Shown one piece after another: positions 1 to 64,000 of a stretch of 64,000 nucleotides of DNA. The notes beneath the pieces are model-generated. The model had not been told where the DNA came from and searched no databases. It saw only the letters and a program-made list of their open reading frames with translations. The translations under genes were made by a program, and so were the position numbers. This DNA comes from Terriglobia bacterium (lineage in GTDB: Bacteria > Acidobacteriota > Terriglobia > Terriglobales > Acidobacteriaceae): contig JAVUPY010000064.1 in NCBI GenBank assembly GCA_032252755.1, positions 1 through 64,000 on the forward strand, read 5' to 3'. How positions within the stretch are numbered: the stretch's first letter is position 1; every line of letters begins with the position of its first letter.

Positions 1-681
1 CCTGAGAATTTACCGCAGCAGGCTTCTGCTTCGCAAACCGCCGCTGCCGCAGGCAAACGCGCGCCGGAAGTCAACATCGACGCTGCGCATGGCCGCCCCT
101 ATGTGATCTTCGAGGGCACCAGCATCGATACGGCCCTGGTCAACCGTCTCGACGGCGAGTTTGCCGGCCCGGTCAAGGTCATGGTGACGAATCCCGTCTA
201 CAGCCGGGACCGCCAGCATGTGCTCATCCCCGAAGGGACGTTCATTCTCGGCGATGTTCAGAAGGTCTCCGGCTTTGGGCAGAAGCGTCTTGCCGTCGTC
301 TTCCAGCGGATGATTATGCCGGACGGTTACTCCGTCGATCTCGACCAGTTCCACGGACTCGACCAGGCCGGTGAAACCGGCCTCAAAGATAAGATCAACA
401 ACCATTACCTCGAAATCTTCGGCGCAAGCATTGCGCTCGGTGTGATCGCAGGCGCAGCCGAGGCGGCGACGTATGGCAACGGCTACACCCTGAGCGGCCC
501 GTCGATGTACGAACAGGGCGTTGCCTCCAGCCTGTCGCAATCGGGCGCGGACGTACTCGACCGCTTCATCAATATCCCGCCGACCATCACCATCCGTGAG
601 GGCCACCGGATCAAGGTGTACATCACGCAGGACATGCTGCTGCCCGCATACGAGGACCACGACATGCCGGGGGTGATGTGA
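1..681 (+). CDS. trbI: TrbI/VirB10-family conjugal transfer protein, C-terminal part (5' end outside window)
   Basis: The reading frame is open from base 1, so only the C-terminal ~226 residues are present. They carry the VirB10/TrbI core pattern: a hydrophilic entry (IPEGTFILGDVQ), a conserved GFGQKRLAVVFQR strand followed by MPDGYSVDL, then the antenna-like helix region and a closing segment ending RIKVYITQDMLLP. VirB10/TrbI spans the periplasm and joins the inner-membrane complex to the outer-membrane pore of a type IV secretion system. The stop overlaps the next start (TGATG), indicating translational coupling. Upstream T4SS genes (VirB4/TrbE, TrbG and others) are not in the window and are inferred to lie to the left. 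Confidence 0.88.
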   Translation, partial: PENLPQQASASQTAAAAGKRAPEVNIDAAHGRPYVIFEGTSIDTALVNRLDGEFAGPVKVMVTNPVYSRDRQHVLIPEGTFILGDVQKVSGFGQKRLAVVFQRMIMPDGYSVDLDQFHGLDQAGETGLKDKINNHYLEIFGASIALGVIAGAAEAATYGNGYTLSGPSMYEQGVASSLSQSGADVLDRFINIPPTITIREGHRIKVYITQDMLLPAYEDHDMPGVM

Positions 682-809
682 TGCGCGTGGCCATGCTCAC
701 GCTTCTCGGCTTGCTTGTGGTTGGCTGCGCCTCCCCCTTGCCGCCAAAGAAACCCTCACCCTACCGCTACACCACCCACGCGCCATTCAACGGAAAGGAG
801 CCGTCATGA
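681..809 (+). CDS. Small VirB7/TrbK-like lipoprotein
   Basis: A 42-residue ORF starts at the ATG that overlaps the trbI stop and ends in an ATGA overlap with trbJ. It has a short positively charged N-terminus, a hydrophobic stretch and a lipobox (VVGC, Cys at residue 16), followed by a Pro/Lys-rich tail. Small lipoproteins of this shape (VirB7, TrbK) commonly sit between VirB10 and VirB5 genes; VirB7 stabilises the outer-membrane core. Sequence alone cannot separate VirB7 from the entry-exclusion lipoprotein TrbK. Overlaps on both sides support it as real despite its length. Confidence 0.7.
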   Translation: MRVAMLTLLGLLVVGCASPLPPKKPSPYRYTTHAPFNGKEPS

Positions 810-1675
810 AATCACTCAAATCGTTACTTCCCCTCGTCTTTCTCATCTCTGCGCTCGCGCCTCTGGCGCACGCACAGTTCGGCTCGGGCATCGTTTATGA
901 CCCCACGCAGAGCGCCCATGCCATCGAGCAGATCGAGCAGGGATCGCAGAGCTTACAAACCGCAGAGCAGATCTATACCACTGCCTACAGGACGATGAAC
1001 CAGGTCATCGCCGCCTACAACCTTGCCTACCAGATGTCGCGGATGCCGCAGGATCTCGCCGCGCGGTATCGGTCCGACTTTTCCATGTGGACCAGCTTCG
1101 CATCCGCATCGGCGCCTGACACCTACGGCAATACCTCCGCATGGATCAACGCGCTCGATCTCGGCAACCCCACGCGCGCCACTTCCGCCTATAACGCTGC
1201 CGTCATTCCGTTGCAGAGCTATCCGGACGGTGCACTGTCCTCGCAGGATGCACCCACGCAAACAGCGATCCAGAACCAGTATGCCTCCTCCGAGATCGGG
1301 CAGGCGACCTTGACAAATTCGTTGTCCACGCTCGGCACCATCCGCTCCGATTCCCAGACCTTCCAGCAGAAGCTGACGAACCTCGAATCCGACACCTACT
1401 CGACCGACCCGACACAGCAAACCTCGAACGCCCTGCTCGGCAAGATCAATTCCGCCACCATGCTGCAGATTCACTCGCAGCAGGACACCAACCAGATCCT
1501 CGCAGCCGAGGCCGCGCAGCAGGCGCTCGATGAAAAGGAGCAACTGGACGAGCGCAATCGGCTCATGAACCAGTCGATCTACTTCCAGCAAACCTTTCCC
1601 ACGCTGATCGAGAGCATGACCTCCGGCGTGAGCGATGCCATCCACTCCGTCTCCCTTTCAACGACAGGACACTGA
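806..1675 (+). CDS. trbJ: TrbJ/VirB5-family conjugal transfer protein
   Basis: This is a 289-residue exported protein with a clear signal peptide ending at AHAQ (about residue 24), followed by an almost entirely helical, Gln/Ser-rich sequence typical of TrbJ/VirB5. VirB5-type proteins are minor pilus components exposed at the T4SS tip. The YRTMNQVIAAYNLAYQMSRM segment and the long central helices fit the family. It overlaps the lipoprotein gene by 4 nt and is followed 3 nt later by trbL, so it lies within one transfer operon. Family assignment rests on composition, length and order rather than one diagnostic motif. Confidence 0.8.
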   Translation: MKSLKSLLPLVFLISALAPLAHAQFGSGIVYDPTQSAHAIEQIEQGSQSLQTAEQIYTTAYRTMNQVIAAYNLAYQMSRMPQDLAARYRSDFSMWTSFASASAPDTYGNTSAWINALDLGNPTRATSAYNAAVIPLQSYPDGALSSQDAPTQTAIQNQYASSEIGQATLTNSLSTLGTIRSDSQTFQQKLTNLESDTYSTDPTQQTSNALLGKINSATMLQIHSQQDTNQILAAEAAQQALDEKEQLDERNRLMNQSIYFQQTFPTLIESMTSGVSDAIHSVSLSTTGH

Positions 1676-1678
1676 GCC

Positions 1679-2500
1679 ATGCAGCCAAACCCCTTTACCG
1701 CCCTGAACCAGGCGGTCAGTCAACTGATCACTTCGAACAGTGCCACGTTGCAGGCCACGGGACTCAACATCTTCCGCGGCCTGGCCGTGATCCTGATTGC
1801 CTGGTTCGGGATCAAGTCCGCCCTGTCCGCCTCGCAGGGGCATGGCGGCGGATTCCATTTCGCCAAATTCGCCGACCTGATTCTGATGATCTCCTTCGGG
1901 TTGGGGATGCTGACGTATTACTCCGCACCGATCCCAGGCGTGGGCTACAGCTTCTCGGACCTTGTCACGAAAGAGGCCCAAAACATCTCCAACCAGATCG
2001 AGTCCGACCAGACGCAGCAGATCGCCAACACCATCGTCAACGCGGAGGAGCAGCTTGGGGCGCCTCCCGGCAAGTACAGCATCCTCGAAGACCTGACCTA
2101 CCTTCTGATCGCTGTGATTCTTGCCGCGATGGAGGCCGTAGCCTTCGCCGTCATCGCCTACGGCATGGTCGCTTCAGCGGTCTGCGTACTGATCGGGCCG
2201 ATGTTCATTCCGTGGTTTATCGTGCCGAAGATGGACTGGCTCTTCTGGGGATGGTTCAAAGCATTCCTAGGCTTCAGCTTCTACCAAGTCGTTGCCGCCG
2301 CCTTCATCTTCGTTTTCTCGAAGGTGCTGCTCGGGATGCTGGCCGTCATCGGCCCACTGTCGCTTTCCAATGCCTTCACTATTCTGCCCGCTTTGCTGGT
2401 AACGCTGTTTGTTTGCATCTACGGGCTGATCAAAATCCCGGAGCTGACCGCGTCGATTCTCGGAGGTCGTTCCGGTTCCTGGGTAAACCCACTGGGGTAA
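1679..2500 (+). CDS. trbL: TrbL/VirB6-family membrane protein
   Basis: A 273-residue polytopic membrane protein has about five to six hydrophobic segments (for example around residues 33-50, 60-80, 133-185, 195-215 and 235-258). VirB6/TrbL forms part of the inner-membrane channel of the T4SS. The conserved central region AVIAYGMVASAVCVLIGPMF with the following WFIVPKMDWLFWGW is typical of TrbL-like proteins. It is short for TrbL (often 400 residues or more) because it lacks the long Gly/Ser-rich C-terminal tail. It sits 3 nt after trbJ and 6 nt before trbF. Confidence 0.82.
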   Translation: MQPNPFTALNQAVSQLITSNSATLQATGLNIFRGLAVILIAWFGIKSALSASQGHGGGFHFAKFADLILMISFGLGMLTYYSAPIPGVGYSFSDLVTKEAQNISNQIESDQTQQIANTIVNAEEQLGAPPGKYSILEDLTYLLIAVILAAMEAVAFAVIAYGMVASAVCVLIGPMFIPWFIVPKMDWLFWGWFKAFLGFSFYQVVAAAFIFVFSKVLLGMLAVIGPLSLSNAFTILPALLVTLFVCIYGLIKIPELTASILGGRSGSWVNPLG

Positions 2501-2506
2501 TTCGCC

Positions 2507-3190
2507 ATGACAAAGACGCGAGATCCATTTCCGATCACCGAGGCCGGCCAGAAATTCCTCGAAGCCTATGGGGAGCCGGTCGTGACCAACACGTATTTGA
2601 AGGTTGCCATCTTGGTGCTCGCCGTAGTCTCCAGCATCTGTTTGTTCCTTCTTTACCGGGCCCAGACCGCCGCGCTGCAACTCAAGCCGCTGATTATCTC
2701 CGTAACCGACTCCGGGCGCGGACAGGTGATGCGCTATGACGACTTCCACTCGATTCCTATCGAGCGCGTCAGCAAGTACTACCTGGCACGCTGGGCCGGA
2801 CTGTATTACGGACGCAATCACTCGACTCTGCATCGCGATTTCGCCGAGTCGTTGAACTTCTTCTCCAACGACCTGCAGGGTGCGACGCTCTCCCAGGTTC
2901 GCAAGTCCAATACGCTCGACTCTTTCCTGCTCGACCCCGGCCAGCCCAATGTGGACATCGAGATCAAGGCCGTGATGCTGGAAGACACGCGGCAAGCCCC
3001 GTATCGCGCCCACGTCGAGTTCGAGAAGGTCTTCCACTCCATCGGCGATCAGCAGGAGCAGCGCCGCGAACGCTGGACCGCCAACGTCGTCTACGGCTTC
3101 CGGGATGAGGTTCCCAACCAGATGCTGCTCTCGAATCCGCTCGGCCTTGTCATCAGCTATTGCCGCGAGGACCAGGCATTCGACAAATGA
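2507..3190 (+). CDS. trbF: TrbF/VirB8-family conjugal transfer protein
   Basis: A 227-residue bitopic protein has a cytoplasmic N-terminus, one membrane helix at about residues 28-47 and a periplasmic NTF2-like domain. VirB8/TrbF nucleates T4SS assembly and contacts VirB10. The pattern of a TM segment, then KYYLARWAGLYYG, then a conserved strand near the C-terminus (GLVISYCREDQAF) fits TrbF. It is the last gene of the tightly packed block; 485 bp without a gene follow. Confidence 0.82.
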   Translation: MTKTRDPFPITEAGQKFLEAYGEPVVTNTYLKVAILVLAVVSSICLFLLYRAQTAALQLKPLIISVTDSGRGQVMRYDDFHSIPIERVSKYYLARWAGLYYGRNHSTLHRDFAESLNFFSNDLQGATLSQVRKSNTLDSFLLDPGQPNVDIEIKAVMLEDTRQAPYRAHVEFEKVFHSIGDQQEQRRERWTANVVYGFRDEVPNQMLLSNPLGLVISYCREDQAFDK

Positions 3191-3675
3191 CGATGGCAGC
3201 CGCACTCCAATTCGTACACGAGCTCCTTGCCACGGCATCGGCGTCTCTTCGCACTGGGCTGTCACCTCGGCGGTGTCTTCTTGCGGCTTCAACGACCGAC
3301 CGAAGTATGGCAGTGCCCCAGCATGTGCGAACTCGGAGCTTGCTTTTCCCTTCTGGACAGGCAAACCAGGACGGACCTGTTGCTGACAGGCGGTCTGGGC
3401 CGCTTCCTTCATCAGCACTTGGCCGGAATGTTTCGCATGCAGAGCGCCATTCCTCCAGGTGTTGTCCTGTCACTCTCTCGGCCACCCGCTCGGTGCTCTT
3501 CCCGCGCCCGGCGGACTGCGGTTCTTGCATTTTCCGGACTCCTCCCCCGAGACGAGCTCGGGTCCCCACTCCCGAAAATGCGCCCCTTGCCTTGGGAGCG
3601 GGGCACACTCCCGTCGCTTCGCGCAAAGGGTATCCCGAGTGAGATTCGGGCCAAACCAATACGGAGGAAAAGACA
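3191..3675. other. Non-coding, dyad-rich interval upstream of ssb
   Basis: No credible gene is seen on either strand; the long overlapping ORFs here have the Arg/Pro-rich composition of spurious frames in GC-rich DNA. The interval holds the nested inverted repeats listed separately and ends with the ssb ribosome-binding site (GGAGG at about 3662). It probably carries the promoter and leader of the ssb block. Confidence 0.5.
3527..3581. repeat. Nested inverted repeats in the ssb leader
   Basis: An outer arm GCATTTTCCGG (3527-3537) pairs with CCCGAAAATGC (3571-3581), 10 of 11 positions. Inside it an inner dyad CCCGAG/CTCGGG lies at about 3546-3562. The two stems could form one long hairpin about 95 nt before the ssb start. 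No T-run follows, so it looks more like an RNA leader or protein-binding site than a simple terminator. Confidence 0.4.
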
Positions 3676-4068
3676 ATGGCACTCTACGAAAACAGCATCC
3701 GGCTCAAAGGTTTCATCGGCAAGGACGCCGAGACCAAATCGACCACCAACGGCAACACGTTCACCGTCTTCTCGCTGGCCACCAAGTCCAGCTACAAGGA
3801 CAAGCAGAGCGGCGAGTGGATCTCGCACACAGAGTGGCACCGTATCGTCTGCTTCGGCAAACCCGCCGAGTTCGCGAAGCCGCTCAAGAAGGGCGACTAC
3901 GCCGAGATCGAAGGTGAGTTGCGCAGCTCCGAGTACGAAGCCGAAACCGGCAAGGGCACCAAGAGCGCGAAGCGCCGCAGTTGGGAGATTCGCGCCAGCC
4001 ACGTCCGCAAGCTGGAACGCCCCGCGAATCCCGGTGCCGAATCGACCCCCGAAGGCAATGCCGCCTGA
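3676..4068 (+). CDS. ssb: Single-stranded DNA-binding protein (SSB family)
   Basis: A 130-residue OB-fold SSB. The N-terminus (NSIRLKGFIGKDAETK) and the central strand (EWISHTEWHRIVCFGKPAEF) with KKGDYAEIEGELR match the SSB signature. The protein is short, with a reduced C-terminal tail that lacks the acidic DDDIPF-type tip used by housekeeping SSB to recruit replication proteins. SSBs encoded in conjugation regions coat the incoming strand in the recipient, which fits this location. An AGGAGG-type ribosome-binding site precedes the ATG. Confidence 0.9.
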   Translation: MALYENSIRLKGFIGKDAETKSTTNGNTFTVFSLATKSSYKDKQSGEWISHTEWHRIVCFGKPAEFAKPLKKGDYAEIEGELRSSEYEAETGKGTKSAKRRSWEIRASHVRKLERPANPGAESTPEGNAA

Positions 4069-4157
4069 GCGGCTGCGCCTTACACCGGGCGGGGAGTCCC
4101 AGACTCCTCGCCTTTGTTTCGATCATTGCCGCCCTCGTCGCAGCGGAAAGGAACACC

Positions 4158-4454
4158 GTGTTCGCCAACGCCGTCTTCGTCGCCACCCTGATCTTCCTCG
4201 CGCTCGGCGTCTGGCTCAGCGGCGAGCTGAAGTTCCTGACTCCGTGGCGCGGCCTCATTGCTCACCACTACCTCCGCGCGATTGCAGCCTATTGCGCGCT
4301 CCTGTTCGCCAACATCCTCGGCCTCACTATCTGGATTGAGCGCAAGTTCTTCCTTCGCGACACGGGCCGAAAACTCAAGCACCTCGACCAGGAGATTCAC
4401 AGTGGGCACAACGAACTCTCAGAAGAAATCACCGCGCAATTCGACGGCGAATGA
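4158..4454 (+). CDS. Small two-helix membrane protein, unknown function
   Basis: A 98-residue protein is read from a GTG preceded by GGAAAGGA. It has two hydrophobic segments (residues ~3-20 and ~38-57), then a charged tail ending in acidic residues. A longer in-frame version exists but overlaps ssb and has an Arg/Pro-rich N-terminus, so the GTG start is preferred. The next gene begins shortly after, suggesting the same transcript. No family is recognised; small membrane proteins are common in conjugation regions. Confidence 0.5.
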   Translation: MFANAVFVATLIFLALGVWLSGELKFLTPWRGLIAHHYLRAIAAYCALLFANILGLTIWIERKFFLRDTGRKLKHLDQEIHSGHNELSEEITAQFDGE

Positions 4455-4470
4455 AAGGAACCGCCCTGAT

Positions 4471-4827
4471 ATGGAACAGGAAACACCACGCCCGATACCG
4501 TCCGACGATGTGGACCGTCCACAGCACTTGGATTATTCGTTCGATCTGGTGGCTCGTGTACGCGCCGCCCGCGACGCAGCCCAGCGCGAGATGGAAGCCT
4601 TCGGCGATGTCTCCGAGTACGAGATCCGCAAAATCTATGGCCAACGAACCGACATTAAATATGACGAGGTGGACAAGAAAGAAGAAGCTCCGACCTCCCC
4701 ACCGCACAAAGATCGTGAGTCCGTTGCTGACGAACACAACGCGCCTGATGTTCCGAGCGGTGATCCGCGCCAGCACACATTCGACTTCAAAGCTGAAGAT
4801 GCCCAGCCACGACGCGAGGAGGAGTAA
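4471..4827 (+). CDS. Acidic hydrophilic protein, unknown function
   Basis: A 118-residue, charged, probably partly disordered protein begins at the ATG at 4471. Its central region (YSFDLVARVRAARDAAQREM) is helical and the C-terminal third is rich in Glu, Asp and Pro. It ends directly at the start of the next gene (stop at 4825-4827, ATG at 4828), so the two are translationally coupled. No family is recognised. Its coupling to a replication-relaxation-like gene suggests a shared role in element maintenance, which is inference. Confidence 0.6.
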   Translation: MEQETPRPIPSDDVDRPQHLDYSFDLVARVRAARDAAQREMEAFGDVSEYEIRKIYGQRTDIKYDEVDKKEEAPTSPPHKDRESVADEHNAPDVPSGDPRQHTFDFKAEDAQPRREEE

Positions 4828-5865
4828 ATGCGATTTGATCTGCCTCGGGACTTACCACATGAAGTGCGTCGCAAGCGGGAGCCCGAATCGGCGTCAACAC
4901 CGCCGCTTGAGCCTTCGCCCATTGAACTCCGCCGCGAGCGCCTAAGTGAGCAGGCCGCGAATCCAGCCCAGCTCAATCTCCCGAGACCGGAGCCACGAGA
5001 GCAAACACGCCTCGAACTCCCCCGCTCCCGTCCGCGCGACATCCCGCACGACCAGCGGACCCAACGCGACCGTATCCCGCCGCAGACCATCGGCCTGAGT
5101 CTGCGCACCGAAGAAGTCAAGCTGATCGCCGAGGTGGGACGGTTCCGTGTGATCTCGACGCCCGATCTTGCGGAGACGGTTTACGGCAACCGTCCTTCCC
5201 GGCTGGAACACGACCTCGCCTTCCTAAAACAGCAGGGGCTGGTCCAGATCGATGCCGTTCAGGCCCGGCGCGACGGGCGTCGTGGGCAAAGCCGACGCAT
5301 CGAGGTGGTCACGCTCACGCGAGCCGGCAAGGACGTGGCGCGGCAAACATCCGGCCTTCCAGAAGACCAGAAGCTCTACGCGGGGTTGGTGAAGCCGCGC
5401 GAGGTCGAGCATGACGCGCAAATCTATCGCGCGTATCGGAAAGAAGCCGATCAGATTGAGAGAGCTGGCGGATCCAACCTTCGCGTCCGGCTCGACTTCG
5501 AGTTGAAGGCACAGATTCAGAAAGCCATCTATGCCGAGCGCAAGGCCGACCCCGAACGGGACATGAATGAGATCAAACAGCAGGTCGCCGGGGAGTTCGA
5601 TCTTCCATTCGTCAACGACGGCATTCAGATTCCTGATGCTCGGATCGAGTACGACCTCGCCCGCGAGGGCGAGCGAGATATGGATCAAGGCTCACAGTCC
5701 GGACATACCGACATTGAAGTCCTCACTGCGGCCTATCGACCCGGCCATCTTCGCAACAAAGCGCAAGCAGGATTTCATCTCTACGCTTCGTCCTCGGACC
5801 GGGCCACCCTCACGGCCAAAATTGAAGGCGACCATCACCTGCTCGACAACGTTCTGGAGCTATAA
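4828..5865 (+). CDS. Replication-relaxation-like protein (winged helix plus C-terminal domain)
   Basis: This 345-residue protein has a low-complexity Pro/Arg-rich N-terminus (~1-85), then a winged-helix segment (residues ~92-160: KLIAEVGRFRVISTPDLAE, with SRLEHDLAFLKQQGLVQID as recognition helix and wing entry), then a domain with conserved acidic and Arg residues. This layout matches the replication-relaxation (Replic_Relax) family found on plasmids and conjugative elements, thought to act in element replication or mobilisation. A strong GAGGAGGAG ribosome-binding site precedes the ATG. The related gene downstream also starts with a winged-helix-like region. Confidence 0.65.
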   Translation: MRFDLPRDLPHEVRRKREPESASTPPLEPSPIELRRERLSEQAANPAQLNLPRPEPREQTRLELPRSRPRDIPHDQRTQRDRIPPQTIGLSLRTEEVKLIAEVGRFRVISTPDLAETVYGNRPSRLEHDLAFLKQQGLVQIDAVQARRDGRRGQSRRIEVVTLTRAGKDVARQTSGLPEDQKLYAGLVKPREVEHDAQIYRAYRKEADQIERAGGSNLRVRLDFELKAQIQKAIYAERKADPERDMNEIKQQVAGEFDLPFVNDGIQIPDARIEYDLAREGERDMDQGSQSGHTDIEVLTAAYRPGHLRNKAQAGFHLYASSSDRATLTAKIEGDHHLLDNVLEL

Positions 5866-5868
5866 CCC

Positions 5869-6729
5869 ATGACCGTCGATCCTATCGTCGCACTTGAATC
5901 ACTCGGTTACACCGAACGCGAAGCATCGTTCCTGTACCTCGTCGCCGTTCATTCCGGCTACTTCCTTCGCCGCCAGTTCGACTACTTCATTGACCGGAAC
6001 AAAGGCTCGATCGTCATGCGCTTCCTCGAAAAGGCACGCATCGCTGGCCACGTTCAGTTGCTCGACACGGCGCATAGACGGCAGGTGTATCACCTGTTCC
6101 ATAAGCCCATCTACCGACTGGTCGGCGCTCCGAACTCCCAGAACCGGCGCGTCAAAGGCGATGCCGATGTTCGGGCAAGGCTGATGCGGCTTGACTACAT
6201 TCTTGAAAACGATCACGAGCACTATCTCGAAAACGACGAAGAGAAACTAGAATACTTCGCGCGGACACGCGGCATTGATGCACAAATCTTCACCACTGGC
6301 GACGATGTTCTTCGTCCCGAAATTCAGTCCACGTTGATCTCCCTGATGGATCGGACCCAGCCTGCCACCTCTTTGGTCCGCTTCATCTTTGTCGATGAAG
6401 GGCTGCTGACCATCACGAAATTTCAGCGTGTGTTAAGCGCGATGGGTGCGCTGCTGCGGGCTGTCGCGTACTTCGAGTTGATCTATGTCGCAGCTTCCGA
6501 TCACAACTTCCGGGAGGCGGCGGCATTCTTTCGGAAAGAATTTGTCGTCGGGTCTGAGCGGCCGCAGCAACTGCTCAACCCTGAGTGGAAGAGCATTCCC
6601 CGGAATCGCCCGCAATCGGCGCTGCCATTGCGTCCGCACTTCACAACCTTGCTGCTCAGGTTCAGCTATCCCGCCCTGCAAAGGAATGAACCGCATGGTT
6701 CCCGGCAAGGTTCGGAGTTAACACGGTGA
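5869..6729 (+). CDS. Uncharacterised winged-helix-like protein of the conjugation region
   Basis: This 286-residue protein starts 3 nt after the preceding gene. The N-terminal ~75 residues (ESLGYTEREASFLYLVAVHS, then FLEKARIAGHV) look like a winged-helix domain in which a helix pair is followed by a wing reading LLDTAHRRQVYHL. The rest (residues ~90-240) is a mixed alpha/beta domain with no motif I can name. Proteins of this shape often accompany replication-relaxation genes in acidobacterial and proteobacterial mobile elements; I cannot assign a reaction. The last ~30 residues are Arg/Pro-rich and may not be conserved. Confidence 0.6.
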   Translation: MTVDPIVALESLGYTEREASFLYLVAVHSGYFLRRQFDYFIDRNKGSIVMRFLEKARIAGHVQLLDTAHRRQVYHLFHKPIYRLVGAPNSQNRRVKGDADVRARLMRLDYILENDHEHYLENDEEKLEYFARTRGIDAQIFTTGDDVLRPEIQSTLISLMDRTQPATSLVRFIFVDEGLLTITKFQRVLSAMGALLRAVAYFELIYVAASDHNFREAAAFFRKEFVVGSERPQQLLNPEWKSIPRNRPQSALPLRPHFTTLLLRFSYPALQRNEPHGSRQGSELTR

Positions 6730-6769
6730 ACCACTTAATACACAAGCAGTTACGGAAAACCCGGGTCAA

Positions 6770-6832
6770 CCGGGGGCGGGAGCGACCCCGCCCTCACGAG
6801 CTGCCGCTGACGCTGGTCGCTCCCGCCCCCGG
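6770..6832. repeat. Perfect 18-bp inverted repeat, candidate oriT/nic-region structure or operator
   Basis: The arm CCGGGGGCGGGAGCGACC (6770-6787) and its exact reverse complement (6815-6832) flank a 27-nt loop. It lies in the only long gap within this part of the transfer region, just upstream of a small gene and the coupling protein. A further pair of CGGTACC copies lies at about 6869 and 6887. Perfect long dyads next to small DNA-binding genes are typical of origins of transfer, but no relaxase gene is in the window, so a regulatory or terminator role is equally possible. Confidence 0.45.
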
Positions 6833-6938
6833 ACCGAGTTGCCACGGAGTCAGACCAAAGTCGGTACCTGATCTGGACCGTAGCGGTACCGAACAAGTGC
6901 AAACCGAGGCCGTGACTGCGGCCCGAGAGGTGAACGAT

Positions 6939-7256
6939 ATGAGCAAGCTGAGGATCGAACACGGCGCCAGCAAGATCAACTGGGTGCTACTGAAAACCAA
7001 TATCGAAGGGTCCATCTCGCACGACATCGACCTGATGTGCCAATGGTCGGAGAACGACCGCAAGTATGTCGTTAACGAGTTGTTGCGCTTCGGCCTCACA
7101 CAATCGGAAGAATTCCAGAAATACAAGGCTGCGAACGACGCCAAGATCGCACCGCTCACGAAAGACGCGAAGCCCGCTCCTGTAGCAACCAAGGTCACAA
7201 CCGATCCCACGTCGAAGCTGGCTGTGCCGGTACCAGGAACGGCCATCCGCCAGTAA
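6939..7256 (+). CDS. Small protein upstream of virD4, possible DNA-binding accessory factor
   Basis: This 105-residue protein is read from the ATG at 6939, which has a GAGAGG-like site upstream. A longer in-frame version would run through the inverted repeat and is rejected on composition. Residues ~15-65 (strand-like start, then HDIDLMCQWSENDRKYVVNE and LLRFGLTQSEEFQKY) suggest a compact helical, perhaps ribbon-helix-helix-like, fold. The C-terminal third is Pro/Ala/Lys-rich and probably disordered. Its position between the dyad and the coupling protein suggests a relaxosome accessory protein; this is inference from context. Confidence 0.55.
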   Translation: MSKLRIEHGASKINWVLLKTNIEGSISHDIDLMCQWSENDRKYVVNELLRFGLTQSEEFQKYKAANDAKIAPLTKDAKPAPVATKVTTDPTSKLAVPVPGTAIRQ

Positions 7257-7272
7257 TCGAAGGAGACACTCA

Positions 7273-9309
7273 ATGCGTATTCCGAAAGCTCTTCAGAAAC
7301 TCACTCGCGACTTGGTCGAGCACCGCTTACTGATCTCGCTCGGCCTGAGCGCGGCCAGTGGCTTGGTGCTTCGGAGTCTGTTTCCCATCCAACAATCTGA
7401 TCCGTTGATGCGGCTGATCGCAATCGAACGCCCCATCATCTATCAGGAACTGACCTGGAGCTACGCGATGTTTCTATACAGCACGCCGTTTCTCGTGAGC
7501 TCCATCCTGTTTTCGCTGGCCTACGTCCACTTCTATGCACCGGACCTAAACCAGAGTGCTGGCCGTCTTCCGGTCCTTCCTGATCCTCGCACACGGCGCG
7601 ATCTGTTCCTAGTGGTCGGCGAGATCCATCAGCAGTTGAAGCCGGAACAGTCACCGGCCCCACATTGGCTGGCCTTGCCCGAGCGTGGCCTCTACACCGG
7701 GATCGCCGTAGTTGGGGCCATCGGTTCCGGCAAAACTCAGGCATTTATCCTTCCGGCAATGCGGCAGCTCTTCGCCTACCGAGCCAATGATCCCGAGCGC
7801 AAACTCTCCGGCATCGTTCTTGAAGTCAAGGGCGATCTTTGCCGGCAACTGAGCGCAATTCTCCGCGAGTGCGGACGGGAACAGGATTACGTCGAGGTTT
7901 CGCTCGACGGCGATATGCGCTACAACCCGCTGAACAACGATCTTGACCCCTACGCCCAGGCGTACAACATTGCCTCCATCATCACCTCGATCTGGGGAAG
8001 GGGAAAGGAACCCTTCTGGCAGCAGTCGTACACGGACCTTGTCCGGTACGTGATTCTGCTGCATCGCATCCGTGATGGATACGTCACGCTCGTCGATGTC
8101 TTCCGCACTGTCATCAGCTCCAACGCGCTGGAGCGGATGTTAATCAAACTCGGGCGCAGTTTCGTTGACGTCCGCTATGTGGGAATCGACAAGGCTGTGT
8201 ATTTGCGGCACGAGGCGTCATTGCGAAAGTTCGGCTTTGAGCGAAGGGACGATTCGGACGAGTATAGAGCTCGCTGGACCGAGGAACTGGACGCAATTCT
8301 GACCCGCGAGACCGGAGCGACCGCAACCTTATATGTACGTCATTGCGGTGATGCTTCGGCACGTGAGCGGTTCAGAAGCGTGGACTACTGGTACTGGGAG
8401 CATTGGAAGTTCTTCCGCTCCGAGGTCAAGACGTCGATCATTCAAGGTATCGCCGTTTTCCTGTCGCTGTTCGAAACCGATCCGGATGTGCGGCGCGTCT
8501 TCTGCCCGCCGAAGGAAATGTACGAAGGCCAGCGATGCGACAACGATCCGCATGGCCGCGTGTTGGCTCCCTTCGATGAACTGATCGAGTCTGGCAAGGT
8601 TGTCGGACTGAACTTCCCCGTGGCCCTCAACCCGGCATTGGCGAAAGTCATCGGCACCATGATGAAGATCGACTATCAGCGCGCCGTGCAACTGCGCATC
8701 CCCAAGATGGACGCCGAGCCCGACCGCCATTTTCGCCCGACGGTATTCATCTGTGACGAGTACCAGAACTACGCCACGGTGGGTGGGGACAATCCCACGG
8801 GCGACGAACGGTTCCTTTCCATCTCCCGGCAGCCGAAGTGCATTCCCATTGTAGCCACGCAGAGCGTCTCGTCACTGAAGGAGGCCCTGCCGAATGAGGG
8901 GGTGAAGACGTTACTCCAGGCATTTCGCACAAAGGTCTTCTTGTCCACTTCCGATCCCGACACAGCGCGTTTCGCATCGGAGATCTGTGGCAAGACCGAC
9001 CGCACTCGGATCAGCTACTCCGTTTCCGAATCCAGCTCCAACGCCAACGTCGGCTGGCTCAGTGGCCGCACGTCTTCCAATAAAGGATCAGTCTCGGCCT
9101 CCAAGCAGTACCAGAAGCACAAAGAGCCGCTGTTTGACGAGCGGGTGTTCTTTGAATTAAAGAATGCGCAGGCCATCATCGCAGCCTTTGACGGCATCAG
9201 CCCAAGACCTGCCACCTACTGCTACCTCAAACCCGACTTCCTTCCCATCGACATGACCTGGTTCGAGCAGGAGCGGATCGGCTTCGATCCCCGGAAGGTG
9301 CAGCGATGA
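7273..9309 (+). CDS. virD4: VirD4/TraG-family type IV coupling protein (ATPase)
   Basis: This 678-residue protein has two N-terminal membrane helices (~residues 20-37 and 63-86), a Walker A motif (GAIGSGKT, residues 148-155) and a Walker B region near residue 490 (VFICDEYQNYATVGG), followed by the TraM-recognition-like tail. VirD4/TraG hexamers deliver the relaxase-DNA complex to the T4SS channel. The conserved KGDL after Walker A and the IATQSVSSLKE-type motif (here VATQSVSSLKE) are both present. It overlaps trbB by 4 nt (ATGA). Confidence 0.93.
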   Translation: MRIPKALQKLTRDLVEHRLLISLGLSAASGLVLRSLFPIQQSDPLMRLIAIERPIIYQELTWSYAMFLYSTPFLVSSILFSLAYVHFYAPDLNQSAGRLPVLPDPRTRRDLFLVVGEIHQQLKPEQSPAPHWLALPERGLYTGIAVVGAIGSGKTQAFILPAMRQLFAYRANDPERKLSGIVLEVKGDLCRQLSAILRECGREQDYVEVSLDGDMRYNPLNNDLDPYAQAYNIASIITSIWGRGKEPFWQQSYTDLVRYVILLHRIRDGYVTLVDVFRTVISSNALERMLIKLGRSFVDVRYVGIDKAVYLRHEASLRKFGFERRDDSDEYRARWTEELDAILTRETGATATLYVRHCGDASARERFRSVDYWYWEHWKFFRSEVKTSIIQGIAVFLSLFETDPDVRRVFCPPKEMYEGQRCDNDPHGRVLAPFDELIESGKVVGLNFPVALNPALAKVIGTMMKIDYQRAVQLRIPKMDAEPDRHFRPTVFICDEYQNYATVGGDNPTGDERFLSISRQPKCIPIVATQSVSSLKEALPNEGVKTLLQAFRTKVFLSTSDPDTARFASEICGKTDRTRISYSVSESSSNANVGWLSGRTSSNKGSVSASKQYQKHKEPLFDERVFFELKNAQAIIAAFDGISPRPATYCYLKPDFLPIDMTWFEQERIGFDPRKVQR

Positions 9310-10268
9310 GCTTTGAGGTGATTCTGCCGTTCCTGAAACCGATCAAGCATCTGCTCGAAGCCGAGACCGTCTCCGAGATCATGATTAATCCAGACTCGAC
9401 TGTCTGGATCGAAGAAGATGGACAAATTCAAGCCTTGCCGGGGATTCGCTTCGAAGACGGTGCGCTGCTCACCAGCCTCGAGGTCATTGCGAATCGCTAT
9501 GGCAAGAAGCTCGACGCGGATTCGCCGATCATGAATCTCCGGCTGCCCGACGGCAGCCGGATGGCGGCTTTGATTCCTCCGGTAGTCCATCCCCGGCCTA
9601 TGATGACCATTCGCAAGTTCACTTCCCGCGGTTTCACTATGTCGGATCTGGTCGATCGCAAAATGCTGACAGAAGATCAGGCTTGCATTCTGGCTCGGGC
9701 GGTCCAGCGCGGCGACAATCTTCTCATCTCTGGCGGCACGGGTTCCGGCAAAACTACGCTGCTCAATGTTCTGGCCAATTACATTCCAGAAGTGGATCGG
9801 ATCCTTATTCTCGAGGATACGGCGGAGCTATATATAGGGAAGCCGCACGTCGTCTCTGCTGAAGCACAACTCGATACCCACAAAAGCCCGATCAGTTTCG
9901 CAGACTTGCTCAAGGCCGCGCTCCGTCACCGCCCCGACCGCATCATCGTTGGAGAAATTCGCGGGGCTGAGGCGCGTGTTTTTCTCGACGCCCTCAACAC
10001 TGGGCATAGAGGATCACTCACCACCATCCACGCCAACGGTTCTGAAGACGGCATCCGCCGACTTGCCCATCTCGCGATGCGCAGCTCTGGGAATATTCGC
10101 CTCCGGGATATTGAGGAAGAATGCCGCCGCTCAATTCAAGTTGTGGTACACATCGCGAGGGAGAGCGGTGTCAGGGCTGTACGTGAGGTATTGCAACTTC
10201 ACACATATAGGGATCATGAGAAAAACTCCAGACAACGCATTCCCACAGACGGCGCTCTCTCTGTTTAA
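9306..10268 (+). CDS. trbB: TrbB/VirB11-family secretion ATPase
   Basis: This is a 320-residue hexameric AAA+-like traffic ATPase. Visible motifs are Walker A (GGTGSGKTTLL, ~residues 143-153), Asp box (LILEDTAEL), His box (HRPDRIIVGEIRGAEA) and LTTIHANG. VirB11/TrbB powers pilus assembly and substrate passage at the cytoplasmic face of the T4SS. The length is normal, although the last ~20 residues after REVLQLHTY do not look conserved and may reflect a shifted C-terminal end. This is the last gene of the transfer block on this strand. Confidence 0.92.
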   Translation: MSFEVILPFLKPIKHLLEAETVSEIMINPDSTVWIEEDGQIQALPGIRFEDGALLTSLEVIANRYGKKLDADSPIMNLRLPDGSRMAALIPPVVHPRPMMTIRKFTSRGFTMSDLVDRKMLTEDQACILARAVQRGDNLLISGGTGSGKTTLLNVLANYIPEVDRILILEDTAELYIGKPHVVSAEAQLDTHKSPISFADLLKAALRHRPDRIIVGEIRGAEARVFLDALNTGHRGSLTTIHANGSEDGIRRLAHLAMRSSGNIRLRDIEEECRRSIQVVVHIARESGVRAVREVLQLHTYRDHEKNSRQRIPTDGALSV

Positions 10269-10637
10269 AGGTGATCGGGCGGTCCAGCGTCCCTTTCTGG
10301 GTAGAATCCCGTGGATTGGGGCCAAATGGGCCAGTGTTCGCACTGCGAGCAAGACCTCGCTCCTTCAAGTGTCTGCCTGCTTCTGACTTTTAGACGGGAT
10401 TGTGATGGTTCCGCAATTGGATCGTAAGGCGTCTCTCACACAGTCTTGGCACATCGACCTACACTGTAGAGCAGCGGATCGGATCTTTCGGCTGACAGAA
10501 ACGCATCACTCGTGTCCTTGACGAGCGCGAGTCTTCTGAGTGGAAGTCGGGTAAGGGGCGAAAAAGATAAATCGCTCTTCCCGTCTTGACGTAGCGGGCC
10601 AGAGAAATTTAGCTAGAAAACTCTAACTTCAATAGTG
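10269..10637. other. Non-coding interval between the transfer block and the convergent protease gene
   Basis: Neither strand shows a credible ORF with a ribosome-binding site. The two flanking transcripts converge here, so a terminator is expected, but I see no strong hairpin with a T-run. Base composition drops (AT-rich around 10560-10640) compared with the transfer genes, consistent with a junction between differently acquired segments. Confidence 0.4.
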
Positions 10638-13238
10638 CTATCCGCGAGGCTGGGGCCGAACGCGTAACCGTTGTTGAATCTGGTCGTAGACTGGAATCGG
10701 TGTTCCGGCTTGAAGGGTCACGGCAACTGCGTATCGGATCAGTTCGCCTTCAATAAGCCCAGCATCTTCTTTGCACCAGACCTGTAATGTGAGGTGCCCA
10801 TCATCGATGAATGGGACCGCTGCGGCGCCCTCGAATCGTTCGTGGAATACGCTGCCGCGCTTCACGGATTGGTCAGCTGGTTGACTGCTCCAGCGTTCCA
10901 CGCCAAGCACCACAAGCGGCTTTTGCACCGGCGCTGCCTCTAGTCGGACGCATCGGTAACTCTGGTGGCCAGCCCTGATGGGTGAAAACCATGCAACCGT
11001 AACCGTCAGCGACCGTGGATCAGTTACCCGTTCGAGACAGGCTGGCAAGGGAATACGGTAACGGTACGCGCTGTCCGGTGGCAGGGTGCCAAAGCCAGCA
11101 AGGGTCGCTCTGTTTTCAGAACACTCGATCACTTCGGCAATAGTCGGCACGCCAAAACCGATAAATCGGCAGGCATTTTCCGCTCTTTCAACGTGCCTCC
11201 TTTTATCCTCCGGCCCGCATATTTCTTTGAGTAGCTCATCGTTCCCGTTCCACCTGGCGCTATGCAGGAGGAGACACTTTACGAGCACAGCATAAAACTC
11301 CGGCTCGATGTCCGCGAGCATTGAACCGCCTTCCCGATCCATCAGCGCATCGAAAATTTGGTGAGCAGCCCGCGTGCCAAGAGCAGTAGCTGAACTCGTC
11401 CCGTCGCTAAGTGCTGTATAGTCCAGTCGACCTTGGCCCGAAGGGTCAGGTGCGGCGGCCTTCAATCCGTAGAGGCGTTGCGGAGCACCGACTGAGACTT
11501 CAAGGCCGTTGCCGGTCCTTTTCATTCGGACGAACTCGCGTCCTCCGGGCAAGTAGATGTCCGGCTTGATCATCCTACGGTACCCCAATCCTAGGCCAGA
11601 GCTGATATTCGGGAGGGCGTTGTCCTGAAAAGGATCAACGGCATTTTGTCCCCCCTGACGCTGAATAAGATCGTCATGGTGCTGGGCGCCAATTGTGACG
11701 GCATTCAGTGATTCTGCGGGGGATAATATGGTTCGCTCATGCTTGGCAGCGTTCAGTGCCTTGAGGACCGCACGTTCTCTTGCTTCGGGCTGAGCCTGCG
11801 TAAATGGTGTCCAGTCTTGGAAGTCCGGTATCGCCAGGGGAGTTTGGACGTTTCCGCCGCTCACTAAAAAAAGAATGTTGTAACGATCTGAGAGGAAGTC
11901 GAGCAATCGGGCCAGAGGGCTGACCATTCTCGTGAACGGACGGCGGACATCTCCCAATGAAAGATTGACGAGAAATACTGAAGGCGCCGCTGCTTCCTGG
12001 CCTTCAGACCCCTTGATGCGCACGATGGCACGATAAACCGTGTCGATAACCAGCCGTTCCTTGTCCGTGTGCTCGTAACCATTTTCGTCGGTGATCAGCA
12101 CGGGCCGCACGTATAAAGGACGTTGCATCGGCACACCAGCGGCGTTTCGATCTCCGTGGAGAATGAGCGACGCCATAGCCGTGCCATGGAGACGATGCCT
12201 GACGATAGCGCGATTTTGCAGATCATCGGGGTCGTCGAGGATGAGGCGACCGTCCAGCAATGAGTGCGCCTGCACCGGAACACCGTCGAGGAGAGCTGCT
12301 ATTGGTTGCGCCGCTGCCGCCTGCGCCACTTGAGGATTGGCTGCCCCGTCAGCGGCGGCCTCAATCTCCATTGGTGCTGCGAGGGTACTTTGGGGCCGGA
12401 GAAACATCACATCATCGGCGAGCGCAAGGTTAACAGCGCCATGATCGACAAGATTTTGAACTTCGGCTGCAGGAATATCGACCAAAGCGCCGTGATAGGC
12501 GATCTCGGGAATGATAGCTTCGTGAACAACCCGCCCGTTCGCCGCTGCCACTATGTTTGCGAGCGTCTGTGAGGCAGTTCGGCGGCGGGCTTCAGTATTT
12601 CGAAACCATAGTTCGACCTCAGTACGGACTGGTTGATTAGGGTTGCGAGCCGTCTCTTCGCGCCAATATGAGACCGTCTCTTCTGGAATGCGATCCTGCG
12701 CGCTCCAAGGCCGGAGATCACGAAGCTGCAGGAAGAGGTGAGCGAAGGGAGCATAGCCGGTACCGAGCTTGCGGCCCGCGACCCAGCGCTCCCAAAGCCT
12801 CACAAGCTCATTCAAGGCCTGGGTGTCAGGCATCGCTAAATAGAAGCGTCCAGAGACGCTCTTGTCGGTGCGATCCTGTCCCTCTTTTCCTTTGCGACCG
12901 TCGACGACGGCGAAGTTCTCATCTGGGGTAAAATCCGTCTCGTACTCCGCCATGAACTCCAGTCCGTCAATGCGGGCAAGAGCTTTCAGAAAGTTATCGA
13001 TCGTGCCGGCGATTTCAAAAACGATAACGCGATCAGGCGCAAGGCTGGTGGGATCGTTTCGCAGCTCAATTGGTCCGGACTGTCTGCCGAGAACGTTGCG
13101 CAGCCTGGTGAACACGGGACCGAATTGATTTGTCTGCCTGTCCCTCGACGGGAATCGCAGATTACTCCCGCCGCCGCCGCCCTTTGGGGGATCGACCCTA
13201 AGAGGCGTCGGCAGGACCAGCAGCGGACGCTCAGGCAT
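10638..13238 (-). CDS. ietS: Subtilisin-like (S8) serine protease, IetS-like
   Basis: An 866-residue cytoplasmic protease with no signal peptide. After a ~280-residue N-terminal region comes an S8 domain with a catalytic Asp in LLDGVPVQ (about residue 317), His in HGTAMASLI (about 351) and Ser in DGTSSATALG (about 613). It is followed by a ~220-residue beta-rich C-terminal domain. The gene starts inside the end of the upstream AAA+ gene (8-nt overlap), so the two are co-translated. AAA+ ATPase plus subtilisin pairs are known as IetAS, first linked to plasmid incompatibility/exclusion and later listed among antiphage systems. Protease identity is firm; the IetAS name rests on gene pairing and size. 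Confidence 0.85.
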   Translation of the reverse strand: MPERPLLVLPTPLRVDPPKGGGGGSNLRFPSRDRQTNQFGPVFTRLRNVLGRQSGPIELRNDPTSLAPDRVIVFEIAGTIDNFLKALARIDGLEFMAEYETDFTPDENFAVVDGRKGKEGQDRTDKSVSGRFYLAMPDTQALNELVRLWERWVAGRKLGTGYAPFAHLFLQLRDLRPWSAQDRIPEETVSYWREETARNPNQPVRTEVELWFRNTEARRRTASQTLANIVAAANGRVVHEAIIPEIAYHGALVDIPAAEVQNLVDHGAVNLALADDVMFLRPQSTLAAPMEIEAAADGAANPQVAQAAAAQPIAALLDGVPVQAHSLLDGRLILDDPDDLQNRAIVRHRLHGTAMASLILHGDRNAAGVPMQRPLYVRPVLITDENGYEHTDKERLVIDTVYRAIVRIKGSEGQEAAAPSVFLVNLSLGDVRRPFTRMVSPLARLLDFLSDRYNILFLVSGGNVQTPLAIPDFQDWTPFTQAQPEARERAVLKALNAAKHERTILSPAESLNAVTIGAQHHDDLIQRQGGQNAVDPFQDNALPNISSGLGLGYRRMIKPDIYLPGGREFVRMKRTGNGLEVSVGAPQRLYGLKAAAPDPSGQGRLDYTALSDGTSSATALGTRAAHQIFDALMDREGGSMLADIEPEFYAVLVKCLLLHSARWNGNDELLKEICGPEDKRRHVERAENACRFIGFGVPTIAEVIECSENRATLAGFGTLPPDSAYRYRIPLPACLERVTDPRSLTVTVAWFSPIRAGHQSYRCVRLEAAPVQKPLVVLGVERWSSQPADQSVKRGSVFHERFEGAAAVPFIDDGHLTLQVWCKEDAGLIEGELIRYAVAVTLQAGTPIPVYDQIQQRLRVRPQPRG

Positions 13239-14232
13239 TACGGCTCCTCTGTCGTGGTAGCAGCGTCCTTCGCGCCTGAGACTTCCAGATTTTCAGTTGC
13301 TCAGCGACGATAATCTTCAAACTCGTTTGTCCCATCGCGAGTATTTGTCGCCGCCGCATATCGAGACAGAACTCTTCAGCCTCCGCATAGCTTATGAGGC
13401 CGAGTGTTTTCGCAATTATGCTGGGAGAATAATTGAGCGGTTCTCCGAACTTTTCGGCAAAGCTGCCGATATATGCGGCAAGTGCCTTTTGCGTTGGCAA
13501 CGGGAGATCCAGGCGCAACTGAAAGCGCCGCCAGGCCGCTCGATCGAGCAATTCGGGGTGGTTTGTAGCGGCAGCAACGATTGTGTAGCTGGGCAGTTCG
13601 TCAATCTGCATAAGGAGTGATGTGACAACGCGCTTGATTTCACCAGTTTCATGGGTGTCGCCTCGCTCTTTGCCGATGGCATCAAACTCGTCAAAGAACA
13701 AAACGCATGGTGTTGTGCGGGCGTAATCGAAAATTCGCTTTAACCGAGCCGCCGTTTCTCCCAGGTAGCTGCCGATCATGGCTTCGTAGCGAACCACAAA
13801 AAGCGGAACCGCGACAGACTCAGCAATCGCCTCAGCGAGCGTCGTCTTGCCGGTGCCCGGCTCGCCAACGAGCAGCACGCGGTGTCGGGGTTCCAGGCTA
13901 TGTGCCCGCAACACGTCGGCGCGCTGCTGTTCCTCGATTAGCTCTCCGATGGCTTGCCGCGTTGCGCTTGGCAGAATCAGTTCTTCCATGCGCCGTTGAG
14001 GCGTGATCTCGGAGATGAAATCCCTCCCGCGATTGGCCGTGTCCACCACCGCCGAGAGTGCGTGAATCCCGTTGCCGTTAACCTGGATCGCTTTCGTGAG
14101 GCGATCAGCTAGAACACTGTGGCGCTTGGCACGCTCCTCGGCGATTATGGCTTCAGCAGTGGTGCGAAATACGCGCGCATCACCGCTAGTTCCAGCCTTG
14201 ACTAGAGAGACGAGGAGATCACTTCGTGCCAT
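13231..14232 (-). CDS. ietA: AAA+ ATPase, IetA-like
   Basis: This 333-residue protein has an N-terminal helical part (~1-115) and a classical AAA+ module: Walker A GEPGTGKT (residues 123-130), Walker B LFFDEFDA (about 178-185), and sensor-1-like IVAAATNHPELLD, with an arginine-rich AWRRFQ. It resembles the FtsH/ClpX-type small AAA+ partners of subtilisin-like proteases. The ATG at 14232 is preferred over an upstream in-frame start because GGAGG lies 5-9 nt before it. The gene overlaps the ribbon-helix-helix gene by 14 nt and the protease gene by 8 nt. It probably controls or feeds substrates to the protease. Confidence 0.86.
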   Translation of the reverse strand: MARSDLLVSLVKAGTSGDARVFRTTAEAIIAEERAKRHSVLADRLTKAIQVNGNGIHALSAVVDTANRGRDFISEITPQRRMEELILPSATRQAIGELIEEQQRADVLRAHSLEPRHRVLLVGEPGTGKTTLAEAIAESVAVPLFVVRYEAMIGSYLGETAARLKRIFDYARTTPCVLFFDEFDAIGKERGDTHETGEIKRVVTSLLMQIDELPSYTIVAAATNHPELLDRAAWRRFQLRLDLPLPTQKALAAYIGSFAEKFGEPLNYSPSIIAKTLGLISYAEAEEFCLDMRRRQILAMGQTSLKIIVAEQLKIWKSQARRTLLPRQRSRNA

Positions 14233-14431
14233 GTGAACCTCCGGCGCTGCCCTTCCGCAATTTTTCGATTGCGGCCTCAAGCAACCAGTTGTTCCGAGAC
14301 AGAGGGACGTCTCTTTGATCCAGATCTTGGTCTATCTGCTTGACTAGATTTTCAGGCAAACGGATGGTAACCGGCACCCTCGTTAAGATTTGCCGCCGCT
14401 TGGATGAGCCATTGTTCTCTCGACGGTTCAT
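14219..14431 (-). CDS. Ribbon-helix-helix protein heading the AAA+/protease operon
   Basis: This 70-residue basic protein contains a ribbon-helix-helix core: strand TRVPVTIRLP, helix ENLVKQIDQDLDQR, and second helix RNNWLLEAAIEKLRK. Such proteins bind DNA as dimers and often autoregulate toxin or defence operons. The gene overlaps the ATPase start by 14 nt, so all three genes form one operon. It may repress the promoter just upstream; no operator was identified with confidence. Confidence 0.72.
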   Translation of the reverse strand: MNRRENNGSSKRRQILTRVPVTIRLPENLVKQIDQDLDQRDVPLSRNNWLLEAAIEKLRKGSAGGSHGTK

Positions 14432-14707
14432 TGTGACATCATAATGCAGTCAGAATGAAGCACAAGTACTTTCATAGTTGGAGTTCTTCGCCCAGCAAGG
14501 AATGCTTTGTTTGTCCCGGAATCAGGCACATCACTTGCACACATTTGTCGGAGATAGGCAGAATTAGCGCTGGTCGGCGAAGGACCCCGACTGATCGGCC
14601 TCCAGTAGTTACCAATTAATGATCGGTGAATGCTCTGCAATCACTTACTCAGGGAAAGTCTGTTTGTTGAATTCTTCCGGCCTGTACCCGCCAGATGCTA
14701 ACAATTC

Positions 14708-15649
14708 TCAGCGAAGAATCAACTTCGGACTTTGCAGACGCGACGCCAGGAACATCACAAAGTCCTGAAGGCCACCACGCAGCAGATCTCGCCGAGCAAA
14801 TATCGAAGTTTCAATCTGCAGGAAGCGATCTGTGATCGGTTTAAACACAACTCCCGCGCGAGTCAGGCGCGACGCTCCACTCGGAAACAAAGCGAGACCG
14901 AGGCCACGAGCCACCGCGTCGAGCGCCTGGATCGTGGAACCTATTTCATGCAAGACCGGATGTGCCCCCGTGCTTTGGACATATTCAACGGTATGATCAT
15001 GAAACGCAGAATGTAGTTTTCGAGGGAACCAGAAGAGCGACTGCCCGTCCAGATCACGCACCGCAATCGAAGTTCGTTGCGCAAATCCATGGTTCTTCGG
15101 AACGCAAATGCAAAATGCTTCCCGTGCGACCGGCTTCACCCAAAGATCCAGGTCTTGGACTGGCTGAATGCCCAGTCCCACCTGAAGTTGTCCTCGTAGG
15201 ACTTGCTCGACCAGGTCTGGAGTGTTGCTGCTCGCTAACTCTGGCCGCGCTTGTGGGAGACCCGCGGTATCAGTGCGCTGCACTTCAAGTTCCGAGAGAT
15301 TCAATTCGTAGAGCAGAGGCACAAGCGCGCCATTGATGTATGGAGAATACCCAACACGAATTGGACCGGTGGCGATTCGCGCCGAATATCGAGCCAGTTC
15401 CCATGCTCGCTCAGAGTGTCGGAGTGCAAGTTGCACCTCCGGTAGCAGCATTCTTCCCGCTTCAGTCAATTCCAGTCGCCGCGTGGACCGCCCGAAGAGC
15501 CTGGCGCCGAGAGTGCGTTCCAGATTTGAAATCCTCTTTGTCACAAATGACTGGGAGGTATGCAGGCGTCGAGCGGCCCTCGAAAAGCTGCCTTCTTCGG
15601 CGACAATCGCGACGTACACCTGTGCTTGCATGAACCCGAAATCCACCAT
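14708..15649 (-). CDS. LysR-family transcriptional regulator
   Basis: This 313-residue protein has the LysR plan: N-terminal winged HTH (VAIVAEEGSFSRAARRLHTS, then QSFVTKRISNLERTLGARLF) and a periplasmic-binding-protein-like effector domain (~residues 90-300). The ATG at 15649 follows GGAG with 8-nt spacing; a GTG three codons earlier is less likely. LysR regulators usually control a divergent neighbour, but here the upstream gene runs in the same direction, so the target is unknown. Confidence 0.9.
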   Translation of the reverse strand: MVDFGFMQAQVYVAIVAEEGSFSRAARRLHTSQSFVTKRISNLERTLGARLFGRSTRRLELTEAGRMLLPEVQLALRHSERAWELARYSARIATGPIRVGYSPYINGALVPLLYELNLSELEVQRTDTAGLPQARPELASSNTPDLVEQVLRGQLQVGLGIQPVQDLDLWVKPVAREAFCICVPKNHGFAQRTSIAVRDLDGQSLFWFPRKLHSAFHDHTVEYVQSTGAHPVLHEIGSTIQALDAVARGLGLALFPSGASRLTRAGVVFKPITDRFLQIETSIFARRDLLRGGLQDFVMFLASRLQSPKLILR

Positions 15650-15888
15650 GACAAACACTCCATGGGTCTGGTGAAGTCGTGCTTCGGCCGTTTAACCAAC
15701 AGAACTCACGAAGAGACTGTCGGCACTGACAGTGAAAGTATGCGGACCGCCCACGTCCTCTCCAGAGGCGAGAGGAGCTGTATTTTGCCCAATCTTGCGA
15801 ATCGCCGCTGCTTTTTCTTAGACGTGGCCGGGATTACGGGCAGAACTGAATGGTTTTCGAGATGCGAGGACAAGTGGTTGGTCCAGGC

Positions 15889-17493
15889 TTAGTTGTACTG
15901 TTGTGGGCCAGACTGTATGACATCTTCTGAAACGACCAGAAGGCATGTTTGCCCGTCTAGCTCAATACAATCCGCCGAATATGCCGTGGCAATCAGCTCG
16001 CCCGATTTTGTCCGAAGTCTTGTCACGGCGTTTCGGACCGCTATTCCGTGCCGCACCTGTTCCACCAACCGAGTGCGTTCTGTGGGATCATTCCAAATCC
16101 CAATCTCAGGTGAGGTTCGACCCAGCAATTCGGTGCGCGTGTAGCCGTACCGACGCTCGAAGGCCTCATTCACATCGACATATCGACCATCTGCAAGCGT
16201 GGTCACGGAAAACGCGATTGGGCTCGATCGGAAGACTTTTTGGAAGCGATCCTCGGAAGCTCTGCGATGCTCTTCGGATTGCTCGAGTGCTTGTTTTGCT
16301 TTGCGGAGATCAGACAGGCTCCGCTCAAGTTCTTCGCCGTAGATCTCGGCGCGCTCGTAAAGCCGGGCATTCTGAATTGCAACGGCCGCTGGAATCGCGA
16401 TTGACTTGGCGAGTCTGAGGTGTTCGTGCGTGAAACTGTTTGGCTCTGTATGTACGAGAGAAAGTATCCCGAGGTTTCGCTGGGACGCAATCAGGGGCAC
16501 GGCTAGCCAAGACCTTATCTCCGTATGTCCCTCAATAGGTCGCCATTCCGATGTTTTCTGAGTATCAAGAAGCAGGACGCCATCCTGAGTTGTCAAAACC
16601 TGCTGCATGATCGGATAGTCTGCCGCATCCAGTGTCATCGGACATTTCAGGCCTAGTTCTGAGTCATCCTCCGGCACCGCTTCTCGCCCCAGAAACAGCC
16701 GTAAATCCGCCTCGACAAGCAGGACCTGGGCGGCTTCATAAGGCACTAACTGTCGCAGAGACTGAAGCAGCGTATCCAGGACAAAATCCATCCGAAGATC
16801 CTGCGTCATAGCAAGGGTTGCTCTGCGCATGGCATCGGCTTCCGACCAGGCAGACCGAGCCATTGCCAAGTTCTTTTTAACCTCTTCTTCTGCCTGCCGC
16901 CGCCGCGTGATATCTCGAAGAATCATCACATGCTTGCCGGGCAGGAAGTCCGCTTTTGCCGTGAATTCTACGAATGATCCTGATCCGTCCCGTCGCATGA
17001 GTTCGGCGTACCCTTGATCGCGCTTTTGTTTCCTCAGATCTTCCCAAAAATCGCCGAACTCCGCAGCGTCCTTGAAGAAGGTTGCCAGCGGTTGGCCGAC
17101 CAGCTCGGATTGCACAGTGCCAAGCAATTGTTGAGCCGCAGGATTCGCGTCCACACTGATGCCTCGGTCATCGAGAATCAAAATTGCATCTAGTGCATTT
17201 TCAAAGATGGATTGAAACTCGCGCTCGGTTTCATCAAGGGCTGCCGTGGTCTGCCGCTGCTGCTGCCGTGCCAAGTACAGGAACCGTGCGTGTAGAAGAA
17301 TCAAGACACAGAACACCAAGGATGACGCGGCCAGGAGCGCCACAAATGTTTCCAATTTGTGCATCTTCGCCGCATAAATGAGTGCGAGCAGAATGATCGC
17401 CGCGCCGGAAGCCAGAAATGAGGTTATTCTCCAGCCGAGATTAGGTGTTTGACGCGGAAGAGGTTCGCGGCGATGAGAGTTCACTTGCTCCAT
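15889..17493 (-). CDS. Membrane PAS-GAF-PAS sensory protein without a recognisable output domain
   Basis: This 534-residue protein has two N-terminal membrane helices (~23-42 and ~48-70), PAS domain 1 (~90-200, with FQSIFENALDAILILDDRGI), a GAF domain (~235-375), a coiled coil (~380-415) and PAS domain 2 (~418-528). It ends only a few residues after the second PAS. No histidine kinase, GGDEF, EAL, PP2C or HTH output follows. A truncated kinase is possible, but the 15659-15888 stretch does not encode a continuation. It may act by protein-protein contact or be a decayed kinase. Confidence 0.8.
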   Translation of the reverse strand: MEQVNSHRREPLPRQTPNLGWRITSFLASGAAIILLALIYAAKMHKLETFVALLAASSLVFCVLILLHARFLYLARQQQRQTTAALDETEREFQSIFENALDAILILDDRGISVDANPAAQQLLGTVQSELVGQPLATFFKDAAEFGDFWEDLRKQKRDQGYAELMRRDGSGSFVEFTAKADFLPGKHVMILRDITRRRQAEEEVKKNLAMARSAWSEADAMRRATLAMTQDLRMDFVLDTLLQSLRQLVPYEAAQVLLVEADLRLFLGREAVPEDDSELGLKCPMTLDAADYPIMQQVLTTQDGVLLLDTQKTSEWRPIEGHTEIRSWLAVPLIASQRNLGILSLVHTEPNSFTHEHLRLAKSIAIPAAVAIQNARLYERAEIYGEELERSLSDLRKAKQALEQSEEHRRASEDRFQKVFRSSPIAFSVTTLADGRYVDVNEAFERRYGYTRTELLGRTSPEIGIWNDPTERTRLVEQVRHGIAVRNAVTRLRTKSGELIATAYSADCIELDGQTCLLVVSEDVIQSGPQQYN

Positions 17494-17802
17494 AGGACGC
17501 AGGACAGAGGTGAGTGCACGATTTACTCTTGCGACAGAGGATCGCTGTCAGCCATTCGAGATTTCTATCACCGTTCGGGGCCGGATATTACCTGCTGATG
17601 TTCCGTAACGTCAAGACTAGGCCGGAATGACTCTTGGAACAAGGGAGTGTATAGAACTGCCTGGCTGCAAAGGGACTGTGCCCTAGCACAGTGGCAAATA
17701 CGCGAAGAATCAAAGGTGGATTTCGAGAATCTGAATAACGCTGACTTTTGTGGCGCCTAACTAACGGGAAGGAGGACAGTTGCGCCCTTGAAACATCGCG
17801 GA
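17494..17802. other. Intergenic interval, no gene seen
   Basis: This ~310-bp gap lies upstream of the PAS-GAF-PAS gene and downstream of an XRE regulator on the same strand. It holds no ORF I trust and no clear repeat; it presumably carries the promoter of the sensor gene. Confidence 0.4.
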
Positions 17803-18135
17803 TTACCTTTCGTCGGACACAAGCATTAGCCGGTAGTATGTGCGGAGTCGCTTAATGTCATCGGTTTCGATGAGACGATGAATCTTCTCACGGATTGCCT
17901 CAGGAGTGTCGTCAGTGCCTTCAAAGAAGAAGAGGTCGCTCATTGACACTCCCAATTCACGAGCGATAGCAGCAATGACATCCAGTGGAGGCGAATCGAT
18001 GCGGCCTGTTTCGACTCTCGTGATGTAGTTCGCCTCTCGCCCGATCTTCTCCTCCAGTTGGCCCTGACTCAACCCTTTGGCCTCACGAAGCGCGCGGAGA
18101 CGTTCCCGAAACAATTTCGCTCCATCTGAACTCAT
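17803..18135 (-). CDS. XRE-family HTH regulator
   Basis: This 110-residue protein has a canonical XRE helix-turn-helix near the N-terminus (LRALREAKGLSQGQLEEKIG, then NYITRVETGR) and a short helical C-terminus (EKIHRLIETDDIKRLRTYYR) that could mediate dimerisation. The internal ATG at 18135 gives a start just before the HTH; the in-frame extension upstream is Arg/Leu-rich and unlike the family. Its target is unknown. Confidence 0.82.
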   Translation of the reverse strand: MSSDGAKLFRERLRALREAKGLSQGQLEEKIGREANYITRVETGRIDSPPLDVIAAIARELGVSMSDLFFFEGTDDTPEAIREKIHRLIETDDIKRLRTYYRLMLVSDER

Positions 18136-18253
18136 CTCGACTGACCTTAGAGGGACAGTGAGCCGAAACAAAGTACGCAATCGGTATTTTATTGTTGATA
18201 AATAAGACGGTTAAGGTATGATGTGCCGATCAATTTGCTACTGACGCGGCAAG

Positions 18254-18520
18254 TTACGCCGTGTACAGCCTGGATTGCTCCATGCGGCGTACTAGTTCAG
18301 ACGGCCGCACGTTCAAGCATTGAGCAAACCGGACAATCATTCTGATGGTTGGACTCTGGACTCCGCGTTCCACAGCGCTTATGTACGTTCTGTCAATCCC
18401 GCTCTCCATATACAAGTCCATTTGGGACAGTCCTCGGCTCTTGCGGATTTTTCGCAAGGCGTCCCCAAGCGCCTTCTCAGGTCCGGATCGAGGCTGAACT
18501 TGTCTGCGCCGCTTTACCAT
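18254..18520 (-). CDS. XRE-family HTH regulator
   Basis: This 88-residue protein is almost entirely an XRE domain (LRKIRKSRGLSQMDLYMESG, RTYISAVERG, then IRMIVRFAQCLNVRPSEL). The ATG at 18520 is chosen over an upstream TTG. It lies divergent from the ECF sigma gene with ~110 bp between starts, so it may regulate that operon, its own gene, or both. Confidence 0.8.
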   Translation of the reverse strand: MVKRRRQVQPRSGPEKALGDALRKIRKSRGLSQMDLYMESGIDRTYISAVERGVQSPTIRMIVRFAQCLNVRPSELVRRMEQSRLYTA

Positions 18521-18630
18521 CTCGGCACAATTGTTTGCGATCTGATGGTTATAAGCCAACGGATCATAACCAACATTTGCTCAGGACAGATTCCAATCGT
18601 CCGAAGTGTGCAGATCAAGCTGGAGGCAGC

Positions 18631-19389
18631 ATGAGCTCGGAGGCTGTCCGCTATTTTCTTCGTGTCCTGGGAAGCGATATAGAGAGAAGCTGCGCGGAAA
18701 TAGAAGATGCTCGGCAGTCGTCAATGGACGAAGGTAGACCGCAGATCCTTGGAGAATCGATCTCGACGTCGGACATCACGAAGCTTGTTGCTCAGCCCAC
18801 CTCGCGCTCCACTGTGAACTCGGACGAAGTCTTGATCGCACGAGTTTGCGGCGGCGACAGGGAGGCACTCGCGCAACTCTTCCGGCGATATGCATGTCTG
18901 GTCCGCACAGTCGCCAACCGTATCTTGCGTGACGTGTCGGAAGCAGACGACCTGCTTCAAGAAATCTTTCTCTTTATCAACCGGAAGTGCGAGATGTTCG
19001 ACAGCTCGAAAGGTTCGGCTCGCTCCTGGATCGTGCAGATCACCTACCATCGGGCGATCGATCGCCGTCGCTATCTCTCTTCGCGCCACTTCTATACGCA
19101 GGTGGACATTGATGGCCCTGCGATGGAGGTCCCCGATCCGCGCGCGGACATCCTCCCTTACGACCAATCGATGGAGGGAGTATTGGGAAGGTCCGCGCTG
19201 GAAAGGATCGAGAAATCACTCTCCCAGGATCAGTGGACGACAATGCAGCTCTATTTCTTCCAAGGCTTTTCGATTGACGAGATTGCCGAACACCTCGGCC
19301 AGTCAGCAGGAAACGTCAGAAATCACTATTACCGGGGTCTCGAGAAAGTGCGCAAGCAAATGCTCTCAATGAAATTGCGGGTCGATTGA
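18631..19389 (+). CDS. ECF-family RNA polymerase sigma factor
   Basis: This 252-residue protein has an unusually long N-terminal extension (~70 residues) before sigma region 2 (ALAQLFRRYACLVRTVANRI, ADDLLQEIFLFI) and then region 4 (LSQDQWTTMQLYFFQGFSID, EIAEHLGQSAGNVRNHYYRG). The ATG at 18631 follows TGGAGG. The next gene encodes a membrane zinc-finger anti-sigma factor, with start and stop nearly overlapping, so the pair is a signalling unit. An internal start at 18724 would remove much of the extension. Confidence 0.88.
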   Translation: MSSEAVRYFLRVLGSDIERSCAEIEDARQSSMDEGRPQILGESISTSDITKLVAQPTSRSTVNSDEVLIARVCGGDREALAQLFRRYACLVRTVANRILRDVSEADDLLQEIFLFINRKCEMFDSSKGSARSWIVQITYHRAIDRRRYLSSRHFYTQVDIDGPAMEVPDPRADILPYDQSMEGVLGRSALERIEKSLSQDQWTTMQLYFFQGFSIDEIAEHLGQSAGNVRNHYYRGLEKVRKQMLSMKLRVD

Positions 19390-19394
19390 GTAAT

Positions 19395-20744
19395 ATGGTA
19401 AAACGTAGCTCCAAACTAGGAGCCGGGGCATTGTCGCATAGCGAATCCCATGACGAGTTCCTTGAGCTCTGTGCAGTTGCGACCTCGGGCACGTTGAGCG
19501 AAAGAGATAGGGCGCGGCTAGAGAGGCATTTGGCAACTTGTGCCTCCTGCCGGGATGCCATGCGGCAGTACGAACAGGCTGTCGGTAGCGTGATTCCCGC
19601 ATTGGCTCCCAAAGACTTCCCTGAAGGCCTCCAACACGATCCCAACTGGTCTGAAAAGAATGCCGAGGCAGCCTTCTTCGCACGCTTGGAGCAAGAAGAA
19701 AGACAGTCGGCCCGCATTGATGACAGCCGCGCACCCGCAACCGACCACCCGGATTTTCCTCGCATACCTCACGCCAATGCGGGAGAAGCAATCTGGCGGC
19801 ATGTTTGGCTTCAATATGCCGCTGGAATCTTGCTGACCATCGGCCTTGGATTTTGTGTCTACGAGATTGGAATGCATCGCGGCGCGCAGCGTTCCCCTGC
19901 TGTGCCAGCTCCTCCGCAGAAATCCGAAGCCTCTCTCGAACAACAGTTGAGTGATGCCGGGCATGAGCGCGAACTGGCGCACACCGAGAGCTTGGAGCGT
20001 GACAAGACGATTGCCGAACTCCGGCGGCGGCTGGACCAGCAGGTGGCTGAAGTGACTCGCCTGAAAACCGCACAAGCGCAATTGGAGAGTGACCTGCGCA
20101 TTGATGATGCGAGCAAAGACCACCTCGCACAAGAACGGGCCACGCTGGCGCAACAACTTGAGGCCGCACAAGTCAAATCGCAGGCTTTCGAGCAGAGACT
20201 CGATTCGGTGACTCGTCAGGCTTCTCAGGACGGATCGCGCGCTACAGCCTTGGAAGCGAAAGTTAACGAATTGACACGTGCCATTCACGACCGTGACCAG
20301 GAGATCGATCACCAACAGGAACTGCTAGCACACGACCGTGACATTCGGGATCTGATTGGTGCACGGGACCTCTATATCGCCGAAGTCTATGACGTCGCTG
20401 GCACAGGAGCGACGCAAAAGCCGTATGGGAGAGTTTTTTACACACGGGGGAAATCGCTCATCTTCTATGCCTACGATCTTGACCAGCAAAGTGACATCAA
20501 GAATGCCAGTACATTCCAGGCATGGGGACGCCGCGGGCCAGATCGCAAGCAAGCGCTCAATCTTGGCATCTTCTACCAGGACAACGCGACCAAGAAGCGC
20601 TGGGTACTCAAGTCGAATGACCCCAAGACGCTGGCACAAATCGATGCTGTCTTTGTGACAGTTGAGCCAAACGGCGGCAGTCACCTGCCAAGCGGCAAAC
20701 AACTCCTCTTCGCTTATCTGCGTATCGATCCCAACCACCCTTAG
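19395..20744 (+). CDS. Membrane anti-sigma factor with zinc-finger N-terminus, coiled coil and RskA-like C-terminus
   Basis: This ~449-residue protein has a zf-HC2-type motif (RHLATCASCRDAM, H-x3-C-x2-C), one membrane helix at ~135-155, a long coiled coil (~165-305, heptads rich in Glu/Gln/Leu), then a beta-rich domain with FQAWGRRGPDRKQALNLGIF and AVFVTVEPNGGSHLPSG resembling the RskA/anti-sigma-K periplasmic domain. Such proteins hold the ECF sigma factor at the membrane until a periplasmic signal is sensed. The long coiled coil between the helix and the sensory domain is unusual for this family. Confidence 0.85.
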   Translation: MVKRSSKLGAGALSHSESHDEFLELCAVATSGTLSERDRARLERHLATCASCRDAMRQYEQAVGSVIPALAPKDFPEGLQHDPNWSEKNAEAAFFARLEQEERQSARIDDSRAPATDHPDFPRIPHANAGEAIWRHVWLQYAAGILLTIGLGFCVYEIGMHRGAQRSPAVPAPPQKSEASLEQQLSDAGHERELAHTESLERDKTIAELRRRLDQQVAEVTRLKTAQAQLESDLRIDDASKDHLAQERATLAQQLEAAQVKSQAFEQRLDSVTRQASQDGSRATALEAKVNELTRAIHDRDQEIDHQQELLAHDRDIRDLIGARDLYIAEVYDVAGTGATQKPYGRVFYTRGKSLIFYAYDLDQQSDIKNASTFQAWGRRGPDRKQALNLGIFYQDNATKKRWVLKSNDPKTLAQIDAVFVTVEPNGGSHLPSGKQLLFAYLRIDPNHP

Positions 20745-20859
20745 GAACCGCAGCTCGACCTTTCGCCGGACGAGCGCCGGGCTAAAAGCGCTCCTAAGTA
20801 ACAAAGGAGATTGCTACCGCGTAGCCCGTCGCCCGGGAGGAATTCTGGGACTCTACCCG

Positions 20860-21489
20860 ATGACCAATCAAAACAGCAGAGGCGCTAATATACTCAGCAG
20901 TAGTATGTCGAAGAGCTCACTCATTGGCGATGCTGGACTCGAAGTATTTTGCAGGCAGGTCCGAAACAGGTCTCGGGAGAATAAGGAAGCACTTGCTCTT
21001 CTGCACCACAACGCTTTGACCGGCAATATCATGGCAATTCTGCGGCAAGAGCTGGATTCCATGGTTCGCTGTATCTTCCTTCTGTCAATCGCCGAAAGGG
21101 AATACCGCAAGCGGTTGCTCCTGGACTCAATTAGCGGCAAGCCCTGGCGTACCGAAGATGGCAAGGGCAAAATCACCGACAGGAACATGGTTGACTTATC
21201 AAGCAAACTGCATGGCTGGACTAGGAATGTCTACGCCTTCGGCTGTGGCTTCATCCATCTTTCGGCGTTTCATGACTACCCGAATCGTGACCCCTTTGAC
21301 TTCCTGACGCCCCAAGATCGCAAGGACATTGCTGGTTACCTCCGCCACTACCACGGTGTGGAAATAGTTGCTACGACCAAGTTTCGGGAGATCGAACCAA
21401 TTCTGCCTGCGGTTTTTGAAAAAATATCCAGTAATCTTGAGTGCTACATCAAGGACCTTGAAACGGATTGTGACCTCACGGACCGATAG
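20860..21489 (+). CDS. Uncharacterised protein
   Basis: This ~209-residue soluble, mostly helical protein is read from the ATG at 20860. An internal ATG at 20905 is an alternative. Helical segments such as NIMAILRQELDSMVRCIFLL and a His-containing FGCGFIHLSAFHDYPNRDPF segment resemble proteins that carry DUF5677-like helical domains. The downstream gene has a similar arrangement, so the two may be functionally linked. No reaction can be named. Confidence 0.6.
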   Translation: MTNQNSRGANILSSSMSKSSLIGDAGLEVFCRQVRNRSRENKEALALLHHNALTGNIMAILRQELDSMVRCIFLLSIAEREYRKRLLLDSISGKPWRTEDGKGKITDRNMVDLSSKLHGWTRNVYAFGCGFIHLSAFHDYPNRDPFDFLTPQDRKDIAGYLRHYHGVEIVATTKFREIEPILPAVFEKISSNLECYIKDLETDCDLTDR

Positions 21490-21498
21490 AGCTGGTTT

Positions 21499-22344
21499 GT
21501 GTGCGTCAAGTGCGGTCGGAAGTCGCTAAGGAGACGGCCCTTGCTATTCCTTACAGCTGAGCAACATCAAGAGGTAGTGCGGCGTTTACTTGATTTCGGA
21601 AAAGGTCACGCAGACAGAGTCCCGTTTCACCCGGCTGGCGTGGAATACACCTCTCTCATGGTGTGTTTCCTCCTTCACAATCTTTCTGCTGCAGAGACTC
21701 TTCTGCGAGTCGGCGGCTCGGTCGGTACCGCATGGTTTCCGGTGACTGTCGGTTATGCCATCACGCGAACGATGTTTGAGGCAGATGTAACCGCCCATTA
21801 CGTGTCCCAAGCGCCGGTGGACCGTACCCGGCAATACATCAACTTCGGGGCTGTTCTCAACAAACGTCAAATGGAAACATGTCTGGCGCATAGAGATAGC
21901 AAAGATCCACTGTGGCGTGAAGCAATGGCCCTTCTTTGGCAACACCGCTGGGAACCCCGTGAGTCCGACGTTTTAGAGAAGTTCGATTCCGTTGCTTCTC
22001 AATTTAGTTGCACGGGAAAAGCTGGAAGAACGTCGGTTTGGCGAAACTGGTCGGGAGTATCGCTCCGCCAGATGGCCGCTGCGGTTGATCACCTCGAAGC
22101 ATACGACATCTTCTACACTGAGCTCTCGTCATTCACTCACGTTGACGTGCATTTGGCTGACCGATTTCTCCAGCGTCGTCCCGATGGGCTAGTTTGGTCG
22201 CAACGAGCGGAAGAGGGCGATGTCGGCAACGTCTTCAAGCATGCAGCATCATTCCTGACGTGTTACCTAGAGCTCTTCGGTCGGCAGTTTAAGATTTGGT
22301 CAGAAGCTGCGGTGCAGAGCTGTTGGAAGGTGGAAGCAAACTGA
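21499..22344 (+). CDS. DUF5677-like uncharacterised protein
   Basis: This 281-residue helical protein (GTG start) has conserved-looking helices (YTSLMVCFLLHNLSAAETLL, YAITRTMFEADVTAHYVSQA) and a Ser-Phe-Thr-His motif (YTELSSFTHVDVH) typical of DUF5677-type proteins. It begins 9 nt after the previous stop. The family has no known biochemical role. The first ~12 residues (Cys/Arg-rich) may not be translated; a start at 21541 is possible. Confidence 0.6.
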   Translation: MCVKCGRKSLRRRPLLFLTAEQHQEVVRRLLDFGKGHADRVPFHPAGVEYTSLMVCFLLHNLSAAETLLRVGGSVGTAWFPVTVGYAITRTMFEADVTAHYVSQAPVDRTRQYINFGAVLNKRQMETCLAHRDSKDPLWREAMALLWQHRWEPRESDVLEKFDSVASQFSCTGKAGRTSVWRNWSGVSLRQMAAAVDHLEAYDIFYTELSSFTHVDVHLADRFLQRRPDGLVWSQRAEEGDVGNVFKHAASFLTCYLELFGRQFKIWSEAAVQSCWKVEAN

Positions 22345-22469
22345 TGATCCAAACCTGCGCTTTCGCATAATGGCGAAAGGCCTCTCTATTTCCTGAATGC
22401 ATTTCCGAAAAGCAAACTCTGATATCTCTGCGGCTTTCTTGCAAAGATAAAAGCCAATAGCGCCTAGAC

Positions 22470-22492
22470 ACTCGCACCCACCTTGTGCGAGT
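22470..22492. promoter_or_regulatory. Inverted repeat upstream of the TonB-dependent receptor
   Basis: ACTCGCAC (22470-22477) and GTGCGAGT (22485-22492) are exact complements around a 7-nt spacer, ending 63 nt before the receptor ATG. It could be an operator or an mRNA hairpin; no T-run follows, so it is not a normal terminator for the gene upstream. Confidence 0.4.
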
Positions 22493-22555
22493 CGTCAGAC
22501 GTACGGCCATGCGAGAATCATTGATAAATATTGGACAGGCGCTTCCGTAAACCGG

Positions 22556-25500
22556 ATGACGAAACACAAATCCGGGCGACTAAGGAGCCTACTTGTGCAA
22601 CTGCCTCACTCAGTTCGATTGCTGCTTTTGTGTGTCCTTGTTGGAACCGCAGCGTTTGCGCAATCACCGAATGGAACGATCAGCGGTATTGTGCTGGATC
22701 CTTCTGGAGCAGCCATCGCCCACGCCGACATTCAAATTGTGAATGACGCAACGGGCGTAAGATACCCAGGCACAACGAACAGCGAAGGCATTTACGCCGT
22801 GCCGAATCTCCCGCCAGGTGCATATCGCATTCAGGTTGCGAAGGTCGGATTCAAGACGCTAATCAAGCCCGATATCGTCCTTAATGTTCAGGACGCTCTG
22901 GCAATCAACTTCACTTTGCCGGTAGGAGCGTTCTCAGAAACTGTTACGGTGCAGGGTGGGGCACCGCTGGTCAAGACGGAGTCTGCTTCTGTTGGAACCG
23001 TCATTGACAGGCAGTTTGTGGAGAATCTTCCGCTCAATGGTCGCAGCTTCAACACGCTTCTGCAGTTGACGCCGGGCGTAGTCATCGCGCCTTCCAGTTC
23101 CGCTTCCGGGCAATATTCGATATCCGGTCAACGAGCAACCTCCAACAACTTCATCGTTGACGGGGCGTCGGCTAACTTCGGAGTCAGTCCATACCTCGGA
23201 CTGAACGGAACCGGCGCGGGAACCTCGCAGGCGTTCAGCGCCATCGGAGGCACCAGCAGCTTGGTTTCCGTGGACGCATTGCAGGAATTCAGGATAGAGA
23301 CATCCTCATTCGCCCCTGAGTTTGGCCGCACTCCGGGCGGACAAGTGGTTCTGACTACCCGCTCCGGGACCAACGAGTTTCATGGCGGACTCTTTGAGTA
23401 CTTCCGAAATGACGTGATGGACGCGAACGACTGGTTTGCAAATCAAGCACATCAACCGCGACCGCCAGAGCGGCACAACGACTTCGGCGGTTTTCTTGGC
23501 GGTCCTATACTTCGTCGCAATACATTCTTCTTCGCTTCGTATGAAGGTGCCCGGCTAAGGCTGCCAAATACACAGACAAAGCAGGTGCCATCCGAAAGTG
23601 CGCGAGCTTCTGCTCCTGCGGAACTCGCCCCATTTCTGAACGCATTCTCGGACCCGAATGGCTCGATATCAGCAAATGGGTACACGGCTCAATTCACGGG
23701 AGGGTACTCCAACAGCGCAACCCTGGACGCCGGAAGCATACGAATCGATCATAAATTCAACGACCGCTTTTCGATTTTTGGACGATATAACGATGCACCT
23801 TCCCAATTCGCGACGCCTTTGGGCGGCGCTAGTTCTCTGTTCCTGACGACGGTCAACACAAAAACGCTGACCGTGAATTCGAACATGACGTTCAGCAGCC
23901 GAATACTTAACAATCTGCGGGCAAACTTTTCAACCCAGTCGTCAGGCCTGGCATACAGCACGGGGTCGCACCAGACTTACGGTGCGACAGCGCTAGATCC
24001 CAACCTGATTGCGGCTCCACTTCAAGCGTCGGATGTTCTCGTCCACTTTGGAACCCTCGACACGACGGCATCATTCTATGTTGGCCCAGATGGGAACAAT
24101 AGAACGAGACAGGTAAATCTTGCGGACGACCTGGCAATCACCGTTGGGTTACACCAACTGAAGTTCGGAGGAGACTACAGGGCCATCTTCCTGAATGAAA
24201 ACCCCGCACATTACATCGTCAACGCGAGCGCCAGCAGCGTCCAGTCTCTGCTCACCACCGGGCAGGCCTCATTGTCAGTTTCCGAGTTTCTTCCATCCAG
24301 GTTCCTTGCACAGTCTCTGTCGCTCTACGGCCAGGATGTTTGGCAAGCGACTCCGCGACTGGTAGTCACCTACGGACTGCGATGGGAACTTAGTCCCGCA
24401 CCATCACCACGCGGATCAACCACCGTAACGGGATGGCGCAATGTGACTGATCCATCGACCATCAGCCTGGCGCCCGTCGGTTCGTCTTTGTGGAGCACCA
24501 GGCATGCCAACTTCGCCCCCCGTCTCGGAGTGTCCTACAAGCTGAGTGAGAAAGGCGACTTTGTGCTGCGCGGGGGCGTGGGCAGTTTCTACGATCTGGG
24601 ATTAGGCTCGGCATCGAATCTTGGCTACTCTTTTCCTAATTCAGCCAACGTCTACACTGCTTCCGTTGGGCTCCCAATGGGGGATGTTCAGCCCTATCTG
24701 CCGACAATCTCCTTACAGCCCCCGTACCAGGGCCTCATAAGCGGTTTCGATCCGAACCTGAAGCTTCCGCGGTCCTATCAATGGAACGTCACGCTGGAGA
24801 AATCGTTTGGTGAACGGCAGGCAATCTCGGCCGCTTACGTCGGACAGGTTGGACGTGACCTGCTCCGACAGTCGGCCCTGTATGCTCCGAATACAAATAT
24901 CACTGGGGACTTTTTGTTGACGAACAACTCTGCGTGGTCCAACTACAACGCCCTCCAGGTGCAGTACCGCAGGCCGGTATCGGCAGGACTCCAGGCAATT
25001 CTGAACTACACATGGTCACACTCACTGGATAACGCTTCGAACGATGTCATCGCTGCACTGCCGAGCAATGTCATATCCGCTGCCAGTGACTACGGATCAT
25101 CCGATTTCGACGCCCGACACAGTTTCTCAGGCGCACTGACATACGACGTACCACCCGCGGCCAAATCTGGACCTGTCAATCTGCTAACCAGAAACTGGTC
25201 TGTCGATACGGTCATCGTGGCCCGTAGTGGCTTTCCGTTCAATGGAACCGTAATTATCGGATCGCCAGACCCGGGTCTGTTTGCCACATCCCGGCCCGAT
25301 CGTGTTCCCGGTCAACCGTTGTGGATTGCCCAGTCGGGAGCCCCAGGCGGAAAGGTGCTCAACCCCGCTGCATTCAGCGTGCCTTCGACACCGCGCCAAG
25401 GCAATGAGGGCCGCAACGACATACCAGGATTCGGTTTGACTCAAGTGGACCTGACAATTGGCCGAAAGTTTTCCCTTTCGAACCGTTTCAATCTCCAGTT

Positions 25501-25684
25501 CCGCGCCGACGCATTCAACGTGTTCAACCATCCGAATTTCACGAATCCGGCAGCGTATGTCGAGTTCGGGGAGCCATTTCTTCAATCGACAAACATGCTC
25601 AATCAGGGCTTGGGAGGGCTCAACCCACTCTTCCAACAGGGAGGCCCCCGTTCTCTGCAGTTGTCATTGAAGCTCACGTTCTGA
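22556..25684 (+). CDS. Oar-like TonB-dependent receptor with carboxypeptidase-regulatory-like domain
   Basis: This 1042-residue outer-membrane protein has a signal peptide (cleavage near AFAQ, ~residue 36), an N-terminal carboxypeptidase-regulatory-like beta domain (GTISGIVLDPSGAAIAHADI, then GVYRVPNLPPG-type turn), a plug (FVENLPLNGRSFNTLLQLTP) and a beta-barrel ending in a terminal Phe. This architecture is abundant in Acidobacteria. Transported ligands are usually large or polymeric but are unknown here. A secreted S9 peptidase follows 35 nt later, and the lasso cluster converges on that gene, so import of a peptide is plausible. Confidence 0.88.
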   Translation: MTKHKSGRLRSLLVQLPHSVRLLLLCVLVGTAAFAQSPNGTISGIVLDPSGAAIAHADIQIVNDATGVRYPGTTNSEGIYAVPNLPPGAYRIQVAKVGFKTLIKPDIVLNVQDALAINFTLPVGAFSETVTVQGGAPLVKTESASVGTVIDRQFVENLPLNGRSFNTLLQLTPGVVIAPSSSASGQYSISGQRATSNNFIVDGASANFGVSPYLGLNGTGAGTSQAFSAIGGTSSLVSVDALQEFRIETSSFAPEFGRTPGGQVVLTTRSGTNEFHGGLFEYFRNDVMDANDWFANQAHQPRPPERHNDFGGFLGGPILRRNTFFFASYEGARLRLPNTQTKQVPSESARASAPAELAPFLNAFSDPNGSISANGYTAQFTGGYSNSATLDAGSIRIDHKFNDRFSIFGRYNDAPSQFATPLGGASSLFLTTVNTKTLTVNSNMTFSSRILNNLRANFSTQSSGLAYSTGSHQTYGATALDPNLIAAPLQASDVLVHFGTLDTTASFYVGPDGNNRTRQVNLADDLAITVGLHQLKFGGDYRAIFLNENPAHYIVNASASSVQSLLTTGQASLSVSEFLPSRFLAQSLSLYGQDVWQATPRLVVTYGLRWELSPAPSPRGSTTVTGWRNVTDPSTISLAPVGSSLWSTRHANFAPRLGVSYKLSEKGDFVLRGGVGSFYDLGLGSASNLGYSFPNSANVYTASVGLPMGDVQPYLPTISLQPPYQGLISGFDPNLKLPRSYQWNVTLEKSFGERQAISAAYVGQVGRDLLRQSALYAPNTNITGDFLLTNNSAWSNYNALQVQYRRPVSAGLQAILNYTWSHSLDNASNDVIAALPSNVISAASDYGSSDFDARHSFSGALTYDVPPAAKSGPVNLLTRNWSVDTVIVARSGFPFNGTVIIGSPDPGLFATSRPDRVPGQPLWIAQSGAPGGKVLNPAAFSVPSTPRQGNEGRNDIPGFGLTQVDLTIGRKFSLSNRFNLQFRADAFNVFNHPNFTNPAAYVEFGEPFLQSTNMLNQGLGGLNPLFQQGGPRSLQLSLKLTF

Positions 25685-25718
25685 CAGTTGGGTCCCATGC
25701 CTGCGTGAGGTGGTTGCT

Positions 25719-28031
25719 GTGAGAATCTCTACAGGGATTACAACGCTACTCGTGTCTTTTGCCTGCGTATTCTCGCCGTTTTGCGCAGCCGCGCAGAGCA
25801 CCGAGCCACTGGCAATTGAGGACGTCCTTTCGAGCCGGGAATTTGGTCAGCTCACGATCCCAGTCTGGTCACCAGATCAAGAATGGCTGGTCTATGCGGT
25901 CAAAGATAGGAGCAGGCGGTCGGAGGCCTCCTCAAGCGATACAAAGCAGACTTCGATCTTTGCCTATTCGAAGGATTCCGACCTTTATGCGGTCAACATC
26001 CACACCGGCGACACAAAAAATCTGACTGGCGCCAAAGGAAACAACGGGTCTCCAGCGTGGTCGCCCGATGGGCATTACCTTGCATTTCTTTCCGACAGAG
26101 ACGGCAGTGGTGTTGCCAAGCTATGGCTATGGCAGCGATCCACCGGAGACCTTAAAAAGGTCTCCGACGTTTACATCCGAGCGACGGAACTTCAATGGCT
26201 GAACGGTCGAGAGATATTGGTCACTCTTGCTCCGGAGAGCACCTCCCCTGTAACTCCGAGGGAATCACCATCTGAAACGGAGATTGGGACGAACTGGCAA
26301 GAATCGACTGTCAGGGTATATCGCTCGAATGCAACGTCCTCAACGACAAGCGCAGGAACTATATCCGCACCATGGAACCTGGATGTGTATCGCAGTGATC
26401 TTGCAATCGTTGAAATTGAAACCGGTAAGATACGGAGGCTCACACACGACCAACGACTCGGAACGTACGCAATATCTCCCGACGCCTCGCGCATCGCATT
26501 TAGCAGCCCGATTCGTTTCGAAAAGGCGGGTTCGCAGCAGATACTCTGGTCCCTCTCCGTTGTCTCTGTGGCGACTGGGGAAATTCAATCCCTGGCCTCG
26601 GAGATTCGCCTCGAATATGACGGATCTCCTTTTTCATGGTCGCCCGACAGTTCCAGACTGGCGTTCCTGACCGGAGGCCCCATTGAACATAACGAAAGAG
26701 GAGACTGCTATGTTGTCGATCTGAATGAAGCAGGCTCGAAAAACCTCTCGCACTTCGAATCGCCTCCCGGTCGTGAAAAGCAACGAGCGCCACTGTGGGA
26801 TGCGACTGGAGAGTCCATCTACTTCATTCGAGACGGCGCGGTATGGAAAGTGCGGGATGGTAAGCCTGCTCAGGCGCTTCCGAGGATTAAGGACCGCCGT
26901 GTTATGGAAATCGTTGCCGGCGGCCACGAGCAGGTGTGGTCTCCGAAACCTGGCTCCATCGTCGTCCTTACTTATGACAGCTCGGCGAAGCAGTCCGGCT
27001 TCTACAGGATGAACGTGATAACTGGCGAAAGCACCAGATTGCAGGAAGATGGCCGCTGCTACAACTTCATGAACGCGGACGATCATGTCTATGCGGTATC
27101 CGGCGGGAGCAGGTTTGCTTACTTCGCCGAGGATGCCACTCATGACAGAGACTTATGGATGGCTAATGCCGACTTTCGGTCTGTCTGGCGACTGACACAT
27201 CTCAATCCTCAGCTCGACAAGTACAAAATGGGAGAAGCCAGATTAGTTGAGTGGCACAGCCTTGATGGCCACATTCTCAAAGGTGCGTTACTACTTCCGC
27301 CGACATACAGAAAGGGGGTTCGTTACCCCTTGGTCGTATGGGTTTACAGCGGAGATCGCGGATCGGAGTTTGTGAACCGCTTCGGTCTGGCCGACGCCGG
27401 ACCATTCAATCTGCAACTACTCGCAACACGAGGGTATGCGGTGCTGTTCCCAGATATTCCAGAAGATCCTATAGCGCCGATGGCGAACATCGCCAAGTGC
27501 GTATCGCCGGGGATCAACCATCTCGTGGAGACTGGTATCGCCGATCCGGACAGGGTCGGCGTCATAGGGCAGAGCTATGGCGGCTACAGCGTTCTGGCAT
27601 TGATTGCACAAACCAATCGGTTCAAGGCCGCGGTGGAAATCGACGGCGCGGGAAATCTGATCGGCGTTTACGGAGAAATGGATAAAGCCGGCGCAGCCTT
27701 CGGAGTTTCAGAACTTGAACACGGACAAGGGCGGATGGGTGGAACGCCATGGCAGTACCGCGAGCGTTATATTGAGAATTCTCCGTACTTCTATCTCGAC
27801 AGAGTTGAAACACCGCTATTAATCGTGCAGGGAGCAGCGGACACGACGACAGCACCGTTTCTCGCGGATGAACTGTTTGTAGCGCTTCGTCGTCTCGGAA
27901 AGGAGGTCGAGTACGCAAAATACGAAGGTGAGGGCCATTCGGCTGTGTACTGGAAATACTCAAATCAGGCCGACTATTGCCGTCGAATGCTGTCGTGGTT
28001 CAATCGCCACATGGGCACCGACAATAGGTGA
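25719..28031 (+). CDS. Secreted S9-family (prolyl-oligopeptidase/acylaminoacyl-peptidase type) peptidase
   Basis: This ~770-residue protein has a signal peptide (cleavage near CAAAQ), an eight-bladed propeller region with TolB-like repeats (SPAWSPDGHYLAFLSD, FSWSPDSSRLAFLTG) and a C-terminal alpha/beta hydrolase. The catalytic Ser lies in GQSYGGYS (about residue 620), Asp in VQGAADTTTAP, and His in GEGHSAVYW. Start: the GTG at 25719 has AGGTGG 6 nt upstream. Periplasmic S9 enzymes act on short or modified peptides. Lasso-peptide isopeptidases belong to this superfamily, and the gene lies next to a lasso cluster. Confidence 0.85.
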   Translation: MRISTGITTLLVSFACVFSPFCAAAQSTEPLAIEDVLSSREFGQLTIPVWSPDQEWLVYAVKDRSRRSEASSSDTKQTSIFAYSKDSDLYAVNIHTGDTKNLTGAKGNNGSPAWSPDGHYLAFLSDRDGSGVAKLWLWQRSTGDLKKVSDVYIRATELQWLNGREILVTLAPESTSPVTPRESPSETEIGTNWQESTVRVYRSNATSSTTSAGTISAPWNLDVYRSDLAIVEIETGKIRRLTHDQRLGTYAISPDASRIAFSSPIRFEKAGSQQILWSLSVVSVATGEIQSLASEIRLEYDGSPFSWSPDSSRLAFLTGGPIEHNERGDCYVVDLNEAGSKNLSHFESPPGREKQRAPLWDATGESIYFIRDGAVWKVRDGKPAQALPRIKDRRVMEIVAGGHEQVWSPKPGSIVVLTYDSSAKQSGFYRMNVITGESTRLQEDGRCYNFMNADDHVYAVSGGSRFAYFAEDATHDRDLWMANADFRSVWRLTHLNPQLDKYKMGEARLVEWHSLDGHILKGALLLPPTYRKGVRYPLVVWVYSGDRGSEFVNRFGLADAGPFNLQLLATRGYAVLFPDIPEDPIAPMANIAKCVSPGINHLVETGIADPDRVGVIGQSYGGYSVLALIAQTNRFKAAVEIDGAGNLIGVYGEMDKAGAAFGVSELEHGQGRMGGTPWQYRERYIENSPYFYLDRVETPLLIVQGAADTTTAPFLADELFVALRRLGKEVEYAKYEGEGHSAVYWKYSNQADYCRRMLSWFNRHMGTDNR

Positions 28032-28049
28032 TTTCCGGGCACAATGATC

Positions 28050-28080
28050 GGAGCGCCCACAAGAAGTGTGAGCGCCCCGG
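28050..28080. terminator. Imperfect hairpin between convergent genes
   Basis: GAGCGCCCAC and GTGTGAGCGCC can pair imperfectly around AAGAA in the ~57-bp gap between the convergent peptidase and precursor genes. It may serve as a weak bidirectional terminator. The stem contains bulges and no long T-run is visible. Confidence 0.3.
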
Positions 28081-28088
28081 TTGGTGGT

Positions 28089-28241
28089 TTACTCATCCGC
28101 TTCATATGCCATTGCGGTCAGGTAGTGGTTTGGATTGGTTGGTTCGATGCTGTCGCCGAAAACCTGCGAACCTTTCGCCGTCCGCTGAATCGTGACCAAC
28201 GCTTCCGTTGACTCCTCAATACACGGTTTCGTGTACGTCAT
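28089..28241 (-). CDS. Lasso peptide precursor (A)
   Basis: This 50-residue peptide has the lasso leader motif Y-x-x-P near its start (MTYTKPCI), bound by the RRE protein in known systems. A Thr at residue 21 would be the conserved penultimate leader residue, giving a core from Lys23 in which the first amine could close on Asp30 (an 8-residue ring, KGSQVFGD). A Gly24 start would need a 7-residue ring; an Ala22 start a 9-residue ring with Thr at -1. The core tail is Pro/Asn/Tyr-rich with an acidic end (EADE). The start overlaps the cyclase 3' end by 26 nt and has a perfect Shine-Dalgarno. It is last in the operon. Identification rests on the leader motif plus adjacent cyclase, B1 and B2 genes. 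Confidence 0.82.
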   Translation of the reverse strand: MTYTKPCIEESTEALVTIQRTAKGSQVFGDSIEPTNPNHYLTAMAYEADE

Positions 28242-30222
28242 TGTTTTCACCTCCTTTCGTCTTGGAATGCTCCTCAGCTGAGAATTCGTTCTTGCTTGCC
28301 ATTCGAGGAGAAATACGGATTACGTCCATCTGCCTACGACCGTTCTCCCCCTTGCTTTCTTGAATGAGGCCTCGCCGTCCAAGGTCCTGGAGCCAACCTT
28401 CCAGCGCTAGGGTTCGCATCAGCGGCACGAGTGGGGACTCAAACCCGCAGCTAGCTCTCTGAACCGCCTCGACCAGCTCGCTCTGAACCACGAAGCCCAA
28501 CCTTGCGCTGATCATGCCTTGATCCAAATCGATTAGCTTTCGAAAACCCACAGAGAGCGACGCGGACGGTAGTCGGGTTACGTACGCCTTCCTCTTACGC
28601 TGAAGCAAGTTGTCCGGCACAATCCCCACAAGCGCGCGTCGCATCAGGGAACGGCGTTGGCCCGGACGAACCAACTGCTCCCGGGGAATTGCGTATAGAA
28701 ATTCGAGAAGGTCCCGATCCAGGTACGGATACCGCTTGTCATACAGCGGATACCGTGGAAGCTCCTGACATCCCAGTTGCCTCCGCAGCAAATTCAGGGT
28801 ACTCATGTTTTCTTGAAAACTTGGCAGGGGACCAGTCAGCGATAGGCGCGGCTGGTAACCACTCAATGCATCTCGATGTCGGCTGACAAAATCCGGGTGG
28901 AGCCAACTCGCCTGCTGCACGTGCTCAAGGGAGCGAGCTTGAACCCGGGGGAGAAAGACTTGTACGGTCTCATAAAACAGACTGAACCATGGCCTTCTCA
29001 TCTGAAGCGCCCAACTTCGTAATTGATGAGCGAGTGCTCCGAGGTGAACTCTCGTTAGCAGATCAGCAAGTTCCGGCATTGGCGTTGGTACACCCCCGGT
29101 AACTTCATCGCCACCGATTCCTGAGAGTACGACCCTATGGCCCTGTGAGGCCATATAGGCTGCAAGATGTCTGGATGCTTCGTTCACGCTCCCGACTGTT
29201 CCTGGCGTCGGCCTAAAACAGACATCGTTCTCCTGCAACCGTGACGGCCTTTGTGCGCCTGCGTCGATATGGCATCCAGTCCGGCCGCGCTTCTCTTCAA
29301 CTATGGTGAAATACGGCCGTTCATCCCAATTCGGTTCCGAGTCGCTGAAGTATGAAAGAGTGTCCAGCCGAGGAGTTTCCGCTAATCCTCGCTCAATCAG
29401 CTCGTCAGCCATGCAAACGATGGAGGAAGAATCCAAACCGCCGCTCAACTCGGCAAGGACCGGCGCATCGGAGCGCAGACGGCGCCGAATGGATTCGCTG
29501 ACCGCTGATCGAAAATGCTCTTCATATTCGGCATCGTTCCGATAGCGAATCTTCTTTGCGCGGTTGAAATCCCAGTACCTGTGAAGCTCACACCTTCCTC
29601 GTCCCAGCCGGACGAAGCACGAGGGTGGAACAGAATGAACGCCGGCGTATGGAGTCGATTCGGCGGCAGGAAAGCTTGATAGCCAACCAGCGATGTATTC
29701 TTCGTCGAGTGCGAGATCATCGCCGATGGAGGTGAGTAATGGCTCAAGGAGGCTACTCCAGACAACATGGCTGTCGGAGACTCGGTAATAAAGTGGACGC
29801 GTCCCGACAAAGTCTTTCGCTAAGATGACCTCCCGGCTTTTTGGATCCCAAACAGAAAGAGCCCAGTCCCCGTTCAGCCTCTGGAAGCAATCCGTAGCCC
29901 AGCGATCGAAGGCAGCCGCAACAATCGAGACGTCAGCAGCATCCCTCAGAATCCCATCGCTCAACTCATGAGCAAGTTCCTTGCGATTATCGAGCCGTCC
30001 ATCCCAGGTGATGACAGATCCGGATTGCGAAACGCAGGGCTGAACTTCAAACCGAGACTCCCCGATGACGTGAAAAGCTCGATAAAGGATGTTCATGCCC
30101 CGGACGCAATACGCACCTTCGCCATCCGGACCATACGGAGACAGGAGTGATCGCATCGTCTCCATGTAGTCGGCGTCTGCCGGTACATCATCGAAATTCC
30201 ATCTTCCAAACTGGACGCTCAT
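28216..30222 (-). CDS. Lasso peptide macrolactam synthetase (asparagine-synthetase B-like cyclase)
   Basis: This ~668-residue AsnB homologue has an N-terminal class-II glutaminase-like domain (MSVQFGRWNF start; residue 2 is Ser, so the amidotransferase nucleophile Cys is absent, as in known lasso cyclases) and a C-terminal ATP-pyrophosphatase domain with ELSGGLDSSSIV. In lasso biosynthesis this enzyme adenylates the Asp/Glu side chain and joins it to the core N-terminus. The ATG at 30222 is preferred over an upstream in-frame start, and 29 bp separate it from the B2 stop. Its 3' end overlaps the precursor gene, and its last ~25 residues are not expected to be conserved. Confidence 0.92.
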   Translation of the reverse strand: MSVQFGRWNFDDVPADADYMETMRSLLSPYGPDGEGAYCVRGMNILYRAFHVIGESRFEVQPCVSQSGSVITWDGRLDNRKELAHELSDGILRDAADVSIVAAAFDRWATDCFQRLNGDWALSVWDPKSREVILAKDFVGTRPLYYRVSDSHVVWSSLLEPLLTSIGDDLALDEEYIAGWLSSFPAAESTPYAGVHSVPPSCFVRLGRGRCELHRYWDFNRAKKIRYRNDAEYEEHFRSAVSESIRRRLRSDAPVLAELSGGLDSSSIVCMADELIERGLAETPRLDTLSYFSDSEPNWDERPYFTIVEEKRGRTGCHIDAGAQRPSRLQENDVCFRPTPGTVGSVNEASRHLAAYMASQGHRVVLSGIGGDEVTGGVPTPMPELADLLTRVHLGALAHQLRSWALQMRRPWFSLFYETVQVFLPRVQARSLEHVQQASWLHPDFVSRHRDALSGYQPRLSLTGPLPSFQENMSTLNLLRRQLGCQELPRYPLYDKRYPYLDRDLLEFLYAIPREQLVRPGQRRSLMRRALVGIVPDNLLQRKRKAYVTRLPSASLSVGFRKLIDLDQGMISARLGFVVQSELVEAVQRASCGFESPLVPLMRTLALEGWLQDLGRRGLIQESKGENGRRQMDVIRISPRMASKNEFSAEEHSKTKGGENNDVHETVY
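28247..28257 (-). promoter_or_regulatory. Perfect Shine-Dalgarno of the lasso precursor
   Basis: On the minus strand this reads AAAGGAGGTGA, fully complementary to the 16S rRNA 3' end, 5 nt before the precursor ATG. It lies inside the cyclase coding sequence. It predicts much stronger translation of the precursor than of the upstream enzymes. Confidence 0.75.
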
Positions 30223-30251
30223 GGGTTGCCCCTCTCGCCGAGCCCCGATGT

Positions 30252-30623
30252 CTAGCACCTATCGAGAACCGTATATATTTCCGGCGTATACGGTTTGTCA
30301 TTGACCACTTGTCCGCCAACTTCGACCCATGCGTGTGCCCGGAGAGGAGCTTGCTGAGTACCAATGACCAGCTGGGCAGGTATGCCATAACGTTTGAGCA
30401 AACAAGCAGTGGCGGCGGATCGCTGCAGACAGAGCGCCTCTTTCCAATACCAAATGCAAGCAATGTCAATTGCCGAACAGATTCGTTCGACGACATCGGG
30501 TGCCAGTGCTCCACCCTTGCCGAGTGGATAGTCACGCACCTTTTTGTAGAGAGAGGCGAAATCTCCTCGTGCCAGATAGAGATCGAATTCAATCAGCTTC
30601 ATGTACGCTCGTAACCGAAGCAT
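30252..30623 (-). CDS. Lasso peptide leader protease B2 (transglutaminase-like)
   Basis: This ~123-residue protein has the B2 catalytic triad pattern: Cys in ALCLQRSAATACLLKR, His in LRAHAWVEVGG, Asp in VVND. It matches the lasso leader peptidase family, which removes the leader after B1 delivers the precursor. The ATG at 30623 lies 2 nt after the upstream peptidase stop; a start at 30602 is also possible. It is separate from B1, i.e. the split-B arrangement common outside proteobacteria. Confidence 0.92.
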   Translation of the reverse strand: MLRLRAYMKLIEFDLYLARGDFASLYKKVRDYPLGKGGALAPDVVERICSAIDIACIWYWKEALCLQRSAATACLLKRYGIPAQLVIGTQQAPLRAHAWVEVGGQVVNDKPYTPEIYTVLDRC

Positions 30624-30625
30624 CG

Positions 30626-32683
30626 TCACGGCCGGTCCACCTTTCTCACCTGAAGCTCCAGCTGATCGCAAAGAAACGCCATGCGGTCCGTGAGGGCTTC
30701 AATGCGTTCACTCAATGGCAGTACAGGCGAGTGGCCGCGCGAATGACGGTAGTCAAGCAGTATTGGGTACCTGGAAGAATTCGCGGCTTGCAGACGCGCG
30801 GTCATCTTTCGGGCGTGAAGAGGATTACAGTTTTGGTCGGTGTCCCCGGAAACGATTATGGTTGCGGGATAAGATGTGCCATCACGTACCTGGTGATATG
30901 GGGAGTAGCTCGCAAGCACCGCAAAGTCATCCGCATCTTCCGAGGTCCCCAGTTCGTCCTTCCAGAAACCTGCGTTATCAAATAGGTGGTAGCGGAGCAT
31001 ATCCAGCAGAGGGACCAGGCAAACCACAGCGCGAAACAGATCGGGGCGTTGCGTCATAGCCGCGCCGACCAGGAGGCCCGAGTTCGAGCCACCGAATATC
31101 GCGAGCTTACGAGGCTTGGTGCGATGCGTTTCAATCAGCCATTCCGCTGCGCATAGAAAATCGTCGAATGCCACTTGCCGGTTCCGGCGCCTGGCGGCGT
31201 CATGCCATTTGCTTCCAAATTCCGAACCGCCACGAATGCACGGAAGCGCAAACAGGCAGCCGAGCTCCAGGAGAAAGGCCACGAACACGCTGAATTCCGG
31301 CGTCATGGAAATGCCATAACCGCCGTAAGAGGTCATGATCGCAGGATGCGAACCACATTCAAGAACGTCTTGCCGCCCCACAAGAAACATCGGTATGTGC
31401 GTTCCGTCCTTCGCCTTGAACCAAACGCGCGTATGACCGTAACGTTGAGAGTCGAATGGAATGCGTCGATCTGCCCACAGCTGCAGATTGCCGTTCCGGC
31501 AGGAGTAACGATAGATTGCAATGGGTTTAGTGAACGACTCCCGTTCAAAGAACACTTCATCTCTGTCTGCGGAACCGCCGGCGAGACGAATCGTGTCGCA
31601 TTTCTCATTCGGTAATCGACCAAGTCGTTTGCCGTACGAATCGAAGATGATTATTTCTGTTGCGGCTTCTCGGATATAGGAAACAAATATTCGATTCTGA
31701 GTCGCAATCCAGCTCTGGATTCGTGACTCACACGCCGGTACCACATCGACAAAGTCAGGCTGCCGTCCCTGTTGGGAACGAATCTCGACAATCCGGAGGT
31801 TGGGTGCGTCACGGTTGGTAATCGCCAGAATTCGCCCGTCCTGCAATAACATCGGTCCAATCGTGTATTCGGCATTCTCGACCAACGGCTCCGGGGCATC
31901 TTTGCTACCCAACGGCCACAAATAGAAGTCTGTGAACATCTTTTCGAGAAATCTGTAAACCAGAAAGCCGAGCTGATGCTTCCCTGAGATCATCTGCAGC
32001 CGAATCTTCTCGCCTTCCCCAGCAAAGAAAATCTGCTCGTCGGTCTCGAAATCCATACCAAAAACATGCCGAAAGACTGCTCGATAGTATGGTCTCCGCG
32101 ACTCCGCTTGCTCATGTACGTAATAGAAACCGCGGCCATCCGACGCGAAAACGAAACCTCGCAGGAATCCGCGAGGAAGGACATCGGGAAGTGTCTTGCG
32201 GCTGCGGACATCGAGGATCTCAAACGTCCCGGTTCTCTCTCCGCCCTCTTTGACCTCATACAGAAGCAGCCGTCCATCTGGCGATATTAGAAGCGGTCTA
32301 ACCGCCGTATTTGGACCCGTTCCGCGCATCTTGGGATCAAGCAGGAGCCGGTCTTCGCCGCTCGGTCCATCACGCAGAAAGATGCTGGGTTGTTCCTCGC
32401 CTCTCGTTCGCTTGCGAAAGACATATTTGTTCACAGCTATGTGAATGGAGTCGCATGTCTCGACATCCAACAGCTTGCGGATACGCTCACGGATCGCCGC
32501 TCGGCCAGGAACTGCATCCAGATAGGAACGAGCATAAAGGTTCTGTTCCGAGAGCCATGCGCGAGTGCGCGGTGCGCCCTGGTCTTCGAGCCAGCGATAT
32601 GGATCCATTACCGCTACACCGTGCAGGAAATCTGTTATGGGCTCGACGACAGAGTGGGGCGGGCAGACTAGGAGTTGAGGCAT
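30626..32683 (-). CDS. Cytoplasmic prolyl-oligopeptidase-family (S9A) enzyme of the lasso cluster
   Basis: This 685-residue protein without a signal peptide has a standard POP start (DPYRWLEDQGAPRTRAWLSE), a beta-propeller, and a hydrolase domain with nucleophile motif GGSNSGLL (~residue 530), Asp in SGDTDQNCNPLHA and His in SRGHSPVL. POP-family enzymes in lasso clusters include isopeptidases that unlock the ring. The nucleophile elbow reads GGSNSG where POP usually has GGSNGG. The gene overlaps the kinase gene by 16 nt, so it is integral to the operon. It could instead trim the leader or tail. Confidence 0.85.
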   Translation of the reverse strand: MPQLLVCPPHSVVEPITDFLHGVAVMDPYRWLEDQGAPRTRAWLSEQNLYARSYLDAVPGRAAIRERIRKLLDVETCDSIHIAVNKYVFRKRTRGEEQPSIFLRDGPSGEDRLLLDPKMRGTGPNTAVRPLLISPDGRLLLYEVKEGGERTGTFEILDVRSRKTLPDVLPRGFLRGFVFASDGRGFYYVHEQAESRRPYYRAVFRHVFGMDFETDEQIFFAGEGEKIRLQMISGKHQLGFLVYRFLEKMFTDFYLWPLGSKDAPEPLVENAEYTIGPMLLQDGRILAITNRDAPNLRIVEIRSQQGRQPDFVDVVPACESRIQSWIATQNRIFVSYIREAATEIIIFDSYGKRLGRLPNEKCDTIRLAGGSADRDEVFFERESFTKPIAIYRYSCRNGNLQLWADRRIPFDSQRYGHTRVWFKAKDGTHIPMFLVGRQDVLECGSHPAIMTSYGGYGISMTPEFSVFVAFLLELGCLFALPCIRGGSEFGSKWHDAARRRNRQVAFDDFLCAAEWLIETHRTKPRKLAIFGGSNSGLLVGAAMTQRPDLFRAVVCLVPLLDMLRYHLFDNAGFWKDELGTSEDADDFAVLASYSPYHQVRDGTSYPATIIVSGDTDQNCNPLHARKMTARLQAANSSRYPILLDYRHSRGHSPVLPLSERIEALTDRMAFLCDQLELQVRKVDRP

Positions 32684-34098
32684 GCGCGTCTCCGTTCTTG
32701 CAGCTTCCGGCTCTCGCGGTGCATCCGGCGAATCAGGCTGCGGAAGTACCCCGCATTCTCGGAGCTGAAGACCTTTTCACGGTCGCGCCAATGGTCCATG
32801 CCAAGGGCATATGCGAAGGGAGCGAGAAGCTGTGCGATTTCCAGTCCTTCCGTGACCACGGCGACCGGGAGTATGAATTCCCATTGCTTCCTGTATCTCG
32901 TTACAAGCGTGAAATCCAGGCCACCTTCTGAGATCGCTGACTGCCGGAAATGGCCGCGAAGAAAATCGAGCGTGAGGAATGGAGGCCCCACATAGGCTTC
33001 GCCCCAATCAAGAAAGACGCAACGATCCGGCGAGACGATAATGTTATGCGGACTTATATCCAGATGTCCCAGTCCGTCAGGAATGTTGAGTTTGGGCCAA
33101 TCCGTGATGGCTTGCTTGATGCTGGCTCCGAGCGCGATCACTTCCTTCTTCGTCAGCGCTGGTGGAGAAACCTTCTCCTGCCGTTCCATCAGCTCCGCCA
33201 TGACCTCCATGAAGGCGTCGGCTTGTCTTAGCAGTTCTTCGATCCTCAGATCCCTGCATCCTGCATTCAAGAGTTCATCGATTTTTCCTCGAGACTCAAT
33301 TTGAAGCTTGGCAATTGCCTCTGCTGCCTCTTCCCACGCACTAGCACTGTCGATTTCGCTCAGTGTCAAGCCTTCGCACTCTGTCGTAAGCCAGCCATGG
33401 AGAGAAGGATGCGTTGCGATGACGCTGGGAACATAAACAGGCAGTTCTCGCGCCAGTGCGGTCGCAATTGAAACCTCTCGCACGTTCGTCTCGTCCACTG
33501 CCTTGAACCAAACAGCAGAACCGTTCGTTTCCATTCGCAATAGCGCACACATTGGGCAGGGATTGAACTGGCGAAGATCCCCACTCAACCGGAGTCCACG
33601 CGGCTCGATCTCCTTCTGCACCCAACACAGGAGGTCCTCCAACCAACCCGGCTTTCCAAATGGGCCGATCGCCCACCCTCGTGCATAGGAGCGCATCTCT
33701 CGAATAGCCGCTGAGACCGCAGAGGAATCTTCTTCATTGAAGTTTTCACTTTCGATGTGCTCGACCGGCATCCATGCGCAGTCCATGGGAGCGCAACTGA
33801 CATCCTCCCTGGCCTCCATCACCTCGTAAGTGCCAGGACTCGGATCGGATGCCGGCACCTTAATCGTGAACAGAGAATAGGCGGCGATTCCGAGTTGACT
33901 TCGTACGTCCTGATTCACACTCTCGGCTACTTGCTGTCGCCCGGAAAGGACGATTCTTGGAAGCTCTGATCGTGGCCCTCGACGGAATGTCAACAATTCC
34001 GATCCAGACCGGCGCAACAAGATCACAGGGTGGGTCACACAATTCGTGCCAGGTAGGCTCAAGCCCCGGTCGTCGCATTCTTCCGATAAGTGACTCAT
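32668..34098 (-). CDS. Aminoglycoside-phosphotransferase-like kinase of the lasso cluster
   Basis: This ~476-residue protein has a ~165-residue N-terminal beta-rich domain of uncertain nature and a C-terminal APH-like kinase: catalytic loop GHLDISPHNIIV (HxDxxxxN) and metal-binding FLDWGEAYVG. A conserved CPMCALLR lies before the kinase N-lobe. Kinases that phosphorylate the lasso peptide C-terminus are known, but those are mostly of a different (HPr-like) family, so a Ser/Thr or sugar-type modification here is inference. The start at 34098 has GGGAGAA upstream; a GTG at 34113 is possible. It is tightly coupled to B1 and POP. Confidence 0.8.
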   Translation of the reverse strand: MSHLSEECDDRGLSLPGTNCVTHPVILLRRSGSELLTFRRGPRSELPRIVLSGRQQVAESVNQDVRSQLGIAAYSLFTIKVPASDPSPGTYEVMEAREDVSCAPMDCAWMPVEHIESENFNEEDSSAVSAAIREMRSYARGWAIGPFGKPGWLEDLLCWVQKEIEPRGLRLSGDLRQFNPCPMCALLRMETNGSAVWFKAVDETNVREVSIATALARELPVYVPSVIATHPSLHGWLTTECEGLTLSEIDSASAWEEAAEAIAKLQIESRGKIDELLNAGCRDLRIEELLRQADAFMEVMAELMERQEKVSPPALTKKEVIALGASIKQAITDWPKLNIPDGLGHLDISPHNIIVSPDRCVFLDWGEAYVGPPFLTLDFLRGHFRQSAISEGGLDFTLVTRYRKQWEFILPVAVVTEGLEIAQLLAPFAYALGMDHWRDREKVFSSENAGYFRSLIRRMHRESRKLQERRRACLNS

Positions 34099-34119
34099 CG
34101 ACGGTTCTCCCACCCGCTC

Positions 34120-34422
34120 TCAAAGAAGCAAGTGTTGCTGCTTCAACAATCCTAGAAACTTAACAAGATCGTTCTCGACCGTTTCTCGTGAGACTCCCCA
34201 GTCTTCGCTGATCCTGGTGGCAATCTGCGATTCGCTCTGTCCTTCGCGTAGCCATTCGAAAATCAAGGCACCCGTCGAATTTAAACGAAGGAGCTTGCCC
34301 CGCTCGAGATCGAGCAAAACCCCACCATCATCATTTCGTGTGCTGCGAACGCCGCCTGGAACTCGATACATGATTCGCTCAGCCTTTAGCGCCGGATGCT
34401 TTCCCACGGGCCAATGTGCCAT
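34120..34422 (-). CDS. Lasso peptide RRE protein B1 (PqqD-like)
   Basis: This 100-residue protein carries the PqqD/RRE fold: GGVLLDLERGKLLRLNSTGA, then a helix IFEWLREGQSESQI and a winged-helix-like end (VSRETVENDLVKFLGLL). It binds the YxxP leader motif and brings the precursor to B2. It ends 22 nt before the kinase ATG at 34098. The ATG at 34422 has a weak ribosome-binding site. Confidence 0.9.
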   Translation of the reverse strand: MAHWPVGKHPALKAERIMYRVPGGVRSTRNDDGGVLLDLERGKLLRLNSTGALIFEWLREGQSESQIATRISEDWGVSRETVENDLVKFLGLLKQQHLLL

Positions 34423-34666
34423 TTAAGTGGACTGAAGAGCTACAGGGTGTGAAGTTTGTTCGCGAATGCGCCGACTGGGAAGGAATCTGGGTATGGATCA
34501 ACAATATGTATAGCTTTGTTCGCGATTAAAACAACGAGCGACGTTCGCATTCTCTACATGATGTGCTTCAACGCAACCACATAGTACGCGTCGGTGCTGA
34601 GAGAGCCGGGACTTTCTCTTCCCTAAGAATATAGATGGAGGGGTTTCTCTTCTGAGCGGCTCTTGG

Positions 34667-36433
34667 TTAGCGGTCACAGGTCGAAGCCGTACCGGATCTA
34701 AATCCGAAAGATCCAACGCGTCCGTCATGCAGGATCTGTCCATCGGCGAGCGCCAATACTCGATCAAAATTCGATACCGTTGAAATGCGATGTGAAATCA
34801 CAATGAGAGTGGAGGTGGGAAGCTCGTGTCGTAGATTGCGAATCACCGTTTCTTCGGCGAGTGGGTCAAGGCATGAAGTCGCTTCGTCCAAAACAACTAT
34901 TCGCGGCCTCGCGAGGAGTGTTCGCGCGATGGCCAGGCGTTGGCGCTGGCCGCCTGAAAGTTGGCAGCCTCCCGGCCCGATTCCCTGATCGATACCATCG
35001 GGAAGTTGTGCAATAAACGAAGATAATTCGGTGCAGCCAAGGGCTCTCCACAACTCATCATCTGATGCCGATGGTTTAACAAAACGCAGATTGCGAGCAA
35101 TTGCTCCGTCAAACAGAACCGGATCGCGCGGCAAATAGGCAACGAAGCGGCGAAGGCTGTCCAGTTGGATACTCCGCACATCCCAGCCTCCAATGGACAC
35201 TGACCCGGAATCCGCATCATAGACACGTGCAAGGAGCTTGACCAGCGTGCTTTTCCCAGCACCGTTCTCGCCGACGATTGCGATCTGCTCTCCGGAACAG
35301 ATTCGGAGGGACGGAATTCGGAGCATGTTCTTCTGTCTCTGATATCCAAACTCAACGTTGTGAAAATCGACTTGCCACGTGTGCTCTTGCGATAACACAG
35401 CCGCACCGGGCGAATCCGTAATAGCGGGACGCAGGGCCAACACAGACTGCACGTATCGCATACTGGCGAATGTTTTCTGCGCTCGCGCATATAGTTCGGC
35501 GGCAGAACTAAGAGGCTCAAAGAGCTGCGTCACGAAACCGTAGAATGCCACCAGACCTCCAACAGTCAGGGTTCCAGACAGGACGCTCCATCCTCCGCAG
35601 CCGATTACCCATGTCATGGCCAGGACTACGGCCAGCGACGTAAATACGGTGAAGCGAATGCCGGTCCTGAAGAGTTTTTGTTCGGAGCGTGCGGTACTTG
35701 CCAGCAAGCGAAATGCCTTCCTCTCCTGCTGTCGTTGCTGTCTGAGCAATTGGATCGGGACAATGGCGGAAAGATGCTCTTCCAGGAAAGTGCTCCAAAC
35801 AAGCCGTCTGCATTGCACCGCGTCGGAATCCGAACCCAACCTCGTCCGGAAATATAGCCGCGCAATTAAAAAGGCGGGAATGAGCGGAAGGACAGTGACC
35901 GTCAGCATCGGACTCAACATAAACATCGCGAACAGCGTAAAGACACCCGTCAAGAACAAGCGCAGTATCGCAGGAAGCAGGTCTGAGCCGAAATAGGCGA
36001 TTTCCTCGACGGGCTGTTTGAGCGGATAAATTGCCGTGCCCACGGCGGTGCTCTCGTAATAACTCGCAGAGAGCAGATTAAGATGCCGGAGCACTCTCAT
36101 GCTCAATGCAAGGTTCAGCCGCTGCGAAGCGTTCAGGTTGAGATAAGCCCCGCAGCTTGTGAGCAGCGTTCTGCCTTCGTAAGTGATAAAGAACACAACA
36201 GCGAGACCGGCGAGAAGCCCCAGATTCCTTTTGGGGAGCGCTTGATCGATGAGCCACTTGAGAACGAACGGCGATAGAAGCCCCAGGACGCTCCCCGCGG
36301 TCACGCACAGGAAACTACCGAGATGCCAGCCGAGAAATGGCCGAATTTGCTCCGCAAGCCATCGATATTGTTCCGGCAACCAGGATGATGGCAGATGTTT
36401 GCGCATCGCAGACTGAGGAAGGCCCCTGACCAT
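34667..36433 (-). CDS. ABC transporter of the lasso cluster (fused membrane and ATPase domains)
   Basis: This ~588-residue half-transporter has six predicted membrane helices (to ~residue 310), then an NBD with Walker A GENGAGKST, signature LSGGQRQRLA and Walker B RIVVLDEATS. Such B-family exporters release the mature lasso peptide and confer self-immunity. The start is uncertain: ATG at 36433 is used, but a TTG at 36469 and an ATG at 36406 are in frame. It lies 244 bp upstream of B1 on the same strand. Confidence 0.88.
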   Translation of the reverse strand: MVRGLPQSAMRKHLPSSWLPEQYRWLAEQIRPFLGWHLGSFLCVTAGSVLGLLSPFVLKWLIDQALPKRNLGLLAGLAVVFFITYEGRTLLTSCGAYLNLNASQRLNLALSMRVLRHLNLLSASYYESTAVGTAIYPLKQPVEEIAYFGSDLLPAILRLFLTGVFTLFAMFMLSPMLTVTVLPLIPAFLIARLYFRTRLGSDSDAVQCRRLVWSTFLEEHLSAIVPIQLLRQQRQQERKAFRLLASTARSEQKLFRTGIRFTVFTSLAVVLAMTWVIGCGGWSVLSGTLTVGGLVAFYGFVTQLFEPLSSAAELYARAQKTFASMRYVQSVLALRPAITDSPGAAVLSQEHTWQVDFHNVEFGYQRQKNMLRIPSLRICSGEQIAIVGENGAGKSTLVKLLARVYDADSGSVSIGGWDVRSIQLDSLRRFVAYLPRDPVLFDGAIARNLRFVKPSASDDELWRALGCTELSSFIAQLPDGIDQGIGPGGCQLSGGQRQRLAIARTLLARPRIVVLDEATSCLDPLAEETVIRNLRHELPTSTLIVISHRISTVSNFDRVLALADGQILHDGRVGSFGFRSGTASTCDR

Positions 36434-36575
36434 CGAGCTTAGTTCGGCACTCGCGAAGTTGACCAGCAAGCATCTCGAATGTTCGCCTTTGGCTCAACAG
36501 AGAGGAATTCTTGGCCAAGAGCAAAGAATCAAATCGTCCCGCCAATTCGCTCAGCGTTCGCCAAATCGTCAGTAT

Positions 36576-38303
36576 TCATGGAATCCTCCTAACGATCGTC
36601 ACGACTTCTCCAATAACCTCGACATCATTGTGATTTCTTACCCGCTCGGATTGTTGAGAGTCCGGCTGATTCGCATGAATAACCAGTATTCCCTCATCCA
36701 GAGAGCAGGAAGCACAAAAATACGTCCCGTCACGCCTGACGAGCATGTACAGCGGTTGCTGCCATTGCTGCAACGTGATTGAACGAAATGGTTTCTTTTT
36801 GTGTCGATTCACGATGATCAACAGAGCGCCTCGCAGAGATGGATAAAAAAGCCTGCTCTTAGTCCCAGTCCAAAAGAAGTCGCGAATCGAAAGTTCCTTA
36901 ATGCCCGAGAGCGTTTCCAGCGATCCTCGAAGGAAAAAGGGTAGCTCTTTGAATTGAGCCATCAGCCGAGTTAAATCTGGATCATGATCCGCGAATTTGA
37001 CAGCAGCGAAATCGCTGCTCACCTTGGTGAGACCCATAGCAGTGAGGCCTGCGTTAGGAATCGCATCCCGACCCATTTCCTCCATGTTGATCCCCGCGGC
37101 AGCAATCAGGTCGAGAAATCGAATTCCATAGAGTGCACATAGCGTAATTACCTTGTGGAAATGGCGGGGCGGATCGTCTGCCACCTCATAATCAGAGAGA
37201 GAGCCAGGTGAGGCAAAGTACCGTTCGTCGCCCAGAAGATCGGCAAGTCTTCGACTCCTCGTCGAAGCCTCTCGGAACGATAATGCCGCTTGCCTTCTCG
37301 TTCGACGCAGCAGAGGCCCCAATCCTCCATGCTGCCGATCAATTCGCTCCGGTTTCCAGGCGTTCGCCAACTCCTCCGGAACATCCGGCTCCGCAAAGGC
37401 ATGAGTTCGCCGGATCTCCATGTCAACAATTCCGAGGACCCGCATATCACGGGGCACTTGAAACTCAATGTGTGCGTACGGAAGTTGATCGCTGATTGGG
37501 ACGATGCGGCCTGTCTCCGAAACGTGTACTCGGCAACACCAGAGTCCCTTGCTGTGCTCAATCAGAAAAACACTCTTCAACGTTCTTCCCTTTTCCCCCT
37601 GCAACAGACCATCCGATATCTGCGGATTTACACGTACAATGCTGCCAGGTAGCAGCTCTGGAAATGCGAGTGCATCCTGACGACCAACCTTCGCATATAA
37701 GAAATCCCGGTCATCTGACCTGGTTAAAGACTCCAAGCGCCTGAAGGAAGAAAACCCCACCAACTGCCCGAGGGGTACGATCCCTCTGGGCGGAGGCTCG
37801 CCAGTAACATTCCGAAACCATGGCACCCAGGAATTGCCATCATCCAACGAGGAATCCAGCAGAATCGTGCGTTTTGAAGGCAACGAAAGTTGCAATTCCG
37901 GTATCTTCTCCGGAGCAAAACCAAACACGCGCAGCCAATCCATCAAGTCGTAGCCCGTGATCCGGCTCAGGGCACAAAGCTGATGTAAGGCAGGGCTGAA
38001 CGACCCGCGCCTCAGTGCGTGATAGAAATTGTGCGGTAGAAAGTAGTGCGTTGAGGACCCATACAGCTCCGCCGATCGCCGTGAAACTTTGTGGAGGGTT
38101 AGACTTCTGGTCTCCAGGATCGCTTTCACACGATCCACGAGAATGTTTCGCTGTTCGGCCTTGGTCGGCACCGGCACGCCCTTAACTGGATTTCTGCGTG
38201 CCCGGCCTTTGCAAAGGCAGTAGAGTCGCTCTCGTCTGCCTCCGTTAACGAGAATTGTCGGCGGACCTGCCCGCAGCAGATGAGTCCTGTATAGCTCCGA
38301 CAT
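36576..38303 (-). CDS. Two-module HTH/S24-like regulator heading the lasso operon
   Basis: This 575-residue protein appears to be an internal duplication. Module 1 (~48-310) has an XRE-like HTH region (RNILVDRVKAILETRSLTLH) then a LexA/S24-like beta domain (FPELLPGSIVRVNP). Module 2 (~330-575) has another HTH region (LGPLLRRTRRQAALSFREAS) then a second beta domain (FYPSLRGALLIIVN, VEVIGEVVTIVRRIP). No protease Ser-Lys dyad is obvious. The divergent gene at 38557 has one such module. It probably regulates the lasso genes, which follow on the same strand after ~140 bp. Confidence 0.7.
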   Translation of the reverse strand: MSELYRTHLLRAGPPTILVNGGRRERLYCLCKGRARRNPVKGVPVPTKAEQRNILVDRVKAILETRSLTLHKVSRRSAELYGSSTHYFLPHNFYHALRRGSFSPALHQLCALSRITGYDLMDWLRVFGFAPEKIPELQLSLPSKRTILLDSSLDDGNSWVPWFRNVTGEPPPRGIVPLGQLVGFSSFRRLESLTRSDDRDFLYAKVGRQDALAFPELLPGSIVRVNPQISDGLLQGEKGRTLKSVFLIEHSKGLWCCRVHVSETGRIVPISDQLPYAHIEFQVPRDMRVLGIVDMEIRRTHAFAEPDVPEELANAWKPERIDRQHGGLGPLLRRTRRQAALSFREASTRSRRLADLLGDERYFASPGSLSDYEVADDPPRHFHKVITLCALYGIRFLDLIAAAGINMEEMGRDAIPNAGLTAMGLTKVSSDFAAVKFADHDPDLTRLMAQFKELPFFLRGSLETLSGIKELSIRDFFWTGTKSRLFYPSLRGALLIIVNRHKKKPFRSITLQQWQQPLYMLVRRDGTYFCASCSLDEGILVIHANQPDSQQSERVRNHNDVEVIGEVVTIVRRIP

Positions 38304-38485
38304 TTTGACCCCATCACAAAGAAATAGGAGATGCCCATATTTACGGGCAGTCCGCTGAATGCAGCCGGGAGGAGAACCACATGCATATTGCTGCGAGAAT
38401 GGACGTAAGATCCAAGACGGCCGGAATTACGGGCGCTTTGAACGATTATCCAGTTCACTGACTCTGGAAAGCGCCGACGAGCACG

Positions 38486-38505
38486 TTGTTCGGATTTTCG
38501 AACAA
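38486..38505. promoter_or_regulatory. Candidate operator palindrome between divergent regulators
   Basis: TTGTTCG (38486-38492) and CGAACAA (38499-38505) are exact inverted arms with a 6-nt spacer. It lies 51 nt before the start of the + strand regulator in the 253-bp divergent intergenic region. The symmetry and size suit a dimeric HTH protein such as the two regulators here. Confidence 0.45.
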
Positions 38506-38556
38506 GATCCATGTTGCTGGACAATTTGCGCGAATCCCGCGTACGATATCTGCCCC

Positions 38557-39363
38557 ATGACCCCGGCGCCAAGTCCGGAAGCTGGTAAACGCCTCAAAGC
38601 CGAACGCCTTCGGGTGCGGCTTTCCACGCGTGAGGTCGAAAAGCTCAGCCAACAAATTGCCCAAGAGAGAGGCAGCCAGGAATATCGCATATCTGATTCA
38701 TGGCTTGCTCAGGTGGAGAACGGCGAGTTCACTCCGAGTATTTACAAGCTCTACAGTCTGAGCCGCATCTACGAACGGGACTATGACGAAATTCTCGCGC
38801 TTTTCGGTATCTTCTTCAGCGAAATCGGTGCAGAGGCGAGCCCTTTGAGACTCCCACGCACCCACCTGGTGGGACCAACCTTGCGAGAAACTGGCGGAAC
38901 GTTCCCGGCGCCACTCGAACTCCGTGACAAAGTGGTACTCGAGCGTACCAATCTGGTCCACCAGATGTTTGAAAACTGGGGCGAGGTTCCTGTATCCCTC
39001 CTGCGTCAATTGGGTTCCAGGAATACGCTCTGTGGTTATATTGGGCTGGAAAATCGCACACTGTACCCCCTGATCCGACCTGGATCATTTGTCCAAATCG
39101 ATCCTCGTCAGAAGAAGATCGAGGGGGGCAATTGGCAAAATGAATTCGAGCGCCCTATTTATTTCCTGGAACTACGGGAAAGCTACGCGTGCAGTTGGTG
39201 CCAGCTCGACGGCAGCCGCTTGACCCTCATCCCCAGCCCACAGTCGCACAAACCAGTTCGGCAGCTACACTATCCCGTTGATGCTGAGATCATTGGGCGC
39301 GTGACTGCGGTCACCATGAGAATCGCGGAAGTGTCGGGCGATCCATCGAAAACATCTCCCTAA
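38557..39363 (+). CDS. XRE-type HTH regulator with S24-like C-terminal domain
   Basis: This 268-residue protein is read from the ATG at 38557. It has an N-terminal HTH (GKRLKAERLRVRLSTREVEK) whose second helix area (WLAQVENGEFTPS) is XRE-like, a linker, and a C-terminal beta domain (LYPLIRPGSFVQIDP, RPIYFLELRESYACSWC, EIIGRVTAVTMRI) of LexA/S24 fold. No catalytic dyad is evident, so it probably senses rather than self-cleaves. It is divergent from, and related to each half of, the 575-residue regulator. Confidence 0.78.
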   Translation: MTPAPSPEAGKRLKAERLRVRLSTREVEKLSQQIAQERGSQEYRISDSWLAQVENGEFTPSIYKLYSLSRIYERDYDEILALFGIFFSEIGAEASPLRLPRTHLVGPTLRETGGTFPAPLELRDKVVLERTNLVHQMFENWGEVPVSLLRQLGSRNTLCGYIGLENRTLYPLIRPGSFVQIDPRQKKIEGGNWQNEFERPIYFLELRESYACSWCQLDGSRLTLIPSPQSHKPVRQLHYPVDAEIIGRVTAVTMRIAEVSGDPSKTSP

Positions 39364-39447
39364 TTAGTTCAGTCCGTTTCGATCCCAGCCTCGACGCCAA
39401 TCATTACGCCCGCTGTTTATGAGCAGTTCAAAGATTTTGCACTGTTT

Positions 39448-40836
39448 GTGAGTAGCCTTAAGAGCGTCATGCTGGTCGTTCCAATTTCCGGGCGCGAATT
39501 TAACCTCTATGCGCTATCGCTTCCGACTGGTCCGAACTTTGGCCCCGTCCTCTTTAAGTCTGGATGGAAATCCCGAGACGGCAGGAGCGTTGGTGCACTT
39601 CTGGTCAATCCGTACGCGCAAACTTTCGAGATCGTAGTATTGCGTCGCCGGACGGACCATTGCTTTGTTCGTACCTGGAACAAAAGCGGATTGCAGAATC
39701 ATTGATGCAGCCCTTGCGGAATTGACTAGCGAGTTACGACTGGAGGACGATGCCGAGCCGCTACCCACGGGCGCGAAGAAACGAAAACATCTCCTGCAGG
39801 CTGCTACCAAAGAGCTGGGTGGGCACTTCAAGCTTCTCACGCGCACCCTGACGCACTATCCCGCCCTGATGGCAGTTGGCGAGGTTTACCTCGCGATGCC
39901 CAATCCTGATGACAATTTCGTATCGGATCTCCAGACAACGAACTTCGATTCCCGTTTGTTCGAGCTCTATCTGCTTGCGGCTTTTCGTGAGCAAGGAATT
40001 TCAGTTTCGTAGGATCATGATTCACCTGATTTTTTCATTGAACGCGCCGGGCACCAGTGCTAGGTCGAGGCGGTGACAGCGAATCCTAAGGAAGCTCGCG
40101 TTCAGGGACTTACTTTTCCGACATTCGCCCCCGAGGTGCGTGAAGAGCAGCTGCTGGGATCACCAACTGCCCGCTTCGCCAAAACCCTGCGGAGCAAGCT
40201 TCAGAGGGAGTACGAAAAGCTTTCGCACGTGCAGGGAAAACCGTTTGCCCTCGCAATTGCAGATTTTCATGCGCCAAGTTCGATGGTTTGGAGCAGGGAG
40301 GCGCTGCCATCTTATCTCTATGGCGTAAATCCCAAAATCGTGCATGGTCCGGACGGCCCTAGAGCAGTCGGTTCTACCGTGAACACACTGCTGGGCGAAG
40401 TCCAGATCCCCACAGGTCTTTTCCGCGATCCCGCTATTTCCCATCTTTCCGGTGTGATCTTCAGCACGCGGCCACGCTTGGAAAATTCAATCGGATGGGC
40501 TTTCTCGCGGGATGGCGGCCGCCAGGACTGACCATGGTGCGGGAAGGCATATTGTTCGACCGCACTCCCGGAGCGCTGGAAGCGATTCATTTCAAGTTGG
40601 ATGTCTTGAGCGAGGAGTATGCCGTCTTATGGAATGAAGGCGAGGCTTGGTGCCAGGAGCTTGAGGTTTACCACAATCCCATGGCCGAAAATCCGATTGA
40701 TCTCGCCTTGATGCCGGGAGCGACGCACTGGTTCGAGACCGATGGTGAGATAGTTTGCTCAACGATTTGGGAGAATTCCGTTCTCTCATCGATCACTGAA
40801 CTGGATATCAAGAAGGGTGAGCCAAGTTCCTTATGA
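39448..40836 (+). pseudogene. Decayed gene of one uncharacterised nuclease-like family (frameshifts plus two in-frame TAG stops)
   Basis: Four adjacent open segments in two frames read as one protein: 39448-39705 (frame A), 39665-40012 and 40073-40531 (frame B), 40495-40836 (frame A). Between 40010 and 40076 frame B is interrupted by two TAG codons, but the residues around them (SPDFFIERAGHQC and VEAVTANPKEA) join smoothly. The SPDF..E...VEAV pattern resembles a PD-(D/E)xK nuclease core. At least two frameshifts (near 39660 and 40490) and two stops make an active product unlikely. Function of the intact family is unknown to me. Confidence 0.65.
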
Positions 40837-40838
40837 CG

Positions 40839-41534
40839 CTAGAAAAATGCATCTTGGGCGTCCCCGTTTCTCAGCTGCGGGTGGTAGTCATAGTGAGCGA
40901 TGAGTCTCGTGAACTCCTGCGGCGACGCAACCGCCTGCTGCAATTGATTGTTCTTCCTGAGAGACACAAATAATGCACAAGAGCGTGCCTGGCAGTTGAT
41001 GGACTTGGACGGGTTGAATTCGATATCCGTAAACCCTGCGTACTTGTAGAGACGCTCAAGCCAATCACGGTGCGGATAGATCGCATTGATGTAAAGCCAG
41101 TCGTAGAAGATTGTCTTGGGTTCGAGCGGGAAGGAAAAACCATTGAATTCGAAGCCGATAAGCTTCCCTGATTCCTGTAAGCGCGGATCGCGTTTGGCCT
41201 CCTTGCCCTCAGCCATATAAAGGTCCGTATAAGGGCCGCCTTTCTCAAATACTTTGCTGCCCTGAAAAGCAGATTCCAGCTTTATTTCCTCCATGCCCGC
41301 TTCGCGGACTTTAAGATGGAAAGCGCTTAAATGTTGACCCAGCTTCTCTTCCGACTTCGAAGAGATCTCCAGTAGCGGGTTATAGCCAGCCCGCGCGGCG
41401 GCCTCATGCAAGGCGATGATGTTCTTCTTTTTCTGCACCGGGGCAAAGCCGGGGCTCCAGACAATATTGAAATACTCTTCCCGTACCAGCTCCTGAGTAC
41501 CTTGTTGCGGTATAAAGACGGGCCGTTCAGCCAT
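40839..41534 (-). CDS. NADAR-family antitoxin associated with DarT1
   Basis: This 231-residue protein has the start typical of DarT1-linked NADAR proteins (MAERPVFIPQQG, then FNIVWSPGFAPVQKKKNIIA with NIIALHEAA). NADAR domains remove ADP-ribose from guanine in DNA and neutralise DarT-type toxins. The gene begins 8 nt inside the end of the DarT gene on the same strand, so toxin and antitoxin are co-translated. Assignment rests on recognisable N-terminal sequence and the toxin partner. Confidence 0.82.
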   Translation of the reverse strand: MAERPVFIPQQGTQELVREEYFNIVWSPGFAPVQKKKNIIALHEAAARAGYNPLLEISSKSEEKLGQHLSAFHLKVREAGMEEIKLESAFQGSKVFEKGGPYTDLYMAEGKEAKRDPRLQESGKLIGFEFNGFSFPLEPKTIFYDWLYINAIYPHRDWLERLYKYAGFTDIEFNPSKSINCQARSCALFVSLRKNNQLQQAVASPQEFTRLIAHYDYHPQLRNGDAQDAFF

Positions 41535-42048
41535 TAGGAAGATTCCTTATCAGATCGAGTGGAATTTTCTTCGGCACAAGTATTTCGTACTTTTCCGCCC
41601 GTTGCAGCCGCTTCTGGACGGCTTCGTCGCTCCAATCGGTGCGCGTGTAGAGCACTTCAAAATCGATGATCTTCCTCGCTTCTTCCATAGTATGGATTTC
41701 CACCCCCGCCTTGTTCGATACGTCCGCCGTGAATTTGACGCCGTCCCACAGCAACACATCCGGATGGATCTGCAAGAAGATCGTGTCTCCAATCCGGCCA
41801 TCCGCGCGGGCTACATACTCCATCGGATGCGTAGCCCGGAAACAAAGATGAACGTATGCGTCCATCCCTTTCATACCGTCGGCGTCGCGGCTCCACTCGT
41901 TGCCGCCCGGCGCTGGAACTTCAATCTTCTTTTTTCGAAGTCTTGCTAAAGGGTAAAGCCCGCCATGTTCTCGGATCAGCGGAAGATTTCGGCGATCCGT
42001 AAAGTGGTAAAGCAGCGTAATCCGTTTGAGAGGATCAACTTTGGTCAC
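41527..42048 (-). CDS. darT: DarT-family DNA ADP-ribosyltransferase toxin
   Basis: This 173-residue protein shows the DarT N-terminus (LLYHFTDRRNLPLIREHGGL) and a HLCFRATHPMEYVAR segment; the fold is an ARTC-type ADP-ribosyltransferase that modifies ssDNA with NAD+ and halts replication. It is small, as expected for DarT1. The GTG start at 42048 overlaps the stop of the TrlF-like ORF (GTGA). The antitoxin follows with an 8-nt overlap. Activity would require the partner NADAR protein for immunity. Confidence 0.85.
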   Translation of the reverse strand: MTKVDPLKRITLLYHFTDRRNLPLIREHGGLYPLARLRKKKIEVPAPGGNEWSRDADGMKGMDAYVHLCFRATHPMEYVARADGRIGDTIFLQIHPDVLLWDGVKFTADVSNKAGVEIHTMEEARKIIDFEVLYTRTDWSDEAVQKRLQRAEKYEILVPKKIPLDLIRNLPNG

Positions 42049-42206
42049 GTTTTCGCTCTGATTGGCGGATCGGACTTCTCAATGCGGGAGAGGAACTCTT
42101 CCCAGGGGTCTGAACCTTTATATTGGTCGCTCAGAATCGTGCCGGGAGCATGGATGTGCCGGTCCCATCGATTCCAAAGCGCTCCGCGTGCGTTTGCTGA
42201 ATCCAT
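42045..42206 (-). CDS. Short ORF resembling the N-terminus of TrlF-type PHP/ATPase proteins
   Basis: This 53-residue ORF has a good ribosome-binding site (GTGGAG 8 nt before the ATG at 42206) and ends in a GTGA overlap with darT. Its centre reads WNRWDRHIHAPGTILSDQY, close to the W-x-x-W-D-x-H-x-H start of PHP-domain/TrlF-like defence proteins, but the rest of such a protein (about 900 residues) is missing. It could be a remnant from a deletion that joined the TrlF start to darT, or a small leader. It is too short to be a catalytic PHP domain. Confidence 0.55.
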   Translation of the reverse strand: MDSANARGALWNRWDRHIHAPGTILSDQYKGSDPWEEFLSRIEKSDPPIRAKT

Positions 42207-42371
42207 GTATTGCTCCACGTCCTGCGATCAAAATTGGCGTCTGGCGAAAATCCGACGCATGATGCTACGAGTGCGTTGAAGGCCGTTGCAAGCATTTCGA
42301 TTGCCGGATACCATCGGTAATAACATTTATGGCGTATCGGTAAGAAGAAACAATAACACTTTGAGGTGCTA

Positions 42372-44087
42372 GTGGGGCAGAGCCCGATAGCGTTGCGATC
42401 ATCGCGAGCGATTCAGTTGCCACTATTGGTGCCAACGCGAACTCCTCAGCTCGCCACACTTGAGTTTAAAGGTGTCGTTTACACCAAACGGTGGGTGGTG
42501 GAGCTGCTGCTGGACCTTGCGGACTACAAGTCAGAAACAAATCTCGCGGATGCGGTCGCAGTGGAGCCGGCGGCGGGGAACGGGGCCTTTCTCGGTCCCA
42601 TGATTGAACGCCTGGCGGAATCGTGCCGCAGGTTTAAGCGGCCGCTTTCGGACTGCGGGAGCGCGTTGATTGCCTACGAACTCGACGACGCGAGCGCTGA
42701 GCACGCGCGTGGATTGGCTGCAACTATTTTAAAGAAGCACGGCCTGAAACGGCCGTTAGCCGAGCGTCTTGCGGGTGCATGGGTCCGGACGGGCGATTAT
42801 CTTTTCGATTCAACGACTGTGGAAGCGAATTATGTCATCGGCAATCCACCGTACGTGCGGCTCGAGGACATTCCGGAAGAGATCGCCACGATTTACCGCG
42901 CCGCCTATCCAACGATGCGGGGTCGGGCAGATCTGTATGTCGCGTTCTTTGAAGCGGCTCTCAGGCAACTGAGAGAAGGAGGTACGTGTGCGTTCATCTG
43001 CGCTGACCGCTGGATGCGAAACCAGTACGGTGCCGAGCTACGCGAACTGGTAACTTCCGCCTACTCAGTCGATGTCGTCCTTGAGATGCACAATGCGGAC
43101 GCATTTCATGATGAAGTAGACGCCTACCCTGCTATCACCGTCATCCGCTGCCAGAAGCAAGGATCAGCAGTCGTGGCTAGCGCCGGACCGGAAGTCGAGC
43201 ACGTCCTACCAACAACACTTTCGGCAGCACTGGAGGCGGCTAAGGACGCAAAGCCGATGGTCGTTGCCGAAGGGCTTCGTGTTGCCCGCGTTGAAACGTG
43301 GTTCAAGGGCACAGACCCGTGGCCCTGTCATTCACCTGAGCAGCTCGCGCTTCTCCGCCGACTAGAAGAGCGTTTCCCGGCACTCGAGGTCAATGCGAAA
43401 GTGGGCATCGGTGTTGCGACTGGCAACGACAGCGTTTTTATCACTAAAGACAAACACCTCGTCGAACCGTCCCGTCTTCTCAAGCTAGCTCTGGTCAAGG
43501 ATATCATCGGCGGAAAGATGGATTGGTCCGGGCACTACCTGGTAGATCCCTGGAACAGCGATGGGTTGGTCAGTCTGGACAAATTCACTCGGCTGCAAGC
43601 GTATTTCGAGAAGCACGCGGTGGCCTTGAAAAAACGTCATACCGCCGCAAAGAATCTTCGCAGCTGGTACAAGACCATCGACCGCGTGACACATACCCTT
43701 ACGGCCAAGCCCAAGCTCTACATCGCGGACATCAAGAACGTGCTCGACCCGGTTCTCGACAGCGGCGAAACCTATCCGCACCATAATCTTTATTTCATTC
43801 AGTCGGATGAATGGGATCTCGAGGTACTCGGCGGACTGCTGATGTCGGCGGTCGGGCAGTTCTTTGTTGAGTCCTACGGCGTCCGCATGCGCGGCGGTTA
43901 TCTGCGCTTTCAGGCGCAATATCTGCGACGGATTCGCGTCCCGCCTCCTGGGTCAATATCGAAAGACCAGGCGAAAGAACTGGCGAAAGCTTTCCGCCTG
44001 CGTGACAGGAAGCGCGCAACGCAGATCGCTCTTGAGATATATGGAATCGACGAACAGGAGATGGAGACAGCACTTGGACATCGATAA
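42372..44087 (+). CDS. Type II DNA N6-adenine methyltransferase of the PaeR7I/XhoI type
   Basis: This ~571-residue methyltransferase has an AdoMet-binding region (AVAVEPAAGNGAFLGPMIE) and catalytic motif IV (GNPPYVRLED, ~residue 157). The TRD-like C-terminal half includes WYKTIDRVTHTL and GGYLRFQAQYLRRIR. The next gene is a PaeR7I-family endonuclease, which cuts CTCGAG, so this enzyme should methylate A in that site. GTG at 42372 with GAGG 5 nt upstream is preferred over GTG at 42366. It is transcribed divergently from the DarT/NADAR genes. Confidence 0.9.
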   Translation: MGQSPIALRSSRAIQLPLLVPTRTPQLATLEFKGVVYTKRWVVELLLDLADYKSETNLADAVAVEPAAGNGAFLGPMIERLAESCRRFKRPLSDCGSALIAYELDDASAEHARGLAATILKKHGLKRPLAERLAGAWVRTGDYLFDSTTVEANYVIGNPPYVRLEDIPEEIATIYRAAYPTMRGRADLYVAFFEAALRQLREGGTCAFICADRWMRNQYGAELRELVTSAYSVDVVLEMHNADAFHDEVDAYPAITVIRCQKQGSAVVASAGPEVEHVLPTTLSAALEAAKDAKPMVVAEGLRVARVETWFKGTDPWPCHSPEQLALLRRLEERFPALEVNAKVGIGVATGNDSVFITKDKHLVEPSRLLKLALVKDIIGGKMDWSGHYLVDPWNSDGLVSLDKFTRLQAYFEKHAVALKKRHTAAKNLRSWYKTIDRVTHTLTAKPKLYIADIKNVLDPVLDSGETYPHHNLYFIQSDEWDLEVLGGLLMSAVGQFFVESYGVRMRGGYLRFQAQYLRRIRVPPPGSISKDQAKELAKAFRLRDRKRATQIALEIYGIDEQEMETALGHR

Positions 44088-44793
44088 ACGATTACAGGAA
44101 GCCGTTCAAAGCTACTGGGACGCGCGTGGAAAGAACAAGGAAAAACAGATTGAAGGTGGCAAGATCGATGCTGGAACGCGCGGCGAAGTCACAGGCGGCG
44201 CGCAAATGGGCGCTATGGAGGTCCTTGTTGCTGACATCCTGTCCGATGCCGGGCTGAAAAAACTTGATGTGAAAACGCGCACGGCGCTGGAGCTTCCCGG
44301 TTATTATCGCGCGGAAAAAAAGTGGGATCTGATTGTGGTGTCTGGTGGCCAGCTCGTCACCGCGATGGAATTCAAATCCCAGGTTGGTCCGTCCTTTGGC
44401 AACAACTTTAATAACCGGTCTGAAGAGGCCATAGGCAGCGCGACGGATATTTGGGTCGCATTCCGGGAGGGAAGGTTCGGCAAAACTCCTGCCCCCTTCC
44501 TTGGCTACTTTTTCCTGCTGGAAGACTGCGGCCGAGTGAAGACGCCAGTGCGCAACAAGGAGCCATACTTCAAGGTAGATCCGGTATTCCAGAAGGCGTC
44601 ATACAGCAAACGTTATGAGCTGCTGGCTCGACGCTTGGTGCTTGAACGCGTCTATAGTGCTGCCTGTCTGGTCATGGCCACGAATTCTCCGCGTACCCAG
44701 ATTACTCAACCTGCAGAAGACCTTAACTTTAAGCGTTTCGTAGCGGCGCTCAGAGGGCATGTTGTGACCTTTCTGGGCAGTCAGAAGAAATAG
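44074..44793 (+). CDS. PaeR7I-family type II restriction endonuclease (CTCGAG)
   Basis: This ~239-residue protein closely follows PaeR7I/XhoI: helical start, AGTRGEVTGGAQM-like segment, and a PD-(D/E)xK core with WDLIVVSGGQLVTAMEFK (Asp and Glu-x-Lys), then SQVGPSFGNNFNNRSEEAIG, diagnostic of this family. It would cleave C^TCGAG unless methylated. The TTG at 44074 aligns with the family start and follows GGAG; an ATG at 44041 is in frame. Overlap with the methylase gene is 14 nt. Confidence 0.9.
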   Translation: MDIDKRLQEAVQSYWDARGKNKEKQIEGGKIDAGTRGEVTGGAQMGAMEVLVADILSDAGLKKLDVKTRTALELPGYYRAEKKWDLIVVSGGQLVTAMEFKSQVGPSFGNNFNNRSEEAIGSATDIWVAFREGRFGKTPAPFLGYFFLLEDCGRVKTPVRNKEPYFKVDPVFQKASYSKRYELLARRLVLERVYSAACLVMATNSPRTQITQPAEDLNFKRFVAALRGHVVTFLGSQKK

Positions 44794-44971
44794 CGCGCAA
44801 GCTCCGGCTTCACTCACGTATCCAACGAAGAGCCTCAAACCGCTCGACTGTTTCCTTCGTCGCCGGTGATGGACTTCTGAACACCCACCGCACCCTGTGG
44901 CCGTGTCACTGATGAAGGCATTGACTGTGCGCGACGCAACTCTGGCAATTAAGGATCAAAGGAACCGAGGT

Positions 44972-45481
44972 ATGGCGCAAGACCCACGCATCATCCAGAT
45001 TCTGAGCAGAGCAAAAAAGCTCGCTCAGCAATACCGCACGTTGACGGGAAAGCCTCTTGGCATAACTGGCGAAGTGGCTGAGTACGAAGCCGCCCGCGTT
45101 CTTGGTGTTGAGCTGACGCCTGCGCGACAGGCAGGATATGACGCGCTTGAACGGCGCAACGGAATAATAAGTCGGCTGCAGATCAAGGGACGGTGTCTAC
45201 TTCCCAACTGCAAACCAGGGCAGCGCCTGGGCTCAATAGATATTACGAAGGATTGGGATGCCGTCTTGATGGTTCTCTTGGACGAGAACTTTGACGCCGT
45301 CGAGATCCATGAAGCGGAACGTACCGCAGTTCTTACCGCGCTTTCCGCACCCGGGTCTAAAGCACGAAATGAACGAGGGGCTCTTAGCATCAGCAAATTC
45401 AAGGCCATCGGCAAGTTTCGCTGGCCACAGCCGTCGCGTCCCAAATCTTCGCCGATCCTGCAGCAAAATATCGCACCTTAG
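44972..45481 (+). CDS. Uncharacterised PD-(D/E)xK-like protein (DUF6998-like)
   Basis: This 169-residue protein starts at 44972 behind a GAGG-like site. The sequence GEVAEYEAARVLGVELTPAR, then GYDALERR and RLQIKGRC, gives a D-x(n)-Q-x-K pattern reminiscent of the PD-(D/E)xK nuclease fold. It matches a recurrent uncharacterised family found near restriction and toxin genes; cleavage activity is not shown. It is convergent with the ImmA/IrrE-XRE pair, sharing 4 bp at the 3' ends. Confidence 0.65.
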   Translation: MAQDPRIIQILSRAKKLAQQYRTLTGKPLGITGEVAEYEAARVLGVELTPARQAGYDALERRNGIISRLQIKGRCLLPNCKPGQRLGSIDITKDWDAVLMVLLDENFDAVEIHEAERTAVLTALSAPGSKARNERGALSISKFKAIGKFRWPQPSRPKSSPILQQNIAP

Positions 45482-46458
45482 AGGCGCTCGATGAGCTCCT
45501 CCCAAAAGAAAAACACGTCCCCAAATTCCTCGCCTGCGTTGTCACCTTGATAGGGGCAAAGCATTGCCTCAATTTGTCCGCTCACGTTCGCCAAGTTAGG
45601 AAGGTTTTCCACGCCGCTGTGTATTCCGCCCTCACGGGCCTTGTACACCACTGAACTCGGATCAAACGACTTATTAAAACGGATTGTGTATTCCTCTTCG
45701 CGACAAGCAGGCGAGAGATGCACAGATTGACGTCGATACTTGCGTTCCGCAGGTTGTGATCGAAGCGTTGGGACCTTCGAGAACAGAAGGCCCTGATTTG
45801 CCGCCTTCGTAAGTCTTCTTTCTTCATCCTTCGTTAAACGGTACTTCAACATCCCGGCAACCGCAAAACCGGGATGAGCCGTTGCGAGTCGATAGACAGT
45901 TGCTTCGAAGGATGTGCCAAAGTAAGAAGCCAATGTTTCAACAGCGGACAGGCCGAATCTCCCGTTTGCTCGTCGTTGAAACTGATCCAGCGGCATTACT
46001 AACTCCGAAGCACCCAAGTGACACAGGAGTTCAAGTTCGTTCGCCTCCCTTGAACTCGGATTCGTAATCGCCCTGAACCGAGCACCGCTCGTGCTGTTGG
46101 GGAAAAACGTGTGGACGATCTCGTGTGCAATAGTGAAGACGATCCGAGCCCGAAGGCGATTCGGATTATAGAGAACAGTCCACCCCGAGGGAGTTGGGTA
46201 CAGTGCCGCATCTCGTTTTTCGCTGCGCACCTGGTCCATGTCCATCGGCAGGATCTTGATGCGATTGAGGGAGGCAATGATTTTCAATCGCTCCAACGGA
46301 TCGTCAGGCAGTCCCAAAAACCTGTTGGCTTTTTCGGTCAGAGAGCGAGCCAAATTCACGACCGTCGAACGCGGATCAATCAGTTCTCCGCTCTGCCTAC
46401 AAAGCGAAATAATGTCGGGGTCAGAATAACGCCGACCACCGATGCGTAGAGTATCCAT
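45478..46458 (-). CDS. ImmA/IrrE-family metallopeptidase
   Basis: This 326-residue protein contains the zinc protease motif HEIVHTFF (about residues 111-118) and a downstream LELLCHLGASELVMPLDQF segment with the third ligand region, as in ImmA/IrrE peptidases that degrade partner HTH repressors on DNA damage or phage signal. An N-terminal helical region precedes it. It follows the XRE gene by 2 nt on the same strand, forming a repressor/antirepressor-type pair. Confidence 0.88.
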   Translation of the reverse strand: MDTLRIGGRRYSDPDIISLCRQSGELIDPRSTVVNLARSLTEKANRFLGLPDDPLERLKIIASLNRIKILPMDMDQVRSEKRDAALYPTPSGWTVLYNPNRLRARIVFTIAHEIVHTFFPNSTSGARFRAITNPSSREANELELLCHLGASELVMPLDQFQRRANGRFGLSAVETLASYFGTSFEATVYRLATAHPGFAVAGMLKYRLTKDEERRLTKAANQGLLFSKVPTLRSQPAERKYRRQSVHLSPACREEEYTIRFNKSFDPSSVVYKAREGGIHSGVENLPNLANVSGQIEAMLCPYQGDNAGEEFGDVFFFWEELIERL

Positions 46459-46460
46459 CT

Positions 46461-46907
46461 CTATTTTTGACGGCTTCGTTCACCAGCCATTCTTATGGCC
46501 TGAAGCACGAACCGCCACCCTTCTTTGTCTCTTGGCCTGTTTCCCCTAAAGTTCACTTGCGCAAGCATCTCCACATCAGCCTGCGAAAGCGCGTCATCGG
46601 AAAGAGCAAGCTCCTGTTGAAGCTCCGCTAATCCGGGTGGTAAGTCGCCAGATGACCGCCGCTTCGCTCGCTGCTCCTTCGCTGTGGCATCCTTCAGCAG
46701 GTCGTCCAGCGTGACATCGAGTGCCACTGCAATATTGAAAACGTACTGGATATTCGGCTTGCCTGCTGCCCCGTTTTCCAAATCTGAAATATAGGCCTTT
46801 GAAACTCCGGACTTTTCGGCCAAGTCAGCCAAGGCCCAGTCCTTCCCCTGCCGCAGAAAGCGGATCTTGGCACCCAATTTCTTTAGATCAATCTGCGTGT
46901 CATCCAT
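46461..46907 (-). CDS. XRE-family HTH regulator partnered with ImmA/IrrE
   Basis: This 148-residue protein has an N-terminal XRE domain (AKIRFLRQGKDWALADLAEK, then AYISDLENGAAGKP) and a C-terminal helical part (~90-148) likely to contact the peptidase. Such XRE/ImmA pairs regulate mobile elements and defence operons; cleavage of the repressor releases expression. It is divergent from the 52-residue protein/TIR/caspase operon, with only ~28 bp between its start and the -35 box there, so it may repress that operon too. Confidence 0.85.
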   Translation of the reverse strand: MDDTQIDLKKLGAKIRFLRQGKDWALADLAEKSGVSKAYISDLENGAAGKPNIQYVFNIAVALDVTLDDLLKDATAKEQRAKRRSSGDLPPGLAELQQELALSDDALSQADVEMLAQVNFRGNRPRDKEGWRFVLQAIRMAGERSRQK

Positions 46908-46935
46908 CTAATTTCCAACCCATTGTAAAAAAGTG

Positions 46936-46965
46936 TTGACCTCGTAGCTTTGACCATCGCATAAT
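46936..46965 (+). promoter_or_regulatory. Sigma-70-like promoter of the TIR-caspase operon
   Basis: A -35 box TTGACC (46936-46941) and a -10 box CATAAT (46960-46965) are spaced 18 bp. A second TTTGACC copy lies between them and might be part of an operator. The ATG inside the -10 region is not a gene start. The downstream gene starts ~70 nt later at 47036. Confidence 0.6.
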
Positions 46966-47035
46966 GGCGACGGGTTGTATTTTAGTGATAATACCGATTT
47001 ACGAAGTCATACGCAACTCTGAAAAGAAGGCAGAA

Positions 47036-47194
47036 ATGGCAAACAAGAAACATAAAGTGCAGTTTGAGGCTCATCGCACCGTCCGTGAAGAAGTACCCGT
47101 AAAGTTCAAGACTCGTGATGGCGAGCGGGTCTCCTTCGAGGCCAAGAAGAAAGTGAAAGAGCCGGTAAAGGTCAAATTCTTGGCAAAGGATTAG
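47036..47194 (+). CDS. 52-residue Lys/Val-rich protein made of two 21-residue repeats
   Basis: A basic protein built from two tandem units, residues ~8-28 and ~32-52, each V-x-F-E-A...V..E..V.VKF...D. Eleven of 21 positions are identical and most others are conservative, with a GER linker. It is predicted to form small beta-strand pairs. The ATG at 47036 has an AAGGCAG-like site and lies downstream of the promoter. It is the first gene of the TIR/caspase/TIR operon, so it may be a regulator, a substrate or an inhibitor of the caspase; no function is established. No family name is known to me. Confidence 0.7.
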   Translation: MANKKHKVQFEAHRTVREEVPVKFKTRDGERVSFEAKKKVKEPVKVKFLAKD

Positions 47195-47274
47195 TTAGCG
47201 GTTGGTTCGTCCGGCGAATTGCGACGAACTATTGGATTTTGGAAATATGTCAGTACAACACGAGAGGATAGAAC

Positions 47275-47652
47275 ATGGCTAAGAAACGAATCTTCATTGC
47301 ATTTGCGGTTGAAGACAAAACCTATCGGGACTTCCTTGTCGGGCAGGCAAAGCACGCGAAAACTCCATTCGACTTTATAGATATGTCAGTTAAAGAACCT
47401 TGGGATGCACAATGGAAAACAAACTGTAGAGCGCGGGTTAAGGGGTGCGACGGCGCTATCGCGCTGATTTCGAAGAACACGGCCAAAGCAGACGGAGAGC
47501 TCTGGGAAATAAAGTGTGCTGATGAAGAAGCAATACCTACCATGCTGATGTGGATCAACGGCGACCGCCCAGGGCTTCCGTCATCACTGAATGGCAGACG
47601 CGTAAACATCTGGAGTTGGGATAACCTTGAATCCTTCATCGAGAAGCTTTGA
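47275..47652 (+). CDS. TIR-domain protein (ThsB-like)
   Basis: This 125-residue single-domain TIR-like protein has strand 1 KRIFIAFAVED, then GQAKHAKTPFDFID, KGCDGAIALIS and GELWEIKCADEE; the last carries the Glu expected for NAD+ cleavage. It resembles the small TIR (MTH538/DUF1863-type) ThsB proteins that make cyclic ADP-ribose signals on infection. A paralogue lies 3' of the caspase gene. The stop overlaps the region just before the caspase start. Confidence 0.82.
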   Translation: MAKKRIFIAFAVEDKTYRDFLVGQAKHAKTPFDFIDMSVKEPWDAQWKTNCRARVKGCDGAIALISKNTAKADGELWEIKCADEEAIPTMLMWINGDRPGLPSSLNGRRVNIWSWDNLESFIEKL

Positions 47653-47660
47653 CACACACC

Positions 47661-48608
47661 ATGAGAAAAGCCCTTGTCGTCGGTATTAATGACTATCCGA
47701 ACGCTCCGCTGCGCGGGTGCGTTAACGACGCAGTTGCGATCAGCAACATTTTCGCCACCCATGGTGATGGCGCACCCAATTTCGGAATCAAACTCATAAC
47801 CTCGCCCGGCGAAGCCGTCACAAGGTCAAGGCTTAGAGGCGAAATCGAGACTCTATTTTCTGGCGATCCGGATATTGCGCTGCTGTACTTTTCGGGGCAC
47901 GGCCTGATCACAAGTCTTGGCGGCTTTATTGTCACGACGGACTTCAAGAAATATGATGAAGGCGTTTCAATGGATGACATCCTCAACCTAGCGAATCACT
48001 CCAAAGCGAAGGACAAAATTATCATCCTTGATTGCTGTCATTCTGGTGCATTCGGGTCTCCGACGATTACAGGAAGTAATGTCGCCCAGCTCTCAGAAGG
48101 TTTATCTGTACTGACAGCTAGCCGAGATTCGGAATCAGCTCTGGAGATAAATGGCTGTGGTGTCTTCACCGCGCTCGTCGTCAGTGCTCTACAAGGCGGC
48201 GCGGCAGATTTACGAGGCCACATAACCCCTGGCGGCATCTACGCCTATGTCGATCAAGCCTTAGGGCCATGGGACCAACGGCCAATATTCAAAACGAACG
48301 TAACTCGCTTCACATCCCTCAGAACTATTACGCCGCCTGTGTCACACGCGACGCTTAGGAAATTGATTGAGTATTTTCCCAGACCACAGGACGAGCACAA
48401 GCTTGACCCTTCCTATGAGTTCACTGAACCGACCGCCGATCCGAAACGAGTGGCAATAATGAAAGATCTTCAAAGATTTGTCAGCGTGGGCTTGGTAGTG
48501 CCGGTGAATGAAGAACACATGTATTTTGCGGCCATGAATTCCAAATCATGCCGGTTGACCGCCGTGGGTTTTCAATACTGGCGACTAGTTAAGGAAAAGC
48601 ACCTTTAG
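47661..48608 (+). CDS. Caspase-like peptidase (C14 family), candidate Thoeris-type effector
   Basis: This ~315-residue protein has a caspase core: MRKALVVGIND start, His80 in LLYFSGHG and Cys126 in ILDCCHSGAFG. The C-terminal ~75 residues (LRKLIEYFPRPQDEHK onward, ending in GFQYWRLVKEK) form a separate helical/winged-helix-like domain that could bind a signal. TIR proteins flank it. A TIR-plus-caspase organisation is known as a caspase-effector form of Thoeris, where a TIR-made nucleotide activates the protease. A TTG at 47649 is an alternative start. Confidence 0.85.
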   Translation: MRKALVVGINDYPNAPLRGCVNDAVAISNIFATHGDGAPNFGIKLITSPGEAVTRSRLRGEIETLFSGDPDIALLYFSGHGLITSLGGFIVTTDFKKYDEGVSMDDILNLANHSKAKDKIIILDCCHSGAFGSPTITGSNVAQLSEGLSVLTASRDSESALEINGCGVFTALVVSALQGGAADLRGHITPGGIYAYVDQALGPWDQRPIFKTNVTRFTSLRTITPPVSHATLRKLIEYFPRPQDEHKLDPSYEFTEPTADPKRVAIMKDLQRFVSVGLVVPVNEEHMYFAAMNSKSCRLTAVGFQYWRLVKEKHL

Positions 48609-48662
48609 CTCTACGATCAGAAACGGAATGGACCTACGACAACATATAGGTCCGGAGCGAAC

Positions 48663-49076
48663 ATGGCACTAAAACTTTTCATTAGCTTTGCGGCTGAGGA
48701 CATGCGGTTTAGAGATTTGTTCGTTGGGCAGGCAAAAAACAGCGATACACCTTTCGAATTTCGAGACATGTCGCTTCAGGAGCCCTTCGACTCCAAGTGG
48801 AAGACGCGATGCCGTGACAAGATCAAGCAGTGCCACGGATTCGTAGCTCTCCTTAGCAAGAAGACATGGCGAGCGGAAGGTGCCCGATGGGAAATCCAGT
48901 GCGCTTATGAAGAAGACTTACCGCTACTTGGGATACACATTCATAGGAACAACAAAGGGGCGATACCGCCTGAACTCGCCGGGTGTAGGGTCGTGGAATG
49001 GCACTGGAACTCTATTGGGAACTTCATACGACGTGTGAATAGTAAGAGGTCGGCATGGGATCGGTTTCTCGACTAA
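48663..49076 (+). CDS. Second TIR-domain protein (ThsB-like)
   Basis: This 137-residue TIR-like protein is clearly paralogous to the one at 47275: LKLFISFAAED, GQAKNSDTPFEFRD, QCHGFVALLS and GARWEIQCAYEED, with the same WEI.CA.EE motif. It has a short extra C-terminal tail. It lies 54 bp after the caspase gene and is probably in the same transcript. Two TIR proteins may recognise different triggers, as seen in multi-ThsB Thoeris loci. Confidence 0.82.
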   Translation: MALKLFISFAAEDMRFRDLFVGQAKNSDTPFEFRDMSLQEPFDSKWKTRCRDKIKQCHGFVALLSKKTWRAEGARWEIQCAYEEDLPLLGIHIHRNNKGAIPPELAGCRVVEWHWNSIGNFIRRVNSKRSAWDRFLD

Positions 49077-49562
49077 ACGCTTGACTGAGTCGACGCCTAT
49101 GCACGATAACCCCAAACGGCAATTGTTCAGGGATGTGGAATTGGAGATTTGTAAGGAGCGCCTCGCTAAATACGAATACTTCTCCTGATGAAGCCAAAGC
49201 CCCGAATCTGCCCGCGCTGATGAAGGTGATCGGAATTGCCCACATGCGAACGAGATTTGCCGTTTCTACGACTAATGGGATTCGAGGCTGCTTACCTGAG
49301 CGCAAATGAAGATCTAGTTGAACTCAGGCTGTCGATACGGTTCCATAAAAGAACTAAATTGACAAACCAAATAGCGTCCATTACGCATCTCGATCAGACC
49401 CAAACCTGCGGACCTGGTATCGCTGGTAATCTGGGAACAAGTCCCAAATCTGGGAACAATAAGGGAACAATAAGCCGATTTTGGGCGGTTTACAGGGCCT
49501 TAGAGGGCGACCAGGGCCTTATAAATCAACTGGTTACGTTTTTGAGAAGAAATGGCATGGAA
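49077..49562. other. Element-end region without a clear gene
   Basis: Only short ORFs are present, including a 29-residue one (49099-49188) whose peptide (QLFRDVELEICKERLAKYEY) looks protein-like and may be a gene remnant. The right half carries the GGGAACAA repeats and leads into the tRNA 3' fragment. An ORF reading through the repeats and the tRNA fragment is not credible as a gene. Confidence 0.45.
49433..49470 (+). repeat. Three GGGAACAA direct repeats near the attachment site
   Basis: GGGAACAA occurs at 49433, 49452 and 49463, each followed by A/T-rich bases. The cluster lies ~95-160 bp before the tRNA 3' fragment. Short direct repeats at this distance are typical integrase arm-binding sites at the end of integrated elements. 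Confidence 0.5.
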
Positions 49563-49596
49563 GAGGTCGTCGGTTCGATCCCGATCAGGTCCACCA
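49563..49596 (+). other. 3' end of a tRNA gene (T arm, acceptor strand, CCA), candidate att site
   Basis: The T stem-loop GTCGG-TTCGATC-CCGAT is followed by CAGGTCC, discriminator A and an encoded CCA ending at 49596. The matching 5' half (starting with GGACCTG) is absent upstream, so this is only the tRNA end. Tyrosine integrases commonly use this part of tRNA genes, and the sequence on the left is accessory. The amino-acid identity cannot be told. The partner repeat was not found within the window. Confidence 0.65.
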
Positions 49597-49643
49597 ATTT
49601 CAATAAATTAGCACGACCTTCTTTCGTGTTATGGAAGAGGTTC

Positions 49644-49844
49644 TCACTCGATCTCCTTTGTTTTCAACAGCTCGATAAATCCCTTTTGATCTTTTGGAAG
49701 AGAACCATTTTCGAGGGGAATGATTTTTGTCCTGCGAGGATTAGCCAAAGGATTTGCAGAACAACTCACGATCAGGGAAAATCCGTTCCCTTCCCAGCGC
49801 CGTGCCAGAGACTCAAGTAGAAGGATGAACTCCTGGCATTGCAC
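49644..49844 (-). pseudogene. Possible SnoaL/NTF2-like gene remnant
   Basis: The frame starts at a GTG and gives ~66 residues; EFILLLESLARRWEGNG at the start resembles the opening helix of small NTF2-like proteins, but the rest does not fit a complete domain (normally 110-130 residues). A frameshift or truncation is likely. It is on the same strand as the DUF302 gene upstream. Little confidence that it is expressed. Confidence 0.3.
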
Positions 49845-49877
49845 CAGAGGATCGGATTCATTTCAGCCGAAGTGGTG

Positions 49878-50336
49878 TCACCGACTTAATGTACTTTTGC
49901 GAGCGGCCGCCCGTGGATCGGTGTGTTGTTCATGTGTCCCGAGGTGCAGCAGAACTTCGCGGACCCGCCGATTCATCTCTTGGCCAAGTACGCGAACGCC
50001 GAGCGATGCTTCTCGCGTAAGGGACGGCTGGTTGAGAGCCGCGACAATGGTTGCGCCACCATTTTGGTACACCGCAAGGTTGAACGGCACCATTAGTCCG
50101 CCATTGGGGTCACTTAGTATGGCTTGGTAGGCAGAGAATGGGTGCCAAACGATGAGCACAATGTAGTGGGTAGCGGATATTCCGATATGGCTCTCTAGCT
50201 CCCTGCTGAAATCGACTTCCGATAAAATACGAAAGTCGCGGCGCGGCAGCTCCGTGCGCAGAGATTCAAGTGTGCGATCAAAGCTCATCGACGTTTGTAC
50301 GGCAACGACATTGTCCGGTGGCGTGATGATGGTCAT
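49878..50336 (-). CDS. DUF302-domain protein
   Basis: This ~152-residue protein is read from the ATG at 50336, preceded by GCGAGG. It shows a DUF302 fold: SFDRTLESLRTELPRRDFRI, IGISATHYIVLIVWHPFSAY, then LMVPFNLAVYQNGGATIVAA. DUF302 proteins are small and soluble, often near redox or metal genes, without a known reaction. The longer in-frame version (80 more residues) has a Ser/Arg-rich start and overlaps the opposite gene, so it is rejected. Confidence 0.8.
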   Translation of the reverse strand: MTIITPPDNVVAVQTSMSFDRTLESLRTELPRRDFRILSEVDFSRELESHIGISATHYIVLIVWHPFSAYQAILSDPNGGLMVPFNLAVYQNGGATIVAALNQPSLTREASLGVRVLGQEMNRRVREVLLHLGTHEQHTDPRAAARKSTLSR

Positions 50337-50481
50337 GGGACAGCCTCGCCTTTCAGAGATGCAACTACGATGCCAATTCGGCAAGGTCGACTTCTTGCGG
50401 CGCACAGATCGATGGCGGAGGCCCAAACGTTGAGACTCTTGCTTGAAGTGCCCTGAATCCCGAGGGCAAGAAAGGACGGCT

Positions 50482-50907
50482 ATGCTTCGCCGCGGAACAA
50501 AATACAAAGAGGTCATTTTTGGGGTGTTGTTTGGGGTCGGCGCGTCGCTAATCGATGTTGCAATGCATACCACCATGCGGGGCGGTGATTGGTTGGCCGA
50601 ACTGCTTCATCCGACATTGGTAATGGCGGCTTATCGCACTCTGTTCCTCGTCTTTGGTGTCGGCTTGGGTATTTTGCTATGGCAGAGGAATCGAACCGAG
50701 CGCGACTTCAGACGGCTGTCTGCTGCATTCGATGCACTACGGAGAGAGCTTACGGCGCCTTCCATGCTAGTCCACACCAATCTTCAGTTGCTCCTAACTC
50801 GCCATCAAGATCAACTTTCGCCGGATGCAACGGCCGTGATCCGTGCAGCCTACGAAAACTCAACTGTCATTCAGCGCGTCCTGATTAGCGCACCAAGAGC
50901 TATGTAA
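50482..50907 (+). CDS. Small membrane protein with cytoplasmic helical tail
   Basis: This 141-residue protein starts at 50482 behind AAAGGA. It has two hydrophobic helices (residues ~10-28 and ~45-65), then a charged helix (RNRTERDFRRLSAAFDALRR) and a C-terminal helical stretch reminiscent of a histidine-kinase dimerisation helix but without an H-box. It is divergent from the DUF302 gene. Function unknown. Confidence 0.6.
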   Translation: MLRRGTKYKEVIFGVLFGVGASLIDVAMHTTMRGGDWLAELLHPTLVMAAYRTLFLVFGVGLGILLWQRNRTERDFRRLSAAFDALRRELTAPSMLVHTNLQLLLTRHQDQLSPDATAVIRAAYENSTVIQRVLISAPRAM

Positions 50908-50971
50908 GGCTTCTGCAACGGAGGGGAGTTCAATGACGGAAACTAATTCCGTGAGTACTCCAGAGAAAAAA

Positions 50972-51013
50972 GCACCGCAAAGGAGCATCGGGGGCTGCTC
51001 ATCCTTGCGGTGC
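50972..51013. terminator. Hairpin 3' of the small membrane protein gene
   Basis: GCACCGCAAAGGA (50972-50984) pairs with TCCTTGCGGTGC (51002-51013) over 12 bp with one bulged A. It sits between two convergent genes. No T-run follows, so it would be a weak or bidirectional terminator. Confidence 0.5.
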
Positions 51014-51173
51014 CGTTCTGGGGGAAGTCGGCTCTCCGTTAGGCTGCTGTTTCGATAAGTTCTGGTGCAATCCGACTTCCACTCGGAATACCCCTAATCT
51101 GAGCTCAAAAACATAAAATGAAGTCTCAGATATGACGCATTTCGGGCACTCGCCTGCCATTTTGAGGCAGTGG

Positions 51174-52577
51174 TCATTCTGCATTGTTCGGCGCTTCGTG
51201 CTCGGCGGCCCCACGTTCGACTAGACCAAACTTTTCCATACGATAAATGAGAGTTTTTCTGCTTATGTTCAAGTAGCGGGAGGCACGCGTCTGGTTCCAG
51301 TGATGTTTTTCAAGTGCCTGCACGAGAATTTCCTTCTCGACTTCTTCGAGGCTTATCCCCTCGTCAGGAAGCTTCAACCCTATGGAAGCGATACGGCTTC
51401 GGTTGGCGCGGATTTCGGCCGGTAGATCCGCAGCGCCGATCGCATTCCCTGTGGCAAGTACCGAGAGTCGCTCGATCACATTTTCAAGCTCCCGTATGTT
51501 GCCGGGCCAATCGTATTTTTGCAGCACGTCGAGCGCATCATCTCCGATTGTCAGTCGGGTCGTCTCGTATCGTTCCGCGAAGCGCCTGAGAAAATGGGCG
51601 ATGAGAGCGGGAATATCTTCCCGGCGTTCTCGAAGGGGCGGCAACTGGATAGTGATTACACTAAGTCGATAGTAAAGATCCTCGCGAAGATCGCCGTCCT
51701 CCACTTGGGTCTTCAGATCTCGGTTAGTCGCCGCAATAATCCGGACATTGACCTTAACCGGATGAGAACTGCCGAGTTTGTCGACCTCTCGCTCCTGCAG
51801 CACGCGTAATAACTTTACTTGCATGGCGAGGGGGAGTTCTCCAACCTCGTCCAGGAAGATCGTGCCCTCGTTGGCAGTTTCGAATTTTCCTGCCCGCTCG
51901 CCAGCCGCACCGGTAAATGCACCTTTCGTATGTCCGAAGAGTTCCGACTCGACGAGTGTCTCCGGGAGAGCCCCACAATTTACCGTGATGAACGGTTTTC
52001 CAGCGCGCAAGCTGTTTTGATGGATCGCCTTAGCAAGTATTTCTTTGCCGGTTCCGCTCTCGCCGGTAATGAGGACGGTGCTGTCACGCCGGGCAACTTG
52101 AGTGGCAACCGCGAAGACGTCTCGCATTTTCCTTGAATTCCCGATTATGCTAGAGAATTGCAACTCGGAGCCGACCAGATCTCGAAGATACCGGTTTTCG
52201 TCGACAAGTTGCTGTCTCTCGAAGATTCGACTGACACTGAGCTTGAGCTCATCTGCATTGATCGGCTTCAAGATGTAGTCAGCGGCGCCGAGTCGCATCG
52301 CATCCACAGCATCAGACACCGTACCGAACGCGGTGATTACGATGACGGGGGTGTCATCATTGATTGCCTTGACCTTTGCCATCAAATCCAGCCCCGACAT
52401 GTGGGGCATGCGCATGTCGGTAATTACGAGGGAGGGAGAGTGCAGTTGGAATGCCTTCAGGCCATTCAGCCCATCCGGGGCTGTAACAACAGTGTAGCCA
52501 ACCTCCTGCAGCCAGAATTCAACAATCCTGCGTTGTCCGGGGTCATCATCCACAATGAGGATCGGGCCGCGGGTCAT
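51174..52577 (-). CDS. Sigma-54-dependent response regulator (NtrC/ZraR type)
   Basis: This 467-residue protein comprises a receiver domain (Asp54 in VITDMRMPHMSG), an AAA+ sigma-54 activator domain with Walker A GESGTGKE (172-179) and the GAFTGA loop (219-224), and a Fis-type HTH at the C-terminus (WNQTRASRYLNISRKTLIYR). It activates sigma-54 promoters when phosphorylated by the kinase encoded just upstream (4-nt ATGA overlap). A -24/-12-type promoter with a palindrome lies in the divergent region facing the efflux operon, which is the likely target. Confidence 0.92.
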   Translation of the reverse strand: MTRGPILIVDDDPGQRRIVEFWLQEVGYTVVTAPDGLNGLKAFQLHSPSLVITDMRMPHMSGLDLMAKVKAINDDTPVIVITAFGTVSDAVDAMRLGAADYILKPINADELKLSVSRIFERQQLVDENRYLRDLVGSELQFSSIIGNSRKMRDVFAVATQVARRDSTVLITGESGTGKEILAKAIHQNSLRAGKPFITVNCGALPETLVESELFGHTKGAFTGAAGERAGKFETANEGTIFLDEVGELPLAMQVKLLRVLQEREVDKLGSSHPVKVNVRIIAATNRDLKTQVEDGDLREDLYYRLSVITIQLPPLRERREDIPALIAHFLRRFAERYETTRLTIGDDALDVLQKYDWPGNIRELENVIERLSVLATGNAIGAADLPAEIRANRSRIASIGLKLPDEGISLEEVEKEILVQALEKHHWNQTRASRYLNISRKTLIYRMEKFGLVERGAAEHEAPNNAE

Positions 52578-53668
52578 ACACTCTCCTTCTTGGCGTCACA
52601 GCTCGAATCCGGCAACCTTACAACAAAGGTCATTCCACGGATTTCATTTTTTTGTACGCTTATGTGGCCTTGGTGCTGGTGAACGATACGGTAGGCGATC
52701 GATAGACCCAAGCCGGTCCCCTCGGCGCGCGAAGTGTAGAAGGGATCGAATATCCTCTCCAGGTCGCCCTCCGGAATGCCCTTCCCCTCATCCACAACTT
52801 CGAATTCAACGTAGTCATCGCCCGTCTTAGTTCGGTATGTGAGAGTACCCCCGGCGGACATGGCCTGAATGCCATTCAATCCAAGATTTAGCAGAACCTG
52901 TTTTATCTGATCCGCATCTACTCGGATCGGTCGATCCAAATCACTAATGTCCACATTGACAGTAATCCCCGCCATCTTTGCGGTCTCCCCGACCAGCTTT
53001 ACGACGGAATCGACAAGGACACGGGGATAGGTATCGATCTTTTGCAGAGGTTTGGGACGCCCGAAATTTAAAACGTTGTTAATCAGTTCCTTCAGGCGCT
53101 CGATTTCGCCAGCCGCCAACTGTCCGAACTCGTTTTGAGTAGCCACCGGAAGCGCCGGTCTTCTAAGAATTTGCACTGCGCCCTCAATGGCTCCCAGGGG
53201 ATTGCGTATTTCATGGGCAAGTCCAGCGGCAAGTTCGCCGAGCGCAGTTAAGCGGTCGGCCCGGCGGAGTTGCTCAAAACTGTCTTGCAGTTGCTTATAA
53301 ACCTCGCTCAATTGTCGCGCCGTGGCTTCCGCCTTATAGCGCTGCGCTCGCTCATGGTCGGAGAGCATGCCGATCATGAATCCAATTGGGAAGAACATCC
53401 CAATCTCAATGTATTGGGAGGCACTGAACTCCGGATGCATGTGCCATGCCATCCAGATATGAGGAATGTAAACGATCGCACAGAAAGTAGCCGCAACCAG
53501 CCCGCCGCGCCAACCGTACCAGATAGCAAACAGCGCGAGAGGTATGTAATAGGCGCGCTGAAGAAGTTGGTGAATCAGCAGGTGGGAGGTGGCGGTATGG
53601 TAGTGCAGCGCAGACACACCAATCACTGCCGTTCCAGCAATCAAGATGCGGATGAGATTTCTTTCCAT
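52574..53668 (-). CDS. Membrane sensor histidine kinase
   Basis: This ~364-residue protein has a hydrophobic N-terminal half with about four membrane helices (residues ~6-110), a coiled-coil linker, an H-box (LAHEIRNPLGAIEG) and a catalytic domain with N box (LLNLGLNGIQAM), G1 (DEGKGIPEG) and G2 (GTGLGLSIAYRI). The ATG at 53668 is preferred over the upstream in-frame start, whose first residues are unlike a membrane sensor. It pairs with the sigma-54 regulator; the signal is probably a metal, judging by neighbours. Confidence 0.9.
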   Translation of the reverse strand: MERNLIRILIAGTAVIGVSALHYHTATSHLLIHQLLQRAYYIPLALFAIWYGWRGGLVAATFCAIVYIPHIWMAWHMHPEFSASQYIEIGMFFPIGFMIGMLSDHERAQRYKAEATARQLSEVYKQLQDSFEQLRRADRLTALGELAAGLAHEIRNPLGAIEGAVQILRRPALPVATQNEFGQLAAGEIERLKELINNVLNFGRPKPLQKIDTYPRVLVDSVVKLVGETAKMAGITVNVDISDLDRPIRVDADQIKQVLLNLGLNGIQAMSAGGTLTYRTKTGDDYVEFEVVDEGKGIPEGDLERIFDPFYTSRAEGTGLGLSIAYRIVHQHQGHISVQKNEIRGMTFVVRLPDSSCDAKKESV

Positions 53669-53848
53669 GTTGACGTGCCGGATTCTAGCACCGCAAGAGT
53701 ACCGCCGAATCAGATGGCTCGGAAGTGACGCCTCGCAGCCGAGCAGCCGCACAACTCGCTACCTCTGAAAACGAGGCACTCCCCCAAATGCGTGAATCCG
53801 ATACCTGGGTTCTCAGAGCGTCCCTGACCGGATGATTTGCGCCATGCA

Positions 53849-53866
53849 CTGCCTGATTTCAGGCAG
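53849..53866. promoter_or_regulatory. 18-bp palindrome, candidate activator site
   Basis: CTGCCTGA-TT-TCAGGCAG is perfectly palindromic and lies about 60 bp upstream of the candidate -24 box and ~180 bp before the first efflux-operon start. Position and symmetry suit an upstream activating sequence for the dimeric sigma-54 activator encoded divergently. A related weaker dyad (CTGCC-7-GGCAG) occurs at 51154-51170. Confidence 0.55.
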
Positions 53867-53925
53867 CTGGGGCCAGAATTTCTAACGGATTGGTAGGCCG
53901 TAGCACAAAAATAGCCTCGGTGTTT

Positions 53926-53941
53926 TGGCATTCCAAGTGCA
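53926..53941 (+). promoter_or_regulatory. Candidate sigma-54 (-24/-12) promoter of the metal-efflux operon
   Basis: TGGCATTCCAAGTGCA has the invariant GG and GC separated by exactly 10 nt and fits TGGCAC-N5-TTGCA with two mismatches. Transcription would start near 53952 and read into the Cys/Met-rich protein at 54032. A sigma-54 activator gene lies divergent, which supports the call. Confidence 0.6.
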
Positions 53942-54031
53942 CTCACCAGAGACAAACGCTGGCCTAAGAATACGACTGTGATCGGAGTCACAGACGCGGG
54001 TGACTCAGCGGAATATCCTGAACTTAAAACG

Positions 54032-54424
54032 ATGACGCGAAAGTTCCAATTCGTTGTGGTGGTGCTGGCAGCATTAATGGTTCTGGGATCACTGCCACTG
54101 TGCGCACGCTGTGTTCGCGCGCAGCAGAATGATCGAAAAACGCAACACTGCGCTCCAGATTGTCCTATGATGATGCACGCGAGCGGTAGTGTGGAGCAGC
54201 ATCAAATCCTAAGTAAGGCTCTTCTCCCTGCGAATTGCTGCAACGTATCCACCTCGCGTCCAGAAGCAACGGTGCAATTACAGGTACCTGCGGGTGCGAG
54301 CGTTATTCCCGTTTCTGAAATCGCAGGGACGGCAGATTTGGAATCTGGAGCATTCGCAGAAAGTTCTCTCATCTGTTCTTTTTCCGCGTTCGACCGACTC
54401 TCCAGCCAAATACTCCGGATTTGA
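54032..54424 (+). CDS. Cys/Met/His-rich exported protein, probable metal-binding
   Basis: This ~130-residue protein has a hydrophobic N-terminal signal (FVVVVLAALMVLG) and a cluster of metal ligands: CARC, HCAPDCPMMMHASG and NCC. It is the first gene of the efflux operon behind the candidate sigma-54 promoter. A role as periplasmic Cu/Ag chaperone or buffer is inferred from composition and context; no family is recognised. The ATG at 54032 is chosen over an upstream in-frame start. Confidence 0.65.
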   Translation: MTRKFQFVVVVLAALMVLGSLPLCARCVRAQQNDRKTQHCAPDCPMMMHASGSVEQHQILSKALLPANCCNVSTSRPEATVQLQVPAGASVIPVSEIAGTADLESGAFAESSLICSFSAFDRLSSQILRI

Positions 54425-54543
54425 TCCCGTCCTTTCTGTCTCTCGCGTAGTTGTGTCCCCAAACACTAAGCTACTGAACTTTCGATATACCAAATGCCCG
54501 GCGCATTTGGATCGACCGTGAATTCAAGATTACGAGTGAACAC

Positions 54544-55893
54544 ATGAAGAAACTAGGGCTGTTCCTGTTCGTGATGTGGGTATCTGCGAGTTGGGTCTTC
54601 GCCGCTGACGATGGTCCAAAGTCCCAGGCGCAGGCCAAGGTCTTGGTCGCGCAACAAGGCGTGGGGAATCCGCCGGGCGTACTAACACTCGACGACGTTA
54701 TCCGCGAAGGACTGCAGAAGAATCCGGCCGTTCAGGCCGCCTTCCACCAAGTCGAAGCTCAAAAACGGCGGATACCGCAAGTGCAAACCTTGCCCGATCC
54801 GGTAGCCTCTGTCGGCTGGGCAGGCAATCTCACTCCGTTCAGCGTTCAGAACGGCGATCCGTCTAGTTCGCGAGCGATCACCGTATCGCAGCAGTTTCCA
54901 TACCCCGGAAAGCTAAAGCTGCGGGGAGAAGTGGTTAGCAAGGAAGTCGAAGCTGCGAACTGGGATTATGAAGCAGTCCGCCGTCGCGTCGTCACCGATT
55001 TGAAAACGGCCTATTACGACTATTTCTTCCAGGATAAAGCGATTCAGACCACGCAGCGGAATAGGGATCTTCTCCAGAAACTTGCGAGTATCGCTGAAGC
55101 CCGTTATCGGGTTGGCAAGGGCATTCAACAGGACGTGCTGAAATCGCAGGTTGAGATTTCGTTGCTGTTGCAGAAGCTGACAGTTCTCGAACAGCAGAAA
55201 AAGACAGCTCAGGTTCGGCTCAATACTCTTCTTGCTCGAGATCCCGATGCACCGCTGCCTCCAGCCGCAGAATTGTCACCAGCGGAGCTCGCAGTGACTC
55301 TCGACGAATTGTACGCGCAGGCGCGGTCGGCAGATCCCGCACTCCAGAGGGAACAGACCATGGTGCAACGGAGTGCCGTGGCAGTAAGTCTGGCGAAAAG
55401 AGATTACTACCCTGATTTCAGTGTCGGCTACATGTATCAACAGCGGCCAGGGATGCCCGACATGAATGGCGCCACTTTCGGCGTGAATATTCCGATCTTT
55501 TACCGCACGAAGCAGCGCGAGGCGGTCCGCCAGGCAACAGAGGAACGTATCAGCGCAGAGCGCAGCCGTGACAATCGACAGAACGAGCTGAACTTTGAAT
55601 TAAAACAACAGTACCTCTCAGCCAAAGCGTCTGACCAGCTGCTACGCCTGTATTCCCAAGGTGTTGTTCCACAGTCTTCACTCGCGCTCGAGTCCTCGAT
55701 GTCGGCATACCAAGTTGGCAATGTCGACTTCCTCACTGTCCTTGGCAATTTCACGACGTTGCTGAACTATCAGGTGGACTACTACCGAGAGCTCGCCAAT
55801 TACCAGACAGCCCTAGCGCGGATTGAAGCCCTCACCGGGACCGACCCGTCCGTGACGAAGCAGACAACCAGCATTCAAACAGAGAAGAGGTAG
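54544..55893 (+). CDS. TolC/CusC-family outer-membrane efflux protein
   Basis: This 449-residue protein has a signal peptide (cleavage near WVFA) and two OEP repeats with long helices (DDVIREGLQKNPAVQAAFHQ; SLAKRDYYPDFSVGYMYQQR). It is the outer-membrane channel of the tripartite pump whose adaptor and RND subunits follow. No lipobox Cys follows the signal peptide, unlike CusC. It lies 119 bp after the Cys/Met-rich gene. Confidence 0.88.
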   Translation: MKKLGLFLFVMWVSASWVFAADDGPKSQAQAKVLVAQQGVGNPPGVLTLDDVIREGLQKNPAVQAAFHQVEAQKRRIPQVQTLPDPVASVGWAGNLTPFSVQNGDPSSSRAITVSQQFPYPGKLKLRGEVVSKEVEAANWDYEAVRRRVVTDLKTAYYDYFFQDKAIQTTQRNRDLLQKLASIAEARYRVGKGIQQDVLKSQVEISLLLQKLTVLEQQKKTAQVRLNTLLARDPDAPLPPAAELSPAELAVTLDELYAQARSADPALQREQTMVQRSAVAVSLAKRDYYPDFSVGYMYQQRPGMPDMNGATFGVNIPIFYRTKQREAVRQATEERISAERSRDNRQNELNFELKQQYLSAKASDQLLRLYSQGVVPQSSLALESSMSAYQVGNVDFLTVLGNFTTLLNYQVDYYRELANYQTALARIEALTGTDPSVTKQTTSIQTEKR

Positions 55894-55895
55894 CT

Positions 55896-56081
55896 ATGTC
55901 GCATTCCGAGAACCCCGCCCTCCTCGCCGATTTGAAGAAAGCATTTGCCAAGCTGCCCGAAGCCGTAAGGCAGCAAATTGTTGAAGCCCTTCATGAACTG
56001 CGCAAAGAAATCGAGAGCGCTGAGCGGAAGCCGGTTATGAGACCTAATAGGAGCACAGAATCATGGTTCGCAAGAGCGTAA
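55896..56081 (+). CDS. Small helical protein of the efflux operon
   Basis: A 61-residue hydrophilic helical protein (LADLKKAFAKLPEAVRQQIV) starts 2 nt after the TolC-like stop and overlaps the adaptor start by 19 nt. The tight coupling suggests a real gene, but no function or family is known. It has no metal ligands. Confidence 0.6.
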   Translation: MSHSENPALLADLKKAFAKLPEAVRQQIVEALHELRKEIESAERKPVMRPNRSTESWFARA

Positions 56082-57502
56082 TTCTCATCGTGGTTGTCGT
56101 TGCCGTCAGTATCCTCGGCTTTATCTATCGCGGGAAGATTGTTGCTACCTTCCAGTCATCAGGCTCCGGCCAAGCCGCGTCCCGGCCCTCTACACCGCCT
56201 GGAGAAAGGAAAGTTCTCTATTGGTATGACGCGATGAATCCGACGCACACGTATGACAAGCCGGGAAAGGCCCCCGACGGCATGGACCTGGTGCCGAAGT
56301 ATGCAGACGATGGCGGCGGAACTGGGAGCACCGACCAGCAATCGGTTGGGTCCGCCCCGCCCGGTGAACGCAAAGTCCTCTACTGGTACGACGCCATGAA
56401 CCCTACCCACCACTATGACAAGCCCGGCAAGGCACCGGACGGTATGGACTTGATCCCCCAGTACGCGGAGGACAGCACAGCAGGACCGCCGCCTGCGGGC
56501 ACAGTCCATGTGGACACCCGACGTCAACAACTGATCGGCGTGCGAATGGGCACCGTGGAGCGCGAACCGCTGGTGCGCACGGTGCGAACGACAGGTCAAC
56601 TCACTGCCGATGAAACCAGGATCGAGCATGTGCACGTCAAGATCAATGGCTACATAGATAAGGTGTACGTGGATTACGTCGGCCAACTGGTAAAGAAAGG
56701 GCAACCCCTGTTCACCGTGTATAGCCCCGACTTGGTAGCCACGCAAGAGGAGTACCTCATTGCCAAGCGCGGTGACAAGGCCATGGGAAAGTCCGACTTC
56801 AAAGAAGTATCGCAAGGCGCTCAATCGTTGCTCGACTCCGCGCGTCAGAGGCTGAAACTCTGGGACATCAGTGACGATCAAATCAAAAAACTGGATGAAA
56901 CCGGGGAGGTCAGTAAGTACATGACCTTCTATTCTCCGGTCAGCGGCTTCGTCATGGACCGCAAGGCATTTCCGCAGACCGCTATTACTCCCGATATGGA
57001 TCTCTACCAGATCACGGACCTTTCGAAGATTTGGGTGAATGCGGATATTTACGAGTACGAAGTGCCGTTCGTGAAAATCGGCCAGACGGCCGACATGAAT
57101 CTCAGCTATTACGCCGGGAAGACCTACACCGGAAAGATCACCTACATCTACCCGACGGTTGACCCCATCTCCCGCACCGTAAGAGTACGCATCGAGTTTC
57201 CCAATCCGAAATTCGAACTCAAGCCACAGATGTTCGCAAACGTCAGCCTACAGATCAACTATGGGACCCAAGTCGTGGTTCCGCAGGAGGCGGTGCTGGA
57301 TTCGGGAAATGAGCAAGTCGTATTTGTCGCGCGGGGGGATGGTTACTTCGAGCCCCGAAAGATCCGGGTCGGACCAAGCCTGGACGGGAAGGTGGTCGTA
57401 CTGGCGGGCCTGAAGCCCGGTGAAAGCATCGTTACCAGCGGCAATTTCCTGATCGATTCCGAAAGCCAGCTGAAGGACGCCATGGGCGGCATGAAGCACT
57501 GA
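56063..57502 (+). CDS. cusB: CusB-family RND periplasmic adaptor with two heavy-metal-binding modules
   Basis: This 479-residue protein has a membrane anchor (~4-22), then two nearly identical metal-binding segments (47-82 and 101-136, each with VLYWYDAMNPTH...PGKAPDGMDL), then the usual barrel-sandwich, lipoyl and beta-barrel domains (HVHVKINGYIDKVYVDYVGQ, DLYQITDLSKIWVNADIYEY). Single copies of this YHS-like module are known at the N-terminus of CusB-type adaptors; two are uncommon. It links the RND pump to the outer-membrane channel and receives metal from chaperones. Confidence 0.9.
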   Translation: MVRKSVILIVVVVAVSILGFIYRGKIVATFQSSGSGQAASRPSTPPGERKVLYWYDAMNPTHTYDKPGKAPDGMDLVPKYADDGGGTGSTDQQSVGSAPPGERKVLYWYDAMNPTHHYDKPGKAPDGMDLIPQYAEDSTAGPPPAGTVHVDTRRQQLIGVRMGTVEREPLVRTVRTTGQLTADETRIEHVHVKINGYIDKVYVDYVGQLVKKGQPLFTVYSPDLVATQEEYLIAKRGDKAMGKSDFKEVSQGAQSLLDSARQRLKLWDISDDQIKKLDETGEVSKYMTFYSPVSGFVMDRKAFPQTAITPDMDLYQITDLSKIWVNADIYEYEVPFVKIGQTADMNLSYYAGKTYTGKITYIYPTVDPISRTVRVRIEFPNPKFELKPQMFANVSLQINYGTQVVVPQEAVLDSGNEQVVFVARGDGYFEPRKIRVGPSLDGKVVVLAGLKPGESIVTSGNFLIDSESQLKDAMGGMKH

Positions 57503-57512
57503 GGAGAGAGAG

Positions 57513-58007
57513 ATGGCGAAGAAAATTTCCATTGCAGGCCTGATGTTACTGGTCGTGGTCGGCGGCCTCCTGATTGCGGGTGTATGGAAGGTCAAGCGAC
57601 ACAGCGAGACGGTGTGCGGGTTCTGCAATCGCCCAATCCAACCCAATCTCGGAGTCGTCGCCGAGGTAGGCGGGAGGACGCGACGCGTGTGTTGTGCCCG
57701 CTGCGCGATCACGGAAGCGAGACAGGAAAGCAAGGCTTTGCGGCTGATCTCCGTGACCGACTACACCACTGGTCGGCAACTGCCTCCCGAGCGCGCCTGG
57801 TACGTGGAGGACAGCCGCGCCGTTGCATGCAATCACGATATGGCGATGGTGGATCAGGATCGACAGGTGGAACGTCTGGCGTTCGACCGCTGCTCGCCTG
57901 GAACTTTTGCCTTCGCCCGCAAAGAAGATGCTGACGCCTTCGTCGCTCGAAACGGCGGTGTGCTGCACAACCTGCAAGAAATGCTTGGAGAGGTCAAACC
58001 CCAATGA
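57513..58007 (+). CDS. NosL-like membrane-anchored metal-binding protein
   Basis: This 164-residue protein has an N-terminal membrane helix (~8-27), then CGFCNRPI and CCARC ligands, and a NosL-like region (DMAMVDQDRQVERLAFDRCS, then AFARKEDADAFVARNGG). NosL-type proteins bind Cu(I). It sits between adaptor and RND pump genes, overlapping the latter by 4 nt. It may supply Cu/Ag to the pump. Confidence 0.72.
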   Translation: MAKKISIAGLMLLVVVGGLLIAGVWKVKRHSETVCGFCNRPIQPNLGVVAEVGGRTRRVCCARCAITEARQESKALRLISVTDYTTGRQLPPERAWYVEDSRAVACNHDMAMVDQDRQVERLAFDRCSPGTFAFARKEDADAFVARNGGVLHNLQEMLGEVKPQ

Positions 58008-61000
58008 TTAACCGGCTCATTGAAATCTGCGCTCATAATAAGTTCCTCGTCTTACTGTTCATCGCAGTTGGTGTGCTGTTCGGCTGGCAATCGCTCAAGA
58101 ATACCAAGCTGGATGCCATCCCCGACTTGTCGGACACGCAGGTAATCGTCTATGCCCGCTGGGACAGGAGCCCCGACATCATTGAGGATCAAGTCACCTA
58201 TCCCATCACCACCGCCCTTCTCGGACTGCCCAAGGTGAAGGACATAAGGGGCTTCAGCGATTTCGGGTATTCCTACGTCTACATCATCTTCGACGAAGGA
58301 ACCGATCTTTATTGGGCGCGTTCGCGCACCCTGGAATACCTCAGCTCCGTCGTCCCGAAGTTGCCACAAGGAGTGAACGTCGAACTTGCGAAGGACGAGA
58401 CTGCGGTCGGCTGGGTCTATCAGTATGCGCTGGTGGACACGACCGGCAAGTATTCGCTCGACCAGATGCGCTCCTACCAGGACTGGTATCTCCGGTACGC
58501 CCTGCAAACTGTACCCGGGGTAGCCGAGGTGGCTCCGCTGGGCGGGTTTGTTCGCCAGTATCAGATCAACATTGATCCGAATAAGCTGCTCGGCTACAAG
58601 ATCCCGATCAATATGGTCGTCGATGCGGTTAAGCAAGGAAACAACGAGATTGGCGCCCGCCTGATCGAATTCAGCGGGCGGGAATACATGGTGCGGGGAC
58701 GTGGTTACATACGTTCCCTCGATGACATCCGCAATATCGTCGTCATGAACAATCCGCAGACTGGCACGCCGGTTCGAGTGGGAGACCTGGCGACCGTCAC
58801 TTTCGGTCCCGACATCCGGCGCGGAGTGGCCGAACTGAATGGAGAGGGAGAAACCGTCGGTGCAGTGGTGATCATGCGTTTCGGCGAGAACGCAGAGAAA
58901 GTCATTGAGCGCGTCAAGGCCAAGATTACCGAACTTCAGCCAACCCTCCCCAAGGGCTTGAAAATCGTTCCTGTCTACGACCGTTCTGAGTTGATCGACA
59001 GGTCGGTCGAAAACCTCAAACACACGCTCCTGGAAGAACTGATCATCGTTAGCATTGTGATTTTTATTTTTTTGTGGCACTTCCCGAGTGCCATCATTCC
59101 GATCACAACAATCCCGATCGCTGTCGTGCTCGCCTTCATTCCGATCCAGCTCTCGGGGATGACGGCGAACATCATGTCGCTTGGCGGAATCGCGGTGGCC
59201 ATTGGCGCCATGGTGGATGCTTCAGTGGTGATGGTCGAACAGATCCACAAGAAGCTGGAACATTGGGAAGCCGAGGGCCGCGTCGAGAGCCGCAACTCCG
59301 TTCTTGTGACCGCCGTCAAGGAGGTGGGTGGTCCGAGCTTCTTTGCCTTGCTGGTAATTGCAGTTTCGTTCTTGCCGGTGTTCACCCTGGAAGCGCAAGA
59401 AGGGCGGCTGTTCAAGCCGCTGGCGTTTACCAAGAACTTCTCCATGGCAATTGCGGCGGTGCTTGCCATCACGCTGGTACCGGCGACAGTAGGACTGCTG
59501 TTTGGCCGCACGCGCCCCTTCAGCTTCCGGCCAGCATGGTTGTCACGGTTTCTGTCGGCATTCGTTATCGGGACGATTCACAAAGAAGAAAATCACCCCA
59601 TCAGCCGGCCGCTGATGAAGATCTATCACCCGGTATGTGAGTTCGTGCTGGAGCACAAATGGAAGACTATCGCGGTGGCGATCGTCGCAATGGTCGTCAC
59701 GATTCCGGTGTTCTTCAAGCTTGGCTCGGAGTTTATGCCGCCGCTGGATGAGGGCACGCTGCTCTATATGCCGACGACACTTCCGGGAATGTCAATCACG
59801 GAAGCGAGCCGGATCCTGCAAGTGCAGGACAAGATCATCAAGAGCTTTCCGGAAGTGCAGTCGGTGTTCGGCAAGGCCGGACGGGTGGAGAGCGCCACCG
59901 ACCCCGCTCCGTTCGCGATGTTCGAGACAGTCATCGTTTTGAAGCCGCAGTCGGAGTGGCCGAAACAGCCGCGGTGGTATTCGAAGTGGGCGCCGAATTG
60001 GGTGCAAGGAGCATTGAGGCGCTTCTGGCCAGACCACATGAGCACGCAGCAGCTCATTTATGGCTCTGGCGGGCTGAATGACGCTCTGCAACTTCCAGGA
60101 ATTTCCAACGCCTGGACCATGCCGATCAAGGCGCGCATCGACATGCTGACCACGGGGGTTCGCACCCCGCTCGGCATTAAGGTCCTGGGCTCAGACCTCG
60201 GCAAAATCCAGCAAATCGGCGAAGAGATCGAGATGGCGCTGAAGAACGTTCCGGGTACCACGAGCGTTTTTGCGGAGCGCACCACGGGCGGCTATTTTGT
60301 CGATTTCGACCTCAAGCGCGACGAAATCGCCCGTTACGGGCTGAGCATCAGCGACGTGCAGGATGTGCTCATGTCAGCCATTGGCGGGGAAAACGTGACC
60401 ACCACGGTCGAAGGCCGCGAGCGTTATCCGGTGAATGTCCGCTATATGCGCGACTACCGCTCCGACATTGGAGCATTGAAGCGCGTGCTGGTGGGAACAC
60501 CATCCGGGCAGCAGATTCCCCTTGCGCAGTTGGCCGATATCCGGTTGAGCACCGGACCGGGCATGATCCGTGACGAAAATGGACGGCTCAGCGGCTACGT
60601 TTATGTTGATGTTTCCGGACGCGACATCGGCAGCTACGTGAGCGATGCGAAAAAGGTGGTGCAGGAAAAAGTGAGCGTTCCTGCCGGCTACCAATTGGTA
60701 TGGAGTGGACAGTATGAATCCATGCAACGGGTGAAGGAGCGGCTCAAAATTGTGCTCCCGATCACTCTGTTCATTGTGTTTCTGCTGCTGTACTTCAATA
60801 CGAAATCGGCGGTGAAGACGTGCATCATTTTGCTCGCCGTGCCGTTCTCGGCGATTGGGGCTGTCTGGTTCCTCTATCTGCTCCACTACAACATGAGCAT
60901 TGCAGTCTGGGTAGGACTGATCGCACTCCTGGGGGTGGACGCGGAAACAGCGGTATTCATGCTCCTGTACCTCGACCTTGCATATCACGACTCCATCAAT

Positions 61001-61321
61001 AAGGGCAAGATGAATAGCTGGGATGACCTGCGTGAGGCGATTGTCCATGGAGCCGTCAAGCGGCTGCGACCAAAGGTCATGACGGTGTCGTGCATGTTGT
61101 TTGGTCTTCTGCCGATTATGTGGTCGGTCGGCAGCGGCGCCGACGTAATGAAGCGCATCGCTGCTCCGATGATCGGTGGCATCCTCGTGTCCTTCCTAAT
61201 GGAGCTGGTGGTGTACCCGCCAATCTTCGCGATCTGGAAATGGAATTTTGAAGTCAAGCCGCGGCTGAAAGATGGGCACGACTTGACACCCACTCCGGTC
61301 GATCAACTCACGAACGCGTAG
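58004..61321 (+). CDS. cusA: CusA/CzcA-family heavy-metal RND efflux pump
   Basis: This 1105-residue pump has 12 membrane helices in the RND arrangement, including a central GGIAVAIGAMVDASVVMVEQ segment (helix 4 region) and a heavy-metal signature near the end (VGSGADVMKRIAAPMIGG). The motif DAETAVFMLLYLDLAY resembles the AETGVVML-type segment of Cu/Ag pumps, so monovalent copper/silver export is more likely than Zn/Co/Cd. It is the core of the tripartite pump with the preceding adaptor and TolC-like gene. Confidence 0.92.
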   Translation: MINRLIEICAHNKFLVLLFIAVGVLFGWQSLKNTKLDAIPDLSDTQVIVYARWDRSPDIIEDQVTYPITTALLGLPKVKDIRGFSDFGYSYVYIIFDEGTDLYWARSRTLEYLSSVVPKLPQGVNVELAKDETAVGWVYQYALVDTTGKYSLDQMRSYQDWYLRYALQTVPGVAEVAPLGGFVRQYQINIDPNKLLGYKIPINMVVDAVKQGNNEIGARLIEFSGREYMVRGRGYIRSLDDIRNIVVMNNPQTGTPVRVGDLATVTFGPDIRRGVAELNGEGETVGAVVIMRFGENAEKVIERVKAKITELQPTLPKGLKIVPVYDRSELIDRSVENLKHTLLEELIIVSIVIFIFLWHFPSAIIPITTIPIAVVLAFIPIQLSGMTANIMSLGGIAVAIGAMVDASVVMVEQIHKKLEHWEAEGRVESRNSVLVTAVKEVGGPSFFALLVIAVSFLPVFTLEAQEGRLFKPLAFTKNFSMAIAAVLAITLVPATVGLLFGRTRPFSFRPAWLSRFLSAFVIGTIHKEENHPISRPLMKIYHPVCEFVLEHKWKTIAVAIVAMVVTIPVFFKLGSEFMPPLDEGTLLYMPTTLPGMSITEASRILQVQDKIIKSFPEVQSVFGKAGRVESATDPAPFAMFETVIVLKPQSEWPKQPRWYSKWAPNWVQGALRRFWPDHMSTQQLIYGSGGLNDALQLPGISNAWTMPIKARIDMLTTGVRTPLGIKVLGSDLGKIQQIGEEIEMALKNVPGTTSVFAERTTGGYFVDFDLKRDEIARYGLSISDVQDVLMSAIGGENVTTTVEGRERYPVNVRYMRDYRSDIGALKRVLVGTPSGQQIPLAQLADIRLSTGPGMIRDENGRLSGYVYVDVSGRDIGSYVSDAKKVVQEKVSVPAGYQLVWSGQYESMQRVKERLKIVLPITLFIVFLLLYFNTKSAVKTCIILLAVPFSAIGAVWFLYLLHYNMSIAVWVGLIALLGVDAETAVFMLLYLDLAYHDSINKGKMNSWDDLREAIVHGAVKRLRPKVMTVSCMLFGLLPIMWSVGSGADVMKRIAAPMIGGILVSFLMELVVYPPIFAIWKWNFEVKPRLKDGHDLTPTPVDQLTNA

Positions 61322-61330
61322 AGGAAGCCA

Positions 61331-62092
61331 ATGAAGATACATGGCAAATGGAACTTGGTCCTCGCACTGGTACTGACGGCAGCCATGGCAAAGGCGCAGT
61401 CGCCGAGTGCCATCGACGAACAGTTTGCCGCTCTGGACCAATCACTGAGCGGGACCGCCGACCGCCTCCTAACGGCTGCCACCGCTCAGCGAGGGCCTGG
61501 CCCCGACAAGGCTGATGGCCCGGCAGTGGCTTGGCAGAGGCCCGAGCCGGGACCGTCAATCAGCCGGAGTGTTCGCTGGCGTGAGCTGCAAAGGCAGATT
61601 GAGCCAATCTTGAAGGCGCAGGGGCTTCCAGTTGAAGTTCTGGCCGTGGTGAAAGTCGAGAGCGGCGGCCAGTTGGACGCCTTGTCGCGCGCTGGCGCTC
61701 GTGGATTGTGGCAGTTGATGCCGGACACAGCCCGGCGCTACGGGCTGGTCGTATCCGAGTCGAAGGATGAACGGCTGGATCCCGAGAAGGCGACATGGGC
61801 AGCCACAGCATACCTGCGTGATCTTTATGAGTTATTCGGTGACTGGACTCTGGCGCTTGCGGCATATAACGCAGGGGAGGAGACGATTTCGCGCGCGATC
61901 GTCCGCTCAGGGTCCCGGGAGTTTGACGTCCTGAGTCTAAAGCGGGCGATACCGGAAGAGACGCGGAGATACGTACCTGCAGTTTTGGCGGCGATGAGAC
62001 TGTTCGGCGTCACCAATTTCCTGGCTGGTCGTAATCGAGTCGGCTTCGGCAACAGTCCGCTGATTTACGCCTCGATGGATGCAGGAGAGTAG
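61331..62092 (+). CDS. Secreted lytic transglycosylase (SLT domain)
   Basis: This 253-residue protein has a signal peptide (ends near AKAQ) and an SLT domain with catalytic Glu in LAVVKVESGG, GARGLWQLMPDTARRYGL, and ALAAYNAGEETISRAI. It cuts peptidoglycan glycan strands. It starts 9 nt after the pump stop, so it is in the same operon, possibly to open a path in the wall for the tripartite complex. Such T4SS or pump-linked transglycosylases are plausible but unproven here. Confidence 0.88.
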   Translation: MKIHGKWNLVLALVLTAAMAKAQSPSAIDEQFAALDQSLSGTADRLLTAATAQRGPGPDKADGPAVAWQRPEPGPSISRSVRWRELQRQIEPILKAQGLPVEVLAVVKVESGGQLDALSRAGARGLWQLMPDTARRYGLVVSESKDERLDPEKATWAATAYLRDLYELFGDWTLALAAYNAGEETISRAIVRSGSREFDVLSLKRAIPEETRRYVPAVLAAMRLFGVTNFLAGRNRVGFGNSPLIYASMDAGE

Positions 62093-62094
62093 CC

Positions 62095-62616
62095 ATGACG
62101 CGCCGCTTGAGAGAAAAGACGATCGCCGGCAAATATGTCTTCTGGCCCTTATGGGCGCTCTGCGGCGTTCTGTTGCTGTCCCTGATGTACGTGTTCGTGC
62201 GTATCTATATCGACGAGCGGCCAAAGGGGTCGGACATCGCCGTTGTCGATATCCCAGAGACCCGTGAGATTCGATTGCAGACAGCAGACTTTCACCTGGG
62301 TGAACTACATCTGTTTCATGTCTCCGGAACCGGAATCATCCTCGCTGTGAAACGGCTTAAAGATTGGCGGGTTCATGCTGCCCTGTCAAGTTGCACGGTC
62401 TGCTCCCGCCAGGGCCATAACAGTTACGCAAAAAGGGACCAACTGTTTTGTGGAATCTGCAATCAGCCAATGCGATTTGAGAACGACACCGTTGCGGCAA
62501 GAACCGCAAAGAACCAGTGCCCTCTTCCCGAGGTGCCAATATCGGAACAAGGCGGAACCATTGTGATTGCAAGCAAGGATGTCTTGAGAATTGCAGATCG
62601 GGCTTTGATGAAGTGA
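62095..62616 (+). CDS. Membrane-anchored DUF2318-like CxxC protein
   Basis: This 173-residue protein has one membrane helix (~16-36) and a C-terminal domain with cysteine pairs (SSCTVCSRQ, FCGICNQPM) as in DUF2318 proteins, which bind iron or copper and accompany FtsX-type permeases in metal-uptake loci. It starts 2 nt after the transglycosylase stop. A similar gene follows at 63103. Confidence 0.72.
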   Translation: MTRRLREKTIAGKYVFWPLWALCGVLLLSLMYVFVRIYIDERPKGSDIAVVDIPETREIRLQTADFHLGELHLFHVSGTGIILAVKRLKDWRVHAALSSCTVCSRQGHNSYAKRDQLFCGICNQPMRFENDTVAARTAKNQCPLPEVPISEQGGTIVIASKDVLRIADRALMK

Positions 62617-62653
62617 AGCAGTGCAATCAAGGAAGGGAAAAAGGAGACAGTAG

Positions 62654-63040
62654 ATGAACCCAAGAAGTGCAGTTCTGGTGTTGGTAGCTTCAGTTGTCCT
62701 GACCGGCTCAGTATGGGCCCAGCACGAACATCACCAGCCCGCCACGCAGCCTTCAGCGGAGTCACAGTCAGCTCCGTCAGAAGATATGATGTCCGCTTGT
62801 CATCACCACATGAGCGCGGCCCAGGAGACCTTGACGAAACTTGACACTGCGGTGACGGATGCTCAGCAGGCGAACACGCCGGCGAAGAAACAGGCGGCAT
62901 TAGACGAGGTCCGCTCTCTGGTAGATCAGCTTAAGAAGCACATCAGCATGTGCCCCATGATGCAGTCTGAGGCGATGCAGGGTATGGATGAGATGAACTG
63001 CATGGGGAACGGGAAACAGAAGGACACGAAGGACAATTAA
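62654..63040 (+). CDS. His/Met-rich exported protein, probable metal-binding
   Basis: This 128-residue protein has a signal peptide (ends near VWAQ), an immediate HEHHQP, then CHHHMS and an Met/Cys-rich end (MCPMMQ, MDEMNCMG). Ligand-dense composition suggests Cu/Ag or Fe binding in the periplasm. It lies between two DUF2318-like genes. No family is recognised. Confidence 0.65.
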   Translation: MNPRSAVLVLVASVVLTGSVWAQHEHHQPATQPSAESQSAPSEDMMSACHHHMSAAQETLTKLDTAVTDAQQANTPAKKQAALDEVRSLVDQLKKHISMCPMMQSEAMQGMDEMNCMGNGKQKDTKDN

Positions 63041-63102
63041 AGAATTCAGAGACGCGGAAAGTCCGCGTCTCCGTCTTACTCATTCTTATATCGGAGTTAA
63101 AT

Positions 63103-63627
63103 ATGTCACACCACAGTGAACAACGGCTGGCAAAACGCAAACAGTTCTCCAGCCGAAATCAAAACAACAGCTTCCGCTTGGCAATTGGAGCTGTTCTCGC
63201 GATTGCAGCGCTGGTAATCGGCTTCCTTGTGTTTGGGCAAAGCGGAAATGCCTCCAGCAAGGGGCGGCAGGTCGTTGCCGTTAATAACGAGGTCAGAATT
63301 CCTCTTTCCGAAGTCGGCGATGGGAACGCCAAGTTCTATCAGTACAAAGCCAACAACGATAAAGTTGTCCGCTTCTTCGTGATCAAGAGCTCCGATGGGG
63401 TTTACCGTGCCGCCGCAGACGCATGCGATGTCTGCTTCCGCGAAAAGAAGGGTTATCACCAGGAAGGTGACGACATGGTCTGCAATAACTGTGGCCGCCA
63501 TTTCCCCTCCAAAGCAGTGAATGAGATTACCGGCGGATGCAATCCTGATGGAATACCTCGCACGATCCAGGGCAACGATCTCGTCATTCAAACCGCCGAA
63601 CTCGAGCAGCGGATAGCTCTCTTTTAG
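63103..63627 (+). CDS. DUF2318-family membrane-anchored CxxC protein
   Basis: This 174-residue protein has an N-terminal membrane helix (~25-45) and the DUF2318 core: FYQYKANNDKVVRFFVIKS, ACDVCFREKKGYHQEGDDMV, CNNCGRHFPS. The two CxxC pairs bind a metal. It is better conserved than the neighbour at 62095. In other bacteria this family pairs with FtsX/MacB permeases and an FTR1/P19 iron-uptake system; the permease follows here. Confidence 0.82.
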   Translation: MSHHSEQRLAKRKQFSSRNQNNSFRLAIGAVLAIAALVIGFLVFGQSGNASSKGRQVVAVNNEVRIPLSEVGDGNAKFYQYKANNDKVVRFFVIKSSDGVYRAAADACDVCFREKKGYHQEGDDMVCNNCGRHFPSKAVNEITGGCNPDGIPRTIQGNDLVIQTAELEQRIALF

Positions 63628-63639
63628 GTTGCAATTCCT

Positions 63640-64000
63640 ATGCGTATAAGCACGATTGCTTTTGCGAATCTGAACCGACGGCGCGGCAAGGCTTTGTTCC
63701 TTGTCTTGGGAATCGCAATCGGGGTAGGAACGGTAGTGGCGCTTGCCACGCTGACCCGTTCCATCCAGGACGAGATTGGTGGACAATTAGATCGTTTCGG
63801 CGCCAACATTCTCGTCCTTCCTCAATCCAACACGCTCTCGCTGGATTATGGCGGCGTCGCCGTGAGCGGTGTCGCGTTTGACCTGCATCAACTCACCAAC
63901 GAGGACACAGATAGGATTCACCAAATACCCTATAAGGGACGTCTCAGCGCAGTTGCACCGAAAATCCTCAGTTTTGTTGATGTGAATGGCCAGAAGGTGA
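63640..64000 (+). CDS. FtsX/MacB-type ABC permease, N-terminal part (3' end outside window)
   Basis: The frame from ATG at 63640 runs off the window after ~120 residues. It shows a MacB-like N-terminal helix (GKALFLVLGIAIGVGTVVAL) and the start of a periplasmic domain (GGQLDRFGANILVLPQ). It lies 12 nt after the DUF2318 gene and is probably the permease of the same metal-related ABC system. Confidence 0.8.
   Translation, partial: MRISTIAFANLNRRRGKALFLVLGIAIGVGTVVALATLTRSIQDEIGGQLDRFGANILVLPQSNTLSLDYGGVAVSGVAFDLHQLTNEDTDRIHQIPYKGRLSAVAPKILSFVDVNGQKV

Follow-up and report, generated by a model that had tools for sequence, protein, structure and literature searches.

A family of small basic two-repeat proteins accompanies unrelated conflict operons in Acidobacteriaceae, among them a type IV Thoeris operon

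Results

Organization of the locus

The window, i.e., the whole 64,000-nucleotide stretch of DNA that was analysed, contains an operon whose first gene encodes a basic 52-residue protein, with genes for a TIR protein, a caspase-like protease and a second TIR protein following 3' of it (Table 1). The placement of the small gene at the head of a caspase operon in the first-pass annotation is therefore correct. A TIR gene lies directly before the caspase-like gene, the arrangement by which type IV Thoeris is recognized, and judged from its genes the TIR-caspase-TIR operon is a system of this known kind. On the other side of the small gene, adjacent HTH and M78 protease genes resembling capH and capP border the immune operon. 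A defence island spanning 41527-45481 adjoins the operon. Beyond the second TIR gene, a 25-base copy of a tRNA 3' end was found; its only other copy detected in the genome (at most 1 mismatch) ends an intact tRNA-Ala(GGC) on a different contig, so that the copy in the window may mark the edge of an integrated island.

Table 1 Features of the window around the small gene.
Feature	Position	Strand	Evidence
DarT-like gene	41527..42048	-	PADLOC 1.6e-12
Type II methyltransferase and restriction enzyme	42366..44793		5e-187 (methyltransferase); 1.7e-79 (restriction enzyme)
Methyl-directed restriction enzyme	44897..45481		2.6e-53
CapP-like M78 metalloprotease	45478..46458	-	PADLOC capP 9.8e-20 (69 bits); Pfam Peptidase_M78 4.3e-11
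CapH-like HTH repressor, divergent	46461..46907	-	PADLOC capH 4.4e-12 (45 bits); Pfam HTH_3 1.1e-12
Sigma70-like promoter TTGACC-18-CATAAT	46936..46965	+	Counterpart at the same place in L049
Inverted repeat TCGC-N6-GCGA over the -10 element	46957..46970	.	Also in L049; candidate CapH operator
Basic protein of 52 residues with two repeats (first operon gene)	47036..47194	+	Repeat, codon pattern, 20-member family
TIR protein, ThsB-like, Glu78 kept	47275..47652	+	PADLOC ThsB 7.7e-05; Pfam ThsB_TIR 0.0028, under cut-off
Caspase-like protease (C14), type IV Thoeris effector	47661..48608	+	Pfam Peptidase_C14 8.3e-16
Second TIR protein, ThsB-like	48663..49076	+	Pfam ThsB_TIR 1.1e-11
25-base copy of a tRNA 3' end	49572..49596

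In another locus of the family, L049, the sequence TTGACA-18-CATAAT occupies the equivalent site before the gene of a 71%-identical small protein that faces a similar CapH/CapP pair. Since a simple scan of the stretch found 3 sigma70-like sites where 2.4 were expected, support for the promoter comes from this conservation in two loci. The inverted repeat over the -10 element may serve as a CapH operator; the same loose TCGC-N6-GCGA-type pattern occurs at four further places in the window.

The 52-residue protein is translated and under selection

A Shine-Dalgarno-like AAGG stands 5' of the ATG at 47036. An alternative, longer ATG frame opens at 46964; however, 47036 is the likely start because the relatives in loci L001 and L002 begin at the equivalent site. 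The protein has a pI of 10.1, with 16 lysine plus arginine versus 8 aspartate plus glutamate residues, and is thus as highly basic as the first-pass annotation had described it. The two 21-residue units with 11 common positions reported there were reproduced exactly: residues 8-28 and 32-52 (offset 24) have V, FEA, V, E, V, VKF and D in common, i.e., 11 identical residues out of 21, a number reached in none of 20,000 composition-preserving shuffles with free offset and position, the best shuffle giving 10.

Comparison with the L001 relative (85% identical) yielded 4, 4 and 26 differences at codon positions 1, 2 and 3, and comparison with the L049 relative 11, 10 and 25. The third codon position dominates likewise in the pairs L054/L055 (1, 2, 8), L051/L052 (1, 2, 10), L028/L053 (7, 6, 17), L013/L026 (9, 6, 31) and L026/L029 (10, 9, 30). 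This third-position excess in close pairs means that the 52-residue protein is translated and under purifying selection. It is a real, selected protein.

The protein probably folds as a long beta-hairpin

AlphaFold, run with three sequences, predicted two 21-residue strands (residues 5-25 and 31-51) in one long hairpin at a pLDDT of 87.5 and a pTM of 0.40, and the same hairpin was predicted for the Verrucomicrobia member at a pLDDT of 88.0; pTM was 0.40-0.43 across both models, and one of five runs for the first and four of five for the second stayed under a pLDDT of 50. The strands alternate: over the 20 members, even positions have a mean hydropathy of +1.1 and odd positions one of -2.0. Lysine or arginine also occurs on the hydrophobic face, at position 14 in 16/20 members and as K38 in 18/20. 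According to these models, the protein is probably one long amphipathic beta-hairpin, which may self-associate via its conserved V/F/A face.

The Foldseek search of the predicted structure that had been proposed earlier gave no match at E <= 0.001 in the PDB or among viral models. In a further structure comparison the best match was a pore stem (Z 3.4, rmsd 7.1, 52 aligned), and none of the matches to pore stems reached significance. A histone-like protein surfaced at Z 2.7 in the structure search, and for this reason the DNA-binding arm of HU was compared as well. This candidate was rejected: hhalign scored 14.2 against 20 HU sequences, a value equalled or exceeded by 4 of 30 column shuffles (best 16.1).

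A family of 20 members

The profile search for homologues suggested in the first-pass annotation was productive and yielded 20 members in 20 genomes, 19 from Acidobacteriaceae, the family of the window, and one from Verrucomicrobia (L002). A scan of genome contigs had two relatives, L001 (Acidobacteriaceae) and L002. Profile searches matched 7/396 genomes of the window's phylum (E <= 0.01; 5 kept), 11/200 of its family (10 kept) and 19/397 of its order (E <= 0.001; all kept); a repeat search in the phylum matched 4/297 genomes and added no new member. In the phylum of the Verrucomicrobia genome, 2/387 (1 kept) and 1/288 genomes matched. Whole genomes of phyla beyond these two were covered by the close-relative scan alone. 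The members follow the pattern VxFxAxKxV...VxFxT-(K/R)xG-xxVxFxAxKxV...VxFxA. Loci L008, L009, L021 and L032 were rejected, as their hits are pieces of longer or stop-containing frames that lack it. Among the viral contigs, plasmids and phages searched there was no relative, three plasmid records lying at chance level (E 5-8). Low-complexity filtering weakens the window protein as a query without hiding it (self-match 1.4e-27 with and 3.6e-36 without the filter).

Scanning 13 of the 20 members against Pfam, NCBIfam and PHROGs returned no accepted match. Nine Pfam families appeared at E <= 1, each in 1-3 of the 13, the best being ribosomal_L24 (0.0078), RRM_3 (0.022), Complex1_LYR (0.039), ComJ (0.05) and Bac_DNA_binding (0.092; 1/13 members); the curated cut-offs were compared for the two matches of the window member, and both were missed. 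The best PHROGs match was 0.018 (one member) and the best NCBIfam match 0.056 (13 members scanned). A known antitoxin domain was found in none of the 13 (Pfam, NCBIfam). PADLOC gave no match for the small protein of the window, the one member scanned, and a PDB profile search retrieved a designed SH3-like barrel alone, at E 0.84. Among the papers listed in literature searches, which went by description rather than by sequence, none gave an account of such a protein, though one that does not name it may exist. The family is apparently undescribed, and it and its range of partners appear to be new.

Eight members precede PIN genes

In eight of the 20 loci (L013, L026, L027, L028, L029, L051, L052, L053) the small gene immediately precedes a PIN gene, and the two overlap or touch; Pfam confirmed the PIN domain in the three scanned (L013, L026, L052). 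The small gene is open in all eight, while an uninterrupted PIN frame spans the full query in six: in L053 it is split between two frames, and in L029 it lacks the usual start and the matched C-terminal end. A small gene that stays intact where its PIN neighbour is broken fits a harmless partner. Identities of small protein and PIN protein correlate with r 0.45, as high a value arising in 84/5000 permutations, L053 and L029 being entered by the matched PIN piece only.

The upstream regions of these eight loci share no long operator, and their palindromes were dismissed as an autoregulation signal because no clear operator emerged. What recurs is a TG-N-TATCAT block a few bases before the small-gene ATG, exact in 4/8 (L028, L051, L052, L053) and looser in L013 and L029; it suggests a promoter of the extended -10 type and a message with almost no leader.

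The arrangement resembles VapBC-type toxin-antitoxin modules in the position of the small gene, and it fits a dedicated antitoxin job for these members. Unlike VapBC, the family has no match to a known antitoxin domain in the 13 members scanned, and the window member is basic throughout and has no PIN neighbour.

Neighbours of the other twelve vary

The neighbours of the remaining twelve members differ from locus to locus (Table 2). Nine of the twelve lie beside or within a named or candidate defence system, with L055 counted by likeness, and L049 lies beside CapH/CapP. The L011 vicinity further holds a kinase gene (weak PD-T4-6 match, 3.6e-06), an ATPase gene (Ppl match, 5.5e-22) and phosphatase and von Willebrand-like genes named by eye. 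The YegP-like, DUF3892 and DUF4236 proteins, the latter two flanking the L011 member, are likewise small, have no known function and are encoded next to conflict genes; in contrast to these, the 52-residue family has none of the three among its Pfam matches.

Table 2 Genomic neighbours of the twelve members without a PIN gene.
Member	Neighbourhood of the small gene
Window	Type IV Thoeris operon, facing CapH/CapP
L002	Downstream of a CBASS operon (CD-NTase and E2) whose first gene is HTH-M78; two unmatched genes between
L010, L024	Divergent from IetA-IetS; in L010 with an extra small frame between
L025	Flanked by an HTH gene and a ThsB TIR gene (PADLOC 2.7e-124)
L012	Upstream of a PD-T7-4 gene (2.7e-83), 86 bases away
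L050	Flanked by a divergent HTH gene and an LmuA/RTasMBL-like gene (PADLOC 1.7e-13, without a Pfam match)
L054	Follows a PDC-M48B metallo-beta-lactamase gene (1.4e-28)
L055	Same metallo-beta-lactamase gene in front, by likeness to L054
L049	CapH/CapP faces the small gene; nothing recognized directly after it; some 1.6 kb beyond, a same-strand PD-Lambda-2_C-like gene (3.8e-28)
L011	Between DUF3892 and DUF4236 genes
L001	No partner recognized; one neighbour scanned, no match

As a baseline for PADLOC, 10 positions were chosen arbitrarily in the window's own genome and the longest frame was taken at each; some of these frames may not be genes. Three of the ten matched at E <= 0.001, two of them at about 1e-24 and 85 bits (helicase- and ATPase-like), so a lone PADLOC match is weak evidence. 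The strong matches, ThsB (412 bits), IetA (281 and 274), PD-T7-4 (277) and the cyclase (285), have no counterpart in this baseline. The window caspase (71 bits), capP (69), L054 (98) and L050 (49) are near or under it, and their assignments therefore lean on gene order too.

Several of these loci show further features. Both IetAS promoter regions (L010 12531-12565 and L024 9850-9884) carry an inverted repeat of identical spacing, GGACTA-N23-TAGTCC, a candidate IetAS operator. The additional small frame between the small gene and IetA in L010 (12649-12855, ~68 aa) looks DUF2188-like by eye. In the Verrucomicrobia CBASS operon (L002 3234-4186), a 243-aa protein with no Pfam or PADLOC match stands where the effector would be expected, together with a 74-aa protein that appears membrane-like by eye and has no PADLOC match.

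Partners change on the family tree

PIN-linked members occupy one side of a branch (support 97/91; 96% of 200 bootstrap trees), a clustering of the PIN label equalled in none of 500 label shuffles. On the other side the partner differs between most tips, and L054 and L055 alone share both partner and position. The IetAS member of L024 groups with L011 and L050 (97/94), away from that of L010; that the two IetAS members are not sisters speaks for a target independent of the partner. The tree comprises 54 columns and gives no resolution at 9 of its 17 inner branches and most deep forks, and from so short an alignment the number of partner changes cannot be counted.

The family does not follow the caspase

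The window caspase matches 64 plasmid records, of which 14 loci were examined; their caspases are 44-66% identical to that of the window. In 12 of the 14, the annotation places a TIR gene immediately 5' of the caspase gene, L065 being without one there and L073 having it divergent; the record of L066 starts just before the TIR gene. Caspase residues H80 and C126 are kept in 8/8 aligned proteins and TIR residue E78 in 7/7. We take caspase His80/Cys126 and TIR Glu78 to be the catalytic residues.

Within ~3.5 kb of the caspase gene, the small-protein family is absent from all 14 plasmid loci examined out of the 64 matching records, L066 among them being cut short upstream. Conversely, 19 of the 20 genomes with a family member have no caspase homologue at E <= 1e-8, the exception being the window's own genome. 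The small protein thus does not recur with TIR-caspase pairs as a Thoeris component would. A role as specific substrate or inhibitor of the caspase, put forward in the first-pass annotation, is not supported on these two counts. Most homologues have neither a TIR nor a caspase neighbour, the very distribution that was named there as speaking against it, and for this reason the caspase-specific reading fails.

Among the plasmid loci, the Proteus type IV Thoeris of L060 has two genes in front of it (2228-3002), one of DUF6338 and one for a GYxP-rich small protein of 59 aa, which does not match the family profile. On the Enterococcus plasmid of L065 (620-2250), HTH, ImmA/IrrE and VapC-family genes are annotated before the caspase gene, making it another neighbourhood in which type IV Thoeris occurs together with controllers of this sort and a PIN-type toxin.

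Discussion

Type IV Thoeris consists of a TIR protein and a caspase-like protease, which is switched on by N7-cADPR produced by the TIR protein (Rousset et al. 2025, as cited in PMC12847820 and PMC13373217). The window shares the TIR-caspase pair and the conserved TIR and caspase residues with this system, and its second TIR gene also occurs in some plasmid copies, e.g., L062 and L064. It differs in the small protein, which is in the window operon and in none of the 14 plasmid loci opened. Taken with the PIN branch and the changing partners, we consider it very probable that the family is a plug-in module of conflict operons and not a part of the caspase pathway; that it serves the caspase as a specific partner is unlikely.

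How the module acts can be proposed only tentatively. Our leading reading, at less than even confidence, is a nucleic-acid-binding regulator of the antitoxin or repressor type that has been plugged into many conflict operons. Here, a basic protein of ~50 residues with two VxFxAxKxV...VxFxA/T units would form one beta-hairpin and self-associate through its V/F/A face, its basic residues would bind operator DNA or its own mRNA, and it would restrain or tune the operon carrying it by repression or neutralization. In the PIN clade it would be the dedicated upstream partner of the nuclease, and in the other clade it would be wired into many unrelated immune operons. The nucleotide- or DNA-binding option of the first-pass annotation would form part of this explanation. 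We favour a small basic nucleic-acid-binding regulator because it covers both clades, and the unrelated and changing partners of the defence clade point to a shared target.

Two sets of known regulators bear on this proposal. CapH and CapP are DNA-damage controllers of adjacent immune operons (PMC13373217). In the window and L049 alike, an HTH gene and an M78 gene are oriented away from the small gene, and a promoter is conserved; unlike these known regulators, the small protein is encoded by a gene under their likely control. By analogy with the known pair, cleavage of the window CapH is expected to be activated by single-stranded DNA, and the small gene, the first to face the pair, would then be induced by single-stranded DNA during infection. 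The second set offers a published parallel: the same source describes CapS as an immune-operon repressor and its relative VapS as antitoxin of a PIN nuclease (PMC13373217). Like the present family, CapS/VapS and VapKSC place one protein family both in immune operons and as partner of a PIN nuclease, but they are STAS-domain proteins with a kinase, whereas the 52-residue family has no such match in the 13 members scanned. Against a regulator stand the lack of an acceptable match to a nucleic-acid-binding family in Pfam, NCBIfam, PHROGs or PDB profiles and the position of the small gene downstream of defence genes in L002, L054 and L055. A second repressor also seems redundant where the window, L049, L050, L025 and L002 already have an HTH regulator.

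The main rival, which we regard as unlikely, is an independent small effector against phage or stress: a cationic amphipathic hairpin induced with the operon under DNA damage that would by itself attack membranes, nucleic acids or some component of the phage, and so could be combined with any system. Its best support comes from L049, with no recognized gene directly after the small gene, and from L001 with no recognized partner, to which the change of partners on the tree can be added; yet L049 is not clearly alone given its PD-Lambda-2_C-like gene. In structure, the hairpin stems of pore proteins come nearest, though none of them matches significantly; such stems would match any long hairpin, and conserved lysines break the hydrophobic face. 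A yegP-like gene of unknown function following CapK/CapS in 57/443 cases (PMC13373217) is a precedent for such an arrangement. Unlike a toxin, the small gene remains intact in loci with a damaged PIN gene. A broader version, equally unlikely in our view, would make the one hairpin a general immune plug-in that accompanies Thoeris, CBASS, IetAS, PD-T7-4, metallo-beta-lactamase systems and PIN toxins, works alone or through one common effect on nucleic acid or a phage product, and is moved independently, in some cases under DNA-damage control.

A classical antitoxin that binds the adjacent effector protein in each system would suit the position before PIN in 8/8 of that clade, the weak co-inheritance with PIN and the finding that PIN breaks first. 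We nevertheless hold direct inhibition to be rather improbable, as the defence neighbours are unrelated to each other (TIR, subtilase with ATPase, cyclase with E2, PD-T7-4, metallo-beta-lactamase type) and vary between close relatives. The protein might also sense a phage product, or act as bait for one, and help to trigger the adjoining system; this agrees with a distribution independent of partner but is improbable, several partners, e.g., PIN, not being known to need a separate trigger. Very improbable is a caspase-specific substrate, inhibitor or sensor: the small gene heads a caspase operon, its 16 K/R might be cut by a protease of basic specificity and L010 and L024 carry the protease system IetAS, but most neighbours are not proteases and among the 20 genomes with a member, the family and the caspase coincide in the window's genome alone.

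Annotation often skips tiny genes in defence operons, and the present family can serve as a marker for finding new operons of this kind. Its mode of action can be tested directly in the PIN clade. That one family tracks many unrelated systems suggests a shared step, be it regulation, restraint or triggering, which the systems known so far do not explain.
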